Origin: Bacterioplanes sp.
Lineage (GTDB): Bacteria > Pseudomonadota > Gammaproteobacteria > Pseudomonadales > Oceanobacteraceae
NCBI GenBank assembly: GCA_014859445.1
Contig: JACUUC010000009.1
Location: 1 to 64,000 of the forward strand
Direction: 5' to 3'
DNA: 64,000 nucleotides
This document shows positions 1 to 64,000 of this stretch, piece after piece. Under the pieces are notes generated by a model. That model was not told the origin of the DNA. It did not search any database and was given only the letters and a program-made list of their open reading frames with translations. A program made the translations under genes and the position numbers. Position 1 is the first letter of the stretch; the number at the start of each line of letters is the position of its first letter.

Positions 1-273
1 ACGAGGCGTTTTAGGCTTTTCCTTTTCTTTTCCTTCCCCGCCTTTTTCTTTTCCATCGCCGCCACCCTCGCCGCCACCCTCGCCGCCACCATCTTTGCCT
101 TTTGGCGCACCTTTCATCAATCCCGGCGCTCCCGCGCCTGCTCGACCAATTGCCATGATATTATTCTGGCCGTCGCGCTCGCCCAAGTCGGCATGATCGC
201 TAATACCCATCCAGCGCAAGACAGCATTGGGTAACTCCCAAGTGAGTGAGAAAGACTTGTACGCAGCGAAAAC
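1..273 (-). CDS. Truncated reading frame with Gly/Glu/Lys-rich tail (partial)
   Basis: On the minus strand one frame stays open from a stop at 274-276 to the left edge, so the C-terminus lies outside the window. It reads about 91 residues: a segment with KSFSLTWELPNAVLRWMGI and DLGERDGQNNIMAIGRAG, then a low-complexity tail rich in Gly, Glu and Lys made of GGGE units followed by KEK-rich sequence. The first ATG in frame is at 210 and has no visible ribosome binding site, and the well-formed sequence before it suggests that the true N-terminus has been lost. I do not recognise the family. The neighbouring hicAB pair begins right behind the break, so an insertion or deletion may have cut this gene. 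A competing frame on the same strand (117-311) looks like a shadow. Confidence 0.45.
58..93. repeat. Three tandem 12-bp units
   Basis: The unit GCCGCCACCCTC occurs three times head to tail; the third copy ends in ATC instead of CTC. On the minus strand it encodes the Gly-Gly-Gly-Glu/Asp repeats of the truncated frame, so it is an in-frame coding microsatellite that could expand or contract without a frameshift. Confidence 0.8.
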
Positions 274-286
274 CTAGAGTTATAGG

Positions 287-326
287 AGCTATAGCTGCTT
301 GACGAAGGCATAGCGAGGGTTATAAT
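287..326 (+). promoter_or_regulatory. Promoter and possible HicB operator ahead of hicA
   Basis: A TTGACG -35 (299-304) and a TATAAT -10 (321-326) are separated by 16 bp, a strong sigma-70 match. Immediately upstream, at 287-296, lies the perfect palindrome AGCTATAGCT, which would suit autoregulation by the ribbon-helix-helix domain of HicB. Transcription would start near 333, which argues against translation from the ATG at 341 and for the TTG at 374. The promoter call rests on sequence; the operator role is inference. Confidence 0.6.
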
Positions 327-373
327 AACCCCAATACCAAATGGAATGGCTACTGCCTAAAAGGGAGGGGCGA

Positions 374-553
374 TTGAACAGCCGAATGATCATCAAAGAA
401 CTTGAAGCGGATGGATGGCAACTTATTGGGGTAAGGGGTTCTCATCATTACTACAAGCATACGACCAAAACTGGAAAAGTGACGGTGCCACACCCTAAAA
501 AAGATTTGCCACCCAAAACAATCCAGTCGATTAGACGGCAGGCTCAGCTCTAA
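374..553 (+). CDS. hicA: HicA-type mRNA interferase toxin
   Basis: HicA toxins are small double-stranded-RNA-binding-fold ribonucleases that cleave mRNA. The 59-residue product has the family pattern: LIKELEADGW-like start, the catalytic-histidine segment RGSHHYYKH, and the closing motif VPHPKKDLPPKTIQSIRRQA. The frame is open from an ATG at 341, but I prefer the TTG at 374: a strong AGGGAGGGG ribosome binding site sits about 5 nt before it, family members start at this point, and the ATG would lie almost at the predicted transcription start. It is followed 98 nt later by hicB, forming a type II toxin-antitoxin pair. The pair sits beside a broken gene, consistent with an accessory insertion. 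Confidence 0.85.
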   Translation: MNSRMIIKELEADGWQLIGVRGSHHYYKHTTKTGKVTVPHPKKDLPPKTIQSIRRQAQL

Positions 554-651
554 CTTGAGCCTATTGCACTGAACCACCGGCCATACAAATTGGTGGACCA
601 TATAGAACGTACGAACAAATACACCACGAAAAGCACCTTGAGGGACTAACC

Positions 652-1065
652 ATGAAATTCCCCATAGCAATTGAAATTGGCAACGAAACACAAGCGTACG
701 GCGTAGAATTTCCTGACATTCCAGGTTGCCTTTCTGCCGGAGACACACTCGATGAAGCGATTGAAAACGCTCATGAAGCACTAAAAGGCTATATGGAGTT
801 TTTATTTGAAGAAGGAGACCCAGTACCAGACGCTGGTTCGATCGAGGAGCACCGGAAAAATCCAGAATATGCCGACCGCGTATGGGCGCTGGTAGACGTT
901 GACATCACCCCTTACTTAGGAAAGTCGCAAAAAATCAACGTCACTTTGCCTGAACGTCTCATCAAACGCATTGATGAAATCGTGTCATCCAATCCGCGCT
1001 ACGGTAGTCGATCTGGATTTTTGGCACAGGCGGCCTTGGATGAACTAAAGACCCTTCACGCATAA
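652..1065 (+). CDS. hicB: HicB-type antitoxin
   Basis: This 137-residue protein has two parts. The N-terminal half carries the degenerate RNase-H-like HicB fold, with YGVEFPDIPGCLSAGDTLDEA and a following helix ending LKGYME. The C-terminal part (about 105-137) is a ribbon-helix-helix-like DNA-binding segment, INVTLPERLIKRIDEIV followed by SRSGFLAQAALDEL. HicB neutralises HicA by blocking its active site and normally represses its own promoter; the palindrome ahead of hicA is a candidate operator. A GAGGGA ribosome binding site precedes the ATG. The toxin-first order matches the usual hicAB arrangement. Confidence 0.88.
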   Translation: MKFPIAIEIGNETQAYGVEFPDIPGCLSAGDTLDEAIENAHEALKGYMEFLFEEGDPVPDAGSIEEHRKNPEYADRVWALVDVDITPYLGKSQKINVTLPERLIKRIDEIVSSNPRYGSRSGFLAQAALDELKTLHA

Positions 1066-1129
1066 CACGTTGTTTTTTTCCTATTTAACCAATACCGACT
1101 CACTCACCAAGCAACAACGCAACGTCAAA

Positions 1130-1146
1130 GGCTGGCAGCGCCAGCC
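1130..1146. repeat. Short inverted repeat in the hicB-gdhA spacer
   Basis: GGCTGGC and GCCAGCC flank a 3-base loop. Neither strand shows a clear T-run after it, so terminator function is uncertain. The rest of the roughly 300-bp spacer between hicB and gdhA is AT-rich, especially 1225-1280, and presumably holds the gdhA promoter; I could not fix its hexamers. Confidence 0.35.
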
Positions 1147-1364
1147 TCAAACCCACCACCCTAAAAATGCACCAAATCTGTGCCCTATCCAATTATCGCC
1201 ACGATTGCCGCACCTCGATGGTGCAAATTAAAAAAGTTTGTCAAGTTTGTTAAATAAAAATTTCATTTCGTCTTTTTTTTGGCAAGAATGTCCGCCTTTT
1301 TCAGTAAGCCATTCCGTTCTGTAACGGCTTATACCGATTGTCCGTTGTTTAAATGAGGTCGATT

Positions 1365-2708
1365 ATGCGTTATCAATCTGTGCATGAGTTCTTAGATTAC
1401 GTCGCTCAACGAGATCCAGGTCAACCAGAATACCTGCAAGCCGTTGCCGAAGTGATGGAAAGCCTATGGCCCTTCATCGCCGAAAACCCCCGTTATGCCG
1501 AGCATGGATTGCTGGACCGTTTGATCGAACCCGAGCGCATTATTCAGTTCCGTGTGTCTTGGGTTGATGACAATGGCGAAACGCACGTTAACCGTGGTTT
1601 CCGCATTCAACATAATTCGGCCATTGGCCCGTATAAAGGCGGTTTGCGCTTCCATCCGTCGGTGAATCAGTCGGTACTGAAGTTTTTGGCGTTTGAGCAA
1701 ACCTTCAAAAACGCGTTAACGACACTGCCAATGGGCGGTGGTAAAGGCGGCTCTGACTTTGATCCTAAAGGTAAGAGCCGTGGCGAAATCATGCGTTTCT
1801 GCCAGTCGTTCATTACCGAACTGTATCGCCACATTGGTTCCGATACCGACGTACCTGCCGGTGACATCGGCGTCGGTGGTCGTGAAATTGGCTACATGAC
1901 CGGCATGTTGAAAAAAATCACCAACCGCTCCGATTGCGTATTCACAGGTAAAGGTTTGACCTTTGGTGGCTCGTTGATTCGCCCAGAAGCGACCGGCTAC
2001 GGCACGGTGTATTTCGCCGAAGAAATGCTGCGCCACACACGTCGTTCAATGGAAGGCTTAAAAGTCGGTGTGTCTGGCTCGGGTAACGTGGCTCAATACG
2101 CCATCGAAAAAGCGTTGCATCTTGGCGCCCACGTTATCACCATTTCGGACTCATCCGGCACGGTACACGACGCCGAAGGCTTCACACCGGAAAAACTGGC
2201 CTTGCTGATGAAAATCAAAAATGAGCAGTACGGTCGTGTAAAAGAATACGCCGAGGCCGTCGGTGCCGAATTCATTGAAGGCAAAACACCTTGGCACATT
2301 CCGATGGAAGTGGCTTTGCCGTGCGCTACTCAAAACGAACTGCAAGGCGACGATGCCAAGGCGCTGCTGGCTAACGGTGTTATCTGCGTGGCCGAGGGCG
2401 CGAACATGCCGTGTACCGCCGAAGCCATCGCGATCTTTGAAGGCAATGGGGTGCTGTATGCCCCAGGTAAAGCCAGCAATGCCGGTGGTGTTGCCACATC
2501 GGGCCTGGAAATGAGCCAAAACGCCATGCGCCTATCGTGGACGTCAGAAGAAGTGGATCGTCGCTTGTTGGAAATCATGCAAGGCATCCATCGCGCTTGT
2601 TTACGTTACGGCACTCGCCCAGACGGTACAGTGAACTACTCAGACGGCGCCAACATCGCAGGTTTCGTTAAAGTGGCCGAAGCCATGCTGGCACAAGGCG
2701 TTGTCTAA
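1365..2708 (+). CDS. gdhA: Glutamate dehydrogenase, NADP-type
   Basis: GdhA makes L-glutamate from 2-oxoglutarate, ammonium and NADPH in the cytoplasm. The 447-residue product has the same length as E. coli GdhA and close similarity throughout: IGPYKGGLRFHPSVN and LPMGGGKGGSDFDPKGKS around the substrate lysines (about 91 and 127), DIGVGGREIGYM, the nucleotide-binding segment VSGSGNVAQYAIEKA, and NAGGVATSGLEMSQNA. The frame opens at an ATG at 1353, but the ATG at 1365 is preferred because AGGT lies about 6 nt before it and it gives the canonical length. It is transcribed alone. Confidence 0.96.
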   Translation: MRYQSVHEFLDYVAQRDPGQPEYLQAVAEVMESLWPFIAENPRYAEHGLLDRLIEPERIIQFRVSWVDDNGETHVNRGFRIQHNSAIGPYKGGLRFHPSVNQSVLKFLAFEQTFKNALTTLPMGGGKGGSDFDPKGKSRGEIMRFCQSFITELYRHIGSDTDVPAGDIGVGGREIGYMTGMLKKITNRSDCVFTGKGLTFGGSLIRPEATGYGTVYFAEEMLRHTRRSMEGLKVGVSGSGNVAQYAIEKALHLGAHVITISDSSGTVHDAEGFTPEKLALLMKIKNEQYGRVKEYAEAVGAEFIEGKTPWHIPMEVALPCATQNELQGDDAKALLANGVICVAEGANMPCTAEAIAIFEGNGVLYAPGKASNAGGVATSGLEMSQNAMRLSWTSEEVDRRLLEIMQGIHRACLRYGTRPDGTVNYSDGANIAGFVKVAEAMLAQGVV

Positions 2709-2729
2709 CACGGTTTAGCCTTTCCTTGC

Positions 2730-2758
2730 GCGCAGTGGCATAACACCTGTCACTGCGC
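2730..2758 (+). terminator. Probable terminator after gdhA
   Basis: GCGCAGTG and CACTGCGC form an 8-bp perfect stem around a 13-base loop, followed by a pyrimidine-rich ATTCCTTCCTG stretch. The T-run is imperfect, so it may be a weak intrinsic terminator. Confidence 0.5.
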
Positions 2759-2890
2759 ATTCCTTCCTGCTGTCCTCCGCCATCGTTTTCTTATCCGCAG
2801 AATAAGACCGTTTAGCGTACAATCATTGGGTTGTGGCAAAAGTTGGTCTATAGTCATTGTCCAGTGATTGATTTGGGATGGACCCTAACG

Positions 2891-4282
2891 ATGACCCTAC
2901 CTGCCTTTTTTAGCAAAGCACTTGAACGTCTTCACTCTCGACACCGTCAACACCATGACGAGGAGCACATGTACCTTATGCAAAGCAATCCTCCTGCCTC
3001 ATACTCGGGTAACGTCATCAACACGATTTACTTACAAGACGCCCATGGACAGGTTCAGGTGTTGGTGCCGGGCAATCGTATGCTCGATTTAAACCAACTA
3101 GCCTTGCAGCTGGGTCGGCAGTTTTCGGCCCTCACGCACGATGAATTGGAACGCATTAAGCAGAGACATAAGCTCAGCGAGCTGACAGCGTTACCGAACA
3201 TGGACAGTTTGGTTGACGAGCACCTGTTACAACAGCCCGAGCTATTCATCATTACCGATGAAAATCAGCCTTGGCAGAAAATCAGCGGCGAGACATTCCG
3301 CCAGCACACAACCAGCTCGCAAATTGGCAATTACAGCGCCTCATTAACAACCGACGTTCATCACCTCAATGCGCATCAAGATCTGGATGACGTGCATGCC
3401 GCTATTCAACAATTCACCCCGTTACGGATTCGTCAGCGATTGGCAGAAACCTTGGATTTGCCGCCACTACCCGAAACCGCTAAACGCATCATTGAGCTGC
3501 GTGTCGACCCGAAAGCCGATACCGTATCATTAGCGCAAGCCGTTGAAATGGATCCCGGCATGGCCGCTCAGGTCGTGAGTTGGGCACGTTCACCGTATTA
3601 TGGGGTACGCGGCGAAGTAAAAACGGTCGAAGATGCCGTGCTGCGCGTTCTGGGCTTTGACTTGGTGATCAATTTGGCATTGGGCTTAGCGCTTGGTCGC
3701 TCGATATCCGTACCAAAGTCGGGCCCACATGGTTATGCCCCCTACTGGCAACAAGCCGTGGTGACGGCCACCTTGTGCGGCGAGTTGGTACGCGCCATGC
3801 CAAGCCGCCATCGTCCGAACGCGGGCTTAGCCTACCTTTGTGGGTTGCTGCATAACTTTGGCTATCTGGTGTTGGGGCATATCTTTCCACCCCAATTTTC
3901 GTTGATTAACCGCCATATCGAAGCCAACCCACACATCAACCGCCTCTATATTGAGCGGCATCTGCTTGGCATGACGCGCGAACAGGTTTCTGGCTGCCTA
4001 ATGCAACAATGGCACATGCCCGATGAATTGGTGCTGGCAACTCGCCACCAACACAACCCCATGTACACCGGCGATCATGCGGATTACGCGCATTTACTGT
4101 ACGTTGCCAGTCGCAGTTTACGTCGACACGGTTTCGGGGATGGTCCATTTGAACGTTGTGAGCCCACGGTACTGGACGCACTGGCCCTGCGCGAAGAGCA
4201 AGTGGATGAAATCACCGCCAATGTGTTGGCCAAGCGCGACAATTTGGACGAGATGGTGAGCATGCTGACCAACGCGGCCTAA
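2891..4282 (+). CDS. YbaK-like plus HDOD domain signalling protein
   Basis: This protein of about 463 residues combines two modules. Residues about 35-150 resemble the YbaK/aminoacyl-tRNA deacylase-like domain (HGQVQVLVPGNRMLDLNQLA, then TALPNMDSLVDEHLL). Residues about 185-400 are an HDOD domain: LDLPPLPETAKRIIEL, AVEMDPGMAAQVVSWARSPY, VEDAVLRVLGFDLVINLALG, and a LLHNFGYLVLGHI helix. HDOD proteins are non-catalytic relatives of HD phosphohydrolases used in bacterial signalling, often with motility or cyclic-di-GMP circuits. The reading frame continues upstream to 2831; the ATG at 2891 is my choice, with only a weak GGGA-type ribosome binding site. A second HDOD gene lies at 42092-42970. Function and partners cannot be read from context. 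Confidence 0.8.
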   Translation: MTLPAFFSKALERLHSRHRQHHDEEHMYLMQSNPPASYSGNVINTIYLQDAHGQVQVLVPGNRMLDLNQLALQLGRQFSALTHDELERIKQRHKLSELTALPNMDSLVDEHLLQQPELFIITDENQPWQKISGETFRQHTTSSQIGNYSASLTTDVHHLNAHQDLDDVHAAIQQFTPLRIRQRLAETLDLPPLPETAKRIIELRVDPKADTVSLAQAVEMDPGMAAQVVSWARSPYYGVRGEVKTVEDAVLRVLGFDLVINLALGLALGRSISVPKSGPHGYAPYWQQAVVTATLCGELVRAMPSRHRPNAGLAYLCGLLHNFGYLVLGHIFPPQFSLINRHIEANPHINRLYIERHLLGMTREQVSGCLMQQWHMPDELVLATRHQHNPMYTGDHADYAHLLYVASRSLRRHGFGDGPFERCEPTVLDALALREEQVDEITANVLAKRDNLDEMVSMLTNAA

Positions 4283-4305
4283 CCACCGCGCCGTCCAACA
4301 TCGGC

Positions 4306-5100
4306 TTACCCCGCTTGCGGTAACTGACGCTGCACCGCCTGCAACCACTGCTGCAACGGTGCCTGTCGGTATTCGATAATCAGCGCCTGCAATTCCTCAT
4401 TGGACGTTCGGCGATGAACATACAACAAAAATTCGTGCACTTGCTGTTGTAATTGCTGTGGCCAATTTGCCTCTGGCTGCCAGTCGCTAAGCACCGCCTG
4501 CAAGTGTGGGTACACGCCTTGTCGAGTTCGCTGCATCAAGGCCGAAAAGTGCATCGCCCGATCCAATTCGGCGATCAATTGTTGCCGCTCTTGCATGGGC
4601 GGCTGAGCACGCAATCGTGCAATATATGCACGGTAATCGTCACTGGCTTGCGCTTGAATGGCCTGCTGTTCTAATTGTCGAGCTCGCGTCATGCGCGGCT
4701 GTACCAGCGCCTCTTGCAAGGCCTGCCATGCGGGTTCCTCATCCGCCAGTACCTGTCGTAACTGCTCACTGATTTGCGTTGGCGACCAGTGTTGCGCCAA
4801 GCGACTGACGACACGATACTGCAAACCCAATGGCGCTTGCTGTTCATTCAGCACCTGCTGCGCCACATGCCGTGCTTGCTGTGATAACCCCAGCAAACCG
4901 GATAAATCCAATATGTTGTTTTGATACACGAGCCACGCTGTTTGCTCACGATCGTCCGTTGTCTCATTGACCGCTTCAGGCGCCACAAGGTGCGGTTCAT
5001 CCGGCAACAAGGTGTTCTGGGCTGGGACATTGGCCTGTAACGGCAACGCAACGACCGTTAACACCACCATCAGTGCATACATCGCACTCTTTTTCATCAC
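4306..5100 (-). CDS. Secreted or periplasmic protein of unknown function
   Basis: I do not recognise this 264-residue protein. It begins with a clear signal peptide (MMKKSAMYALMVVLTVVALP, cleavage probably after LQA near residue 23), so it is exported. The mature part is rich in Gln, Leu and Ala, predicted helical, with segments such as ILDLSGLLGLSQQARHVAQQ and a C-terminal HRRTSNEELQALI-like helix; that general look recalls DUF2059-type periplasmic proteins, but I cannot claim membership. Its ATG overlaps the stop of the upstream symporter gene as ATGA, so the two are translationally coupled. Start could be either of two adjacent ATGs. Confidence 0.6.
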   Translation of the reverse strand: MMKKSAMYALMVVLTVVALPLQANVPAQNTLLPDEPHLVAPEAVNETTDDREQTAWLVYQNNILDLSGLLGLSQQARHVAQQVLNEQQAPLGLQYRVVSRLAQHWSPTQISEQLRQVLADEEPAWQALQEALVQPRMTRARQLEQQAIQAQASDDYRAYIARLRAQPPMQERQQLIAELDRAMHFSALMQRTRQGVYPHLQAVLSDWQPEANWPQQLQQQVHEFLLYVHRRTSNEELQALIIEYRQAPLQQWLQAVQRQLPQAG

Positions 5101-6374
5101 CGAACTTCTCCTGCATCTGAATGTTGATATTGAGTGATATTGAGAGACCCTTCACTGTGTGCGACGGTCACCGCCACCACGCTATCACCCGTCACGTTCA
5201 CGGCGGTACGCATCATATCCAAGATCCGATCAACGCCAACAATCATGGCTATGCCCTCCAGCGGCAATCCGACTTGCTGCAACACCATGGCCAGCGTAAT
5301 CAAACCAACCCCCGGCACACCAGCGGTACCAATCGACGCCAACATGGCCGTGATCACCACCATAGCATAATCCAACAAACTCAGTTCCAGACCAAAGGCT
5401 TGCGCAATGAAGACCGTCGCGACCCCCTGCATAATGGCCGTGCCATCCATGTTAATGGTAGCCCCAAGAGGAATGACAAAAGACGCTACTCGAGTATTCA
5501 CACCCAAACGGTGTTCAGCGTTGCGCAATGTCACAGGAATGGTGGCCGTACTGGACGCTGTGCTAAAGGCAAACAATTGCACTGAGCGCATTTTTTGCAC
5601 AAAAGGCCAAGGAGAGAGACGGGTCAGCAGCGTCAATATGAGTGGATAAACAAAAAATGCATGTATCAGAAGCACCAGCGTCACCGTCATCATGTACTTA
5701 GCCAGATCACCGACAACACCAATGCCCTGATCTGCAAACAACGGAAACAACAAGCTAAAGACGCCATAAGGCGCAAATGACAGCAATATCGTCACCAGCT
5801 TCATCAGTACCGCATTCCAATCCGTAAACTGTGCAGCAATGCGTTCACCAGCAGCACCCGCGTGCGCAATGGCAATGCCAATCAATAGCGCAAAAACAAT
5901 CACCTGCAGCATTTTGCCTTCGGTCATCGCTTGAAACGGATTGGTTGGAAAGATATTGGCGAGCGTATCCAATAACGACACTGGGGGCGGCGCTACGTAT
6001 TCCACGTCGGAGGAGATCTCAACGCCAATACCGGGATTGATGACGTTCGCCAATCCCAATGCCAAGCTGATCGCAATACCGGTGGTGATGAGATACAAAC
6101 CAATGGCTTTGACACTGATTCGCCCCAATGACAGCTGATCACCCAGATGACAGACGCCGCAGACTAACGAGACAAAAACGAGCGGCACCACCAACACCAT
6201 AATGCTGGCCATGAAGATTTTACCACCGAGGTAAAAGACGCCATCCGCCAGCACATCACGCAACAGCCATGCGAGGGTTTCATGATCGCTGTACGTGATC
6301 AACAGAACTTGCGCCACGCTGCCCAATACAATGGCAGCGATCATGGCAATCACTATTTGACGCGTTAACGACAT
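5097..6374 (-). CDS. Dicarboxylate/amino acid:cation symporter (DAACS/SDF family)
   Basis: An inner-membrane secondary transporter of 425 residues in the GltP/DctA/GltPh family, importing glutamate, aspartate or C4-dicarboxylates with Na+ or H+. Visible signatures are the serine-rich hairpin segment STASSTATIPVTLRNAE, the cation-site motif NMDGTAIMQG, and the substrate-binding transmembrane segment VDRILDMMRTAVNVTGDSV, in which the Asp and the Arg-Thr-Asn residues of the family are kept. The extracellular region of the first half carries EISSDVEYVAPPPVSLLDTL. Substrate cannot be fixed from sequence. The downstream exported protein overlaps by 4 nt and is probably co-expressed. Confidence 0.9.
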   Translation of the reverse strand: MSLTRQIVIAMIAAIVLGSVAQVLLITYSDHETLAWLLRDVLADGVFYLGGKIFMASIMVLVVPLVFVSLVCGVCHLGDQLSLGRISVKAIGLYLITTGIAISLALGLANVINPGIGVEISSDVEYVAPPPVSLLDTLANIFPTNPFQAMTEGKMLQVIVFALLIGIAIAHAGAAGERIAAQFTDWNAVLMKLVTILLSFAPYGVFSLLFPLFADQGIGVVGDLAKYMMTVTLVLLIHAFFVYPLILTLLTRLSPWPFVQKMRSVQLFAFSTASSTATIPVTLRNAEHRLGVNTRVASFVIPLGATINMDGTAIMQGVATVFIAQAFGLELSLLDYAMVVITAMLASIGTAGVPGVGLITLAMVLQQVGLPLEGIAMIVGVDRILDMMRTAVNVTGDSVVAVTVAHSEGSLNITQYQHSDAGEVR

Positions 6375-6403
6375 GGCTTCACCCTAGCTTGGTGTGAAAG
6401 ACC

Positions 6404-6778
6404 CTAGCCTTTCTTTTTGTTTTTTAAGTGCTTCATCGCACCTTGGAACCACATGAACTGCGATAAATCACCGCTGACCTGAATGTCTTTTTCTTGGATG
6501 GCCTTCATGAACGCATTTTTGTCTTTCGACGTCATGATACGCACACCCGTATCCTGATCTTTAAAGGCAATGGTAAACGCCGGCTCCGACAATGCCTTAG
6601 CGCGACTCTTCACACGCTCATTGGCAATCACAAACTGACGCACGATAGCACCATCGGCCGTCTGGATTTGGAAGCCAATGTCTTTGCCCGCGATTTGCTG
6701 CTGGAAGTTCGGGTTTTTCTTAGCGGCTTTTTTCATAAGCAGGCTCAAGGCCCACAATAAGAGACGAAATTTCAACAT
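6404..6778 (-). CDS. SCP2-like lipid-binding domain protein
   Basis: This 124-residue protein resembles the SCP2 sterol-carrier fold: a helical N-terminus, strands FQIQTADGAIVRQFVI and AFTIAFKDQDTGVRIMTS, then a helix KNAFMKAIQEKDIQVSGDLS and a closing MWFQGAMKHLK with a lysine-rich tail. In proteobacteria such domains bind lipids or isoprenoid intermediates (UbiJ is one example), but this is a stand-alone protein and its ligand is unknown. It lies just downstream of the DUF1415 gene with a 2-nt gap, so they are probably co-transcribed from the hupB direction. Confidence 0.6.
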   Translation of the reverse strand: MLKFRLLLWALSLLMKKAAKKNPNFQQQIAGKDIGFQIQTADGAIVRQFVIANERVKSRAKALSEPAFTIAFKDQDTGVRIMTSKDKNAFMKAIQEKDIQVSGDLSQFMWFQGAMKHLKNKKKG

Positions 6779-6780
6779 GG

Positions 6781-7308
6781 TTATTCCTGTTCGTGAAAGA
6801 CGCGTGATTTTGCCAGAGATGGCATCACCTTTAATAGCCCTTCTCGGCCTAATCGGCGCAAATGTCGTTGATTTCGCTCGGGTATTCGTTCGGGATACTC
6901 AATGGTCGCTAGCGCCTGCTCAATATCGGCTTCACGAATGATGTGCAACATAGGATAGGGGGAGCGATTGGTGTAATGACTCATGTCCTCTTCGTCTTCA
7001 CCAGCAAACACATAATTTGGGTGAAACGTAGCCAGCTGCAATAAGCCTTCGTATCCCATTTGCTGCAATAAACGCTCACAAATTTCGACCCAATGCCAAT
7101 ACTCATGAAAATCATGCAAGCAATGAGTGCTGACAAACAACGCGGTGGGTAATTCATTCGAATCGGCTTCAGCCATCTGTTGCAAGAGATCCATCAACGC
7201 ATGAGTTACACGCTCAAGGTCACTCTCGGCTGAGACATGAATGGGCATCCGATCAAAGACCGGATGTGCGAAGGGGCACAACCCTTCGCCTATCACCAGC
7301 TGCTTCAC
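6781..7308 (-). CDS. DUF1415 family protein
   Basis: The conserved features of DUF1415 are visible: VIGEGLCPFAHPVFDR near the start, LFVSTHCLHDFHEYWHWVE, LATFHPNYVFAGEDEEDM and TNRSPYPMLHIIREADIE. No biochemical function is known to me. The only conventional start in frame is the GTG at 7308, giving 175 residues, yet the family-like sequence (REWVKQ, as in xRWVEQAVIGLNLCPFA relatives) continues in frame upstream across the short gap to hupB, with no ATG, GTG or TTG available there. The true N-terminus is therefore uncertain. It follows hupB by 35 nt. Confidence 0.75.
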   Translation of the reverse strand: MKQLVIGEGLCPFAHPVFDRMPIHVSAESDLERVTHALMDLLQQMAEADSNELPTALFVSTHCLHDFHEYWHWVEICERLLQQMGYEGLLQLATFHPNYVFAGEDEEDMSHYTNRSPYPMLHIIREADIEQALATIEYPERIPERNQRHLRRLGREGLLKVMPSLAKSRVFHEQE

Positions 7309-7343
7309 CCACTCTCGGGTGAGCTGCTCTGCCTGTAACGCGC

Positions 7344-7616
7344 TTATTGCACAGACTCTTTCAACGCTTTGCCTGGTTTAAAGGCAGGTACTTTGGCCGC
7401 CGCGATGGTGATCGGTGCACCCGTTTGTGGGTTCTTACCCTGACGCTCTGCACGTTGACGTACTTCAAACGTACCAAAACCAATCAAGCTGACACTGTCA
7501 CCTTCACTCAGCGCTTTGCTGATTTGATCCGTAATCACATTCAATACTTCGGCCGCTTTTTCTTTGCTCAGATCGGCTTTTTCTGCAATGGCCGCAGCCA
7601 ACTCAGGTTTACGCAT
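7344..7616 (-). CDS. hupB: DNA-binding protein HU
   Basis: A 90-residue nucleoid protein of the HU/IHF family with the full pattern: MRKPELAAAIAEKADLSKEK, the GFGTFEVRQRAERQGKNPQTG arm including the R-x-GRNPQTG-type signature and intercalating Pro, and the end VPAFKPGKALKESV. HU bends and constrains DNA as a dimer. A GGAA-type ribosome binding site precedes the ATG. The order HU-rubredoxin reductase-rubredoxin is also what I recall from Pseudomonas. Whether it is the alpha or beta form is a judgement; single-HU genomes usually carry the hupB type. Confidence 0.93.
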   Translation of the reverse strand: MRKPELAAAIAEKADLSKEKAAEVLNVITDQISKALSEGDSVSLIGFGTFEVRQRAERQGKNPQTGAPITIAAAKVPAFKPGKALKESVQ

Positions 7617-7674
7617 GGCAATATTCCTTGTTCTTAAATAGGCAATGGCCTTCTGGCCAGTTTCAACAATCGAG

Positions 7675-8832
7675 TTATGGCAACAATGCCGGTAACTCCT
7701 TGTTGAGTGCTACTTTATTGATTAGTTTGCTTCCGGTCAAAGCGTATCCGAGCAAATGTCCATCGACATCGCGATATTCCGCCTGAACATCCACACCATC
7801 TGCGTCAATTTGCCACTGACCTTGTGCGCCTTTGGCTGGAGGAGAAACCACCAGCGGTAAAGCCGGTGTTTTCACCGTCACGGGCATCGCGCCATACACA
7901 ACAGACGTCGGCGTACCACTGAGGGTTTTCGCCAAGGTACGTGCGGCGGTCATTAGTGGTAACACATACAGCAAGACCAAGCCTTCCACCTCGGCACAGT
8001 CACCCAGCGCATACACATCCGCCGCCGATGTTTGCAATAACCGATCCACGACCACCCCATGATTGGTGGTCAAACCGGCTTTCACCGCTAAGTCCAAGCG
8101 CGGGCGTAAGCCAATGGCCGAGACAATGACATCAACCACCAAGTGCTCGCCGTTGCTGAGCGTAACATGCACACCGTCATCCTGTTTGATGGCATTCGTT
8201 ACCAACGGGCCAAGATGAAAGCGCACACCTTGCTCACGCAATGCCTGTTGCACCGCATTCGCCACGGGTTCTGGCAAGAGGGACGGCATGAGCTGATCAC
8301 AAGGCGCGACGACATCGATATCGAATCCGGCACTGAGCATGTCATTGGCAAATTCACAGCCGATCAGCCCCGCCCCCATAATAAGAACACGTTTTTTCCC
8401 TGCCGCCGCGGCTCGGAACTGCGCATAATCGGTTAAATCGTTAATGGAGAAAATGCACTCATCGGCATCACCATTGATTCTCGGTGCAATGACCTCGGCG
8501 CCCCAAGCCAACACCAATTTGTCATAGCTAACGGGCTCTTCGCCAATAAAGAGTGTGTGGGCGTCCGTATCGATGCCAGTGACTTGCGTATGAGTACGAA
8601 TCACCACATTGAGCTGGGCAGCCATGTCAGCAGCGGTTGCCATTGCCAACTCATCGGCATTTTTGTTTTTACCAAAGCCCGTCGATAACATCGGCTTAGA
8701 GTAGTTGCGACCATCGTCCGCCGTGATCATTAAAATGGGTTGTTCGCTGTCGAGTTTGCGCAGCTCTTTGACAAGGTTATATCCGGCCAAACCTGTGCCG
8801 ATCACCACAATGGGAGACGTGTTCGCAGTCAT
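7675..8832 (-). CDS. rubB: Rubredoxin-NAD(+) reductase
   Basis: A 385-residue flavoprotein that passes electrons from NADH through FAD to rubredoxin. It has the two dinucleotide folds expected: [19 protein letters not shown] at the N-terminus for FAD and [20 protein letters not shown] in the middle for NAD, plus the second FAD motif [10 protein letters not shown] near residue 270. SKPMLSTGF is a segment typical of rubredoxin reductases. The matching 54-residue rubredoxin gene lies 63 nt upstream on the same strand. The pair could serve alkane hydroxylation or oxidative-stress reactions; no alkane monooxygenase is present in the window. Confidence 0.9.
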
Positions 8833-8895
8833 GAAAATGCCTTATCGTATGTTGAGGTCAAAAAAACGCTGCAAAGAATGCAGCGTCAGTGATGG

Positions 8896-9060
8896 TTAAA
8901 TTTCAACCATTTCAAAATCGTCTTTGCCGACACCGCAGTCAGGACAAATAAAATCATCGGGGACATCTTCCCAGCGCGTACCCGGCGCCAAGCCTTCTTC
9001 GGGCGCTCCGGCCGCTTCATCATAAATCCAACCACACACTACACATTGCCACTTTTTCAT
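8896..9060 (-). CDS. rubA: Rubredoxin
   Basis: I translated this 54-residue protein directly from the minus strand. It has the two iron-ligating CxxCG loops, [13 protein letters not shown] and [16 protein letters not shown], which hold a single Fe(Cys)4 centre, and the family core [15 protein letters not shown]. Rubredoxins are small cytoplasmic one-electron carriers. The reductase rubB follows 63 nt downstream on the same strand, so the two are very likely one transcript. The length is normal for the family. Confidence 0.95.
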
Positions 9061-9207
9061 GGTTATTTTCCTAATTCGCTATCACGGTCAAAGAGCCAGT
9101 AAACTAAAGTGCCGCGCCCATAAAATCAACGGTCAATTACGGGCAACGACACAAACGCATCGACCAACACTTGCTAACCCAGCACAGTTATCGCATGCTT
9201 CGCGGCC

Positions 9208-9774
9208 ATGAACGCATCAATCATTCCATTGCCGTTACAGCATGCGGCCCTGCCCTCTTGGTCACTACGACATCATCGTTTGCCCAATAGCATACCGACA
9301 CCATGGCGATCTTGGTTGCTCGATCGAGGCTCTCTCACCGCCAGACTGATTCATGCCGCACCCGGCCGTTTTCGAGTGCACGTCATCCGTGAGTGCCATA
9401 CGCGTCCATCACCACTGGAACAGCGCATGCTGGGTTTATCCGATGCTCAACGAGTTTGGGTACGCGATGTCGTACTGTACGTTGACCAACACGCGGTGGT
9501 GATCGCACGCACAGCCATTCCAGATACCACCTTGCGTGGCGCTGACGTGCGTTTAAAACACCTGGGCAATCGTTCGTTGGGCAGTTATTTGTTCAAACAA
9601 CCGTCATTGCAGCGCACACCACTACGAGCCTCGTTCGATAAAACCCGCCGTGAATACCCATGGGGGCGTTATTCGGTTTTTCGCGTGCATGGCAAGCCAT
9701 TAATGGTCTCTGAATGGTTCAACGTGGCCATCATGCAGCTGACGCATTCAACAACGGCAATGAAACAGGCATAA
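9208..9774 (+). CDS. ubiC: Chorismate lyase
   Basis: UbiC removes pyruvate from chorismate to give 4-hydroxybenzoate, the ring precursor of ubiquinone. The 188-residue product shows family segments: PTPWRSWLLDRGSLTARL, VWVRDVVLYV, ARTAIPDTTLRG and the C-terminal block LGSYLFKQPSLQRTPLRASF with the conserved glycine and arginine, then RYSVFRVHGKPLMVSEWF containing the near-terminal catalytic Glu. It is directly followed by ubiA, the next enzyme of the pathway, 52 nt downstream, so an operon is likely. rubA is divergent; the 147-nt gap presumably holds both promoters. Confidence 0.9.
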   Translation: MNASIIPLPLQHAALPSWSLRHHRLPNSIPTPWRSWLLDRGSLTARLIHAAPGRFRVHVIRECHTRPSPLEQRMLGLSDAQRVWVRDVVLYVDQHAVVIARTAIPDTTLRGADVRLKHLGNRSLGSYLFKQPSLQRTPLRASFDKTRREYPWGRYSVFRVHGKPLMVSEWFNVAIMQLTHSTTAMKQA

Positions 9775-9826
9775 TGTGCGTTTTATTGGTTGCTGCCGTG
9801 CCGCAGCAATACGTGGATAACACTCT

Positions 9827-10714
9827 ATGCTTTGGTTAACGACTCATTTGGATCGCGTTTGGCCCACATGGCTAGATTGGGTGCAATTATTGCGACTCGA
9901 TAAACCCATTGGCACGTTATTGTTGTTATGGCCAACCTACTGGGCGCTCTGGCTGGCCGCCGAGGGCATGCCAGGCTGGCAAAACCTCATTATTTTCACA
10001 CTCGGAGTGATTGTCATGCGCTCAGCAGGCTGTGTGATCAATGACTACGCAGACCGTCATGTGGATGGCCATGTAAAGCGCACGCAACATCGCCCTCTGG
10101 CAACGGGGCGCTTGTCGGCCAAGCACGCACTCATCGGCTTCAGTGTCTTGTGCACAATGGCGTTTGTGCTGGTGTTATTGACCAATCCGTTGACGATGGC
10201 ACTGTCATTGATTGGTCTTGTACTGGCGGCCATTTACCCCTTTATGAAACGCCATACTCATCTGCCACAGCTGTTTTTGGGCGCTGCCTTTTCTTGGTCT
10301 ATTCCCATGGCGTATGCCGCAGAAAGTAACGAATTACCTGCGACACTTTGGTTATTGTACGCCGCCAATCTGGCATGGACCGTCGCTTACGACACCATTT
10401 ATGCCATGGTCGACCGCGACGACGACATTCACATTGGTGTGAAATCGACCGCGATTCTGTTCGGTGACTTGGATGTCTTTATGATTGCCCTGCTATACGC
10501 GTTAACCATCGTGTGTCTCTGGTTGCTGGGCGGGCAGTTGTCCTTAAGCGGATGGTATGCCGTTGCCTGTTTGTTGGGTGCGTTGTTTATGGCATGGCAG
10601 GTTTGGCAGATTCGTCAGCGCCAGCGTGACACCTGTTTCCGTGTATTTCGGGCGAGTCATTGGTTTGGATGCATTGTCTGGCTTGGCTTTATTGTTCACT
10701 ACACCACGGCATAA
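9827..10714 (+). CDS. ubiA: 4-hydroxybenzoate octaprenyltransferase
   Basis: An inner-membrane prenyltransferase of 295 residues that joins 4-hydroxybenzoate to the polyprenyl diphosphate side chain. Both aspartate-rich motifs are visible: [18 protein letters not shown] (NDxxDxxxD type, about residues 67-84) and [20 protein letters not shown] (about 185-205), embedded among about eight hydrophobic segments. The N-terminal [20 protein letters not shown] is characteristic. It follows ubiC in the same orientation. A short inverted repeat (GCATAAC and GTTATGC) overlaps its stop codon. Confidence 0.95.
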
Positions 10715-10773
10715 CTTGCTAGTTATGCAACGCTGCTCTAGGCTGAAAGGCACACATCGATTTTCCGCATTGA

Positions 10774-12993
<2,220 letters not shown>

Positions 12994-13004
12994 CCGGCCC
13001 AATA

Positions 13005-13031
13005 CACCTTAGGTGCCAGTCACCTAAGGTG
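13005..13031 (+). terminator. Stem-loop after katG
   Basis: CACCTTAGGTG and CACCTAAGGTG form a perfect 11-bp stem with loop CCAGT, starting 12 nt after the katG stop. It is followed by ATTTCTG rather than a long T-run; TTTATTTTTCC comes slightly later. Likely the katG terminator. Confidence 0.6.
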
Positions 13032-13074
13032 ATTTCTGCACGGCGGTTTATTTTTCCTTATTTACTGATACACG

Positions 13075-13092
13075 TGTCATACGTTTGTAACA
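13075..13092 (+). promoter_or_regulatory. Pho-box-like site before the first phoB
   Basis: TGTCATA and TGTAACA, two 7-mers separated by 4 bases (11-bp period), match the PhoB half-site pattern; by eye 14 of 19 positions agree with CTGTCATAWAWCTGTCAYW. A further pair, TGTGACA and CGTGACG, with the same spacing lies at 13125-13142, next to the start codon. Both would be consistent with autoregulation. Confidence 0.5.
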
Positions 13093-13145
13093 TTCACACC
13101 GTGTAATAGCGATCTATCTGCTATTGTGACAATGACGTGACGCTT

Positions 13146-13844
13146 ATGAGTAAAGTCGGTAAAAAAGTTTTGGTGGTCGACGATGAAGCCTCTATCCGCG
13201 AGATGATCGCGGTGGCGCTCGGCATGGCAGGCTACGATTGCATCGAGGCCGCTAACACCCAGGATGCACACGCGCTCGTGATCGACAACAAACCCGATAT
13301 GATTTTGCTCGACTGGATGCTACCCGGCACCAGCGGCATCGAATTTGCTCGACGCCTAAAACGTGATGACATGACAGCCGACATCCCTATTATTATGCTC
13401 ACCGCGAAAGGTGAAGAAGATAATAAAATACAAGGATTGGAAGCAGGCGCTGACGATTACATCACCAAGCCCTTTTCACCACGAGAGTTGGTGGCGCGCT
13501 TGAAGGCGGTTTTGCGTCGCGCCACGCCACAAGGAATGGATGAACCCATCGAAGTCAGTGGATTGAAACTCGATCCAATTTGTCACCGCGTCATGTCACA
13601 CGATCAACCCATTGATATTGGCCCTACCGAATATCGGTTATTGCAATTTTTCATGACTCATCAAGAACGTGCTTATTCGCGAGCTCAACTCTTGGATCAA
13701 GTATGGGGGGGCAATGTGTATGTGGAAGAGCGCACCGTCGATGTGCATATCCGACGCTTACGGAAAGCACTTGGCGCGCAGCATGATCATTTAATCCAAA
13801 CCGTGCGCGGTACGGGTTATCGCTTTTCCAGCAAGGAGGGCTAG
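13146..13844 (+). CDS. phoB: Phosphate regulon response regulator PhoB (first copy)
   Basis: An OmpR/PhoB-type regulator of 232 residues: receiver domain with DDE acidic pocket, phosphoacceptor D56 in [56 protein letters not shown], and a winged-helix domain with [20 protein letters not shown] and the recognition region [19 protein letters not shown]. Of the two PhoB-like proteins here this one looks closer to E. coli PhoB. It lacks an adjacent histidine kinase; phoR sits behind the second copy near 20 kb. The ATG at 13146 is preferred to codons at 13137. A Pho-box-like site lies upstream. Confidence 0.88.
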
Positions 13845-13867
13845 CTTAGCCCCCCCACTGTGAACAA

Positions 13868-14803
13868 CTAACGTACTTTCGCAATAAACCGTGAGAGTAC
13901 GGCAAGCTTTTCAGGGTCGTCGTCCACATAGCGAATCAGTATTTGAATGGTTTCAGCGTCTGGGTGAGGCTCTTGTGCCTGCATCATACGCACGTAACCA
14001 TTAATGCGCGCAACATCACCCGTGTCTTGATCGACAATGTCGAGAACCGCTTGTTCCAGCAAGCCGGGCAATCCACCTTCTCGCCGAAAAACACCGATCA
14101 ACTCTTGCAAACTGATGTCTTTGATCACCAGCTTAGCGGTGCTTCCTGACCCAAAACGTACACTGGCAATGCCTTTCGCTTTGGTATTGGCTTTCTTATT
14201 CGGCTTAGGCGCTGCGGCAACGACTTCGCTGGCCTGACCGGCGAGCAAAGCGGCCGCACCCGCATCAGGTTTTGCAGCGGCTTTACTCGGCGCAGCCCCC
14301 ATCAACACCGAAGCACCACCCAAGTCGTGTTTTGCCACCGGCGCCGACCGTGCAGCACCAGTCAGCGCTTCTGCGCTCGCGGATGCCTGCGGTGCATTCA
14401 AAGGAACATTAGGGCGAATTTTTAGGTGTTTGAATACCAACTTACTCAATTTGGCAACAAAGTTATCGCGAGTGAATGGTTTACCAATGAACTCCGATAC
14501 CCCTTCTTGCACGGCTTTGATGACATGATCGCGTTCACCACGACTGGTGATCATCATAAAGGGCTTGGTTTTATAACGCTCGTCATTGCGCATCCATTGC
14601 AATACTTCGATTCCGGATACTTCGGGCATTTCCCAGTCGCACAACACCACATCAATCGGCAGCTTATTCATGATGCTAATGGCTTTACGACCATCGACGG
14701 CTTCATGAATACCGCACCCCGGATACGTCTCTTTTACGGCTCGCTTCACTAGATCACGGATAAATGCCGCATCGTCGACGACCAATATATTCAATGTTGC
14801 CAT
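13868..14803 (-). CDS. Response regulator with Ala-rich linker and C-terminal domain of unknown type
   Basis: Residues 1-125 form a CheY-like receiver: VVDDAAFIRDL, D56 in VVLCDWEMPEVSGIEV, ITSRGERDHVIKAVQEGVSEFIGKPFTRDNF. After it comes an Ala/Pro/Lys-rich linker (about 130-210) with two similar GGASVLMGAAPSKAAAKP-like and GAAALLAGQAS-like units, then a domain of about 95 residues beginning VRFGSGSTAKLVIKDISLQEL and containing GDVARINGYVRMMQAQEPHPD, IQILIRYVDDDPEKLAVLSRFI. The last part resembles a PilZ-like beta-barrel ending, but I see no clear RxxxR c-di-GMP motif, so I leave it open. Convergent with phoB. Confidence 0.75.
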   Translation of the reverse strand: MATLNILVVDDAAFIRDLVKRAVKETYPGCGIHEAVDGRKAISIMNKLPIDVVLCDWEMPEVSGIEVLQWMRNDERYKTKPFMMITSRGERDHVIKAVQEGVSEFIGKPFTRDNFVAKLSKLVFKHLKIRPNVPLNAPQASASAEALTGAARSAPVAKHDLGGASVLMGAAPSKAAAKPDAGAAALLAGQASEVVAAAPKPNKKANTKAKGIASVRFGSGSTAKLVIKDISLQELIGVFRREGGLPGLLEQAVLDIVDQDTGDVARINGYVRMMQAQEPHPDAETIQILIRYVDDDPEKLAVLSRFIAKVR

Positions 14804-14824
14804 GCTAATCTCTTCCGAGTGTAT

Positions 14825-15583
14825 CTAGTTGTTAGCATAGTCTATTTCAGCGTGTTTGCATGATGGTGGAAAACACGCGATGCGCAATTGCGTGGCCGCA
14901 ATCACAGCGCTGGGCATCACAAACCAATTCACGATCGGTATCAACATCAACCCGCCCACCACCGCACCAAAACCAATCGCCGTTAACGGTTGCGATGCCA
15001 ACGCCTTACGCGTTTCCAAAAAATCGTCACCATGGTTGTCGTAGCTGTAATCGACGTACTGCAATGCCAGTACCCAACTAGTAAAAACAAACCACAGCAA
15101 TGGACTGAGTAAATTGACACCCGGTATCAGCATCAATATCGCCAAGATAAGGTAGCGAGGTAGAAAATATCGCCATTTACGCAGTTCTCGGGTAAAGGTT
15201 CGCACCAATAAGTGTGCCATGGATTCCGCAGGAAACTCCGCGCCCTGTTCACGCTCCACCTGCTCAGCTAACAAGCCATTAAAAGGACTGCCGATCAGCA
15301 TCAACACCGTACTGAAAACGTACATGAGTAACAACATCATCAGCAACAACAACAGCGGCAGTAAGAGCCAGTACAACCACGATAGCCAGCTAGGTAACCA
15401 TGTCGCAATGCGCGCTAACTCATCATCAGCCACACCAAAGAACCACACGCCAAAGGCACTCAACAACACAGCATTCAACAACAACGGGCCGAACACAAAG
15501 CGTCGAATTCCAGGACGATTTAAACGGCCAAAGGCAGCCAATAAGTAACGCCCTCCCAGCCCAATATCACCACGCAATGTCAT
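14825..15583 (-). CDS. cysZ: Sulfate transporter CysZ
   Basis: A 252-residue integral inner-membrane protein of the CysZ/EI24 family, which imports sulfate for cysteine synthesis. Family marks are GGRYLLAAFGRLNRPGIRRFV near the start, hydrophobic helices, FTRELRKWRYFLPRYLILAILMLIPGVN, FVFTSWVLALQYVDYSYDNHGDDF, and GFGAVVGGLMLIPIVNWFVMPSAVIAATQL. Its ATG overlaps the stop of an upstream unknown gene as ATGA, so both are translated together. Confidence 0.9.
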   Translation of the reverse strand: MTLRGDIGLGGRYLLAAFGRLNRPGIRRFVFGPLLLNAVLLSAFGVWFFGVADDELARIATWLPSWLSWLYWLLLPLLLLLMMLLLMYVFSTVLMLIGSPFNGLLAEQVEREQGAEFPAESMAHLLVRTFTRELRKWRYFLPRYLILAILMLIPGVNLLSPLLWFVFTSWVLALQYVDYSYDNHGDDFLETRKALASQPLTAIGFGAVVGGLMLIPIVNWFVMPSAVIAATQLRIACFPPSCKHAEIDYANN

Positions 15584-16392
15584 GCCATCGCCCCCTCTTC
15601 ACGCCATGTTAATTGTCCGTTATCCCACACCATAGCCAGCACAGGGATGCGCTGATAACGAAAATCGGATCGCCAAAAACGCACAAACTCCGCGTTAAAA
15701 TCCGCTGATAATTCACTGCCCAGTAACACGCCTCGAATGGCCTTCGGAGGCAAACGCAACAAGGCGCGTTCTTGTCCGCGAATCGAAACAACACGCTGAG
15801 CGTGCGAGCGTTGTAGTGTTATTCGACGCTCCTCTAAGTGGCGATTATCGACCGGATCATAATAAGCACGCTGCGGAAACGACGCAGGAGCAGAAACACC
15901 ATACAGCACCTCTTGAATTCTTGCCTGAGGCCAGTCTTTTTCGTTAATGGCTAACCAAACACTGGCAAAACCCAATGCCGTTTGCTGCCATGCCGACAAC
16001 GAACAGGGGTCGGGGAAAAATCGCTGAACAAACCAATCGTCGGACGGCGAAGACGACATTGTTACCGAGCGATGTCGACGTAACTCCTCTTCGATTTCCG
16101 ATCGTTTTTGCGCCGCTTGTTGTGCAAATTGCTCGAACGTTAACAACCCCGCGACCGTTGCTGGCAAACGCTGGTAAGCCATGCGCAGATACTCTTGATA
16201 GTCCTCTTCGCGAATATCAACCGATTCGCTGCGTACTGTTGCCGTCAACCACGGCAACGCCGACCAAGGCATGGGCTGAAGTGGCACGACCCCTCTCTTC
16301 AACGTCGGCAGCACATCCGCCGTGAGCGGCAGATAACAAGTGGCCGAGGCCAATACGGCATCAACAATAGGGGAATGTTCGCGATTCGGCAT
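15580..16392 (-). CDS. Unknown protein, translationally coupled to cysZ
   Basis: I do not recognise this 270-residue protein. It has no signal peptide and no membrane segment. Charged helical regions (for example EEDYQEYLRMAYQRL and QKRSEIEEELRRH) precede a C-terminal half with WFVQRFFPDPCSLSAWQQ, GQERALLRLPPKAIRGVLLGSEL and NAEFVRFWRSDFRYQRIPVLAMVWDNGQL. The stop overlaps the cysZ ATG by 4 nt. Upstream lies the long control region of the divergent small RNA. Confidence 0.6.
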   Translation of the reverse strand: MPNREHSPIVDAVLASATCYLPLTADVLPTLKRGVVPLQPMPWSALPWLTATVRSESVDIREEDYQEYLRMAYQRLPATVAGLLTFEQFAQQAAQKRSEIEEELRRHRSVTMSSSPSDDWFVQRFFPDPCSLSAWQQTALGFASVWLAINEKDWPQARIQEVLYGVSAPASFPQRAYYDPVDNRHLEERRITLQRSHAQRVVSIRGQERALLRLPPKAIRGVLLGSELSADFNAEFVRFWRSDFRYQRIPVLAMVWDNGQLTWREEGAMA

Positions 16393-16443
16393 CAGCTCCG
16401 CTCCTTGACCGCGCTGCCAATGTAAGAAATCAACCCATCTCCG

Positions 16444-16461
16444 TGTGAGATATATCTCACA
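16444..16461. promoter_or_regulatory. GacA/UvrY-type upstream activating palindrome
   Basis: TGTGAGATATATCTCACA is a perfect 18-bp palindrome with the TGTxAG-N6-CTxACA layout of GacA-family activator sites; the Pseudomonas consensus TGTAAG-N6-CTTACA differs by one base per arm. It lies about 160 bp before the likely -10 of the regulatory RNA, a distance like that of the rsmY and rsmZ activating sites. Spacing between TGTGA and TCACA is 8, not 6, which speaks against a CRP site. Confidence 0.7.
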
Positions 16462-16524
16462 TGAAGCGTGAGCGTTTTAGGAAAAATTCGCATAACAAAT
16501 GACTCCAGAAACCAACAAAAATCG

Positions 16525-16537
16525 TAACTCATTGATT
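16525..16537 (-). promoter_or_regulatory. IHF site in the small-RNA control region
   Basis: Read on the minus strand, AATCAATGAGTTA fits the IHF consensus WATCAANNNNTTR at every defined base. It stands midway between the GacA-type palindrome and the RNA promoter inside an AT-rich stretch, where bending could bring the activator to RNA polymerase, as known for csrB in enterobacteria. Confidence 0.5.
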
Positions 16538-16629
16538 TTAAATAAAATAAAATACGAGTACGCGCATTCTTCCACGCCGCTTGCACAACCGCATCCGATT
16601 TATTCTCGGTGATGTTGCTATTATTTCTC

Positions 16630-16891
16630 ACACAAGGATGGCAGCAACAAATGGCTTTGTTGTTCAGGAAGAATAAGGATAAAAAAGGACAACCGCTAGT
16701 AGGCGGCTGGATGATAGACAAGGACAGCAGCAAGGATGTAGGTAAACGGATCGGCGCGGCCAAGGTGGCTGGGAGCAATGGAACGCAGTCAAGGAAGATC
16801 AATGGCCAAGATGGCATAGGGAAGACGAAGACTAGGAAGTCATGGGTGCTGCGGCGGTATAGACAGGATGTTTATACCGCCCACTTTTTTT
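16630..16891 (+). ncRNA. CsrB/RsmY-family CsrA-sequestering small RNA
   Basis: This stretch encodes no convincing protein but contains 14 GGA trinucleotides on the plus strand within about 260 nt (at 16636, 16667, 16677, 16687, 16709, 16722, 16734, 16748, 16772, 16780, 16793, 16820, 16835 and 16866). Most are AGGA or GGAT, and many lie between short complementary segments that could present them in loops, for example CAACAAATGGCTTTGTTG. The site at 16630-16641 agrees with the CsrA SELEX consensus RUACARGGAUGU in 10 of 12 positions. A strong intrinsic terminator ends the transcript. The 5' end near 16630 is inferred from a TATTAT -10 at 16619-16624. Such RNAs titrate the translational repressor CsrA/RsmA and are activated by GacS/GacA. 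The GacA-type palindrome and the IHF match upstream support the call. Confidence 0.85.
16853..16891 (+). terminator. Intrinsic terminator of the CsrB/RsmY-like RNA
   Basis: GGCGGTATA (16853-16861) pairs perfectly with TATACCGCC (16873-16881), with a loop containing another AGGATG motif, followed by CACTTTTTTT. This is a textbook rho-independent terminator and fixes the RNA's 3' end. Confidence 0.92.
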
Positions 16892-16904
16892 GTACCTACA
16901 ACCT

Positions 16905-17225
16905 TTACGCTTGGCGATAATATTGCGCCAACATCCCCAGCCCGACAAAACTTCCACCAATCGTCAACAATAACCAGCCAGGACTTAACGAACGTAAAAA
17001 CTGTTCGACGATGGGGGTTAACCAAACCGATAACAGCCCATAACCGAATGTACACAATGCAACAAACACCAAGACTCGCAACCAAAATCCTTTACCACGC
17101 ATAATACGCCTAACGGCATCGTTTATGGTCCCACCAAAAATCACCAACAGCGTTGCGACTAACGCCAAAGCAATGTCACTGATGTGCGGCCGCACCCAGC
17201 TTGCCATGGTTACCAAGATTGTCAT
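16905..17225 (-). CDS. DUF3392 family membrane protein
   Basis: A small inner-membrane protein of 106 residues with three hydrophobic segments (about 14-34, 48-68 and 77-100) and the conserved pattern SWVRPHISDIALALVATLLV, VLVFVALCTFGYGLLSVWLTP, which I associate with DUF3392 proteins of gammaproteobacteria. Function is unknown. The frame extends to 17240, but the ATG at 17225 has a GGGA about 9 nt ahead and gives the usual N-terminus. It ends just past the terminator of the convergent small RNA. Confidence 0.75.
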   Translation of the reverse strand: MTILVTMASWVRPHISDIALALVATLLVIFGGTINDAVRRIMRGKGFWLRVLVFVALCTFGYGLLSVWLTPIVEQFLRSLSPGWLLLTIGGSFVGLGMLAQYYRQA

Positions 17226-17365
17226 AAAGGCAGTTCCCAAAAATAGTCAACATACGGCTCAAAAGGCGCTTAACCATGAATTAATGGCATAATAACGAGA
17301 TTCGCTGTACCGACTCAATATTCAAACGTCACAGCCTCTCTTTATTACCAACACAGGATATCACC

Positions 17366-18949
17366 ATGGATGCCTTGATGGATGCCTTTTACCGACAACA
17401 GCCCGATCCGACCAACAAGGCTCAACAAGTCAGCTTTGGTACATCCGGTCATCGTGGCAGCGCCTTAAACAAGACCTTTAATCGCGCACACATTGCCGTC
17501 ATTTGCCAAGCCGTTGCCGATTATCGCCAGCTGCATACGATTACTGGCCCATTGTTCTTGGGATTAGACACTCATGCTCTTTCCCAACCGGCTTGGGAAG
17601 TGGCATTGCAGGTACTGTGTGCCAATCATATCGACGTTCGTATTCAACCGAACAACGGCGTCACCGCCACGCCCCTGATTAGCCGCGCGATATTGCAACA
17701 CAACCACTGTCGTGATGACGGTCACGCGGATGGTTTAATCATTACGCCGTCACACAATCCACCGGAAGACGGCGGGATTAAATACAACACACCCGATGGC
17801 GGTCCTGCCGATGGTCAAGTCACTGGCTGGATACAAGCGCGCGCCAACGAATACCTAATGCGAGCGTTACAAGGCGTGCATGACATGCCATTGGCCGCCG
17901 CCTTAAAAACGACCCATGAGTACGATTACGTCGGCCATTTTGTTGAGCAATTGCCTGACGTGATTGATATGGCAGCGATTCAGAATGCCAACCTAGTGTT
18001 GGGTGTTGATCCCATGGGAGGCACCGCCTTACCGGTTTGGCTGGCTATCGCTGAACGCTATGCGCTGAATCTCACCATTACCAATCACAGCCAAGACAGT
18101 TCGTTTGCCTTCATGCCGCCGGATCACGATGGCAAAATCCGCATGGATTGCTCCAGTCGCGCCGCCATGGCCAATCTGCTGACCATCAAAGATCGATTTC
18201 AATTGGCGTTCGCCAACGACCCCGATGCCGACCGACACGGTATTGTTGATGCCGATGGTTTACTCAACCCCAATCATTATCTTGCCGTGTGCATCGACTA
18301 CGTATTGCAACATCGACCACAGTGGTCAGACAAGCTCGCCATTGGCAAAACACTGGTGTCGTCTTCAATGATCGACCGTGTGGTCAACGGTCATCAACGA
18401 ACGCTGTACGAAGTACCCGTTGGCTTTAAATGGTTTGTTAAAGGATTGCATGATGGTGAGCTGGCGTTTGGTGGCGAAGAAAGTGCCGGGGCAAGCTTAC
18501 TGACACGCGATGGAAAGCCATGGTCAACCGACAAAGATGGCATCGTGTTGGCGTTATTGGCGGCAGAGATTTTAGCCGTGACAGGAAAAACGCCTCATCA
18601 GTATTATGCCGACCTGGTCTCGCGCCATGGCCAACCTCATTATCGCCGTATTGATGCACCTTGCGACGATCAAGCCAAAGCGGCCTTCGCCAGCCTGAAC
18701 GAAACATCCATTCACAGCACGCAGCTAGCCGGTGAACCCATTCGTCAAATATTACTGCATGCACCAGGGAATCACGCCAGCATCGGTGGCATCAAAGTGG
18801 TCACAGACAATGGCTGGTTTGCCGCACGTCCCAGTGGCACAGAAGCGCTTTATAAGATCTACGCTGAAAGCTTTATCAGTGAAACACACTTGCAAACGAT
18901 ACTGACGGAAGCACAAACCATCATCAATAGCGCGCTCGCCAACGCATAA
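17366..18949 (+). CDS. pgm: Phosphoglucomutase (alpha-D-glucose phosphate-specific)
   Basis: Pgm interconverts glucose-1-phosphate and glucose-6-phosphate. The 527-residue protein shows VSFGTSGHRGSALNKTFN at the N-terminus, the phosphoserine loop LIITPSHNPPEDGGIKYN (catalytic Ser about 129), the metal loop NDPDADRHGIVD, the sugar-binding segment FGGEESAGASLLTRDG and the phosphate-binding end AARPSGTEALYKIYAE. It is the Pgm type, slightly shorter than the 546-residue E. coli enzyme. An AGGA ribosome binding site precedes the ATG. The terminator shared with tRNA-Thr lies about 100 nt downstream. Confidence 0.94.
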   Translation: MDALMDAFYRQQPDPTNKAQQVSFGTSGHRGSALNKTFNRAHIAVICQAVADYRQLHTITGPLFLGLDTHALSQPAWEVALQVLCANHIDVRIQPNNGVTATPLISRAILQHNHCRDDGHADGLIITPSHNPPEDGGIKYNTPDGGPADGQVTGWIQARANEYLMRALQGVHDMPLAAALKTTHEYDYVGHFVEQLPDVIDMAAIQNANLVLGVDPMGGTALPVWLAIAERYALNLTITNHSQDSSFAFMPPDHDGKIRMDCSSRAAMANLLTIKDRFQLAFANDPDADRHGIVDADGLLNPNHYLAVCIDYVLQHRPQWSDKLAIGKTLVSSSMIDRVVNGHQRTLYEVPVGFKWFVKGLHDGELAFGGEESAGASLLTRDGKPWSTDKDGIVLALLAAEILAVTGKTPHQYYADLVSRHGQPHYRRIDAPCDDQAKAAFASLNETSIHSTQLAGEPIRQILLHAPGNHASIGGIKVVTDNGWFAARPSGTEALYKIYAESFISETHLQTILTEAQTIINSALANA

Positions 18950-18968
18950 GGGGGCATAAGCAGAACGC

Positions 18969-18996
18969 GTTGAACTGGCATGGATGCCTGTTCAAC
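18969..18996. repeat. Nested inverted repeat after pgm
   Basis: GTTGAAC, a T, then GGCAT mirror ATGCC, a T, and GTTCAAC: a 7-bp plus 5-bp stem interrupted by one T-T mismatch. No T-run follows, so it is probably not the terminator; it might protect the pgm mRNA 3' end or bind a protein. Confidence 0.4.
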
Positions 18997-19046
18997 CAAT
19001 GCTTCATGCGCTGACAAGCAATACGAAGGTCAAACAACACGCAAAA

Positions 19047-19073
19047 AAAAGCCCGTATACAATACGGGCTTTT
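19047..19073. terminator. Bidirectional terminator between pgm and tRNA-Thr
   Basis: AAAAGCCCGTAT and ATACGGGCTTTT form a 12-bp stem around ACA, flanked by A8 on the left and TTTT on the right. It can stop transcripts from pgm (plus) and from the tRNA gene (minus, where the A-run reads as T8). Confidence 0.88.
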
Positions 19074-19078
19074 TAATA

Positions 19079-19154
<76 letters not shown>

Positions 19155-19166
19155 TAATTGGCGCAA

Positions 19167-19195
19167 ATATTACTGACGCCCCTGCAACTCGTCAA
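19167..19195 (-). promoter_or_regulatory. Sigma-70 promoter of tRNA-Thr
   Basis: On the minus strand TTGACG (19190-19195) and TAATAT (19167-19172) are 17 bp apart, placing the start a few bases before the mature tRNA 5' end. A GCGCC sequence right after the -10 is compatible with the GC-rich discriminator of stringently controlled tRNA promoters. Confidence 0.8.
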
Positions 19196-19263
19196 CTGAT
19201 TTTTATACTTTTTTCAAAAAATCGTTTTCCTGCCAACCACTTAGCCCAAAAAAAATCGCCAAC

Positions 19264-19282
19264 CGTTCATATAACCGTCACA
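19264..19282 (+). promoter_or_regulatory. Pho box before phoB-phoR
   Basis: CGTTCATATAACCGTCACA matches CTGTCATAWAWCTGTCAYW in 16 of 19 positions by eye, with the 11-bp half-site period. It lies about 40 bp before the second phoB start and suggests autoregulation of the phoB-phoR operon. Confidence 0.65.
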
Positions 19283-19319
19283 ATAAATGCATTCATTACA
19301 CGTATCATGGTGGTTGAAC

Positions 19320-20033
19320 ATGGGCATTGCCAACATTCTTATTGTTGAAGACGAAACAGCGATTGCAGAAATGATCCAAACACAACTCGAATTGGCGGGG
19401 TTTACCGCTCGCTTTTCTGCCAATGGCGCTTTAGCACAACAAATGGTCGCCAAAGAACGTCCTGATTTGATTATTGCCGACTGGATGATGCCGATGATGT
19501 CGGGCATTGAATTCACTAGACGTCTCAAGCGTGATGAACGCACAGCGGATATTCCGATTATTTTACTGACCGCCCGTAGTGATGAAGACGATCGCGTCAA
19601 TGGCTTAGACGCCGGTGCCGATGACTACATCGTCAAGCCCTTTTCTGGTCGTGAGTTAATCGCTCGTATCCATGCCATCTTACGACGTACGCAACCAGGC
19701 CAAGGCAGCATCACCCTAACGGTTGGATTACTCGAACTCAATACCGAACAGCACGCGTGCTCGATTGCATCCGAAACCGTTTCATTAGGACCTCTCGAAT
19801 ATCGTTTGTTGGATTTTTTTATGCGCCATCCCAATCGTGTTTACAGTCGCAGTCAATTACTGGATAGGGTGTGGGGCGCGAATGTCTATGTCGATGAACG
19901 TACGGTGGATGTCCATATTCGTCGACTGCGTGTCGCCATTGGATATTTGGGGCATGATCAAATGATCGAAACGGTGCGCGGAGCTGGTTACCGCCTCAAT
20001 CCTGACTTTAACCCCACCTCCATTCCTCAGTGA
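19320..20033 (+). CDS. phoB: PhoB-family response regulator paired with PhoR (second copy)
   Basis: A 237-residue OmpR/PhoB regulator: receiver with VEDE pocket, phosphoacceptor D54 in LIIADWMMPMMSGIEF, LTARSDEDDRVNGLDAGADDYIVKPFSGRELIARIHAILRR, then a winged helix with GPLEYRLLDFFMRHPNRVYS and [20 protein letters not shown]. The DNA-binding half is nearly the same as in the first copy at 13146, so both may bind Pho boxes, while the receiver and linker differ more. phoR begins 6 nt after its stop, so this copy is the likely cognate partner. ATG at 19320 chosen; a TTATTGTGAC-like upstream region contains the Pho box. Confidence 0.85.
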   Translation: MGIANILIVEDETAIAEMIQTQLELAGFTARFSANGALAQQMVAKERPDLIIADWMMPMMSGIEFTRRLKRDERTADIPIILLTARSDEDDRVNGLDAGADDYIVKPFSGRELIARIHAILRRTQPGQGSITLTVGLLELNTEQHACSIASETVSLGPLEYRLLDFFMRHPNRVYSRSQLLDRVWGANVYVDERTVDVHIRRLRVAIGYLGHDQMIETVRGAGYRLNPDFNPTSIPQ

Positions 20034-20039
20034 GCGATT

Positions 20040-21338
20040 ATGTTTAAACAGGCTTGGCAGCACGAACTATTCAATGCCTTATTTCCCATTATTGCTGGCT
20101 TTCTACTGGCAGGATCTCTTGGCTATTGGTTAGAGGGTTTAACGCTCGGATTGGGGGTTGCGTTATGCCTGATGCTGCTACGCTTACGAGCGCTGCATCG
20201 CTGGAGTCATGAACAAGGACCAGCGCCACAAGACAATGGCATGATTGGTTATTCCGTCGACCATATCATCCGACGAGAGCAACATCTGAAAAAGCGATTG
20301 GAACAGCAACAGAAACAACTTCAACGCTACCAGCAAGGCATCGAGTCACTACAGGACGGCGTGGTTATCTTTAATGAAGAGGGTTACATTTTAAGCTTCA
20401 ACAGTGCCGCTGCAACGCTGCTTTCACTGCGCCGAAGTGACGTCAAACAGCATATTCTTAACCTAATTCGTAGCCCGCACTTTGTGCAATATTTCAATAG
20501 CCGTGACTTCCACCAATCACTGCAATTTGACTTCAACCAACGCAGTAAGCGTTCGCTACTCGTGCAAATCACGCAGTTCGATGTTGACAAAGTCATGCTG
20601 GTTCGAGATGTGACCGAGCGAAAACGAGTCGAAACCATGCGCCAAAACTTCATTGCCGATGTGTCGCACGAATTGCGTACCCCGCTCACGGTGATTAATG
20701 GTTATCTTGAAATGCTGTCAGACATGTCACTACCACCACCATTAGCAAAAGCGATTCAACAAATGGATACGCAATCACAGCGTATGAAAACCTTGGTGAA
20801 TGACCTGATTGAGCTATCCAAGCTCGAAAGCCTTCGCCATGGCGATGCCGGCCAATGGTTTGATTTGGTTCAGCTCACTCGTGGCGTGATCGACCAACTG
20901 CAAGAATATGGCGTCAATCAATTGCAACTGGTGCATGACGCGGAATGTGAGATGCTCGGTTTTGCCGAAGAAATACGCGCCGTGTTAACCAACCTAACAA
21001 CCAATGCGATCAAATATGGCGGCGACGAGCCCATTACCGTCACTCTATCAGCGCAAGAGGATCGGATTAAAGTCTCCGTTCAGGATCTGGGGCCAGGCAT
21101 CGCCAGTGAACACATCAGCCACCTAACTGAACGTTTTTATCGTGTTGATAGTTCACGCGAGTCGAGTGTTGGCGGCTCTGGATTAGGCCTAGCCATTGTC
21201 AAACATGCGCTAGAGCATCACGACTGTGTTCTTGATATTGAGTCAACGCTCGGCAAGGGGAGCTGCTTCTCCTTTGTACTACCCGCTCAGCGCAGCCGTA
21301 TTGGTATCAAAGCCAATACAGCTGAGCCAAACCATTAG
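20040..21338 (+). CDS. phoR: Phosphate regulon sensor histidine kinase PhoR
   Basis: A 432-residue membrane kinase. Residues about 9-50 contain two closely spaced membrane segments (FNALFPIIAGFLLAGSLGYW, LTLGLGVALCLMLLRL) with almost no periplasmic loop, typical of PhoR, which senses PstSCAB-PhoU rather than phosphate directly. A PAS domain follows (about 100-200), then the phosphoacceptor helix FIADVSHELRTPLTVINGYL, the N box NLTTNAIKYGG, and ATP motifs DLGPGIASEH and GGSGLGLAIVKH. It ends by overlapping the convergent porin gene by 3-4 nt. Confidence 0.93.
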   Translation: MFKQAWQHELFNALFPIIAGFLLAGSLGYWLEGLTLGLGVALCLMLLRLRALHRWSHEQGPAPQDNGMIGYSVDHIIRREQHLKKRLEQQQKQLQRYQQGIESLQDGVVIFNEEGYILSFNSAAATLLSLRRSDVKQHILNLIRSPHFVQYFNSRDFHQSLQFDFNQRSKRSLLVQITQFDVDKVMLVRDVTERKRVETMRQNFIADVSHELRTPLTVINGYLEMLSDMSLPPPLAKAIQQMDTQSQRMKTLVNDLIELSKLESLRHGDAGQWFDLVQLTRGVIDQLQEYGVNQLQLVHDAECEMLGFAEEIRAVLTNLTTNAIKYGGDEPITVTLSAQEDRIKVSVQDLGPGIASEHISHLTERFYRVDSSRESSVGGSGLGLAIVKHALEHHDCVLDIESTLGKGSCFSFVLPAQRSRIGIKANTAEPNH

Positions 21339-22300
21339 AACCGATATTCTATGCCCACGCCGTTATAACCAGCGGTTTGCTTTGTTCCCGCTTGCTCGCC
21401 TGCATTTCGCGTCGAAAACGCATACAACCGAGTGTTGTTTACATACTGATAATCGATACCGACACTAACGGTTTCGCCATTGCGATAAACAAGATCAGAC
21501 TGCCCGTATTGAGCGTTCAACTGTGTTTTGGGGGTTGTGCGGTAAGCCACCGAGACCAGCCAGCCATCCGCGCTGCGAGCACCATTCGCAAAAGTATCTT
21601 GTTGCCGAGACTCTTCGTACATGGCACCCAACTGCCACGCATCCATGGTCGTGCGAACCACCGCACGTAAGGTCGAGACATCCTCTTTCACCTGATCGTC
21701 ATACGCGACGGCCGCGTAAAACACCTTTGACTGGTAGCTTAACGCGGAAGACAGCCCGTTGCGCTGCCCAGGCTCTTCAGCACTGATATGCGCCACACTG
21801 ACGCCGACTCCCTGCATACGTGGGCTGGTGTAGATCACCGTATTTTCAGTGCGATTTTCACCGTGTTTGGAAATGACTTCTTTCAGGTCACCATCCAGCG
21901 CATTAAACACATCGATACGCTCCTGAATCAGTTTCAGTGGCGTATCGTGGATGCCCATTTTCAGTTCACCAAAAGCACCTTTAAAACCGATAAAGCTATT
22001 TCGATGCTTCATGTGTTTATCGTCGCCCAATTCATCGGGCGCAATGCGAAACTCCAACTGATACACCAAGGTAACGCGATCATCTAACAACTGTTCGCCT
22101 TTCACGCCCAGACGCGAACTGTTGGAGCGCAATTCGGTTTTGCCATTCAACCCGGCTGGCTTTAAATCGGTTTCATCAACGTGCTGAAACGCCAAATTAA
22201 TACGACCGTAAATACTGGGGGCTGACATTTTACCCGTGTCGGCCAGTACAGATGCGCTCGTTGCCAACAGTAAGGGCGCTATAAGGTATTTTTTCATCAC
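21335..22300 (-). CDS. Outer-membrane porin, possibly phosphate-regulated
   Basis: A trimeric-porin-like protein of 321 residues with a signal peptide (MMKKYLIAPLLLATSASVLA), an opening strand PSIYGRINLAFQHVDE, the L3-type region SFIGFKGAFGELKMGIHDTP, alternating beta strands, and a C-terminal aromatic residue (GIEYRF) required for barrel assembly. It belongs to the Gram-negative general porin (Porin_4) type. The gene follows phoU by 48 nt with no obvious terminator or separate promoter between them, so I infer that it is the last gene of the pst operon and admits phosphate; this is not the OprP sequence as I know it. Confidence 0.8.
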   Translation of the reverse strand: MMKKYLIAPLLLATSASVLADTGKMSAPSIYGRINLAFQHVDETDLKPAGLNGKTELRSNSSRLGVKGEQLLDDRVTLVYQLEFRIAPDELGDDKHMKHRNSFIGFKGAFGELKMGIHDTPLKLIQERIDVFNALDGDLKEVISKHGENRTENTVIYTSPRMQGVGVSVAHISAEEPGQRNGLSSALSYQSKVFYAAVAYDDQVKEDVSTLRAVVRTTMDAWQLGAMYEESRQQDTFANGARSADGWLVSVAYRTTPKTQLNAQYGQSDLVYRNGETVSVGIDYQYVNNTRLYAFSTRNAGEQAGTKQTAGYNGVGIEYRF

Positions 22301-22348
22301 GGAGTCTCATTGTGGGTGAGCCGACTATTGCCGACAGCACGCGTGTCA

Positions 22349-23059
22349 TTATTGTTGGGTTCTTTCTTCAATCTCACTGAGTGAACTGTGACGCACATCG
22401 GTACCACTGACCAAGTAAATGACTTGCTCCGAGATATTCCGTGCGTGATCGCCAATGCGTTCAATGGCTCGCAAAATCCATAAGATGTTAATTGCTTGGC
22501 TAATGGAGCGTGGATCTTCCATCATGTAAGTGATTAATTCACGCAAGGCCGAGGCGTATTGCTGGTCAACTAACTTGTCATTACGCACCACATCCACGGC
22601 ATCACTGACGTCGGCACGTGCAAACGCATCCAAAGCGCCGGTTAACATTTTAACGACCTCGGCCCCCATGGAGCGAATGGCTTGTTGGCATATTTGGCTA
22701 TGGGATGACTGTGTGTATTCACGCGCATGAATGGCAATTTTGCAGGCTTCATCGCCCATGCGTTCCAAATCACGTACCACACGACTGACAGCAATCACCA
22801 TGCGCAAATCCGATGCCGCAGGCTGACGCAGCACCAACACTTGCGTACAGGCGTTATCGATGGCGACCTCCAGTCGATCGACTTCATCCTCACGACGAAT
22901 AACCTCTTCCACGACGGCGCTGTCACCATCACAAATGGCGTCAATCGCCGCCGCAATTTGACGTTCGACTAAGCCGCCCATGGTCATCATTTTATTGCGA
23001 ATGGTCTCTAAGTCGGCATTGAATTGAGCCGATATGTGCTGATTGAAATTCATGTCCAT
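22349..23059 (-). CDS. phoU: Phosphate signalling protein PhoU
   Basis: A 236-residue cytoplasmic protein built of two three-helix repeats, each with the metal-binding E/DxxxD-type signature: RDLERMGDEACKIAIHARE and RAIERIGDHARNISEQVIYL. PhoU links PstSCAB transport state to PhoR and keeps the Pho regulon off when phosphate is plentiful. It is the fifth gene from pstS, 10 nt after pstB. Length is normal. Confidence 0.95.
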   Translation of the reverse strand: MDMNFNQHISAQFNADLETIRNKMMTMGGLVERQIAAAIDAICDGDSAVVEEVIRREDEVDRLEVAIDNACTQVLVLRQPAASDLRMVIAVSRVVRDLERMGDEACKIAIHAREYTQSSHSQICQQAIRSMGAEVVKMLTGALDAFARADVSDAVDVVRNDKLVDQQYASALRELITYMMEDPRSISQAINILWILRAIERIGDHARNISEQVIYLVSGTDVRHSSLSEIEERTQQ

Positions 23060-23069
23060 GTGTCGCTCC

Positions 23070-23876
23070 TTAGCCGAATCGGCCAGTAATATACGCTTCG
23101 GTTAACGTGTGTTCGGGTGTGGTAAACATCTGCTCGGTGGGGTTAACCTCAACCAGTTGTCCCATATGAAAATACGCCGTACGTTGCGATACTCGTGCCG
23201 CTTGCTGCATCGAGTGAGTGACAATGGCAATGGTGTAGTTTTCTCGCAACTCATCAATCAGTTCTTCAATTTTAGCTGTTGCAATCGGATCTAAGGCGGA
23301 GCAGGGCTCATCCATCAAAATGACTTCTGGATCAACGGCTATCGTTCGCGCGATACATAAGCGCTGCTGCTGACCACCCGACAAGCCCGTACCCGGCGCA
23401 TCCAAACGGTCTTTCACTTCATTCCACAAGCCGGCACGCTGCAAGCTGTATTCAACAATGGCATCCAGTTCAACACGAGTCGTTGCTAACCCATGCAGCC
23501 TAGGCCCGTAGGCCACATTGTCGTAAATGCTTTTCGGGAAGGGATTGGGTTTTTGGAACACCATGCCCACGCGTGCACGCAATGGCACTACGTCCATGCT
23601 GCCGTCATAAATAGGTTCGCCATCCAATAAGATGTCGCCCTGAACTTGGCAACGATCAATGGTGTCGTTCATGCGATTTAAACACCGTAAGAAGGTTGAT
23701 TTTCCGCAACCCGAAGGCCCAATCAAGGCAATGACTTCATTGGCTCCGACATCCAAGCTCACATCGAATATCGCTTGCTTATCACCATAGAACACATTGA
23801 CATGACGTGCTGTTAATTTTGCATCATCGACAAACGCCACACCCTTGGTGTCATGATTTTTCAGAATAGTCATCAC
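23070..23876 (-). CDS. pstB: Phosphate ABC transporter ATP-binding protein PstB
   Basis: The ATPase of the high-affinity phosphate importer, 268 residues. Walker [21 protein letters not shown]-loop [19 protein letters not shown], signature [16 protein letters not shown], Walker [14 protein letters not shown] and the H-loop [13 protein letters not shown] are all present and typical of PstB. It follows pstA by 41 nt and precedes phoU. Confidence 0.97.
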
Positions 23877-23917
23877 ATGCCCGCTCGTTAAAATGGATTC
23901 ATCGTCCGATATCTGAG

Positions 23918-25195
23918 TTATCGACGACGTTCGATACGCTGACGCAATAGCACTGCCAGCGTATTCATGCTGATCAAAAAGCCCAGCAACACCAGAATGG
24001 CACCCGATGTGCGCTCAATGAATGCACGTTCTGGGCTATCGGCCCACAAAAATATTTGCACCGGCAGCACGGTGGATGGATCGGAAATGGCATTGGGCAC
24101 ATCGACTACAAAGGCAACCATTCCGATCAGCAGTAATGGAGCGGTTGCACCCAAGGCTTGTGCCATCGCCAGTATGGTTCCGGTCAACATACCCGGCAAT
24201 GCCAACGGCAAAACATGATGAAAAACGACCTGTACTTTCGATGCACCGAGACCGTACGCGGCCTCTTGGATTGAGAGAGGCACCGACTTAATCGCTGCGC
24301 GTGCAGAAATAATAATGGTGGGCAAGGCCATCAAGGTCAGCACCAATCCTCCGATCAACGGCGTAGACCGTGTTACCCCAAACAAGTTGATAAAAATGGC
24401 CAAACCCAATAAACCAAAGGTGATGGACGGTACGGCGGCCAAATTATTAATGTTGATTTCAACCAGGTTGATCCACTGACGCGCTGGTGCAAATTGTTCC
24501 AAATAAATCGCCGTGGCGATACCAATGGGAAAGGACAAAACCAAGGTCACCATCAAAGTGAGAAACGTGCCCATCATGGCGCCTCGAACACCGGCTAATT
24601 CGGGTTCTTGTGAATCACCATGAGTGAAAAATAACCGATTAAACCGTGTGTACATTTGACCGCTGTCGGCCCACTCATGCAACCAACTCAGCTGCACATC
24701 GGACAAACGCTGGCTGATGCCTTTACGTCGATCGTGTTTAAACCATTGATCCACCAAGTGATCGGCAAGCAGTTCAAAGCGTATGGTCTGGTTCAGATGT
24801 TGGGGGTTTTCAACCACCCAGTCGCTGAGTTGCCAAGCGGCACCGATACTGATCAGGCGATGCAATTCTCGCGCTTCGTCTTCGGTCATTGTCGGCATGG
24901 CCGCGTGCAGCTGCTGTCTTATCAATCCTTCAAAATCAGCCCTGCGAATGTGCGCTTCTTTTGATCGTGGCGTCAGGCCCAAAAACTGCGCATCTAAGTG
25001 AATATCAGTGACGATGACCGTTTGGCGAAACGTCGAACTGCCTTTAAGCAAAATATCGCCAAATAAGACGACCACCGACAGCAAACCAAACAACACCGCC
25101 ATGAACCCTAGTGCGTGAAATCGCGTTTCGGTAGCACGTCGACGGGCCAAGCTGCGCTCCACTTTTTGTCGTGTGCTCAATGATGAATCAGTCAT
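23918..25195 (-). CDS. pstA: Phosphate ABC transporter permease PstA
   Basis: An inner-membrane permease of 425 residues, longer than the roughly 300-residue enterobacterial PstA because it carries a large extra N-terminal domain (about residues 50-190, periplasmic, with [20 protein letters not shown]) after the first membrane helix; such long PstA forms are common in Pseudomonas-like bacteria. The permease core has [28 protein letters not shown] and the EAA loop [20 protein letters not shown]. Its start overlaps the pstC end by 8 nt. Confidence 0.93.
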
Positions 25196-26561
25196 AGTGT
25201 TCTCGGTATTTTTTCACCATATTCACCGCAACGTAATTTAGCGCCAAAGTTGTGATAAACAACACCAAGCCCAACGCAAAGGCGGCCAGTGTTTTTGGCG
25301 AGTCAAATGCTTGGTCACCCACCAGCAAGCTCACCATTTGCGCCGTTACGGTAGTCACACTGTCCAGTGGATTCGCGCTCAAATTGGCCACCATACCGGC
25401 GGCCATGGTCACAATCATGGTTTCACCAATAGCACGAGAAAATGCCAACATGATGGCTGCAACAATGCCCGGTAACGCAGCGGGTACGACCACTTGGCGA
25501 ATGGTTTCATTGCGCGTTGCACCTAACGCGTCACTGCCATCGCGCAAAGATTGCGGCACCGCATTAAGAACGTCATCCGACAGCGACGAAATAAAGGGAA
25601 TAATCATAATACCCATGACCACGCCGACCGCTAGAGCACTGGCTGAAGACACCGATACGCCCAGTGCTGTGCCTAACTCACGAATCAACGGTGCCACGGT
25701 GAGCAGCGCAAAAAAACCATACACGATCGACGGAATACCCGCTAACACTTCGAGAGTCGGCTTGGCCATGTTACGCACCGAATCGGTGGCGTATTCGGAT
25801 AAATAAATCGCGGCCATCAACCCCACCGGTACGGCAATCAGCATGGCGATCATGGCAATCATAAGCGTACCGGCAAACAGCGGCACGGCACCAAAACTCG
25901 CTGACGAACCGGTTTGTTCATCACGCAATGAGATTTGTGGCGACCAGTGTGTACCAAACAGAAACTCTAAGGGGCTAACCATACCGAAGAATAACCACGA
26001 CTCGTACAATACCGAGGCCAGAATACCCACCGTAGTTAACACCGCCACCGCCGAACTGCACAGCAAGAGCACACGCACCATCCGCTCAACATCGGTGCGT
26101 GCTGCCTGATTTGGCGTAAAACGATACCAACACACGGCTAGGCCGAATAAGGCAACCGCCAGCAACACGCCCGCTTGCAATAGCACCATACGTGCCTGCA
26201 AAGCGATTACATGCGACACACTGCTTTCAAAGCCATCGGGAGTGGCCAAGGCCGCACCGGCTGCAATATTACGCACCATGCTGATGGCGAGTTGAACTTG
26301 CGCATCGGAACCGGCGCGAACGGTCTCGGGCAACTGGCGCAGAATCATGGCATCCACCAACGTCGGTTCCAATAGCCGCCATAACAACAACGTAATGAGT
26401 ACTGGCAAGCCCGCCCACATCGCCAATAACACGCCGTAATGACTGGGGAGTGAATGCAGGCGCGTGCCTGCCATGGCCAATGCCTGGGCTCGATTTCTGC
26501 CCAAGCGATACACGCCAATGAAGGTCAATACGATGACAATAAAAAGCGTGCTGTCGTTCAT
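25188..26561 (-). CDS. pstC: Phosphate ABC transporter permease PstC
   Basis: The second permease subunit, 457 residues, with an extended N-terminal region (membrane helices near 5, 45 and 125 and a periplasmic stretch between) before the core. Core marks are FGAVPLFAGTLMIAMIAMLIAVPVG, VLAGIPSIVYGFFALLTVAP and the EAA loop AVPQSLRDGSDALGATRNETI. The gene overlaps pstS by 4 nt and pstA by 8 nt, so the three are translationally linked. Confidence 0.94.
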   Translation of the reverse strand: MNDSTLFIVIVLTFIGVYRLGRNRAQALAMAGTRLHSLPSHYGVLLAMWAGLPVLITLLLWRLLEPTLVDAMILRQLPETVRAGSDAQVQLAISMVRNIAAGAALATPDGFESSVSHVIALQARMVLLQAGVLLAVALFGLAVCWYRFTPNQAARTDVERMVRVLLLCSSAVAVLTTVGILASVLYESWLFFGMVSPLEFLFGTHWSPQISLRDEQTGSSASFGAVPLFAGTLMIAMIAMLIAVPVGLMAAIYLSEYATDSVRNMAKPTLEVLAGIPSIVYGFFALLTVAPLIRELGTALGVSVSSASALAVGVVMGIMIIPFISSLSDDVLNAVPQSLRDGSDALGATRNETIRQVVVPAALPGIVAAIMLAFSRAIGETMIVTMAAGMVANLSANPLDSVTTVTAQMVSLLVGDQAFDSPKTLAAFALGLVLFITTLALNYVAVNMVKKYREHYD

Positions 26562-27601
26562 AAAGCACTCGCCTTGTTCGGTTGGCGTATGCGCTTAATC
26601 TCGTTTGCGCGTGCTTCATCCAGCATAGGAACAAGACCGCGTTCGGCCAAATAGCCCCCTTGGCCCATAGCCGCATCGGATAAGTACGCCTCAAGAAATG
26701 CTTCAATACCGGGAATCACACCGATATGTGCTCGTTTGACGTATAAAAAAAGCGACCGCGTGATGGGGTAACTGCCGTCAGCAATGGTATTAAACGTTGG
26801 CAGAACGCCATCAATCGCAACGCTGCGCACCTTATCGCGATTTTGCTGTAAAAAACCAAAGCCAAAAATGCCCAATGCGTGGGGATTAGCGAGCAACTGC
26901 TGCACAATAACATTGTCATTTTCACCAGCTTCGATAAAGGCACCGTCTTCTCGCATCGTATGACAGAGTGCCTGATACCGAGCCGGGTCGGTGGATTGCA
27001 GTTGCCGAATAAAATCAAATTGCTGGCAGCCACCTTCCATCACTAATTCCACCCACGCATCACGGGTACCGGAAGTGGGTGGCGGACCGAGCACTTCAAT
27101 CGCAACCTGCGGCAAAGCGGGATGAATATCGCGCCAATATTGGTATGGATTATCCACCACCGAAGCAGAACCATCCGGATTAGGAACCCGCTTTGCAAGC
27201 GCCAGATAAAACACATTACGGCTTAAACTTAATGCCGGTTGCTGAATATGATGCGCCACGACGATACCATCATGACCGATGTTTAACGCAAGAATGTCAT
27301 CCACACCATTGCCCTGACACAGTTCAACTTCTGAGGCTTTAATAGGACGCGAAGCACTGGTCATATCAATGGTTCGAATGCCCAAACCCGAACAAAATAG
27401 CAACAGACCGCTACCACTACCGGTAATCTCAACAACGGGCGTACGAAATTGACTAATACGGCCAAAACGCTCGGCGACCGTTGTGGTAAAAGGATAGACA
27501 GTGGACGAGCCGACAATGCGAATATGCTCACGACTGGCGTGACTTTGCAGACTGGCTAACGACATCCCTATCGCAGTAACAATGATTAAAAATAATGGCA
27601 T
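26558..27601 (-). CDS. pstS: Phosphate-binding periplasmic protein PstS
   Basis: The substrate-binding protein of the importer, 347 residues. It has a signal peptide (MPLFLIIVTAIGMSLASLQSHA), the phosphate-loop segments IVGSSTVYPFTTTVAERFG, EITGSGSGLLLFCSGLG and PPTSGTRDAWVE. The frame is open to an ATG at 27640, but the Pho box array and the predicted -10 (27628-27633) lie across or right behind that codon, so translation must start downstream; the ATG at 27601 gives a proper signal peptide. No strong ribosome binding site is visible. First gene of pstSCAB-phoU. Confidence 0.92.
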   Translation of the reverse strand: MPLFLIIVTAIGMSLASLQSHASREHIRIVGSSTVYPFTTTVAERFGRISQFRTPVVEITGSGSGLLLFCSGLGIRTIDMTSASRPIKASEVELCQGNGVDDILALNIGHDGIVVAHHIQQPALSLSRNVFYLALAKRVPNPDGSASVVDNPYQYWRDIHPALPQVAIEVLGPPPTSGTRDAWVELVMEGGCQQFDFIRQLQSTDPARYQALCHTMREDGAFIEAGENDNVIVQQLLANPHALGIFGFGFLQQNRDKVRSVAIDGVLPTFNTIADGSYPITRSLFLYVKRAHIGVIPGIEAFLEAYLSDAAMGQGGYLAERGLVPMLDEARANEIKRIRQPNKASAL

Positions 27602-27627
27602 AATAATTTTTTGGCAGACCAACGTTG

Positions 27628-27671
27628 CGTATAGCGCCATTATGTGACAATTATGTTACAAGATTGTGACG
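27628..27671 (-). promoter_or_regulatory. Triple Pho half-site array and -10 of the pst operon
   Basis: Three heptamers follow each other with exact 11-bp period: on the plus strand TGTGACA (27643-27649), TGTTACA (27654-27660) and TGTGACG (27665-27671). On the coding strand they read CGTCACA, TGTAACA, TGTCACA, followed 9 bp later by the -10 hexamer TATACG. Overlapping tandem half-sites like these are a hallmark of strongly PhoB-activated promoters that lack a -35. Confidence 0.8.
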
Positions 27672-27808
27672 CGACGCATTATCTTGATACTTTATCATCT
27701 ATGTCTACGCACCACACCAAAGTCTAGCGTGAACGGCGTTCGAACACCTGTACTCTGCGCTAAAAATCAGTACACTCGCGCGTAAAATACAAATAATACG
27801 GTGTTCTT

Positions 27809-28204
27809 ATGAACCTATCAGACAGTCAACCTACACCTGAAGGCGAACTGACGCTACGCCTAATCCCCACTCGCGCTGATGCCAACTTGCATGGCGACAT
27901 CGGCGGTGGCTGGGTGGTCGCACAAATGGATCATGCGGCAGAGAGCGTGGCCAGCCGCATCGCGAAAGGGCGCATTGCCAATATTGCGCTTGAACAGGTC
28001 GCGTTCATGGCGCCTATTCGAGTAGGCGCAGCCGTGTGCATTTACACACGTTTGGTCGACATTGGCACATCCTCTATTCGTATTGCCATTGAGGTGTGGT
28101 CACGCAACCCGCAAGAACAAGAGCGCCGTAAAGTGGTTGATGCGGTTTTTGTGTATGTCGCCATTGATGAAGCTGGGCGCATTCGTAAAGTGCCACGCGC
28201 ATAA
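27809..28204 (+). CDS. Acyl-CoA thioesterase, YciA-like hotdog protein
   Basis: A 131-residue single-hotdog enzyme that hydrolyses acyl-CoA thioesters in the cytoplasm. Family marks: LRLIPTRADANLHGDIGGGWVVAQMD, with the catalytic-region Asp and Gly-rich turn, VALEQVAFMAPIRVGAAVCI-like core and VEVWSRNPQEQERRKVVDAVFVYVAID. It is closest to the YciA type, which acts on medium and long chains. It stands alone, divergent from pstS. Confidence 0.85.
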   Translation: MNLSDSQPTPEGELTLRLIPTRADANLHGDIGGGWVVAQMDHAAESVASRIAKGRIANIALEQVAFMAPIRVGAAVCIYTRLVDIGTSSIRIAIEVWSRNPQEQERRKVVDAVFVYVAIDEAGRIRKVPRA

Positions 28205-28310
28205 TAGATGTGCGCAAATGGCAGGCTTTTTTCGCTCAGAAGCAAGACAGCTTTCGGCACTAGGGTTACAATCGCGGCATTGTCATTCACTCAACTAAGA
28301 AGCGATTCCC

Positions 28311-29027
28311 ATGGGTAGAGCGTATCAAAACCGTAAAGAATCCATGGCCAAAACGGCCGCCGCAAAAACCAAAGTGTATTCACGCTATGGTCGTGAAGTG
28401 TATATGTGTGCCAAAAACGGCGGCATCGACCCTTCTGCCAACCTAGCATTACGGGGCTTATTGGATCGAGCCAAAAAGGATCAGGTTCCGAGTCACGTTC
28501 TGGAAAAAGCCATCGACAAAGCCAAGGGTGGCTCGGTCGATGATTTCCAACCGGCACTGTACGAAGGCATCGGCCCTGGCGGTTGCATGGTGTTGATCAG
28601 CGCTTTGACCGATAACATGAACCGTACCTTTGGCGACATTCGCGGTATTTTTTCCAAGTGCAAAGCCAAACTGGGCAGTCAAGGTTCGGTATCCCACATG
28701 TTCGATCACCGCGCCATGTTTGTGTTTGCCGGTGACGACGAAGAGCCCGTATTAGAAGCCCTGATGGAAGCCGACGTCGATGTCGCTGACATGGATTGCG
28801 AAGACGGTATGATCACCGTGCTGGTTCCACCCAATGAGTACTTCAAAGCGAAAACGGCATTGACCGCCATGAACGCCGATATCGATTTTGAAGTGGAAGA
28901 AATCACCTACTTACCGCAAACATCTCACCCCATCAGCGGCGATGACATTGCGCAATTCGAGCGTTTTGCTGGCCTGCTGAACGACTTAGAAGACGTACAG
29001 GACATTTTCCATAACGGCGAATGGTAA
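28311..29027 (+). CDS. YebC/PmpR family protein, YeeN subtype
   Basis: A 238-residue protein of the YebC family. The beginning MGRAYQNRKESMAKTAAAKT and the core KVYSRYGREVYMCAKNGGID, VPSHVLEKAIDKAKGG, YEGIGPGGCMVLISALTDN, GSVSHMFDHRAMFVF and the end VQDIFHN align well with E. coli YeeN rather than with YebC itself. YebC proteins have been linked to transcription control and to translation of proline-rich stretches; the role of the YeeN branch is less clear. Stand-alone gene with a CTAAGAAG-type ribosome binding region. Confidence 0.88.
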   Translation: MGRAYQNRKESMAKTAAAKTKVYSRYGREVYMCAKNGGIDPSANLALRGLLDRAKKDQVPSHVLEKAIDKAKGGSVDDFQPALYEGIGPGGCMVLISALTDNMNRTFGDIRGIFSKCKAKLGSQGSVSHMFDHRAMFVFAGDDEEPVLEALMEADVDVADMDCEDGMITVLVPPNEYFKAKTALTAMNADIDFEVEEITYLPQTSHPISGDDIAQFERFAGLLNDLEDVQDIFHNGEW

Positions 29028-29080
29028 GTTGTTCGTTGACGTGCGCCACGATGGCGCACGGCTGACTAACACGGGTATCG

Positions 29081-31108
29081 CTAAAAATCCGCTAGCAAGT
29101 TGTGCAAGCCACTCAAGGCTTCTTTACCACGCTGTTTTTGCTGTTCTGGGGTGGTTTCTGTTTTTCCTTCCCAAATCACATCGTCTTCGGGCAGTTCGTC
29201 CAAAAAGCGCGAATGCGTGGTGCTGACGGCTTCGCCATACTGACGCCGTTTACCGGCATAGGTCAGTGTTAACGTACGCTTAGCGCGGGTAATGCCTACG
29301 TACATCAGGCGGCGCTCTTCCTCAATGGTATCGGCTTCGATGCTGTTGCGATGCGGCATCAATTCCTCTTCCATGCCCATGATGTACACATGCGGAAACT
29401 CCAAGCCCTTGGATGCGTGCAAGGTCATCAATTGCACCTGGTCAGACTCATCTTCTTGCGCTTGTTGCTCCATCAAGTCGCGCAAAATCAATTTACCCAC
29501 GGCATCTTCAATGGTGCACTCATCGCCTTCTTCGTCGGCTCGATCAATCATTTTTTGAATCGAATCAATCAAAAACCAGACGTTTTTCATGCGTCGTTCG
29601 GCTTGATTCGGTGTGCCCGAGTTTTGCAGCAAATACCCTTCGTAGTCGATGTCTTGCACCATCTCTTTAATGGCCGCGACCGCATCGTTGGTGTACGCCT
29701 GACGTGTGATGTTTTCTAGCCAGTGACCAAATCGACGCAAACGATCGACGGCCTTGGGCATCAGCAGTTGTTCGAGCCCCATTTCGGTGGTGGCCGACAT
29801 CATGCTGATACCGCGCTTCATGGCATATTCGCTGAGTTTTTCGATGGTGGTTGGGCCGATCTCGCGACGCGGGGTATTGATAATACGCAAAAAAGCAGCA
29901 TCGTCACTGGGGTTAATCAACAACCGTAAATAGCCCATGATGTCTTTGATTTCATTACGCCCAAAGAAGGATTGGCCACCACTGATTTTGTAAGGCACCT
30001 GAAATGATTGCAGCTTCATTTCGATATTGCGCGATTGATGATTACCACGATAAAGCACGGCAAAATCGCGGTAGCCACAACCATAACGGAGTCGACGCTC
30101 AACAATCTCGGTCGCGATTCGCTCGGCTTCGATTTCGTCGTTACGGCATTTCAAAATCTTGATCGGGTCGCCATAACCCATGTCCGACCACAATTTCTTT
30201 TCAAACTCGTGCGGGTTGTTATCAATCACCCGGTTGGCGGCATTCAAAATCAACCCGGTTGAGCGGTAATTTTGTTCAAGCTTGACCACTTTTAACGTGG
30301 GGTAGTCTTTTTTCAACAACAGCAGGTTTTCAGGCCGAGCACCGCGCCATGCGTAAATGGATTGGTCATCATCCCCCACCACGGTTAAGCCGGTGCGATG
30401 GCCGACCAGTAATTTCACCATTTCATACTGACTGGTGTTGGTGTCTTGATACTCATCCACCAACAAATAACGAATTTTTTTCTGCCAGCGCGTTAACACC
30501 TCGGCGTTATCTCGAAACAGCACCGTCGGCACCATAATTAAGTCATCAAAATCCACCGCGTTGTAAGCTTTCAGCATACGCTGATAGACCGAATAAGTTT
30601 GCGCGATCATCAGCTCTTGTGGGCTTTGTGCTTGAGCAATGGCCTGATCAGGCGACACTAAGTCATTTTTTAGATTGGATATGGTGTTTTGCACCAATTC
30701 GATCATGTCGCCATCGTCACCGTGCTCACGGTGCATGACATCTCGAATGATGCTTTTGCAATCGTCTTGATCGAGAATGGAAAAGCCGGCTTTGTAACCC
30801 GCGACAGCGCATTCGGTTCGAATGATATTTAAACCAAGATTGTGAAAGGTAGAAACGGTTAACCCTTTAGCGCCACCCTTACCCACCAAGCTCATGACGC
30901 GCTCTTTCATTTCGCGCGCGGCTTTGTTGGTGAAGGTCACAGCGGCAATGTGGTGAGGCTTGATACCGCACTGACCAATCAAATACGCAATTTTACGCGT
31001 GATCACACTGGTTTTGCCCGAGCCAGCACCGGCCAGCACCAGCAAAGGACCATCAATGTATTTCGCCGCTTCTTTTTGACGGGGATTCAGCTGACTTAAA
31101 TCGACCAC
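29081..31108 (-). CDS. rep: ATP-dependent DNA helicase Rep
   Basis: A UvrD/Rep-type superfamily 1A 3'-5' helicase of about 675 residues, matching E. coli Rep (673). Motifs in order: Q motif LNPRQKEAA, Walker A AGAGSGKTSVITRKIAYLI, Walker B LVDEYQDTNTSQYEMVKLL, motif III GDDDQSIYAWRGARP, motif IV LEQNYRSTGLILNAAN, motif V TLHASKGLEFPHVYI, and motif VI EERRLMYVGITRAKRTL. Rep helps forks pass obstacles. Two GTG codons (31114 and 31108) are possible starts; the latter sits a few bases after a GAGG. Confidence 0.95.
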   Translation of the reverse strand: MVDLSQLNPRQKEAAKYIDGPLLVLAGAGSGKTSVITRKIAYLIGQCGIKPHHIAAVTFTNKAAREMKERVMSLVGKGGAKGLTVSTFHNLGLNIIRTECAVAGYKAGFSILDQDDCKSIIRDVMHREHGDDGDMIELVQNTISNLKNDLVSPDQAIAQAQSPQELMIAQTYSVYQRMLKAYNAVDFDDLIMVPTVLFRDNAEVLTRWQKKIRYLLVDEYQDTNTSQYEMVKLLVGHRTGLTVVGDDDQSIYAWRGARPENLLLLKKDYPTLKVVKLEQNYRSTGLILNAANRVIDNNPHEFEKKLWSDMGYGDPIKILKCRNDEIEAERIATEIVERRLRYGCGYRDFAVLYRGNHQSRNIEMKLQSFQVPYKISGGQSFFGRNEIKDIMGYLRLLINPSDDAAFLRIINTPRREIGPTTIEKLSEYAMKRGISMMSATTEMGLEQLLMPKAVDRLRRFGHWLENITRQAYTNDAVAAIKEMVQDIDYEGYLLQNSGTPNQAERRMKNVWFLIDSIQKMIDRADEEGDECTIEDAVGKLILRDLMEQQAQEDESDQVQLMTLHASKGLEFPHVYIMGMEEELMPHRNSIEADTIEEERRLMYVGITRAKRTLTLTYAGKRRQYGEAVSTTHSRFLDELPEDDVIWEGKTETTPEQQKQRGKEALSGLHNLLADF

Positions 31109-31184
31109 ACACACCTCACTGTCGGGGCGCTAGTGTAGCAGGGTCATCTCAATGGATGAATCAAAGAAGCGCACAGCACTCTGT

Positions 31185-31301
31185 TTACTGCCCAAAAAAT
31201 ACCGGCGAATCAAACGGCGTAGGGGTATTCACATGGTAATACGCCAACCCACCAACAATAGCGGCCAATACCAATAAAAAAATGATTAATTGTTTATTCA
31301 T
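31185..31301 (-). CDS. Small single-pass membrane protein (38 residues)
   Basis: Translated by hand from the minus strand: MNKQLIIFLLVLAAIVGGLA forms one membrane helix, then YYHVNTPTPFDSPVFFGQ and a TAA stop. An AAGG lies about 9-10 nt before the ATG. I know of no family. It lies in the rep-speE gap, on the rep strand, 77 nt before the rep start. The Lys near the N-terminus and a short Pro-rich tail are consistent with a real small membrane protein. The remaining gap up to speE holds nothing else I can name. Confidence 0.45.
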   Translation of the reverse strand: MNKQLIIFLLVLAAIVGGLAYYHVNTPTPFDSPVFFGQ

Positions 31302-31429
31302 GATAACAGTACCTTGCTGATTTACTGATCAGCTTAGCAGAACATTGAGCATGTCGCTGTGCATTGCATTATCTATTCCGTTTCTCACTGGTTATAATGC
31401 TTTCTCATTTGAATAGTGGGAAGAGAACC

Positions 31430-32278
31430 ATGAGCCAATTTGTTTCTGAGCGCCTATACAGTGATTACGCCCAGTCGTTTGCTGTCAGCGAGTTGTTGTT
31501 TGAAGTGAAAACGGAACATCAGCACTTAGAAATTTATCAAACACCCTTTTTAGGGCGTGTGATGTTACTCGATGGCGTAGTACAAACCACCGAAAAAGAC
31601 GAATTCATTTACCACGAAATGATGGTTCACGTGCCTCTTTTTGCCCACCCAAATCCAAAACGCGTGTTGATCATCGGCGGTGGTGACGGCGGCATTTTGC
31701 GTGAAGTGTTGCGTCACAAGAATGTTGAACACGTCACGCAAGTTGAAATTGATGGCAGCGTCATCGACATGTGCAAAGCGTATTTCCCCAATCACTCACA
31801 AGGGGCATTTGACGACCCTCGAGCCAACATTGTGATTGCCGACGGCAAAGCGTTTGTGACCGAGTGCCAAGACACCTTTGATGTCATCATTTCGGACTCC
31901 ACAGATCCAATCGGCCCTGGCGAGGTGCTGTTCACGTCTGACTTCTATCAAGATGAAAAAACGTGCTTGAACCCGGGGGGAATTATGGTTGCACAAAACG
32001 GCGTGCCCTTTATGCAGGGCGATGAAGTGAGCAACACTTACCAACGTCTACAGCGATTGTATCAAGATGCTTACTTCTACGTTGCTCCTGTACCAACGTA
32101 CACAGGGGGCTTTATGACATTGGCATGGGCAACGGACGATGCCAGTCTTCGTCAACAAGACAGTGCCACCATCGCGGCTCGCTATGAACAAGCCGGTTTT
32201 GCAACGCGCTACTACAACCCGGACATCCACGTTGCGTCATTCGCTTTGCCGAACTACATTCGCCAGCTGCTGAAATAA
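31430..32278 (+). CDS. speE: Spermidine synthase
   Basis: SpeE transfers an aminopropyl group from decarboxylated S-adenosylmethionine to putrescine. The 282-residue product has [20 protein letters not shown], the nucleotide-binding loop [18 protein letters not shown], the acidic [16 protein letters not shown], and the catalytic segment [18 protein letters not shown]. The frame is open from 31364; the ATG at 31430 is chosen because GGAAGAG precedes it by about 6 nt and the N-terminus [15 protein letters not shown] is typical. The next gene starts 3 nt after its stop. Confidence 0.94.
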
Positions 32279-32281
32279 GCC

Positions 32282-33058
32282 ATGTGTTTAATCGTGATCG
32301 ATTGGCGACCACAGCAACACCTACTGGTGAGCGCCAATCGAGATGAATTTCATGCGCGGCCCAGTGCCGCCATGGACCATTGGGATGAATACCCTCACAT
32401 CATTGCCGGTCGAGACTTGCAACAAGGCGGCAGTTGGTTGGCCGTGTCGACAGAAGGCCGTTTTGCCGCACTCACCAACATACGTGCGCCACATTTGACC
32501 ACCTCGAACAAACGCAGCCGCGGCGAGTGGGTCATTCGTGCCATGAACGCACAGGATTGGCCATCGCTGCTTGAAGCACTGCAACAAGAGCATGCCGCCT
32601 ACGGCCCATTCAACTTACTCTTTGGCGATCAACAACAACTTTTTTACTGCCACAATACCCCCAGATTCCACTACCAAGCTCTGAGTGCGGGCTATTACAC
32701 ACTCAGCAATGCGCACCTCAACAGCCCTTGGCCAAAAAGTCTATTGGCCGCCGAACAACTGCATCAATGGCAACAACGTGAAAACCACCATACAACGCCG
32801 GTAGGGATACTGAATCGCACTCAGCCATTTACCGACACTCAACTCCCCAGCACTGGCGTCCCCATGATGTGGGAGCGACTGCTATCCGCGCAACACATCA
32901 TCCACCCTCAATATGGCACTCGTTGCAGCACTGGCATTGCGCTCACCGCGAACTACACTGAGGTAGCAGAGCATCAATATGCACCGAATGGCGAACAAAC
33001 ACGGCAATATTTGCATCGCATCACGCATGTCAATAAATCATCAGGCCGATCGAAATAA
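32282..33058 (+). CDS. NRDE (TANGO2-like) family protein
   Basis: A 258-residue protein with the defining N-terminal Cys-Leu-Ile and the NRDE motif: MCLIVIDWRPQQHLLVSANRDEFHARPS, then IIAGRDLQQGGSWLAVSTEG and ALTNIRAP. The Cys at position 2 and the Ntn-hydrolase-like arrangement are family traits; the human relative TANGO2 has been linked to haem or lipid handling, but bacterial roles are poorly defined. It follows speE with a 3-nt gap and is almost certainly co-transcribed with it. Confidence 0.88.
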   Translation: MCLIVIDWRPQQHLLVSANRDEFHARPSAAMDHWDEYPHIIAGRDLQQGGSWLAVSTEGRFAALTNIRAPHLTTSNKRSRGEWVIRAMNAQDWPSLLEALQQEHAAYGPFNLLFGDQQQLFYCHNTPRFHYQALSAGYYTLSNAHLNSPWPKSLLAAEQLHQWQQRENHHTTPVGILNRTQPFTDTQLPSTGVPMMWERLLSAQHIIHPQYGTRCSTGIALTANYTEVAEHQYAPNGEQTRQYLHRITHVNKSSGRSK

Positions 33059-33196
33059 CAATAAACAGCGCTAACTCATTAGTTTTATTCGATCTTTTTT
33101 TTGACGCCAAATTCGGTTGCATTTGCTTACAAAAAACTTGCGTGAAATAGCGCGAATACCGTCACACTTTTGCGAATTGCCGTCCATAATTTAGAT

Positions 33197-34996
33197 ATGA
33201 AGACACATAACGACGCACATCATAAGACACCTCTGATCGGCCCCGTAGGCTGGGTGGCTTTGCTGTGCATTGTTCTTTTGTTTGCCGCACTCGCAGCAAG
33301 CATCAACACCAAACCCTACATGCCGCCCGCTGTCGCACAAAAATACATGGAACATTGGCTCATTGAATCGTCACGCCATGTGGCCGGTGAAGTTCGCCTC
33401 AAGCACACGAGAGCGATTGAACCATTCTATCTGCGTCGCGATTACCAACCCGTTTGGATGAACAGTTTTGAATTAACACCGGCCGCCAAAGAGCTGCTGC
33501 AAGTGCTGCGCGAAACCGCCGCCGATGACTGGCGTCATTATGGGTACGAACTCCCCATTTTAGAACGCGAAACCAATCGTTTATCGAACATTCCGAAGCA
33601 AGCAACGGCCGTCGAAGTGCTATTAACCGATGCCTTTGTCACTTTTGCCAAGCAAGCATTGAATGCGGAACTCTTGCCCGATACCAACGAAGCCGACCAT
33701 CCCAGCATTCGTCGCGTCAACATCGGTTCGACAGCACAGTATGTGACCGACGAGCATGTGGTTGACATTCTGAATGACGCCGTACGTCGTGACCAACTGG
33801 ATCACCTGATCAGTCAGCTCAAACCAACACATCCTGGCTATTTACGTCTGCGCAATGAATTGAACCGCTATCGCGCCATTGCCGACTCCGGTTTATGGCG
33901 CGAATTACCCAGAGACATGACACTGCAGCCACAGCAACGACATGCACATATACCGCAATTACGCTGGATGCTCGCGCAGTATGGCGACCTACAAGAAAGT
34001 CGTGTTCTCTCTTGGTTGTTTACGCCTCAACAACCTAGCTGGACGCCTGAGCAAGATATTGACGAAGCGCAAATCGATCTGAATCAAGCCGACTATCTTT
34101 ACGATAATGCCTTAGTCCTAGCCATCAAACGCTTTCAGCAACGGCACAATCTCACGGCCACCGGAGAAATTGATGACGTCACCCTACGGCTCTTGAATGT
34201 CACACCCTATCAGATGACTCAACGCATCGCGTTGAACATGAAACGCTGGCGACACCTACCCAGAGAGTTAGGCCAGCGCCATGTCATGGTGAACATGGCC
34301 GACTATCGTTTACAACTGATCAGTGGCAACACCATTGAGCTGGATATGAAGGTCATTATCGGCAACGAACAACGACGCACACCGGTGATGGTCGATAGCA
34401 TTTCCACGCTGGAGTTAGCCCCAACCTGGGCCGTACCACGCCGAATTGCCGTCAACAGTATTTTGCCGCGCGTGCGCCGCAATCCCGATTACCTAGAACA
34501 AAACAACTACCAGTTGGTTGCGAATGAAAACGGCGTTGAGCGCTATGTCTCGTCACGAGACGTAGACTGGAGCAAAATGAACGCGCGTAATTTTCCGTAT
34601 CGTATTATTCAGTCGGCAGGCCCGCACAATGCGCTTGGCGGCATTAAGTTCATTATGCCGAACGATCAAGACATTTATCTACACGACACCTCTCAGCCAC
34701 AACTGTTTAGCTTAGACAAACGTGCCATCAGCTCTGGCTGTGTGCGAGTGGAGCAACCCAACTTACTGGCCGAGAAATTGTTACGCGGCCATCAGGGCTG
34801 GCATCGCCCGCACATTGACCGTGCCATTGAACAAGGGCGCACGACTCGCATTCGCCTGCAAGAAGACATTCCTGTTTACTTGATGTACTGGACAACGTGG
34901 GTCGATGACAATGGCACGCTGCAAATTCGCGAAGACATCTACAAGCGCGATTTAACGGCGGGAATGAAACCACACAACCCTTCTCTGGCGCTCTAG
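33197..34996 (+). CDS. L,D-transpeptidase, YcbB/LdtD type
   Basis: A cell-wall cross-linking enzyme of about 599 residues. It has an N-terminal membrane anchor (WVALLCIVLLFAALAAS, about 20-36), a YcbB-type scaffold domain, a peptidoglycan-binding domain with LVLAIKRFQQRHNLTATGEIDD, and a YkuD catalytic domain ending in LDKRAISSGCVRVEQP, which contains the His-x(n)-SxGCxR catalytic signature with the nucleophilic Cys. LdtD makes 3-3 cross-links that bypass penicillin-sensitive enzymes. The frame is open from a TTG at 33170, but the ATG at 33197 gives the natural N-terminus. A YcbK-like gene follows, the same neighbour as in E. coli. Confidence 0.92.
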   Translation: MKTHNDAHHKTPLIGPVGWVALLCIVLLFAALAASINTKPYMPPAVAQKYMEHWLIESSRHVAGEVRLKHTRAIEPFYLRRDYQPVWMNSFELTPAAKELLQVLRETAADDWRHYGYELPILERETNRLSNIPKQATAVEVLLTDAFVTFAKQALNAELLPDTNEADHPSIRRVNIGSTAQYVTDEHVVDILNDAVRRDQLDHLISQLKPTHPGYLRLRNELNRYRAIADSGLWRELPRDMTLQPQQRHAHIPQLRWMLAQYGDLQESRVLSWLFTPQQPSWTPEQDIDEAQIDLNQADYLYDNALVLAIKRFQQRHNLTATGEIDDVTLRLLNVTPYQMTQRIALNMKRWRHLPRELGQRHVMVNMADYRLQLISGNTIELDMKVIIGNEQRRTPVMVDSISTLELAPTWAVPRRIAVNSILPRVRRNPDYLEQNNYQLVANENGVERYVSSRDVDWSKMNARNFPYRIIQSAGPHNALGGIKFIMPNDQDIYLHDTSQPQLFSLDKRAISSGCVRVEQPNLLAEKLLRGHQGWHRPHIDRAIEQGRTTRIRLQEDIPVYLMYWTTWVDDNGTLQIREDIYKRDLTAGMKPHNPSLAL

Positions 34997-35128
34997 TCTC
35001 GTCGCGTTATTGCATTTTGTGAATGACTAACCTGTAATTGTGCTTTTTTTGAACGCATTTCACTGTTCAGTATCCGCTGTTTTGGCATACTGCCTGCCTA
35101 TTGAACACGAAAGATGAAGGAGTTTGCG

Positions 35129-35668
35129 TTGAATCGTCGTCACTTTTTACAACAAGCCAGCCTATTGGGTGCCGGAATCAGCGCGGGCATTCCTTTAACC
35201 GCTCACGCGCAACCGCACGAGGAACGCACACTGCGTTTGTATAACATCCATACTGGGGAATCCTTGCAAACGACGTTTTGGGCAAATGGCGCCTATCTTG
35301 ACGACGAAATTCAAACCATTGATTTACTGATGCGCGATCATCGAGCAAACCAAGCCATCGCCATGCAGCGCGAGCTATATCAGCGTCTCTATGAACTGCA
35401 ACAGCTGTTCAATGCTCGCGAACCACTGTACATCGTATCAGCCTACCGCTCGCCCAGCACCAATCAACGCTTGCGGCAACAATCCAGTGGCGTTGCTCAA
35501 ACCAGCATGCACATTCAGGGCAAAGCCATTGATGTTCGTATTCCGGGGGTATCGCATCGACACTTGCATAAAGCCGCGTTAGCCATGCACGCAGGTGGTG
35601 TCGGCTATTATCCGAAGAGTGGTTACATTCATTTAGATACTGGCCGTAACCGCCACTGGATTACCTAA
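35129..35668 (+). CDS. DUF882/YcbK-like Tat-exported M15 peptidase-family protein
   Basis: A 179-residue protein that begins with a twin-arginine signal (LNRRHFLQQASLLGAGISAG). The mature domain has the zinc site of the M15 family: SAYRSPSTNQRL, SMHIQGKAIDVRIPG with His and Asp ligands, and GYIHLDTGRNRHW with the last His. These proteins act on, or bind, peptidoglycan in the periplasm. I place the start at the TTG at 35129, because AAGGAG lies 7 nt ahead; that same AAGGAG overlaps the alternative ATG at 35114. The gene follows the YcbB-type transpeptidase, as in E. coli. Confidence 0.88.
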   Translation: MNRRHFLQQASLLGAGISAGIPLTAHAQPHEERTLRLYNIHTGESLQTTFWANGAYLDDEIQTIDLLMRDHRANQAIAMQRELYQRLYELQQLFNAREPLYIVSAYRSPSTNQRLRQQSSGVAQTSMHIQGKAIDVRIPGVSHRHLHKAALAMHAGGVGYYPKSGYIHLDTGRNRHWIT

Positions 35669-35709
35669 GTACCCATGACGCAAACAGAGAAAGACCACCA
35701 CCAGTCAAT

Positions 35710-37998
35710 TTAATGACTACTGGTTGGGCCAATGATGCGACTAAAGCCAGCTTTTTCCAGAGCCAATTGCAAGGTCGCCACAACGATAGGAGCGCTGTCT
35801 AAGGTCAACACCTCACGCAACAGCTGCTCTGCCCACTGCCTTTCTATGCCACGAATAACAGACTTCACTTTCGGTAAGTTGGTGGCATTCATCGACAGTA
35901 CGTCATAGCCCATGGCCATCAACAAAACAGCCCCCAGTGGGTTACCGGCTAATTCGCCACAAATGCTCACGGGTGTATTGGTTGCTTGTGCATCAAGCAC
36001 AATGCTCTGTAAGGCTTGCAATACCGCAGGATGAAATGCCTGATACAAACCGGCAACGCGAGGGTTATTACGATCCACCGCGAGCAAATATTGCGTTAAA
36101 TCGTTACTTCCTACCGATAAAAAATCGACTCGCTGTGCCAATGCCTTAATCTGATAAACCGCGGCTGGCACCTCAATCATGACCCCCACTTGCGGCGTAT
36201 CCACCAGAAAACCTTCTTCCAACACCTCGGCATGCGCTCGATAAATCAAATGCAGCGCTTCATCCACTTCGCCGACGCTACTGATCATCGGCAACATAAT
36301 GCGCAGATTGTTCAACTCGACACTGGCTTTTAACATGGCACGAATTTGTACCAAGAAAATTTCTGGGTGATCCAGTGTGATGCGAATACCACGCCAACCT
36401 AAAAACGGATTCGCTTCATTGATTGGAAAATAGGGCAGTGCTTTATCACCACCGATATCCAAAGTACGCATGGTGACAGGCGCAGGGGCAAACGTTTCGA
36501 GTTGCTGACGATACGTTTTTTGCTGCTCGCTTTCCGAAGGAAAACGATCCTTCATCATGAAAGGCACTTCGGTACGGTACAAGCCAACGCCTTCCGCGCC
36601 TCGGTCAAGACTGCGAACGGCATCCGTAATCAAACCGGTATTCACCCACAACGGAATGCGATGGCCATCCAGCGTTTCCGCAGGCAGATCTCGCAACTCT
36701 TGCAAATCGTTTTGCAACGCCAGCTCTTCTTCGAAGACCGCTTGGTATTGCTCACGCAGCTCATCACCAGGACTCGAGAACAGCAAACCACGATAGCCAT
36801 CAACGATGACTTCGAGACCATGCAATTGCGCATAGGGCAAGTCCACCACCCCCATGACCGTCGGCACGCCCATCGCTCGCGCTAGAATGGCCACATGGGA
36901 GTTGGATGAACCTTGCACCGAGACCAAACCAACCAATTTATCGGCTGGTACTTCACCGAGCATGGCGGGGGTCAATTCTTCACTCACCAGAATGGTGTTG
37001 TCAGGAAAATCATCCAGCGAGGTGTGCTTTTCGGCACCCTGTAATCGCGCCAAAATACGAATACCTAAGTCACGGATATCCGATGAACGTTCGCGTAAAT
37101 ACGGGTCTTCCATCAACTGAAAGTGACCCACATACTGCATAATGACCTGTCGCAATGCACCTTGCGCCCAATTATTGGCGCGAATGACCGCTCGAACTTC
37201 ATCTCCCAGCGCGTTGTCATCCAACATGTTCAAATACACATCAAACAAGGCCATTTCTTCTGGACGCAACTCACTGCTCAAGTGCTTCCCTAAGCTGCGA
37301 ATTTCTTCTCGTGCACCCTCAAGAGCTCGATCAAAATGCGCAATTTCGCTGTCGATGGATTCCGGCTCACGATCCGCCACCGCATTCAAATCGGCCACGG
37401 GCGTAATCACAAAAGCTTGTCCAATGGCCACACCCGGCGCCCCCGGAGCCCCGTTGAAACGTGCGCCTTGACGCTTTTCGGTCGGATTGTTTTCGGTGGG
37501 AATATTCAAGATGTGGCCGGTGGCTTCGGCGTGCGCAATAACGCCCGCCAACTGCGCCGACATGGTGACCAAAAACGCTTCTTCACTTTCGTCAAACTGA
37601 CGGCTTTCGCGCTGCTGCACCACCATCACACCCATCAGACGTTTATGATGGATGATTGGCACCCCGAGAAAGGACAAAAACTCCTCTTCACCGGTTTCCG
37701 ACAAGTAAAAGTAATGAGGATGCGAAGGAGCGTTATCAATATTCAGAGGTTCTTCGCGCGCACCGACCAAACCAACCAAACCTTGCGATGCATGCAAACC
37801 GACCTTGCCAACCGCTTCTTGCTTTAGGCCCTCGGTTGCCATCAATACATAACGGCGACTGTCATTATCGTACAAATAAACGGAACACACCTCGGTATGC
37901 ATGGCATCACGAATACGCTTCACCACCAATTGCAAGGCATCGCCCAAATCGGTCGCGGCGCTGACTTCCTGAACGATCCGTCGCAGGATATCCAGCAT
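35710..37998 (-). CDS. ptsP: PEP-protein phosphotransferase of the nitrogen PTS (EI-Ntr)
   Basis: A 762-residue cytoplasmic enzyme that autophosphorylates with PEP and feeds NPr (PtsO). The N-terminal GAF domain (about 1-150) has ALQLVVKRIRDAMHTEVCSVYLYD; the middle has the phosphohistidine loop SSNSHVAILARAMGVPTVMG; the C-terminal PEP-binding barrel has GWRGIRITLDHPE, MIEVPAAVYQIKALA and SVGSNDLTQYLLAVDRNNP. The GTG at 38010 is also in frame, but the ATG at 37998 gives the usual start. rppH lies 87 nt upstream, an arrangement found in E. coli too. Confidence 0.95.
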   Translation of the reverse strand: MLDILRRIVQEVSAATDLGDALQLVVKRIRDAMHTEVCSVYLYDNDSRRYVLMATEGLKQEAVGKVGLHASQGLVGLVGAREEPLNIDNAPSHPHYFYLSETGEEEFLSFLGVPIIHHKRLMGVMVVQQRESRQFDESEEAFLVTMSAQLAGVIAHAEATGHILNIPTENNPTEKRQGARFNGAPGAPGVAIGQAFVITPVADLNAVADREPESIDSEIAHFDRALEGAREEIRSLGKHLSSELRPEEMALFDVYLNMLDDNALGDEVRAVIRANNWAQGALRQVIMQYVGHFQLMEDPYLRERSSDIRDLGIRILARLQGAEKHTSLDDFPDNTILVSEELTPAMLGEVPADKLVGLVSVQGSSNSHVAILARAMGVPTVMGVVDLPYAQLHGLEVIVDGYRGLLFSSPGDELREQYQAVFEEELALQNDLQELRDLPAETLDGHRIPLWVNTGLITDAVRSLDRGAEGVGLYRTEVPFMMKDRFPSESEQQKTYRQQLETFAPAPVTMRTLDIGGDKALPYFPINEANPFLGWRGIRITLDHPEIFLVQIRAMLKASVELNNLRIMLPMISSVGEVDEALHLIYRAHAEVLEEGFLVDTPQVGVMIEVPAAVYQIKALAQRVDFLSVGSNDLTQYLLAVDRNNPRVAGLYQAFHPAVLQALQSIVLDAQATNTPVSICGELAGNPLGAVLLMAMGYDVLSMNATNLPKVKSVIRGIERQWAEQLLREVLTLDSAPIVVATLQLALEKAGFSRIIGPTSSH

Positions 37999-38085
37999 CA
38001 GATAATCCACCCAATGGTCATACTGTGTTCCTCTTAATTACATCGAAGACATGGCTCCAGAATGCACTCTCGTCAAACGAATGAA

Positions 38086-38580
38086 TTAGACGCCAGAGTG
38101 TTTCTGCAAACGCGCAATACGAGGGGCCAATTCCGCCATAGCACGTCGATACACATCGCGCTTAAACGACACGACACGTCCCAATGGGAACCAATAACTG
38201 ACCCAGCTCCAGCCGTCAAACTCTGGCTTTCCCGTACTCGACACGTCAATTTGCGCATCATCCACCAGCAACCTCAGCAAAAACCATTTTTGCTTTTGCC
38301 CCACACACACTGGGTGATTGTCATGACGAATCATCCGCTTAGGTAAGCGATAACGAAGCCAACCTCTTGTGCAGCCAATGATCTGTACATCACTGGCACT
38401 CAAGCCAATCTCTTCTGCTAACTCGCGGTATAATGCCTTCTCTGGGGATTCCCCCGGTTTAATTCCCCCTTGAGGGAATTGCCAGGCATCTTGACCGATT
38501 CGCCGTGCCCATAGCACTTGACCAGCGTCATTGCACAATATGATGCCGACGTTGGGGCGATAACCTTGATCATCAATCAC
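38086..38580 (-). CDS. rppH: RNA 5'-pyrophosphohydrolase
   Basis: RppH removes pyrophosphate from mRNA 5' ends and starts decay. The protein carries the Nudix box [20 protein letters not shown] followed by IGL, matching GX5EX7REUXEEXGU, and the RppH-type start [22 protein letters not shown]. The frame runs to an ATG at 38631, but homologues begin MIDxxGYRPNV, so I take the GTG at 38580 (reading V-I-D-D-Q-G-Y-R), which has GGATGG about 5 nt before it. That gives 164 residues, close to the family norm. ptsP follows. Confidence 0.92.
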
Positions 38581-38821
38581 AATGCCATCCAAAACTATTT
38601 CTTGATTCAAACCTTGCCGATTTTTAGGCAAACGTCAAGCCCATTGATGACTTCGGCGTCGTATTAGAACCAAACAAAGAAGAAAATTGAGTGTTAAAAA
38701 CCCATAATTATAAGGAAAGTATGCGCTGTTGCCTTTAGAATAGCGACAAATTTTATCATTGACGATGGCCGTGACGATGTCATAGCCATGGCTAAAATAG
38801 ACCGAATTGGATGGAAAAACA

Positions 38822-39478
38822 GTGGCATTAGCAATCTTCGATTTAGATCATACCTTGCTGGATGGCGATAGCGATCACGCATGGGGACAATACTTGGTTG
38901 ATCGTGGCTTAGTGGATGCTGAACATCATCAACAACGTAATGATTTTTTTTACGAACAATACCAAGCGGGCACTCTGAACATTCATGAGTTTTTGGCCTT
39001 CGCTTTGCAGCCGCTCACTCGTTATCCTCGTGAACACATGGAAGAAGAGCGCAAACGCTTTCTAGCAGAACGCATTACACCACTGATCAGTCAAAAAAGC
39101 CGTGACCTACTGCAACAACATCGAGAGCAAGGTGATGAGCTATTGATCATCACCGCCACCAACGGCTTCGTCACATTCCCAATCGCCGAGATGCTGGGCG
39201 TCGAACACATCATTGCACCCATTCCTGAAATCATGAATGACCAATACACCGGACGCATCATCGGCATTCCGAGCTTCCAAGGCGGCAAAGTCACACGGCT
39301 AGAGCAATGGTTGCAAGAACAGCATACCGACCTAGTAGGAAGTTATTTTTACAGTGACTCCCATAATGATTTACCCTTGTTGCGCGTGGTCGATCACCCC
39401 GTTGTCGTAAATCCTGACCCGACGTTACAACGCGTTGCTGAAGAGCAACAATGGCCCATCATCTCATTACGAGATTAA
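38822..39478 (+). CDS. HAD-superfamily phosphatase, SerB-like (HAD-IB)
   Basis: A 218-residue cytoplasmic phosphohydrolase. Motif I is IFDLDHTLLDGDSD (DxDxT with nucleophile Asp), motif II LLIITATNGF, and motif III-IV FQGGKVTRLEQWL with YSDSHNDLPLL. The cap includes RKRFLAERITPLISQKSR. This pattern matches the HAD-IB group that includes proteins annotated histidinol-phosphatase or phosphoserine-phosphatase-like; substrate uncertain. Start is probably the GTG at 38822 with GGATGGA upstream, rather than the TTG at 38807. Confidence 0.82.
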   Translation: MALAIFDLDHTLLDGDSDHAWGQYLVDRGLVDAEHHQQRNDFFYEQYQAGTLNIHEFLAFALQPLTRYPREHMEEERKRFLAERITPLISQKSRDLLQQHREQGDELLIITATNGFVTFPIAEMLGVEHIIAPIPEIMNDQYTGRIIGIPSFQGGKVTRLEQWLQEQHTDLVGSYFYSDSHNDLPLLRVVDHPVVVNPDPTLQRVAEEQQWPIISLRD

Positions 39479-39503
39479 TGCCTCACTGAGCAAGGAGTCG
39501 AAC

Positions 39504-40769
39504 GTGCGCTGTTTGAATTGGGGATTCGTTCCCGTCTTACTGTTGCTAGTCAGTGCTTGTAGTCAACAAGACGGCCAAGAAACGCTGTCGTTACCAATGA
39601 CGATGAACACACCATTACCGGTCTCGGATCGCGCCTATCACGCACTGGACGACGAATTCCTTTCCGCCTTTGTCGCTCATATCAGCTTATCAGCGTATAC
39701 CCATGTCTCTCTTGCCACTCAAGCCGCACAGGAATTGGATAGCCGAGTTGCCGCTCTCATGCACACACCCAATGACAATACGCTGAATGATGCACAAGTT
39801 GCCTGGCGCGAAGCGTATGATGCCTACTTACACAGTTTATTGTTCAGTTACTTGCCGCTCATCGATCCAGCCGACTGGCATCATCAACAGATTGATTTGC
39901 GCAGCACCTTAACGTTTCTGGACAGCTGGCCGATTGAGGGGGGTTACATCGATCACATTCCTGGCTATCCGTTCAGCGGCATCGTAAACGACCTCACCTT
40001 ACCCATACAAGAAGACACCATACTGACTCAGCATCGTTTTGCGGATGATAGCTACGCCAGCGTTGGCTACCACGCCATTGAGTTCATGCTATGGGGCGCC
40101 GATGGTGATCGTGATCCACGTGATTTTTTCGCACAAGAAAACACCGCGCCAGTGATCGTACCGCTGGTGACCGGTGATATTGGCATCAATAGCGTCAGCG
40201 ACCAAGAAGAAGACGAGCAAGCCGACAGCGCATTGACGCACACATTCGGTATTCAAAATCATGCTCGTCGACGTCAATACGTGCAATTGCTGACCGAACA
40301 ACTGCAAAAACACCTACTGCGATTACAGCGCCGCTGGCAACCAAGCAATGGCTATTATGCCGACATGATTCAAAGCAGTGAGCCCACCAAAGTGGTGCAA
40401 GTCAGCTTATGGGCTGCCAATCAATTATTGGCGCAGGAGCTATTACATCGTCGACTGCCAGCGGACAGTAGCGCGTTTAGCCAAACCAGCTTAAATGACC
40501 TACGTGCGCTGTTGAATGGTTTACAACAAATATTGCTACCAGACAACACCAGCCTTGGGCTATCCATGCTGCTACAGGATCACCCCGACTTACTCGATCA
40601 ATGGCAGCAACAGCTGCATTCCAGTTACGCCTTATTAGATCAATGGCAGCGTGCGGAGCTGACGCCGAACGCCGCACGTGAGGCATTAAAAGAGCGGCTG
40701 ATTGGTTTGATGTCTTTACTGCAGCGCAGCGCAGATTACTTGCAATTGCAGCTGCAGCTAAACGAGTAA
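39504..40769 (+). CDS. Imelysin-family lipoprotein
   Basis: A 421-residue exported lipoprotein. The start is a GTG with AAGGAG before it; the signal sequence MRCLNWGFVPVLLLLVSAC ends in a lipobox with the lipidated Cys. The mature part has the imelysin-like pattern: AQVAWREAYDAYLHSLLF, SWPIEGGYIDHIPG and GYHAIEFMLWGADGDRDPRDF, containing the GxHxxE signature. Imelysin and EfeO-like proteins take part in iron acquisition in the periplasm. No iron transporter lies beside it. The outer versus inner membrane location cannot be decided. Confidence 0.85.
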   Translation: MRCLNWGFVPVLLLLVSACSQQDGQETLSLPMTMNTPLPVSDRAYHALDDEFLSAFVAHISLSAYTHVSLATQAAQELDSRVAALMHTPNDNTLNDAQVAWREAYDAYLHSLLFSYLPLIDPADWHHQQIDLRSTLTFLDSWPIEGGYIDHIPGYPFSGIVNDLTLPIQEDTILTQHRFADDSYASVGYHAIEFMLWGADGDRDPRDFFAQENTAPVIVPLVTGDIGINSVSDQEEDEQADSALTHTFGIQNHARRRQYVQLLTEQLQKHLLRLQRRWQPSNGYYADMIQSSEPTKVVQVSLWAANQLLAQELLHRRLPADSSAFSQTSLNDLRALLNGLQQILLPDNTSLGLSMLLQDHPDLLDQWQQQLHSSYALLDQWQRAELTPNAAREALKERLIGLMSLLQRSADYLQLQLQLNE

Positions 40770-40774
40770 GGGGA

Positions 40775-41968
40775 TCAGCGCGTCGGTAAGACCCGCGCAA
40801 ACACCGCCTTCAGATAACGCGTTTCAGGAATGGCAGGCAACACGGGATGGTCTGCGCCCTGACTGCCTACATGCTGAATGGTCACATCGCGATCCAGCTC
40901 ACGCCCCAATATGCGCAACATATCGGGCAAGCGGTCTTCCGCCAAGTGCATCGAGCACGATCCCGCCACCAATAAACCGTCCTTGCTTAACAGACGCATG
41001 GCGAGTTGATTAAACCGATGGTAAGCCTGCTCACCGGCCTTGATGTCTTTACGACGAGGAATCAGTGCTGGCGGATCCACGACCACCACATCAAAGCGCT
41101 CGCCACTGTCTTTTAACTGGCGCAATGCTTGAAACGCATCCCCTTGCCAATACTGCATTTTATCGGCAACACCGTTCAATTCCGCATTTTGTTCTGCCCA
41201 GTCCAACGCCTGTGCCGAGGCATCCACACAATGGACCTCAGCCGCCCCGTGACGTGCCGCTTGAACCCCCCAGCCACCAATGTAACTGAACACATCCAAT
41301 ACCCGCTTACCGGCCACCAGTCGATTTAACTGAGCCCGATTTTCTCGATGATCATAAAACCAACCGGTCTTTTGCCCAGCAATGATGGGAGCCATAAAAC
41401 GTGTGTCGTTTTCAATTAACGGCGCGCAATCATCTTCTAACTGACCCTGCACCACCTCAACGTACTCCGGCAAGCCTTCTACCGCACGCAACTTGCCATC
41501 ATTTTTCAGCACAATGGTGTGGGGGTTGGCGACTTTGTTAATGGCATCGAGGATCTCTTGGCGACGTAACTCCATCCCCATGCTGGAAATTTGTACCACC
41601 ACCACATCCATAAAACGGTCGATCACTAGCCCAGGCAGGCCATCGCTGTCGCCATACACCCAGCGATAACAATCGTGTGGATACCATAAGGTACGAGCAC
41701 TTAAGGCCACATTAAGGCGATGAACCAACAACGACGCATCCAATGCTTGATTGCTATCACGACTGAATAAACGTGCGCAAATCAACTGATCGGGGCTGAC
41801 CAAGGCTCGACCTAGCGCTTTGCCATTGGCCGCTTCCACCACCACCTCCTGTCCTGCGGAAAGCGACTTCAATGGGGTTTGTTCGATATCCACTTCATTG
41901 CTGTACACCCAAACATGGCCGCTTTTCAATCGACGTTCTGCTTTGGCCTTTAAACGCAAGGATGCCAT
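40775..41968 (-). CDS. rlmI: 23S rRNA m5C1962 methyltransferase
   Basis: A 397-residue SAM-dependent RNA methyltransferase. It has the N-terminal PUA domain (MASLRLKAKAERRLKSGHVW, YSNEVD), an EEHGI-like middle and a Rossmann core: LDVFSYIGGWGVQAARHGAA, VHCVDASAQALDWAEQNA, VVVDPPALIPRRKDIKAGEQ and VAGSCSMHLAE with the catalytic Cys. It corresponds to RlmI (YccW). ATG at 41968 chosen because GGAG lies about 7 nt before it. It converges with the imelysin gene, with only 5 nt between the stops. Confidence 0.93.
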   Translation of the reverse strand: MASLRLKAKAERRLKSGHVWVYSNEVDIEQTPLKSLSAGQEVVVEAANGKALGRALVSPDQLICARLFSRDSNQALDASLLVHRLNVALSARTLWYPHDCYRWVYGDSDGLPGLVIDRFMDVVVVQISSMGMELRRQEILDAINKVANPHTIVLKNDGKLRAVEGLPEYVEVVQGQLEDDCAPLIENDTRFMAPIIAGQKTGWFYDHRENRAQLNRLVAGKRVLDVFSYIGGWGVQAARHGAAEVHCVDASAQALDWAEQNAELNGVADKMQYWQGDAFQALRQLKDSGERFDVVVVDPPALIPRRKDIKAGEQAYHRFNQLAMRLLSKDGLLVAGSCSMHLAEDRLPDMLRILGRELDRDVTIQHVGSQGADHPVLPAIPETRYLKAVFARVLPTR

Positions 41969-42091
41969 CTTGATTCTCCGAATAGGACAGGATAAAAACA
42001 CTATTATACGCAGACTGACACAATCTGCTGCGGCAAAATCATGCTGCGTTCACTATACTTACTCTTTTCGCAATAACGTGAAGCCGTTACC

Positions 42092-42970
42092 ATGAGCTCA
42101 GAACTGTCGGAAGAACAAATCGCCAGCATTTTACAAGGCATTAAAATACCGCCACAGCCGCAAATCTTGGTCGACTTGCAAATTGAGCAATTGATGCCCA
42201 ATCCCGACCTTGGCAGTATCGCCAAGCTCATACGGCAAGACGTCGGTCTCGCTGGCACCATTTTAAAGGTGGTGAATTCTCCCTTTTACGGCCTCAGCAA
42301 TCGCATCACATCCGTTGAACAAGCCGTCAGTTTGATTGGTTTAAGCAGTGTCATCAATATCATCAACGGCTTATCCATCAAAAGTCAGATGAGCGATGAA
42401 ACCATCGTCAATATGAATCGTTTTTGGGACACCGCGACCGACATTGCGCAAGTGTCCACCACCATCGCCAAACAAGTCGGCTACCCGAATCCCGATTTAG
42501 CCTACCTACTGGGCTTGTTCCATAATTGCGGCATTCCACTGCTGATGAATCGGTTTGAGAATTACCTCGACGTGATGGTGGAATCGTATTCGCACCCAGA
42601 GCTGCGGGTGGTCGATGTGGAGAATCAACAACTGAACACCAACCACGCCGTCATTGGTTATTACATTGCTCGTTCGTGGAACTTACCAACCATTCTTGGC
42701 GAAGCCATTGCCGAACACCACAGTGTTACGCGCTATTTTAGCTCGACCGATCACAAAGACTCCGAGCTGAAAACGCTGCTCGCCATTTTGAAGTTATCGG
42801 AACACATCTGCGGTAATTACCGTGTACTCGGACGACAAAGCGTGGATTTAGAATGGCAAGCCATTGGCTCCGAAATCCTCGCCTACCTGGGGCTAGGTGA
42901 ATACGATGTCGAGCAAATGGAAGCCAATTTTGCCGAAATGGGCGCCAGTTTTCAGAACTACCGCTACTAA
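42092..42970 (+). CDS. HDOD domain protein
   Basis: A single-domain HDOD protein of 292 residues: ILQGIKIPPQPQILVDLQIE, AKLIRQDVGLAGTILKVVNSPFYG, SVEQAVSLIGLSSVINIING, LAYLLGLFHNCGIPLLMNRF and the lasting HAVIGYYIARSWNLPTILGEAI. HDOD proteins are regulatory relatives of HD phosphohydrolases lacking catalysis; they often act in chemotaxis, biofilm or stress signalling. It is transcribed alone, divergent from rlmI. A GAAG precedes the ATG. Confidence 0.85.
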   Translation: MSSELSEEQIASILQGIKIPPQPQILVDLQIEQLMPNPDLGSIAKLIRQDVGLAGTILKVVNSPFYGLSNRITSVEQAVSLIGLSSVINIINGLSIKSQMSDETIVNMNRFWDTATDIAQVSTTIAKQVGYPNPDLAYLLGLFHNCGIPLLMNRFENYLDVMVESYSHPELRVVDVENQQLNTNHAVIGYYIARSWNLPTILGEAIAEHHSVTRYFSSTDHKDSELKTLLAILKLSEHICGNYRVLGRQSVDLEWQAIGSEILAYLGLGEYDVEQMEANFAEMGASFQNYRY

Positions 42971-43023
42971 TCTCCTAACCAACGATGGTGAACAATCATC
43001 GCCATCGTTTTTCTACGCAGCCG

Positions 43024-44259
43024 CTAAGGTCGCTGTTCTATCCGTGTGGTATCCAACCCCATCGCCTTCATCATGACGTGCTGCTTGATTGGTAACGCAC
43101 GATCAAACCAGCGCATCCCTTCATTACGCAACAAACGCAACCACGGCTGCTCGCTGGCAAACAAGCGCTTAAAACCCTCCATGGCGGCCATGGTGGTCAG
43201 GTTATCGGCTTGGCGGCGACGGTCGTAGCGCCCAAGCGTGAGCATGTCACCCAGAGGCAACTGTTTGTGCCAAGCGCGCTGCACTTCGTCAATGAGGGCG
43301 GCCGCATCTTTAAAGCCTAAATTCACGCCCTGTCCCGCCAGCGGATGTATGGTGTGCGCCGCATCACCGGCTAAGGCAATGCCTGGCATCACATACGTTG
43401 TGGCATGACGCTGGCGCAAGGGCACCACAGAGCGCGTTGAAGACGCCTCAATGCGACCGAGCTGCTGCTCAAAGGCGTCGGCTAACGCCACGTTAAACTC
43501 GTCGTCGTTCAGCGCCATCAACGCGGTAGCTTCTTCAGGCGAAGTCGACCAAACGATGGAGGCCAAATGCGCATCATTCGCTAACGGCAAAAACGCCAGT
43601 GGCCCTTGTGGGCGAAAACGTTGCCATGCGGTCGCTTGCAAGGGGTGCTCACAACGCACCGTGGCCACAATGGCATGGTGTTCATAATCCCACTCGCGGG
43701 TACGAAATCCAGCGCATTGACGTACCTGCGATTGAGCGCCATCACACGCCACCACTAACTGAGTCAATAGCACACGATCGTCGTCTAATACAACGGGCGT
43801 TAAGCCATCGTTATTCGGATGATCCACATAGCGCATGCGTTGTGACAAACGCTCAACCGGTGTCTCTTGTAAGGCTTGTTGCAGCGCCCAAACGGTTTCA
43901 CGATTTTCAACAATGTGCCCCAGTTCCGACACGTGCAAATCCGCTGCATCAAACTGCACACGCCCGGTACCTTCCGCATCCCACACCGTCATGTGCCGAT
44001 ACGGGCTGAGCCGATCATGAGGAATACGCGTCCATGCACCTAACTGCTGCAGCAGTTGCTGGCTTTGCGCCGTGAGTGCACTGACACGGATATCGTAATC
44101 CGCCACCGCCGGACCACGTTCAGGTTCGGCAAGCTGCGCAGGATCGAGTAAGGCAATGCGCATCGGCTTGGTACTGTCGGTCTGCGCTAATCCCACGGCA
44201 ATGGCTTGCCCCACCATGCCACCACCGATCACAATCACATCGTAATTCATCGTCATCAT
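43024..44259 (-). CDS. ubiI: UbiH/UbiF/VisC-type FAD hydroxylase (UbiI-like)
   Basis: A 411-residue flavin monooxygenase of ubiquinone ring hydroxylation. FAD-binding motif VIVIGGGMVGQAIAVGLAQ, YDIRVSALTAQSQQLLQQLGAW, LVVACDGAQSQVRQCAG with the DG motif, and GIALAGDAAHTIHPLAGQGVN with the GD motif are all present. The sequence DIRVSAL rather than FDGRATAL marks it as the second, VisC/UbiI/UbiF-like enzyme; the exact ring position cannot be assigned. Its start overlaps the ubiH end by 4 nt, so the pair is coupled. Confidence 0.88.
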   Translation of the reverse strand: MMTMNYDVIVIGGGMVGQAIAVGLAQTDSTKPMRIALLDPAQLAEPERGPAVADYDIRVSALTAQSQQLLQQLGAWTRIPHDRLSPYRHMTVWDAEGTGRVQFDAADLHVSELGHIVENRETVWALQQALQETPVERLSQRMRYVDHPNNDGLTPVVLDDDRVLLTQLVVACDGAQSQVRQCAGFRTREWDYEHHAIVATVRCEHPLQATAWQRFRPQGPLAFLPLANDAHLASIVWSTSPEEATALMALNDDEFNVALADAFEQQLGRIEASSTRSVVPLRQRHATTYVMPGIALAGDAAHTIHPLAGQGVNLGFKDAAALIDEVQRAWHKQLPLGDMLTLGRYDRRRQADNLTTMAAMEGFKRLFASEQPWLRLLRNEGMRWFDRALPIKQHVMMKAMGLDTTRIEQRP

Positions 44260-45479
44260 CCTATCTGAGTGGCTTTTTGACCCAAACCCATGGCGTGTCG
44301 TGCAAACAAGCGTCGCGCAGTGGGTAAGGCCGACATGGCAATTAAGCCGCCATCTCGCGCCAAGGCCAGCAAACCGCGGTCAGAGGCAAACAGTTTCGGC
44401 AATACATCACTGGCGGCGATGGTATTCCGTTGATCGCTGGCTTGTGCCTGTTGATAACGTTGCAGCATCGCCAAATCACCGACCTGCCCACCCCGACGAA
44501 CCTGATCCAGTATGTGCTCAGCCAAGCGCGCACAATCGCGCATGGCCAAATTAAAACCTTGCCCTGCAACGGGGTGCAAGCTGTGTGCGGCATTGCCGAG
44601 CAACACCAAACTGCGCCGCACTTGCTCGGTGCTAGTGACTAAGGCCAACGGGTACGACAAACGCTCACCCACCGACTGTAAGCGACCCACACGATGACCG
44701 ATTTGCTGCTGCAAACGCGCCAAAAAGGTGGCATCGTCGAGCGCTAACACATCGTCTACCACGTCATTATTGAGTGTCCACACCACCGCATATTGATGGC
44801 TTGATAGCGGCAAGAATGCAATCGGTCCTTCGCGACTGAAGCGTTCGTACGCCCAACCGTCATGGGCCTGAAGGCTCTCGACCTGTGTCACCAAGGCGTG
44901 TGTGCCATACGACTGTCGCTGATAAGTAATACCCAGCTGCTGAGCCAACGGAGAGCGCCCACCATCGGCCATCACCAGTAACGTCGCTTGCACCGTTCGA
45001 CCATCATTCAAGCGCAAATACGCACCCTGTTCGTTCATCTGCACGTGATCAACGGCACTCGGCGCCAAACACTGCACGCCCGATAAGTTGCGCAATGGAT
45101 TCAGCAAACCCGCCCCCAACTGCGCATTTTCAATGACATACCCTAACGCCTCGACCCCTTGCTCAGACGCGTGCAAATGCGTTTGACCGAAGCGTTGCTG
45201 ATCCGACACTTGGATATGCTCAATGGCACACGCAGACGATGCCACGGTCGACCACACACCCAGCCGATCAAGCAGTTGCTGTGTACCGAACGACAAGGCC
45301 GTCGCGCGCCCATCAAAACTCGGAGGACGAGACTGCACATCGCCTTGCCATTGCAGTGCTTGCCGATCCAGTAACGCGATGGTTAGTCCCTGCGCTAACG
45401 CCGGGCGCAGCAAATGCACCAAGCTCGCGCCGGTCATACCCGCGCCTAAAATGGCAATGTCTACGTTAATCGTGGTCAT
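44256..45479 (-). CDS. ubiH: 2-octaprenyl-6-methoxyphenyl hydroxylase UbiH
   Basis: A 407-residue FAD monooxygenase of ubiquinone synthesis. AILGAGMTGASLVHLLRPAL for FAD, SFDGRATALSFGTQQLLDRLG as in UbiH, LVMADGGRSPLAQQLG and LVLLGNAAHSLHPVAGQGFN (a GN in place of the more usual GD) are present. The frame extends to 45521, but GGAGG lies 5-8 nt before the ATG at 45479, the better start, which also removes overlap with pepP. It is third in ygfB-pepP-ubiH-ubiI, an order that matches E. coli. Confidence 0.9.
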   Translation of the reverse strand: MTTINVDIAILGAGMTGASLVHLLRPALAQGLTIALLDRQALQWQGDVQSRPPSFDGRATALSFGTQQLLDRLGVWSTVASSACAIEHIQVSDQQRFGQTHLHASEQGVEALGYVIENAQLGAGLLNPLRNLSGVQCLAPSAVDHVQMNEQGAYLRLNDGRTVQATLLVMADGGRSPLAQQLGITYQRQSYGTHALVTQVESLQAHDGWAYERFSREGPIAFLPLSSHQYAVVWTLNNDVVDDVLALDDATFLARLQQQIGHRVGRLQSVGERLSYPLALVTSTEQVRRSLVLLGNAAHSLHPVAGQGFNLAMRDCARLAEHILDQVRRGGQVGDLAMLQRYQQAQASDQRNTIAASDVLPKLFASDRGLLALARDGGLIAMSALPTARRLFARHAMGLGQKATQIG

Positions 45480-45492
45480 CTCGCCTCCTGGT

Positions 45493-46809
45493 TCACCGCA
45501 TGAGCGCTTCAATTTCCGCAATGGTTTTCACCACGCCATGGGTCAATACATGATGACCTTGTTCGGTCACCACCACGTCATCTTCAATACGGATACCGAT
45601 ACCGCGCCATTGTGGGTCAACGCTGTCGTCATCGGGCGCGACATACAAGCCAGGCTCCACGGTCAACACCATACCCGCTTCGAATCGACGCCATTCACCG
45701 TCCTGTCGATAATCGCCCACATCGTGTACATCCATTCCTAACCAATGTCCGGTTTTGTGCATGTAAAACTGACGATACGCTTGCTGTTCAATCAGCGCAT
45801 CTTCTTCACCCTGCAGTAAACCCAGCTGCAGTAAACCACGCACCAGCACGCGGACTGCGGCATCGTGTGGTTGCTGCCAGCGGTTACCCGGCTTCACTTG
45901 TTCCAAAGCGGCGTATTGCGCATCCAGAACCAACTGATAAAGCGCCTTTTGAGGCTCACTGAAGCGACCATTCGCCGGAAACGTACGGGTGATGTCTGCG
46001 GCGTAGTAATCCAACTCGCAACCGGCATCAATTAAAATCAAATCGCCATCCTGAATCACTGCATTGTTTTCGGTGTAATGCAGAATACAGGCGTTCTCCC
46101 CCGCACCCACAATCGAGGGGTACGCTGGCCAGCGGCTGCCGGCGCTCATAAATATCCGCGTCATTTCCGCTTCCAATTGGTATTCGTGCATACCCGGCTT
46201 TACCGTTTGCATGGCCCGCGTATGTGCCTCGGCACTGATGTCAGCAGCCCGCTGCATCACGGCGATTTCGGCAGGCGATTTTAGCAAACGCTGTTCATGC
46301 AAAAGATGATCTAACGCATGCAGTTCGTAAGGCGCTTGTACGCCCAATCGAACCTGAGCTTTGACCGCATTCAACCAATGCATCACCTGCCGATCAAAGT
46401 CGGCGTGCAACCCCATGTGGGTATAAATACGCTCACGCCCCGCCAGCAACGTGGGCACAAGCTCATCCACGTCATTGATCGAAAACGCTTCGTCACACGC
46501 CAGTACCGCCGGAGCGGCCTCGGGCCCTAAGCGACGCCCCGTCCAGATTTCTTGCTCCTTATTTTTGTCCTGGCAAAAAACAATGCACTCTCCTTCCGCC
46601 CGCCCAGGAATCAACAACAACAAGGCATGCGGCTCGGCAAAACCGGTCAAATAATAAAAGTCGCTGTCCTGTCGATACGGGTGCTCAACGTCACGATTAC
46701 GCACCGTCACGGGGGCAGAAGGAATAATCGCCACACTGTTCGCCGTCATATTGGCCATTAACTGTTGACGACGGCGTGGATATTCGTTTCGATCCAGCTG
46801 CATAGCCAC
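45493..46809 (-). CDS. pepP: Xaa-Pro aminopeptidase
   Basis: A 438-residue dinuclear manganese aminopeptidase that removes residues ahead of proline. The N-terminal domain has FYYLTGFAEPHALLLLIPG; the pita-bread domain has metal ligands in DAGCELDYYAADITRTFP (two Asp), HKTGHWLGMDVHDVG (His), VEPGLYV (Glu) and GIGIRIEDDVVVT (Glu). Same length as E. coli PepP (441). It sits between ygfB and ubiH in one operon. Confidence 0.95.
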   Translation of the reverse strand: MAMQLDRNEYPRRRQQLMANMTANSVAIIPSAPVTVRNRDVEHPYRQDSDFYYLTGFAEPHALLLLIPGRAEGECIVFCQDKNKEQEIWTGRRLGPEAAPAVLACDEAFSINDVDELVPTLLAGRERIYTHMGLHADFDRQVMHWLNAVKAQVRLGVQAPYELHALDHLLHEQRLLKSPAEIAVMQRAADISAEAHTRAMQTVKPGMHEYQLEAEMTRIFMSAGSRWPAYPSIVGAGENACILHYTENNAVIQDGDLILIDAGCELDYYAADITRTFPANGRFSEPQKALYQLVLDAQYAALEQVKPGNRWQQPHDAAVRVLVRGLLQLGLLQGEEDALIEQQAYRQFYMHKTGHWLGMDVHDVGDYRQDGEWRRFEAGMVLTVEPGLYVAPDDDSVDPQWRGIGIRIEDDVVVTEQGHHVLTHGVVKTIAEIEALMR

Positions 46810-46812
46810 CTC

Positions 46813-47373
46813 TTAGTGCAAGGTTTTGTTGTTCGATGGGATTGGCGCGACTTGGTTCATACCATAAAACACCGTCAATGCCGCTAAACGCGCATGCTCG
46901 GTTAATTCCAAGTACAGTGCCGCATTACTGACATCGGTTGGGTCTTCAACACTGGCTTGACTGAACGCATCCAAATCACGCAACACGTCCATAATGTCTT
47001 CCGCCACGACACCTTGCGCTCGTCCCGAAGCACCAAAGCCATCCAAAAAGCCCTTGCTCCATTGCGCCAAACAGTCGACTTGCTCATCCACATCCGCATC
47101 GTCGTCACTCGGTAGCCATAGCTGAAAGTGCATGTCCTCAGCGGACAACTCAGACAAGACTTGTGCGTACATGGTCGTTAATAACGCGCTCATGGCGTCG
47201 TTGGGCTGCTCGTCCAATTCCAAGTAATCAGTCGCCTCTTGCTGCCATTGCGCCTCCGTTAAACGCGCCCCAGTGGCGAGATAACCGGCAAGCCAGCCAT
47301 GCAATGCCGAAGGCGTTTGGTAACAACGGGATTCCAGCCACACATCGGCAGCGTTGGTAAAATCTAGGGTCAT
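46813..47373 (-). CDS. ygfB: UPF0149 family protein YgfB
   Basis: A 186-residue YecA/YgfB-type protein. It shows the family pattern: ALHGWLAGYLATGAR near the start, LWLPSDDDADVDEQVDCLAQW, FLDGFGASGRAQGVVAEDIMD and the end DVSNAALYLELTEHARLAALTVF. In Pseudomonas YgfB has been tied to regulation of ampDh3 and beta-lactam tolerance. The start is the ATG at 47373, with GAGAGG before it. It heads the pepP-ubiH-ubiI transcript. Confidence 0.88.
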   Translation of the reverse strand: MTLDFTNAADVWLESRCYQTPSALHGWLAGYLATGARLTEAQWQQEATDYLELDEQPNDAMSALLTTMYAQVLSELSAEDMHFQLWLPSDDDADVDEQVDCLAQWSKGFLDGFGASGRAQGVVAEDIMDVLRDLDAFSQASVEDPTDVSNAALYLELTEHARLAALTVFYGMNQVAPIPSNNKTLH

Positions 47374-47508
47374 ATCGGCCTCTCTATCAATCAATGCCCC
47401 ATTCTACCACTGCGCGCGACAAAGATATCGCATAGTCAGGGACAAACATTGACCCTACTGGCCAGCGCCTCTTATAGTAGAGACAGTTTCTTGGGACATA
47501 TTTGAATC

Positions 47509-47721
47509 ATGTCAAATACACCGATACAGTTGCTACAACAAAAAATCGATAAGCTACTGGCGGTTCACGACGAGTTACGCCAGCAGAATCACGCCATGCG
47601 CGCTGCCGAAGCCCAATGGCAAGCGGAACGTGCCAAGCTAATTCAACAAAATGAAATGGCACGACGCAAAGTGAACGAAATGATACAACGCTTACAAACG
47701 CTGGAGCGTAACAGTGGCTAA
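47509..47721 (+). CDS. Small coiled-coil protein, TIGR02449/ZapB-like
   Basis: A 70-residue highly charged coiled coil (KIDKLLAVHDELRQQNHAMR, WQAERAKLIQQNEMARRKVN). Such genes sit upstream of zapA in many gammaproteobacteria and are usually named as TIGR02449 or ZapB-like. A partner role in cell division with ZapA is inference from this context. Its end overlaps the zapA start by 8 nt, so translation is coupled. Confidence 0.8.
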   Translation: MSNTPIQLLQQKIDKLLAVHDELRQQNHAMRAAEAQWQAERAKLIQQNEMARRKVNEMIQRLQTLERNSG

Positions 47722-48028
47722 TTCTTCCAAAACCCTTTCGCTGACCATCTTGGAGCGAGAATACCGCATTAACTGTCCGCAAGGTGCCGAACTGCAGCTG
47801 AAAGAAGCCGCCGAGTTTCTGAACAGTAAAATGCTCGAAATCAAGAACGCCGGATCATCGGCCGGAAAAGTTGTGGGGGTTGATCGCATTGCCGTGATTG
47901 CAGCATTGAACATCTCTCATCAATTGCTGGAACTGCAACAAACGCAGCACACGCAGCAGAAAGACATTGAGCAAATCAGTCGTCGTCTTGATGACGCTCT
48001 CGCCCTCGATTTGCAGCGCGAGTTGTAA
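47714..48028 (+). CDS. zapA: Cell division protein ZapA
   Basis: ZapA binds and bundles FtsZ filaments. The 104-residue product shows LSLTILEREYRINCPQGAE and LQLKEAAEFLNSKMLEIKN, then VGVDRIAVIAALNISHQLLE and a C-terminal coiled coil (QQTQHTQQKDIEQISRRLDD). It starts with a GTG inside the end of the preceding coiled-coil gene. The 6S RNA gene follows, as in E. coli (zapA-ssrS-ygfA). Confidence 0.94.
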   Translation: MANSSKTLSLTILEREYRINCPQGAELQLKEAAEFLNSKMLEIKNAGSSAGKVVGVDRIAVIAALNISHQLLELQQTQHTQQKDIEQISRRLDDALALDLQREL

Positions 48029-48057
48029 ATCTCCGAGTTTTTTACAGCAACCTTTGC

Positions 48058-48063
48058 TACAAT
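48058..48063 (+). promoter_or_regulatory. -10 element of the 6S RNA promoter
   Basis: TACAAT lies 7 bp before the predicted 6S 5' end. No convincing -35 is found at 16-18 bp (GAGTTT); 6S may also be processed from a longer zapA transcript. Confidence 0.5.
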
Positions 48064-48069
48064 GTTTGC

Positions 48070-48245
48070 GCTCCCTGGGGTGTTTGCCAGTCGATAAAGA
48101 CCTCGAGCCGATGCTTATTACCCAGGAGGGTTTCATTCACGCTTGTGTGCATGTCCGTTCATCGGAAAGCCTAATATCGTGATTGGCCCGCCACCTTGAA
48201 CCACAGGGTTCAAGGGCTTTTTTTGGCAGCGGCACAACGGGGAGC
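48070..48245 (+). ncRNA. ssrS: 6S RNA
   Basis: The stretch contains features of gammaproteobacterial 6S: a closing stem pairing GCTCCC at the 5' end with GGGAGC at the 3' end, the segment CTGGGGTGTTTGCCAGTCG, GAGCCGATG, the GTGCATGTCCGTTCATCGG and AAGCCT central region, and CACCTTGAACCACAGGGTTC followed by AAGGGC. It mimics an open promoter and holds sigma-70 RNA polymerase in stationary phase. Location between zapA and ygfA is the classic one. Ends are estimated from the closing stem. Confidence 0.93.
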
Positions 48246-48272
48246 TCCTAAGCCGTCTAACGAGTGTTCTGC

Positions 48273-48851
48273 ATGAACAAGCCCGAGCTGCGCCGACACA
48301 TGCGCCAGCAACGTCGACAACTGTCTCCCGCCCAACGCCAACAGGCCGCTCGGCAACTACGCCGACAATTACATCGTACTACGTCGTTCTTGAATGCCAA
48401 GCGCGTGGCCGTTTACTTAGCCAATGATGGCGAAATTGATCCCCAATACGTCATCAAGAGTCTCTGGCAGCGCGGCAAGGACGTGTACCTGCCGGTACTG
48501 AATCCATTACGCCACGGTCATTTGCAGTTTGTGCGCTACCAAAAAAACAGCCGCATGCGTCGCAATCGTTATGGCATTAATGAGCCTGATCCACGCTACA
48601 ACTCGTTGCTTAATACACGTTTTTTGAGCGTCATCTGCTTACCTTTAGTGGCGTTTGACGAACAGGGAAATCGTCTGGGAATGGGGGGCGGATATTACGA
48701 TCGCAGCTTAGCGTTTTGCCGCAAGAACGGACAAAAGCCAAGGTTAATTGGCTGTGCATACGAATTCCAATGCCTGCCACAATTGCCCACAGAACCTTGG
48801 GACATTCCGCTACAAGCCATTGCCAGCGATCGTTATTTACGTCTTTTTTAG
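48273..48851 (+). CDS. ygfA: 5-formyltetrahydrofolate cyclo-ligase
   Basis: A 192-residue enzyme that converts 5-formyltetrahydrofolate to 5,10-methenyl-tetrahydrofolate with ATP. KPELRRHMRQQRRQLSPAQR at the N-terminus, RVAVYLANDGEIDP, LPLVAFDEQGNRLGMGGGYY followed by DRSL (the glycine-rich folate/ATP site), and GCAYEFQCLPQLPTEPWDIP are family features. ATG at 48273 preferred to the GTG at 48264. It is immediately downstream of 6S RNA, and in E. coli the two are cotranscribed in part. Confidence 0.93.
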   Translation: MNKPELRRHMRQQRRQLSPAQRQQAARQLRRQLHRTTSFLNAKRVAVYLANDGEIDPQYVIKSLWQRGKDVYLPVLNPLRHGHLQFVRYQKNSRMRRNRYGINEPDPRYNSLLNTRFLSVICLPLVAFDEQGNRLGMGGGYYDRSLAFCRKNGQKPRLIGCAYEFQCLPQLPTEPWDIPLQAIASDRYLRLF

Positions 48852-48860
48852 CAGATTCAG

Positions 48861-48986
48861 TTAGCGAATGCTGCTTTCCGACGTCCAACGCTCCAATGGC
48901 TTACGCTCCTCGGCACTGAAACTGGTGACTGCCGCACCCAATACCACCACAACCGACAGCAATAACAACAAATCTGGTTTTTTCAT
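48861..48986 (-). CDS. Small single-pass membrane protein (41 residues)
   Basis: MKKPDLLLLLSVVVVLGAAV forms a membrane helix and a short polar tail, SFSAEERKPLERWTSESSIR, follows. The ATG at 48998 (MNQS...) is an alternative; the frame is open further but with poor upstream context. AGGA occurs 12 nt before the chosen ATG. Family unknown. I think the ygfA-EVE region of Pseudomonas has similar short membrane proteins, but I cannot confirm homology. Tail-to-tail with ygfA, 9 nt apart. Confidence 0.55.
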   Translation of the reverse strand: MKKPDLLLLLSVVVVLGAAVTSFSAEERKPLERWTSESSIR

Positions 48987-49082
48987 TGATTGATTCATCC
49001 TATGAGTGCATTCAGACCAATAGCCAGCCACCCTTCGCGATGTTAGCCTTTGCAAAATAAAGACCAACTGGCAAAAAATGAC

Positions 49083-49544
49083 ATGAAATACTGGTTATTA
49101 AAGTCCGAACCCGACGCTTTTAGTTATTTTGACTTAGAAAGTGCGCCTCAGATGCGCACTGTATGGGATGGCGTACGCAATTATCAAGCCCGAAATTGGC
49201 TGCGCGACCATTGTGACGTAGGGGATAAGGTGTTTTTCTACCACTCCAGCTGCAAAACACCGGGTATTGTCGGTATTTGTCGTATTACACGCACTGGCAT
49301 CGCCGACCCCAGCGCCTTTGATCCAACATCCCCCTATTTCGACGCACGCTCCAACCCCGACGATCCACGCTGGATCACCATCGAGGTGCAAGCAGAACAG
49401 GCATTGCCTCAAATTGTGACCTTAGCGACGATAAAATCGCTACCTGAGCTGCATAACATGGCGTTACTCAAGCAAAGTCGTTTATCGGTGCAACCCGTCA
49501 CTAAAGCGGAATGGCAGCGCATTATGATGTTGAATAATCAATGA
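49083..49544 (+). CDS. EVE domain protein
   Basis: A 153-residue EVE domain, a PUA-like fold that binds modified bases in DNA or RNA. It opens MKYWLLKSEPDAFSYFDL, as in the family, with WDGVRNYQARNWLRD, VGDKVFFYHSSCKTPGIVGI, and DPRWITIEVQAEQAL. Stand-alone EVE proteins are conserved housekeeping genes in this region of gammaproteobacterial chromosomes; they have no settled function. Start taken at ATG 49083, the usual N-terminus; frame extends upstream. Confidence 0.92.
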   Translation: MKYWLLKSEPDAFSYFDLESAPQMRTVWDGVRNYQARNWLRDHCDVGDKVFFYHSSCKTPGIVGICRITRTGIADPSAFDPTSPYFDARSNPDDPRWITIEVQAEQALPQIVTLATIKSLPELHNMALLKQSRLSVQPVTKAEWQRIMMLNNQ

Positions 49545-49559
49545 CTTAAAGTTCACAGA

Positions 49560-49997
49560 TCAACTCACTGCTTGAATGCGTTGGTATTGATGATGCAAAT
49601 CTGCGGTATCAATGATGGTATGGGCAGACTGAATCACGCCCCGCTTGAGCTGCCAGAACGTGACGGCCGTTAAGGCCACCAGCTTGTCCGATGGGGTAAA
49701 GCCAAATAACGGTCGACGAATCGTGCCGGAAAACGTCGACTGACTAACCACTTGATTGCCTTCCGCCAACAGCGATTCAACCGTGATGGAAAAGTCGTCC
49801 ATGGCAGCACGAATTTGCTGCACCAGCTCAACCATTTGTCCATAATTCAAGGGATGATCATGCAAACTGACTTGGTACACAAAATCTTTTGCTAACAGAT
49901 AGTGGGCTAACTGAAGACGTCCTTGATTCCACGACAGATCAATGAATTTATGAACCAAGCGTTTTTGTTGTTCGAGAGAGGAACGGTCCATCGTCAT
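49560..49997 (-). CDS. SnoaL-like ester cyclase-family protein
   Basis: A 145-residue single-domain protein with the NTF2/SnoaL-like pattern: an N-terminal helix VHKFIDLSWNQGRLQLAHYL, FVYQVSLHDHPLNYGQMVEL, the strand block DFSITVESLLAEGNQVVSQS, GTIRRPLFGFTPSDKL and FWQLKRGVIQSAHTIIDTAD. Members range from polyketide cyclases to uncharacterised proteins; substrate cannot be given. It may be transcribed after the lipase-like gene upstream, but a 121-nt gap lies between them. Confidence 0.7.
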   Translation of the reverse strand: MTMDRSSLEQQKRLVHKFIDLSWNQGRLQLAHYLLAKDFVYQVSLHDHPLNYGQMVELVQQIRAAMDDFSITVESLLAEGNQVVSQSTFSGTIRRPLFGFTPSDKLVALTAVTFWQLKRGVIQSAHTIIDTADLHHQYQRIQAVS

Positions 49998-50118
49998 AGT
50001 TAACGTCCTGTGTTCGGATCGAGGCGCTCATCATGAACGCCACTTCAAGTGTGGATGAGTGGCTCAACCAATAGCGAAAAACCGCACCATTAAAATACGG
50101 CTCGCAAACCTTGTCAAA

Positions 50119-51084
50119 TCACGCCACTATTGAGTCTTGTCCGAATAACGATGCACTTAGCTGTTGATACATAACCACTCGCAGAGTGGCACTTTCGTTC
50201 ACTAAATGATGTTGACCGCCAGCAATCATAGTGACGGTGTGTTGCGGAAATTTTTCTTTCAAAAACGGTACGTTATAGCGCCAATCGACGGTCTGATCAT
50301 GATCGCCTTGAATAATGTGAAGCGCGATATCCGAAGCCGGTTGCCGCTCAATGAAATGGATCCAACGCTTTAAGGCGCCCACCCAGCGAACACTCAGATA
50401 ACGCGGCTGCAACGGATCGCTTTCGGCAACAAAGCGTAAAAAAACCGCATCCGCTGAATTCGGTTTAAAATGGCGTTTCAGTCGCGGCACAAAGCGGTGC
50501 AGCAAGCCATGCAATATTTTTCCCTTGCGCCAGCCGACGGGACGAACGAGCGGTGCAAACAAGGTGACTGCCTGAAAAGGAGAATTCGTCGAATTCAACT
50601 GCCGACTCAGTAAGTAATGAATCAAAATAGCGCCACCGGTACTTTGGCCAAATGCATACAAAGGCCCCGATGCGTGTAGTTGAACATTCTGCAATACCGC
50701 TTGTAACACATCGTCGTATTGTTGGAATTCGTCGATGGCGGCTTCATCGCCCCCCGACAAGCCATGTCCCGGCAAATCAAAACACACCACATTCAAGCCT
50801 TGCGCTAAACAAAACTGCACCAAAGACCCATACAACCCGACATGATCGTAATATCCATGCACTAAAATGGCCGTGCCCTGCGCAGCCGGATGACGCCATT
50901 GCTGCACCATAATATCAATGCCACCAACCTCAATACGGCCAGCCAAATGCACGCAGTCAGACGCTACGGTGCCTAACTTATAAAACGCTCGATAGGCCTG
51001 CCAAGCGCCCGACTCAGCCAAGTAAGGCTTTTGCCAATTCAACAATGGCGTTGTTTGTTGTAATTCCGCTTTGCTCCATTTCAC
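50119..51084 (-). CDS. Alpha/beta hydrolase, monoacylglycerol-lipase-like (S33)
   Basis: A 321-residue alpha/beta hydrolase. TAILVHGYYDHVGLYGSLVQ holds the oxyanion HG motif, then FDLPGHGLSGG, nucleophile elbow AFGQSTGGAILIHYLL (G-Q-S-T-G), catalytic Asp in IQGDHDQTVDW and His in MIAGGQHHLVNES. This looks like the lysophospholipase/monoglyceride lipase branch. Frame runs to an ATG at 51111, but GGAG lies 8 nt before the GTG at 51084 (V-K-W-S-K), which I favour. Substrate unproven. Confidence 0.82.
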   Translation of the reverse strand: MKWSKAELQQTTPLLNWQKPYLAESGAWQAYRAFYKLGTVASDCVHLAGRIEVGGIDIMVQQWRHPAAQGTAILVHGYYDHVGLYGSLVQFCLAQGLNVVCFDLPGHGLSGGDEAAIDEFQQYDDVLQAVLQNVQLHASGPLYAFGQSTGGAILIHYLLSRQLNSTNSPFQAVTLFAPLVRPVGWRKGKILHGLLHRFVPRLKRHFKPNSADAVFLRFVAESDPLQPRYLSVRWVGALKRWIHFIERQPASDIALHIIQGDHDQTVDWRYNVPFLKEKFPQHTVTMIAGGQHHLVNESATLRVVMYQQLSASLFGQDSIVA

Positions 51085-51234
51085 AGAGTCGTCTCCAAGT
51101 CTACTCATCATAGTTTAGCGCAACCTAGCATCAATCTCTCACCGCAAAGCAGCAAGTTAGGCCATTCACTCACATTCGTCCTGACAGCACGACGAATCAA
51201 GGCTAAAATGCCGTTTTTTTCAATAGTGCTCATT

Positions 51235-52467
51235 ATGACATCTTCATTGCGGTCATCGCTCAGTGCCCTTGGGCCGGGCATTTTGATGGCCACGGCCGCA
51301 GTCGGTGGATCGCACCTAGTGGCATCCACACAGGCAGGCGCGTTATTTGGTTGGCAATTGATTGGCCTCATTTTGCTGGTGAATATCCTTAAATATCCGT
51401 TTTTCCGCTTAGCGGTGCAGTACACCGTGGAAAATGGCGAATCATTGCTGCATGGCTATCAGCGCAAAGGGCGCGGGTATTTTTACAGTTTTATTGTGCT
51501 CAGCATGGTCGCTGCGATCGCCAATACCGCTGGTGTGCTACTGATCACGGCCAGCCTATTAAGCTATGCCTTGCCTTGGTCGATCTCGGTGACGGTGCTC
51601 TGTTTCGCCATTCTTGCGGTTTGTTTGCTGATCCTCATGCTCGGACACTATCAAGCGCTGGACAGCGTTGCTAAGATCATCATGGCCTTATTGACCATCG
51701 CCACCATCGCTGCCGCCGTTATTGCTGCTCAGCAAGGCACGCAAGCACCCGTCGATTTTCAAGGTCCAAGCCCTTGGCAACTGGCCATGATTGGCTTTTT
51801 GGTTGCCCTCATGGGCTGGATGCCGATTCCCATTGAGTTTTCTGCCATCAATTCCTTATGGCTCACCGCCAAACAACGGCAGCAAAACCTCAATCAACGA
51901 CAAGCGTTACTCGATTTCAACATTGGCTACGGCTTAACCGCGCTACTGGCACTGGTGTTTTTGGCACTGGGCGCACTGGTGCAATACGGCAGTGAACAAC
52001 CTATTTCCATGGCAGGCGTAGCCTTTGCTGAACAATTGATTGGCATGTACAGCAACACCATTGGCGAATGGGCGCGCCCTTTGATTTCGGCCATTGCGTT
52101 TTTGTGCATGTTTGGTACCACGCTGACGGTATTGGATGGTTATGCGCGAGGCATCAACGAATCCTTTATGCTGCTAGGGGTGCATCAGCCCGGCCAACGT
52201 CGCAGCTATTACGGCTGGCTATTGGCTCAGGCGATTGCGGGCATGGCGGTGGTACTGTTCTTCCGATCCTCTCTCGGCCCCATGCTGACGTTTGCCATGA
52301 CCTTAGCGTTTTTAACCACGCCCGTTTTTGCTTGGCTGAATTATCGTTTGATGCGTGACACGCAGCAACAACCATTACACCCCGTGCTGGTATGGTGGAG
52401 CCGTATCGGTCTCGTCTACCTGATTGGTTTTGCCTTGCTGTTTATCGCTTGGCATGGATTTAAGTAA
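51235..52467 (+). CDS. Nramp-superfamily metal transporter lacking the DPGN motif
   Basis: An inner-membrane protein of 410 residues with about eleven helices and the Nramp-like opening LGPGILMATAAVGGSHLVAS. In canonical MntH/Nramp the first helix holds DPGN, which binds the metal; here the place reads VGGSH. The second metal motif (MPH in helix 6) is replaced by GWMPIPIEFSAINSLW. Annotations usually call this branch divalent metal transporter, but with altered metal ligands its substrate is doubtful. Start at ATG 51235; the frame is open from 51208. Confidence 0.75.
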   Translation: MTSSLRSSLSALGPGILMATAAVGGSHLVASTQAGALFGWQLIGLILLVNILKYPFFRLAVQYTVENGESLLHGYQRKGRGYFYSFIVLSMVAAIANTAGVLLITASLLSYALPWSISVTVLCFAILAVCLLILMLGHYQALDSVAKIIMALLTIATIAAAVIAAQQGTQAPVDFQGPSPWQLAMIGFLVALMGWMPIPIEFSAINSLWLTAKQRQQNLNQRQALLDFNIGYGLTALLALVFLALGALVQYGSEQPISMAGVAFAEQLIGMYSNTIGEWARPLISAIAFLCMFGTTLTVLDGYARGINESFMLLGVHQPGQRRSYYGWLLAQAIAGMAVVLFFRSSLGPMLTFAMTLAFLTTPVFAWLNYRLMRDTQQQPLHPVLVWWSRIGLVYLIGFALLFIAWHGFK

Positions 52468-52522
52468 GGCGTTGATTGTCGTTTTAGTACCGTTTTAGCA
52501 CCACCAGCAAGGAAGAATCAAC

Positions 52523-54361
52523 ATGAGGCTTGTTCGCCAGCTAGGTACCCTGCTAGGACTAGCATTGCTGACGCTATCGGCGCAAGCGTTATGGTGGGAG
52601 CATGCACCATCACGCAGTCACGATTTGACCTATAGCGAATACCTACACAGCCAAGGTATTCCAGAAGCAAAACGGCGTAGCCAATGCAAAGATAAGGCTT
52701 GTCGATACTGGATTGAGCTGGGGGAAGCGCAATTTCGCGTCAACAAAGACGCCCGCATCGTTGCACAAAGTCGCTATCACGATAGGTCGTACGCACTGTA
52801 CCAGCAGCAAAACGCGTATTATCTCATTAGCAGCCTAGGGCATCGCCGCCCACAACCGGACGACACACTCAACCGCTGCGCCAGTCAGATCATTATTCGA
52901 CACGATGGCGTACCCATCTGTGTCACGCGTAACGACACGCTACTTATTGGTACACACATTCAGATACTGCCCATCAAACCACTCACCTACCAACTGGCAA
53001 CGTCGCACCAAGGCGACTGGGTTTTGGCCATGCTGGATCAGCAATTCAATCTACACCTTATTGATGCCAGCGGTCACCGCCAAACCCACACACAACTGCA
53101 TCGTCACAGTGATATTTTTCATACCCTCAGCGTTTTCCCTCAAGCACCGGGCAACACCTGGGTCGCACTGTACGAATACCACAATAAGCGCAATAAGCGC
53201 CTCAGCTTGTATCATGCCCAGCAGGCATCGGTACAACGCTATACCGTCACGAACAGCGTGGGTGATGACACCGGCGTCAGACCCAGTTTGTATCAAACCA
53301 ATAAACATGAACTGCGACTGTCCACCGCCATGCGCTCGGCGACCAAATACTATCGTATCGCACCCGACTCACTGTCCCAACAGCAGCCAACGCCCAATCC
53401 GTACACCGCTCACGATATGGCGGACGTATTACTCGGTGTGGGCCTCAGAAATACGCATTGGGCGGTGCGACAAACCGTTGAATCGCCTCCTGGTCATGAT
53501 GGCAGCACCGACACTCTGGCGTCGGTGACATACCGGATGAATCAATCCACGTTACATGAGTATCGCCTATCCGGCCAAGTCGCTGGTAAGCAAATCGCGC
53601 TGACCTGGCTCACCAGCGACGCTGAACAAGACATGAATCGACTGGAACGGGCAGCTACGCGAAAACTCTACGGCAGCATCGGCTTTGACCGGTGGTTTGT
53701 TGGGCCGTCGCTGCTGCGCTTGGAGTTTGCTTCAGAGCAAGCGGGCGGTATCGCGACCTATCGAGATAACCAAGGCAATCAACACGCGACTGCATTTGAA
53801 AACGATTACCGTCGCTATGCGCTGTTAGTCACGGGCGAACTGGGTGGTTTCGGCGGCATCAGTTACAGTCGCAATAACATGCCCATGGCCATCGGTTTTT
53901 TTCAAAGCGGGCTGAGCGATCCCGACATCTATTTTGACCCCGATTTTGAACTGAAAAAATTACTCTTCGTGTTCGGTTACGATACCGCACAGTACGCGTC
54001 GCGCTACTTATTTAATAGCCGTGGATTCTACCTAGATGGGCGCATAGGCCTTGGTTTTTTTGACTATCGCATTGGCAATGATGTTTTGAATGACGCCAAA
54101 GCGAAGAGTGGTAAAAAACACAACTCTTCGCTTGGTTTTGCGGTGGATCTCTTTGCTGAAATGGGTTATTTCTGGCAAGCTCGATCGGTGCGATGGGGTG
54201 GTATTGGTACCTCCTTACAGCTCGGACTGAGTGCCGATCTGGAAGCTTACCTCAATGGAGTGACGCAAGAATCCAAGATTGACGTCAACGAAATCCGCTC
54301 AAGTTTTGAGCGGATTGATCTTCGCTGGGGGCCTTTTGCCCGATTCAATATGATGTTTTGA
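52523..54361 (+). CDS. Large envelope protein of unknown function, probably outer-membrane barrel
   Basis: A 612-residue exported protein I do not recognise. It has a signal peptide (MRLVRQLGTLLGLALLTLSA, cut after AQA). The N-terminal half has two Cys pairs (QCKDKACRYW and NRCASQIIIRHDGVPICV) and beta-rich sequence typical of repeated strands. The C-terminal 270 residues have alternating aromatic strands (RYALLVTGELGGFGGISYSR, RGFYLDGRIGLGFFDYRIG, WGGIGTSLQLGLSADLEAYL) and end in Phe (FARFNMMF), the pattern of an outer-membrane barrel. It follows the Nramp-like gene by 55 nt; AAGGAAG before the ATG. Confidence 0.65.
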   Translation: MRLVRQLGTLLGLALLTLSAQALWWEHAPSRSHDLTYSEYLHSQGIPEAKRRSQCKDKACRYWIELGEAQFRVNKDARIVAQSRYHDRSYALYQQQNAYYLISSLGHRRPQPDDTLNRCASQIIIRHDGVPICVTRNDTLLIGTHIQILPIKPLTYQLATSHQGDWVLAMLDQQFNLHLIDASGHRQTHTQLHRHSDIFHTLSVFPQAPGNTWVALYEYHNKRNKRLSLYHAQQASVQRYTVTNSVGDDTGVRPSLYQTNKHELRLSTAMRSATKYYRIAPDSLSQQQPTPNPYTAHDMADVLLGVGLRNTHWAVRQTVESPPGHDGSTDTLASVTYRMNQSTLHEYRLSGQVAGKQIALTWLTSDAEQDMNRLERAATRKLYGSIGFDRWFVGPSLLRLEFASEQAGGIATYRDNQGNQHATAFENDYRRYALLVTGELGGFGGISYSRNNMPMAIGFFQSGLSDPDIYFDPDFELKKLLFVFGYDTAQYASRYLFNSRGFYLDGRIGLGFFDYRIGNDVLNDAKAKSGKKHNSSLGFAVDLFAEMGYFWQARSVRWGGIGTSLQLGLSADLEAYLNGVTQESKIDVNEIRSSFERIDLRWGPFARFNMMF

Positions 54362-54406
54362 ATGTCGCCATCACCCACGCGGATTCTGGCACACAACGAC
54401 ACAGGA

Positions 54407-55228
54407 CTACACTCGACGCTCACGGCGCAATGTATCAACCACAGCGGCGGTGTCGGGTCGTACGCCACGCCAAAGATAAAACGCTTCTCCGGCCTGCTCC
54501 ACCAGCATCCCCAAGCCATCTAGGGTGATCGTCACGCCCTGTTCGTGTGCCCATTGGTTGAATACGGTGCGCCCCGCACCATACATCATGTCATAGGTGA
54601 CGGTATCGGCCTTGAGAGCAGACGCAGGGATGGGCGGACACTCACCACCCAGGCTGGCCGATGTGCCATTGATAATCAAATCGAATGCGCCTTCGACCGC
54701 CTCAAACCCACAACCGATCACGACACCCAAGTCGGCAAAGTCCAAGGCCAGCTGTTGCGCCTTACTCAGGGTGCGATTGGCAATCACCAATTCAGCAGGC
54801 TGCTGCTCAAGCAGAGGCTGCAACACACCGCGCACCGCGCCGCCGGCGCCCAACAGCAAAATCCGTTTACCTGTCAGCGACAGATGATGATTGAGCGTTA
54901 GATCACGCACCAAACCAACGCCGTCCGTGTTGTCGGCCAAGATACGACCATTTTCCAATTTTTTCAGGGTATTAACGGCTTGAGCACGCCGTGCGCGCGG
55001 TGTCCATTCATCGGCAAAGCGATAGGCATCTTCTTTGAAAGGAACGGTCACATTCAGACCACTGCCACCGTGCTCAAAAAACTTTCCGGCTTTTAACGCA
55101 AACCCGTCAAGGGGCATTAACTGTGCCTTATACAACATGTCTTGCTGCGTCTGACGAGCAAACGCACTGTGTATCAAGGGGGATTTGCTGTGGCTAATGG
55201 GGTTGCCCGCAACGGCGTATAAATCGGT
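54407..55228 (-). CDS. aroE: Shikimate dehydrogenase
   Basis: AroE reduces 3-dehydroshikimate with NADPH in aromatic amino acid synthesis. The 273-residue product has [20 protein letters not shown] with the shikimate-binding Ser-x-Ser region, [17 protein letters not shown] with catalytic Lys, [12 protein letters not shown], the dinucleotide loop [17 protein letters not shown] and [17 protein letters not shown] at 55228 with GAGG about 8 nt upstream; the frame extends a little further. It follows hemF by 11 nt. Confidence 0.95.
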
Positions 55229-55239
55229 CATGGCCAGCC

Positions 55240-56749
<1,510 letters not shown>

Positions 56750-56983
56750 GATGGCGTTCACCGCGCAGAAAGTGCGCAACCGTACCCTAAGGCCATCGGC
56801 ACGACAAGCGCTTGACGCGACCATTTTGCGCCAATGCGCGCAATCCAATCCATGGTCACGCAAAAATGTCGATTGCCATCATCATAGCCCTGTCATCTAT
56901 TTCCCTTTACAATCACAACACACGTGTAAGCGCCGATCGATATTCCGCGTTTCCATTGCCTGTCACATAGCCAAGGAGCGCCT

Positions 56984-58354
56984 ATGGCTGGCCTCGACTT
57001 ATTTCGTGTTTATTCACGCACCATCACGCTGCTCGCTGGTGTGACGATCGCCTCGCTGAGTCAGGCTCAAACCGATGCGTTATCGTTCCAACAAGCGCAA
57101 CAGCAATTACTAGAACGCTCTTGGGCGTATCAGGCACAGCAACACGATAGCAATGCGTGGCAACAACAAGCCGACGCCACCAAATCACTGTACTTACCTC
57201 GTGTTGAGTTGTTGGCCGCGGGCATTCGCTACGAAAAACAATACGAGTTTGATACTCGGCCGATCACGCCTTCCCCCATTAGCGACACGTATTTCAAGCA
57301 AGGCATCCGCACGCAAGTCAATGCCACTTGGCCACTCTATGCCGGTGGTAAGATTGATGCCAGCCGCGCCCAAGCAAACGCGAAGGTTGATGAATCTCGT
57401 GCGCATGTCTTGCAGCGCAGCGAGCAGCTTTCGCGCCAACTCATTCAATACTACTTTGGCGTACAACTGTTTGCCGCCGTTGCCCATGTTCGACAAGAAG
57501 CCTTTGATGCCGTTGCCGACCATGCCCATCAAGCAGAGCGTTTTGAACAGCAAGGCTTAATTAGCCGACTTGATCGTTTACAAGCCGATGTGGCACTGAG
57601 CGAAGCGCGCCGTGATTTGGCCAAAGCCAAGCGCGATTTAACCAATGCGCAGGCCGCGCTGCAAAGCACCTTAGTGAATGAACACGCAGTCTGTCCAACC
57701 ACCCCCCTGTTTGTTAACCACATCAGCCCAGCACCATTGGAAGAATGGATTGAGTCTGGCTTAGCGTTACACAGTGGTTTGGCCATACTGGCCGCGAAAA
57801 GCCAACAAGCGCAGCAACAAATTCGTATCGAACGCAGTCAATTGCGACCACAGGCTTTTGCCTTCACCACCTACGAGTTCAATAAAGATGCCACGCCACT
57901 GACCGAACCCGATTGGATCATGGGTGTCGGGGTGCGTTTGCCCTTGAGTACCGAATTAAACCGTTCACGCATGGTGGCTGCGGCACATTTACGCGCAGCG
58001 CAAGCATCCGCGCTCACACAACAAGCTCAAGCCGATATCGAACTGGCCATCAGCAGCAGCTATCGCCAACTCGAACAAGCCATTGAGCAATATCAACTGC
58101 TGGCCGCCGACCACGAACTGGCTGAAGAAAACGCTCGCTTACAAGCGGCGGCCTATCGCAACCAACAAGCCACCTCACTGGACGTGACTCAAGCCCGCGT
58201 TGCCTTAACTCGCAGTCACGTGCAGATGGCCAGTGCGGCGTTCGACTACATTCAAGCCTTGGCCGATCTGTTAATGGCCAGTGGTCGCTTGGCTCACTTT
58301 CCTGATTATTTCGGTGATATCACGCTGGATACACACCTACCTTGTGGAGCTTAA
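56984..58354 (+). CDS. TolC-family outer-membrane efflux protein
   Basis: A 456-residue outer-membrane channel of the TolC family with signal peptide (TITLLAGVTIASLSQAQ) and two repeated helical hairpin halves (LERSWAYQAQQHDSNAWQQQ and GLALHSGLAILAAKSQQAQQ). Typical strand VELLAAGIRYE and the near-C-terminal RNQQATSLDVTQARVALTRS are present. It starts a four-gene plus-strand operon with an HlyD protein (2 nt gap) and two ABC-2 permeases. Together they form a trans-envelope exporter. The 234-nt gap to tsaC holds the divergent promoters. Confidence 0.87.
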   Translation: MAGLDLFRVYSRTITLLAGVTIASLSQAQTDALSFQQAQQQLLERSWAYQAQQHDSNAWQQQADATKSLYLPRVELLAAGIRYEKQYEFDTRPITPSPISDTYFKQGIRTQVNATWPLYAGGKIDASRAQANAKVDESRAHVLQRSEQLSRQLIQYYFGVQLFAAVAHVRQEAFDAVADHAHQAERFEQQGLISRLDRLQADVALSEARRDLAKAKRDLTNAQAALQSTLVNEHAVCPTTPLFVNHISPAPLEEWIESGLALHSGLAILAAKSQQAQQQIRIERSQLRPQAFAFTTYEFNKDATPLTEPDWIMGVGVRLPLSTELNRSRMVAAAHLRAAQASALTQQAQADIELAISSSYRQLEQAIEQYQLLAADHELAEENARLQAAAYRNQQATSLDVTQARVALTRSHVQMASAAFDYIQALADLLMASGRLAHFPDYFGDITLDTHLPCGA

Positions 58355-58356
58355 CC

Positions 58357-59328
58357 ATGAAAAAACCCATCTTATTCGTCATTGCCATTGTATTGCTGGG
58401 CGTGATTGGGCTGGGGCTTTGGGCCAGCGCGCAACCCAAATCGGAGTATTTGCATGGCGAAGTTGAAATTCGTGAAATTCGTTTGTCGGCCAAAATTACC
58501 GGACGCATTCATGAATTGCATGTGCGTGAAGGCGAGCAGGTGGAAATGGGGCAATTACTGGTCACCCTCGACGGGCCAGAAATTCGCGCTCGCTTACAAC
58601 AAGCCGAAGCGGCACGAGATGCCGCCCAAGCCCTCAGCGACAAAGCCAATGCCGGTGCTCGAGATGAAGAAATCACCATGGCTCGCCTCGATTGGGAACG
58701 CGCGATGGTGCAAGCCGAACTGGCACAATCCACGTTAAACCGGCTGCAAGAATTATTCGATGAGGGCTTGGTATCACGCCAGCAATTTGATGAAGTACGC
58801 GCCCAAAATCAGGCCAGTCAGCGCCAAGCCGAAGCGGCCGAGTCACGCTACCTAATGGCGCAGAGTGGTGCACGCAGTGAAGAACGTCGCGCCGGTGATG
58901 CCCAAGCACGGCAAGCAGCGGCAGCCGTTGCCGAAGCCGAAGCCTTGGAAAGCGAAACCCGTATTTTATCGCCCATTAATGGTGAAATTGCCGCCATTAA
59001 TATTCGTCGTGGTGAACTGGCTCCCGCCGGAGCGGCCGTATTAACCGTGATTGATCCGAGTGATGTCTGGATTGTGGTCAATATTCGTGAAGATTATCTG
59101 CGCGGACTCAGTGTCGGCCAAGTGTATCAAGCCTATGTGCCCGCACTGGATGAAACCTTGTCGTTCAAGGTCTCACGGTTGAATCCACTGCCCACCTTCG
59201 CCACGTGGAAACAAGCCGCGAACACCCCCGGCTATGACTTGCGCACCTTCCAAGTGGAAGCGCGCCCGGTCTCACCCGACCCTCGCTTGCGTGCTGGCAT
59301 GTCGGTGATTAAAGAGATTCGTCGATGA
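58357..59328 (+). CDS. HlyD-family membrane fusion protein (YbhG-like)
   Basis: A 323-residue periplasmic adaptor with an N-terminal membrane helix (ILFVIAIVLLGVIGLGLWAS), half-lipoyl motifs VEIREIRLSAKITGRIHELH and INGEIAAINIRRGELAPAGA, and a long alpha-helical hairpin (58600-58950) with Ala/Glu/Gln-rich coil. It bridges an inner-membrane transporter to TolC. GGAG about 8 nt before the ATG makes 58357 the natural start. Its stop overlaps the next gene's ATG (ATGA). Confidence 0.9.
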   Translation: MKKPILFVIAIVLLGVIGLGLWASAQPKSEYLHGEVEIREIRLSAKITGRIHELHVREGEQVEMGQLLVTLDGPEIRARLQQAEAARDAAQALSDKANAGARDEEITMARLDWERAMVQAELAQSTLNRLQELFDEGLVSRQQFDEVRAQNQASQRQAEAAESRYLMAQSGARSEERRAGDAQARQAAAAVAEAEALESETRILSPINGEIAAINIRRGELAPAGAAVLTVIDPSDVWIVVNIREDYLRGLSVGQVYQAYVPALDETLSFKVSRLNPLPTFATWKQAANTPGYDLRTFQVEARPVSPDPRLRAGMSVIKEIRR

Positions 59329-60491
59329 AAGCAACCCTCGCCACTGCGCAGCGCGAGCTACAGCAATGGCGCAGCGCGCGCAGTGATCGCATTCTGCTGG
59401 CACTGCCACTCATACTGGGTTTATTGGTGTGGTGGCTGTTTGCCAGTGGCAGTCCACAGTCATTGCCAATCACCGTCGTCGATTTGGACCAAAGCGGTCA
59501 TTCGCGTGCGCTGGTGCGTTTAATCGATGCCACGCCAGCCGTCGCCATCGCTCATCGAACCGATAACGCTGCGGAGGCACAGCAACATCTACTGACACGG
59601 TACAGCTATGCGGTGTTGATTATTCCTCACGATTTCAGCCAACACCTCAACCGAGGCACCGGCGCCACACTGATTTTGCAACACAACGCTCAGTTTGCCA
59701 CGCACTCATCACAAATTGTGCGTGCCGTGCGCTCGGTCAGCACCACCTACTCGGCCGCTGCGCGCGCCAGTTTGTACAGCAGCCAAGGCGTGCGCCCCGA
59801 ACAAGCCATCGCCTTGGCCATGCCGATTCAGGTTGAGGCCACCGCATTGTTCAACGAAAGCATGGACTACGAGCAATTTTTAGCCGCCACGCTCATTCCT
59901 GCGTTATTACAAATTCTCATTATGGTTGCCGTCGTCAGCGCCATTGGTCGCGAGCTGCGCGATGGCACCGCTCAACAATGGCTCGACCATGCTCAAGGGC
60001 AGCTAGTCGCTGCGGTGGTGGGTAAATTACTGCCCTATTTTGTCGTTTTTATCGGCTACGGATTGGCGTTTTTGCTGTGGTTTGCTTTTAGCCGAGGCAT
60101 GCACATCGAAGGCAGCCTAGCCGCGGTTTTATTGGGTTTGCTGTTGTTGGTGTCGGCATCTATGGCGCTCGGCGTGTTATTGATTGCCCTAGCACGAAAC
60201 TTACGTATGGCACTGAGCTTAACCGGTGTCTACACCGCACCGGCATTCGCCTTTGCCGGGCAAGCGTACCCACTGGTTGCCATGCCCCCTGCGGCTCAGG
60301 CATTGGCCAGCACCTTGCCATTAACGCACTGGCTCGACATTCAAAATCAACAATGGCTTGCGGGCGCTCCGCTCAGCACAGCTTGGCCGAGTCTGTGGAT
60401 ACTGCTGTTCATGACGCTGGTGCCGTTATGGCTTGGTTTACGTTTATTGCAACGCTCCGCCTTTCAACAAGAACAGTGGGGGGCGCGATGA
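59325..60491 (+). CDS. ABC-2 type membrane permease, first subunit
   Basis: A 388-residue inner-membrane protein with the YbhS/YbhR-like layout: one N-terminal helix (ILLALPLILGLLVWWLFASG), a periplasmic domain of about 130 residues with PITVVDLDQSGHSRALVRL, then five to six helices to the C-terminus (for example LIPALLQILIMVAVVSAIG and VLLGLLLLVSASMALGVLLI). It overlaps hlyD and the next permease by 4 nt each. In E. coli the equivalents work with the ATPase YbhF; no ATPase gene is present in this operon. Confidence 0.87.
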   Translation: MKATLATAQRELQQWRSARSDRILLALPLILGLLVWWLFASGSPQSLPITVVDLDQSGHSRALVRLIDATPAVAIAHRTDNAAEAQQHLLTRYSYAVLIIPHDFSQHLNRGTGATLILQHNAQFATHSSQIVRAVRSVSTTYSAAARASLYSSQGVRPEQAIALAMPIQVEATALFNESMDYEQFLAATLIPALLQILIMVAVVSAIGRELRDGTAQQWLDHAQGQLVAAVVGKLLPYFVVFIGYGLAFLLWFAFSRGMHIEGSLAAVLLGLLLLVSASMALGVLLIALARNLRMALSLTGVYTAPAFAFAGQAYPLVAMPPAAQALASTLPLTHWLDIQNQQWLAGAPLSTAWPSLWILLFMTLVPLWLGLRLLQRSAFQQEQWGAR

Positions 60492-61603
60492 GTTTTCTGC
60501 ACAGCTATCGTCACACCTGGCAATTACTTTTCGCGGATAAAGGCGCGATTTTATTATTGTTGCTCGCGGGTATTATGTATTCCTTTTACTACCCATTACC
60601 GTACAGCAACGAAACCGTATCGAATGTCCCTTACGCCATCGTCGACTTTGACCAATCGCCATCGTCGCGACAATACATTCGCGCCCTTACAGCCTCGCCC
60701 AACCTCTCCTTAACCGCCATCCTGCACGATGCCGACGAGTTGGAGCGGTATCTCTTTGCCGGTGACATCATGGGCGCAGTATTCATTCCGCCGCATTTTC
60801 ATGAATCGTTGCTGACACAGCAGCAAACCACCATACAGGTGGCCGGTCACGGTGGTTACTTACTGGCCAGCGGCACCTTGCTTGGCGCTGCGAGTGAAGC
60901 CACCCTCACCTTAAGCATTGGTTTAAGCGGGCATATTTTAGAGGCACATGGCGTACCCGCGAGCATGGCGAACGATCTGCGCAACCCTGTCCAGCTTGAG
61001 ACCATACCACTCTATAATCCACAAGAAGGCTATGGCAGCTATGTTGTCCCGGCCGTAATGATCATGATCATTCAGCAAACCTTGCTCATGGGCATTACCT
61101 TGATGCTGGGCACCCTGACCGAGCAACAGCGTATGCCCGCAGGACGAGAGGCCTATCTGGGCATGCTGGCCGCCTTCAGTAGCATTGGTTTTATCAACTG
61201 TTTGTATTTCTTTGGTTTTGTCACTTGGTATCACGACTACCCCAGCCAAGGGGAGCTACTGAACATGATCGTATTTGCCGCGCTGTTTTCAATGACGGTG
61301 GCCGCTATGGCGCTATGGCTGGCTCGCTTTTTTCAGAATCGAGAGCAAGGCATGCAGCTACTCTTGGCCACAGCAATTCCCATGTTCTTTTTAGCCGGTT
61401 ATGCGTGGCCCGTTGAAGCCATGCCCACCGCCTTACAATACCTGCGTTGGTTACTGCCTAGCACGGCGGGTATACAAGGATTCATCGCCATCAATCAGAT
61501 GGGAGCGGAGTTAACACACGTCGGACGTGAAATGGCGATATTGGCAGGGCTTTGCCTAACCTTCGTTATACTGGGGTTGTACGCTTATCGTCGTCAACGC
61601 TAA
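60488..61603 (+). CDS. ABC-2 type membrane permease, second subunit
   Basis: A 371-residue partner of the preceding permease with the same architecture: N-terminal helix (ILLLLLAGIMYSFYYPLPYS), periplasmic domain beginning VPYAIVDFDQSPSSRQYIRA, then a membrane block (VVPAVMIMIIQQTLLMGITL, MLLATAIPMFFLAGYAWP-like, LAGLCLTFVILGLYA). The frame continues to 60353, but the ATG at 60488 overlaps the preceding stop as ATGA, giving translational coupling. Its stop meets the convergent dprA stop. Confidence 0.88.
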   Translation: MSFLHSYRHTWQLLFADKGAILLLLLAGIMYSFYYPLPYSNETVSNVPYAIVDFDQSPSSRQYIRALTASPNLSLTAILHDADELERYLFAGDIMGAVFIPPHFHESLLTQQQTTIQVAGHGGYLLASGTLLGAASEATLTLSIGLSGHILEAHGVPASMANDLRNPVQLETIPLYNPQEGYGSYVVPAVMIMIIQQTLLMGITLMLGTLTEQQRMPAGREAYLGMLAAFSSIGFINCLYFFGFVTWYHDYPSQGELLNMIVFAALFSMTVAAMALWLARFFQNREQGMQLLLATAIPMFFLAGYAWPVEAMPTALQYLRWLLPSTAGIQGFIAINQMGAELTHVGREMAILAGLCLTFVILGLYAYRRQR

Positions 61604-62691
61604 CGTAAGCGCACATAACCACCGGGAACCTGCTGCAACCAGCCCTGGAGTTCCAATTCGAGTAATTCCGGTAATAATTGCGCCATACTCAATTGGCTAC
61701 GCAACCCAATCACGTCGATCGGGGTTAGGCTGTAATCAATGACACTGACTAAGACTGGCACGGCACTGGTTGACCCATGGGCAAATAAATCGGCCTGACT
61801 TTGCATGGGCAATGAGAGGCACTCACGCAAGATGTCATCGGCACCTTCCACTAACAAGGCACCGTCGCGTATCAGTTGATGACAGCCGCGACTCAGTGGA
61901 TTGGTCACCGCCCCCGGTAGCGCCATCACATCTCGCCCTTGCTCCGCCGCCAAACGCGCCGTAATCAGCGTGCCACTTTTGATGGCGGCTTCCACCACGA
62001 CGGTGGCGCGCGACAATCCACTGATGATGCGATTTCGAGCCGGAAAATGACTGGCATGCGCTGCCGTTCCCGGCGGAAATTCGGACAATAACAAGCCGTG
62101 CTGCACAATCATGTGCGCTAACCCTAAGTGTTTTGCCGGATAAATCACATCCAAACCCGAACCCAACACAGCAATGGTTTTTCCGCCGTCAATTGCGCCT
62201 TGATGCACCGCCCCATCAATACCGACGGCCAAACCACTGACTACAGTCACACCCGCTGCCGCCAATTGCTTGGCCGTTTGTTGCGCCCACTCACGGGCGT
62301 ACGGTGTTGGGTTGCGACTGCCGACCATGGCGACACACGGGCCTTGCAGCACACTCAAATCGCCCTGATAAAACAGCAAGATAGGCGCATCACGCAAACT
62401 AGATAGCGCGTCGGGATAGGGAGCAAGACCCGCCAATAACACACCACACTGCGGTTGCTGACGCCACTGCACAACGGCTTCGAAACCGGCTGTTAACGAT
62501 GAATCCGTCAGCCAGCGTTGCGCTGCATCGGGACGAAGACCGTACGCCACCAAATCGGCAAGCGTTAAACGGGCAAGATCACAGGGATTATTTAGACGCT
62601 GACGAATGGCGTTGGCACTGACCAGACCAACACCGGGGAGGCGCAGTAAACGCCACCACGCCAACAATGACTCATCCTTGAGCATGGGCAA
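61600..62691 (-). CDS. dprA: DNA processing protein DprA (Smf)
   Basis: DprA binds incoming single-stranded DNA and loads RecA in natural transformation. The 363-residue protein has a SAM-like N-terminus (WWRLLRLPGVGLVSANAIRQ), the Rossmann-like core VAMVGSRNPTPYAREWAQQ, VSGLAVGIDGAVHQGAIDGG, FPARNRIISGLSRATVVVEA and SGTLITARLAAEQGRDVMAL, then a small winged-helix-like C-terminus. It follows lysM by 24 nt. In related genomes tsaC comes next; here the export operon intervenes. Confidence 0.94.
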   Translation of the reverse strand: MPMLKDESLLAWWRLLRLPGVGLVSANAIRQRLNNPCDLARLTLADLVAYGLRPDAAQRWLTDSSLTAGFEAVVQWRQQPQCGVLLAGLAPYPDALSSLRDAPILLFYQGDLSVLQGPCVAMVGSRNPTPYAREWAQQTAKQLAAAGVTVVSGLAVGIDGAVHQGAIDGGKTIAVLGSGLDVIYPAKHLGLAHMIVQHGLLLSEFPPGTAAHASHFPARNRIISGLSRATVVVEAAIKSGTLITARLAAEQGRDVMALPGAVTNPLSRGCHQLIRDGALLVEGADDILRECLSLPMQSQADLFAHGSTSAVPVLVSVIDYSLTPIDVIGLRSQLSMAQLLPELLELELQGWLQQVPGGYVRLR

Positions 62692-62715
62692 TTCCTAAAA
62701 ATGTCGTGTTATCCG

Positions 62716-63780
62716 CTAGTTACTTACCGGTGCCTCGAAACGATCACCCACACTCAGCGGGCGCGTGGCACGCATCACCAACGCATACGACAACTTTTCA
62801 AAGGTACGGAACACCATCATAGTGCCTGCACGCTCAGCGGGTAATTGCACGCGTTCACCCGCTGCGCGGTCGTACACCACTTCACCGGCTTTGTTGATCA
62901 ACAATACCGAGCCCGCTTCCAAGCCGTCGCGTTCGCCTCGGTTAAGCACCACCACATCGAACTGACCCACTTGTGAGACACCGCCCGACACCGCCAAAAT
63001 TTGACCGTTCACGGGCTTGCTGGCCGCCTTAGGAATAAACCGTGACTGCACCGCACGGTCTTCGGTAGGCAACAAACGGTCACCAATGGCCACCTGTTGA
63101 TTAGTACGCTCCAACTCGATGGTAACGATATCATCATTCACCGCTTCAACACGCGCAATGCCGATATCCAGTGCTTCTAAGCCCAAGACTTCACGCGTTT
63201 GCGGGTCACGATAGACCTGACCTTGACGGTAAACGGCATACACACTGGCGACTTCATCGCCAAAATCACCGCGTGCATAAGCACGACCACCCGCACCAAT
63301 GAGCAAGTGACGTTCCGCACCCGACAAAATACGCGGGGCGTTTGCTAACACCTCAGGAGCAACGACGCGATGGTTACGCAAAAAACCTTGAATGGCATCC
63401 ATTGGAATCGCCGGAATCGCCGACTCGATCGGCTCAACACGCACCGTCGGTTGCATTTTGACCGTACCCGGAGCGAGTTTCACGGTGCGACTGGCATCGC
63501 CGCGCTTAGTGACCGTTAAACGCGTTTCGCCATCAATGCTCACCAAGCCAATCTCATCGCCCGGGAAAATCAAATGTGGGTCTTGGATTTGTGTGTTTTG
63601 GTACCAGATTTCTGGCCACTGCCACGGATCATTGGTAAAGCGCTCGGAGATGCCCCACAGGGTATCACCTTTGACCACCGTGTAGCGTTGTGGTGCATCT
63701 GCTTTGAACTCAATGGCGATTGCAGCCGCCGATAGGCTCATCAAACCGGCCAAAAGAAAGCGCTTGATGGTTTTGCTCAT
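62716..63780 (-). CDS. LysM domain protein
   Basis: A 354-residue exported protein with signal peptide (MSKTIKRFLLAGLMSLSAAA, AIA) and one N-terminal LysM domain, YTVVKGDTLWGISERFTNDP followed by WQWPEIWYQN and DPHLIFPGDEIGLV (about 33-80), which binds peptidoglycan. The rest (about 120-354) is a conserved beta-rich domain with FLRNHRVVAPEVLANAPRIL and LNRGERDGLEAGSVLLI. This form is found between def and dprA in many gammaproteobacteria; role unknown. Upstream is the divergent def promoter region. Confidence 0.9.
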   Translation of the reverse strand: MSKTIKRFLLAGLMSLSAAAIAIEFKADAPQRYTVVKGDTLWGISERFTNDPWQWPEIWYQNTQIQDPHLIFPGDEIGLVSIDGETRLTVTKRGDASRTVKLAPGTVKMQPTVRVEPIESAIPAIPMDAIQGFLRNHRVVAPEVLANAPRILSGAERHLLIGAGGRAYARGDFGDEVASVYAVYRQGQVYRDPQTREVLGLEALDIGIARVEAVNDDIVTIELERTNQQVAIGDRLLPTEDRAVQSRFIPKAASKPVNGQILAVSGGVSQVGQFDVVVLNRGERDGLEAGSVLLINKAGEVVYDRAAGERVQLPAERAGTMMVFRTFEKLSYALVMRATRPLSVGDRFEAPVSN

Positions 63781-63983
63781 TCTATATTCCCTTTATCATT
63801 GGCGTATCCACTGACACGCGAGCATCGTCTTTTTCCTCGTTATCGTCCGGTATGACGCAAATGGTCGCAAAAAAGACGACAAATCAGGCAGAAAACAGCT
63901 TAAAATCAATGTCAGCAACCATATTAGCAAGTGATTAGCTTGCAGTTCTATACATACATTGAATCTATTTAAAACAGACCCCT

Positions 63984-64000
63984 ATGGCCATACTCGAAAT
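63984..64000 (+). CDS. def: Peptide deformylase (5' fragment only)
   Basis: Only the first five codons, ATG GCC ATA CTC GAA (M-A-I-L-E), lie in the window. Peptide deformylases often start MAIL or MAVLxIL, and def is the gene that stands divergent from lysM-dprA in related genomes, so I call it from context. The 203-nt spacer up to lysM holds both promoters; I could not fix convincing hexamers. Confidence 0.6.

Follow-up and report, generated by a model that had tools for sequence, protein, structure and literature searches.

How can a tripartite exporter with two ABC-2 permeases operate when no ATPase is encoded beside it? This question was raised by a four-gene operon in the 64,000-nucleotide stretch of Bacterioplanes sp. 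DNA analyzed here (the window), in which genes for a TolC-family channel, an HlyD-family adaptor and two ABC-2 permeases (P1 and P2) lie between tsaC and dprA (Table 1). The coordinates and Pfam assignments agreed with an earlier note on this DNA as to the four genes and their spacing: the TolC and HlyD genes are 2 nt apart, and the HlyD/P1 and P1/P2 pairs overlap by 4 nt each. As that note had also described, the operon is on the strand opposite to dprA and tsaC, at their junction, and runs into the dprA stop, where the antiparallel ends of P2 and dprA overlap by 4 nt. The HlyD start was taken as the ATG at 58357, with the TTG at 58342 in the ORF list as an upstream alternative.

Table 1 Genes of the operon and of its two borders in the window.
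Feature	Position	Strand	Assignment and remarks
tsaC (Sua5/YciO/YrdC), left border of the insertion	56204..56752	-	Pfam Sua5_yciO_yrdC 1.5e-44; start codon uncertain by a few bases
TolC-family outer-membrane channel	56984..58354	+	Pfam OEP 1.7e-45
HlyD-family periplasmic adaptor	58357..59328	+	Pfam HlyD_3 5.6e-17, HlyD_D23; NCBIfam PRK03598 1.7e-44, under its cut-off
Permease 1 (P1)	59325..60491	+	Pfam ABC2_membrane_3 8.4e-46; type-V-like fold; vestigial coupling-helix motif GRELRDGT...WL
Permease 2 (P2)	60488..61603	+	Pfam ABC2_membrane_3 1.5e-42; coupling-helix motif lost, loop shortened
dprA, right border of the insertion	61600..62691	-	Pfam DNA_processg_A 2.6e-76

Neither the ORF list nor Pfam placed an ATPase (NBD) in or beside the operon, confirming its reported absence. 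Between tsaC and dprA, every other ORF of at least 100 aa overlaps the four operon genes, and there is therefore no space for an ATPase gene in this interval. A scan for promoters and terminators gave results no better than those of shuffled sequences. An anti-phage function was considered and rejected, as the three of the four operon proteins submitted to PADLOC (TolC was left out) had no match.

The earlier note had offered two possibilities, an ATPase encoded elsewhere, such as an orphan YbhF-type protein, or a permease pair working without one. The window's genome, which is 99.9% complete, contained 47 PF00005 matches, 30 of which were read as loci and 17 judged from the match table; the eight best RbbA-scoring matches were named by NCBIfam. 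DrrA was the best NCBIfam family for two of these eight (C39 and C12 at 17 kb), and both adjoin their own ABC-2 permeases. The best families for the other six were PotG, CysA, PhnT2, LptB, NtrCD, and YejF. Since the DrrA-like ATPases each stand beside a permease of their own, no orphan of the DrrA/YbhF type, the ATPase type covered by this search, was found among the 47 matches.

To see how related loci are organized, we searched the window's genome and those of relatives, 55 in all, with P2. The three best places outside the window's genome, G038, G005, and G042 (42%, 39%, and 29% identity, respectively), were all TolC-HlyD-P1-P2 operons without an ATPase, and in each of the 15 distant homologues read in relatives an NBD was fused to the permease or lay no more than 200 nt away. 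We then scanned species genomes and, out of 152 confirmed relatives, took the 80 best, a set of best matches that is biased to close kin. HlyD, P1, and P2 were consecutive on one strand and an NBD was inside the operon in 0/80 of these loci, with NBD calls made from stop-to-stop ORFs under a stricter cut-off; two loci (L162, L173) had an NBD elsewhere in the fetched stretch. A less selected sample came from a P2 profile search of 398 genomes of the phylum, which yielded, apart from the window's locus, 37 places scoring 185 bits or more. None of the 37 had an NBD in the operon (35 HlyD-P1-P2 arrangements and two with fused P1-P2, L272 and L276). L268, L272, and L274 had an NBD at another place in the stretch, and in L272 the last operon-like gene is followed after ~0.4 kb by an ABC ATPase gene in the same orientation. 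All 23 lower-scoring places (up to 139 bits), a chosen subset of the 398-genome list, had an NBD fused to the permease or within 200 nt of it. Eleven plasmid loci, including those of Prevotella and Parabacteroides, likewise had no NBD inside the operon; P1 and P2 were fused in the one from Enterobacter cloacae, and an ABC-F gene was found 3 kb off in a Parabacteroides locus (L261). P1 and P2 shared one ORF, which had no NBD domain, in L257, L272, and L276.

In total, the operon was without an NBD in 131/131 related loci, some of which repeat each other (e.g. L154 and L116), and no relative with an ATPase in the same operon was found among these, G038, G005, and G042 included. No examined locus had P1-P2 without HlyD, and TolC was present in 75/80, 27/37, and 6/11 loci of the three sets. 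No partner gene emerged from clustering of the neighbors, in which the 14 largest clusters consisted almost solely of Stenotrophomonas loci and many ORFs were antisense frames.

Phylogenetic analysis separated these permeases from those linked to an NBD. The non-redundant set contained 203 permeases (45 NBD-linked, 80 P1, and 78 P2), the P1 of L267 (>430 aa) having been dropped beforehand. L137_P2_501, which has no NBD in its stretch and lies beside a transposase gene, was counted as NBD-linked according to its FastTree position. Both halves of L272 initially carried the NBD-linked label owing to the ATPase behind the operon and were then counted with P1 and P2. NBD-linked permeases, P1, and P2 formed three one-sided groups with SH-aLRT values of 99, 99, and 100 in a tree of 84 of the 203 sequences, part hand-picked and part drawn at random. 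The same three groups were recovered in a midpoint-rooted FastTree of all 203. L118-L119, L126, L128-L131, and L314 are loci that we take to resemble operons of the HlyD-RbbA-YhhJ type.

In ABC-2 permeases, the NBD is contacted through the coupling helix, which lies between TM2 and TM3. We scored 10 positions of this TM2-TM3 stretch against the consensus of the NBD-linked permeases, RERERGTMENLLATPVRPLEIMLGK. The match was 8.69/10 for NBD-linked permeases (n = 45), 2.74 for P1 (n = 80), and 1.55 for P2 (n = 78). The stretch was 25 residues long in all 45 NBD-linked permeases and 18–21 residues in 55 of the 78 P2 sequences. Both permeases kept the motif in the eight NBD-linked two-permease operons that were inspected. 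P1 sequences retained a remnant, with conservation of R at 66%, E at 71%, G at 49%, T at 46%, and K at 84%, and the Parabacteroides P2 (L261) partly kept the motif. In the AlphaFold2 models, residues 216–222 of the window P1 (pLDDT 91.8), which lie at the coupling position, formed a short helix, and the stretch from residue 212 to 220 of P2 (pLDDT 89.5) contained none. Inspection of both window permeases for a coupling helix, which the earlier note had proposed, therefore found motif and helix lost in P2 and vestigial in P1.

The P1 and P2 models matched the membrane domains of ABCH, ABCA, and ABCG (type V) exporters; the matched chains contain an NBD, whereas P1 and P2 do not. These predicted models point to an ABC type-V transmembrane fold for both permeases in Foldseek and for P2 in VIA-align. 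The P2 model aligned with Tribolium ABCH-9C (8z01) at Z 21.7 over 346 residues with an rmsd of 7.7, and with ABCG1 (7r8d) at Z 20.3 with an rmsd of 3.1 over 233 residues. P2 also matched the YhgE/Pip family (TIGR03062) weakly, with an E-value of 4.1e-7 and 29.8 bits against a curated cut-off of 102.2 bits. YhgE/Pip proteins are ABC-2-like proteins that are not known to carry an NBD. RND pumps have a charged relay within the membrane, and such a relay was rejected for P1 and P2, whose conserved charges in or near the membrane helices are few and lie at cytosolic-side helix ends (R209, E210, and K234 in P1; R285 and E286 in P2), with helix ends as read from the AlphaFold2 models.

Of the two possibilities in the earlier note, operation without an ATPase is favored because the coupling helix is lost and the genome yielded no orphan ATPase of the DrrA/YbhF type. 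We consider it rather probable that the window operon was acquired horizontally and belongs to a widespread, long-separated, predicted family of tripartite exporters without an NBD. Each member would combine a P1-P2 pair of type-V/ABC-2 fold with an HlyD adaptor and, in most cases, a TolC channel. P1 and P2 would form a heterodimer that makes up the inner-membrane portion of a pump or channel, and a small hydrophobic or amphipathic compound may be passed through HlyD and TolC. The energy would come not from a dedicated NBD but possibly from a gradient of the substrate or of ions, or from the loading of cargo at the inner membrane. For the broader proposal that the P1-P2 family descends from ABC-2 permeases that abandoned the ATPase and became secondary transporters in several phyla, driven by a gradient of ions or substrate or by cargo loading, we put the chances just short of even.

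Several observations run counter to an NBD-free exporter. The remnant motif and short helix of P1 could still meet a foreign NBD. The partial motif of the Parabacteroides P2, the ATPase gene close behind the L272 operon, and an ATPase gene reported in the operon of Helicobacter anseris (PMC9570263) belong here as well. The few conserved charges lend no support to a proton relay. TolC was missing from the fetched stretch in 5/80, 10/37, and 5/11 loci, some of these stretches being incomplete.

A system with the same four kinds of genes is HP1489-HP1488-HP1487-HP1486 of Helicobacter pylori, as its gene content is described in the passages of PMC9570263 that deal with it; it is tripartite and its locus contains no ATPase gene, an absence remarked on there. 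The window operon has this gene set of TolC, HlyD, and two ABC-2 permeases without an ATPase. The H. pylori system differs in belonging to another phylum, in being tied to sheathed flagella, and in that its authors expect an ATPase in trans; its deletions lower motility and flagella. According to the same passages, a comparison of 18–19 ABC ATPases gave no clear candidate, and the matching H. anseris operon holds an ATPase gene whose orphan orthologue in H. pylori, HP0853, is a candidate under study.

By analogy, an ABC ATPase encoded elsewhere could power P1-P2 in trans, and here a DrrA/YadG-like ATPase might do so while serving its own permease as well. We regard this as unlikely, although such supply is supposed for H. 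pylori and the H. anseris operon is reported to include an ATPase. All eight operon-bearing genomes encoded a near full-length DrrA-like ATPase, every one under the family cut-off, and part of the coupling motif is kept in P1. Yet contact with an NBD should conserve the coupling helix, which P2 has lost and P1 retains in degenerate form, and the window's genome yielded no orphan. The best DrrA-like ATPase was, moreover, beside a multi-TM ORF in six of the eight genomes (L323-L326, L328, L329), the remaining two (L322, L327) not being resolved by the ORF caller. HP0853 and the partly kept motif of the Parabacteroides P2 led us to shift a little weight from the NBD-free exporter to supply in trans.

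P1-P2 may alternatively no longer pump and may belong to a passive or structural envelope complex, e.g. a gated leak or a scaffold. PMC9570263 itself raises the possibility that the H. pylori complex contributes structurally to the stability of the flagellum, and no energy module was found in our analysis. Against such a complex stand the constant company of HlyD and the frequent presence of TolC, together with the ethidium bromide sensitivity of an hp1489 mutant cited in PMC9570263, which its authors regard as possibly indirect; this alternative seems to us quite improbable. A recent loss of the ATPase from the window operon, for which nothing speaks but its absence here, is scarcely credible because the closest relatives found, G038, G005, and G042, also lack one and the NBD-bearing homologues form a different group; the earlier note's view that an ATPase is expected here is likewise not supported. 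The 131 loci, which include the nearest relatives and other phyla, contradict it.

Escherichia coli YbhGFSR (PMC7190983) and the HlyD-RbbA-YhhJ type share with the window operon an HlyD-family adaptor and two ABC2_membrane_3-like permeases, but they carry NBDs, have a coupling helix in both permeases and fall in the NBD-linked group of the tree. YbhFSR is covered in PMC7190983 and PMC8277102, and a table in PMC10376887 assigns HP1487-HP1489 to RND or ABC efflux. The consulted portions of PMC11989028, PMC3547906, and PMC10434189 give no case as ATPase-less, and, the H. pylori locus apart, nothing in the open-access texts and excerpts searched describes a family without an ATPase. The gene set is thus already known, and its reading as a distinct NBD-free family appears to be a new variation on it. 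If ABC-2 permeases export without an NBD, they would be a natural and widespread exception to the ATP-driven rule for ABC-type exporters, and many operons labelled as ABC transporter permeases would be mis-assigned in mechanism. With the coupling helix wholly lost in one permease and decayed in the other, the question is directly testable, and this decay bears on the ATPase still sought for the H. pylori system.

The position of the operon was compared among same-family genomes, in which the dprA-tsaC junction was resolved in 28 of 33 (sequence was retrieved neither for G003 nor for G015, the contig ended in G027 and G029, and G031 yielded no dprA). In 16 of the 28, tsaC followed directly behind dprA with a gap of 84–170 bp, and in the other 12 the two genes were separated by 0.9 to over 10 kb, distances being measured between alignment ends. 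Two of the 12, G006 and G012, did not reach tsaC within 13 and 10 kb, respectively, and are possibly rearranged. The cargo varied: G008 carried CheW-CZB, histidine kinase, and BLUF genes at the junction and G019 an HTH gene together with one weakly resembling RelE, and a transglutaminase-like gene was found in G012 and a BCSC_C gene in G006. The dprA-tsaC junction is a recurrent insertion site, and the window operon is one among several different occupants.

Both window permeases were closest to those of Alkalimonas, Alkalilimnicola, and Janthinobacterium and not to those of G005 from the same family, a pattern suggesting that the P1-P2 pair travelled together, horizontally. Because 16 of the 28 genomes have tsaC directly behind dprA and the nearest kin are in distant taxa, the operon is regarded as an insertion, as the earlier note had suspected. 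The picture of a mobile cassette held in part: horizontal acquisition and a recurrent insertion site agree with it, but the four genes fill the tsaC-dprA interval and leave no space for a mobility gene, and the longest exact direct or inverted repeat common to both flanks was 9 nt. The GC content of the four operon genes (0.52–0.56) resembled that of tsaC, hemF, aroE, dprA, and lysM (0.51–0.56); this flank-like composition, together with the lack of shared repeats >9 nt and of a mobility gene, led us to reject a young mobile element. Of the surrounding genes, def would be situated at the end of the window or past it, and those that the earlier note named lysM, hemF, and aroE had conserved translations and the same order in relatives.

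Within the bacterial family of the window, the dprA-tsaC junction (junction stretches L095-L109) is a recurrent insertion site. Cargo other than the exporter operon occupied this junction in 12 of the 28 same-family genomes in which it was resolved, and included chemotaxis/BLUF sensor genes, HTH genes, weakly RelE-like genes, transglutaminase-like genes, and BCSC_C genes.

On a conjugative plasmid of Enterobacter cloacae, IS1 and IS110 genes flanked HlyD and a fusion of the two permeases, P1 and P2, and the matches listed for P1 included similar ones on Klebsiella and Citrobacter plasmids. On a Rhizobium plasmid, a gene annotated as a mechanosensitive channel directly followed both permeases. 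In Agrobacterium, an IS5 transposase gene adjoined a single permease of the ATPase-linked type, and no ATPase was found in the stretch around it.

Coordinates of permease features within the fetched stretches
Stretch	Feature	Positions	Source
L134	Permease-neighbour region	7074-8591	Rhizobium plasmid
L137	Lone ATPase-linked-type permease	501-1589	Agrobacterium
L257	HlyD + fused P1-P2	4881-8130	Enterobacter cloacae conjugative plasmid
L272	Fused P1-P2 region	2244-6820	

Two source assemblies look contaminated or misbinned: L175, labelled Bacillus subtilis, which shared a neighbour cluster with Stenotrophomonas loci in the neighbour clustering, and L151, a Pedobacter MAG whose P2 had 44% identity to the query.

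In L272, a second HlyD-like gene came after the fused P1-P2, with an ABC ATPase gene ~0.4 kb further on. This arrangement is possibly an exception to the absence of an ATPase from the operon, or else an unrelated operon.
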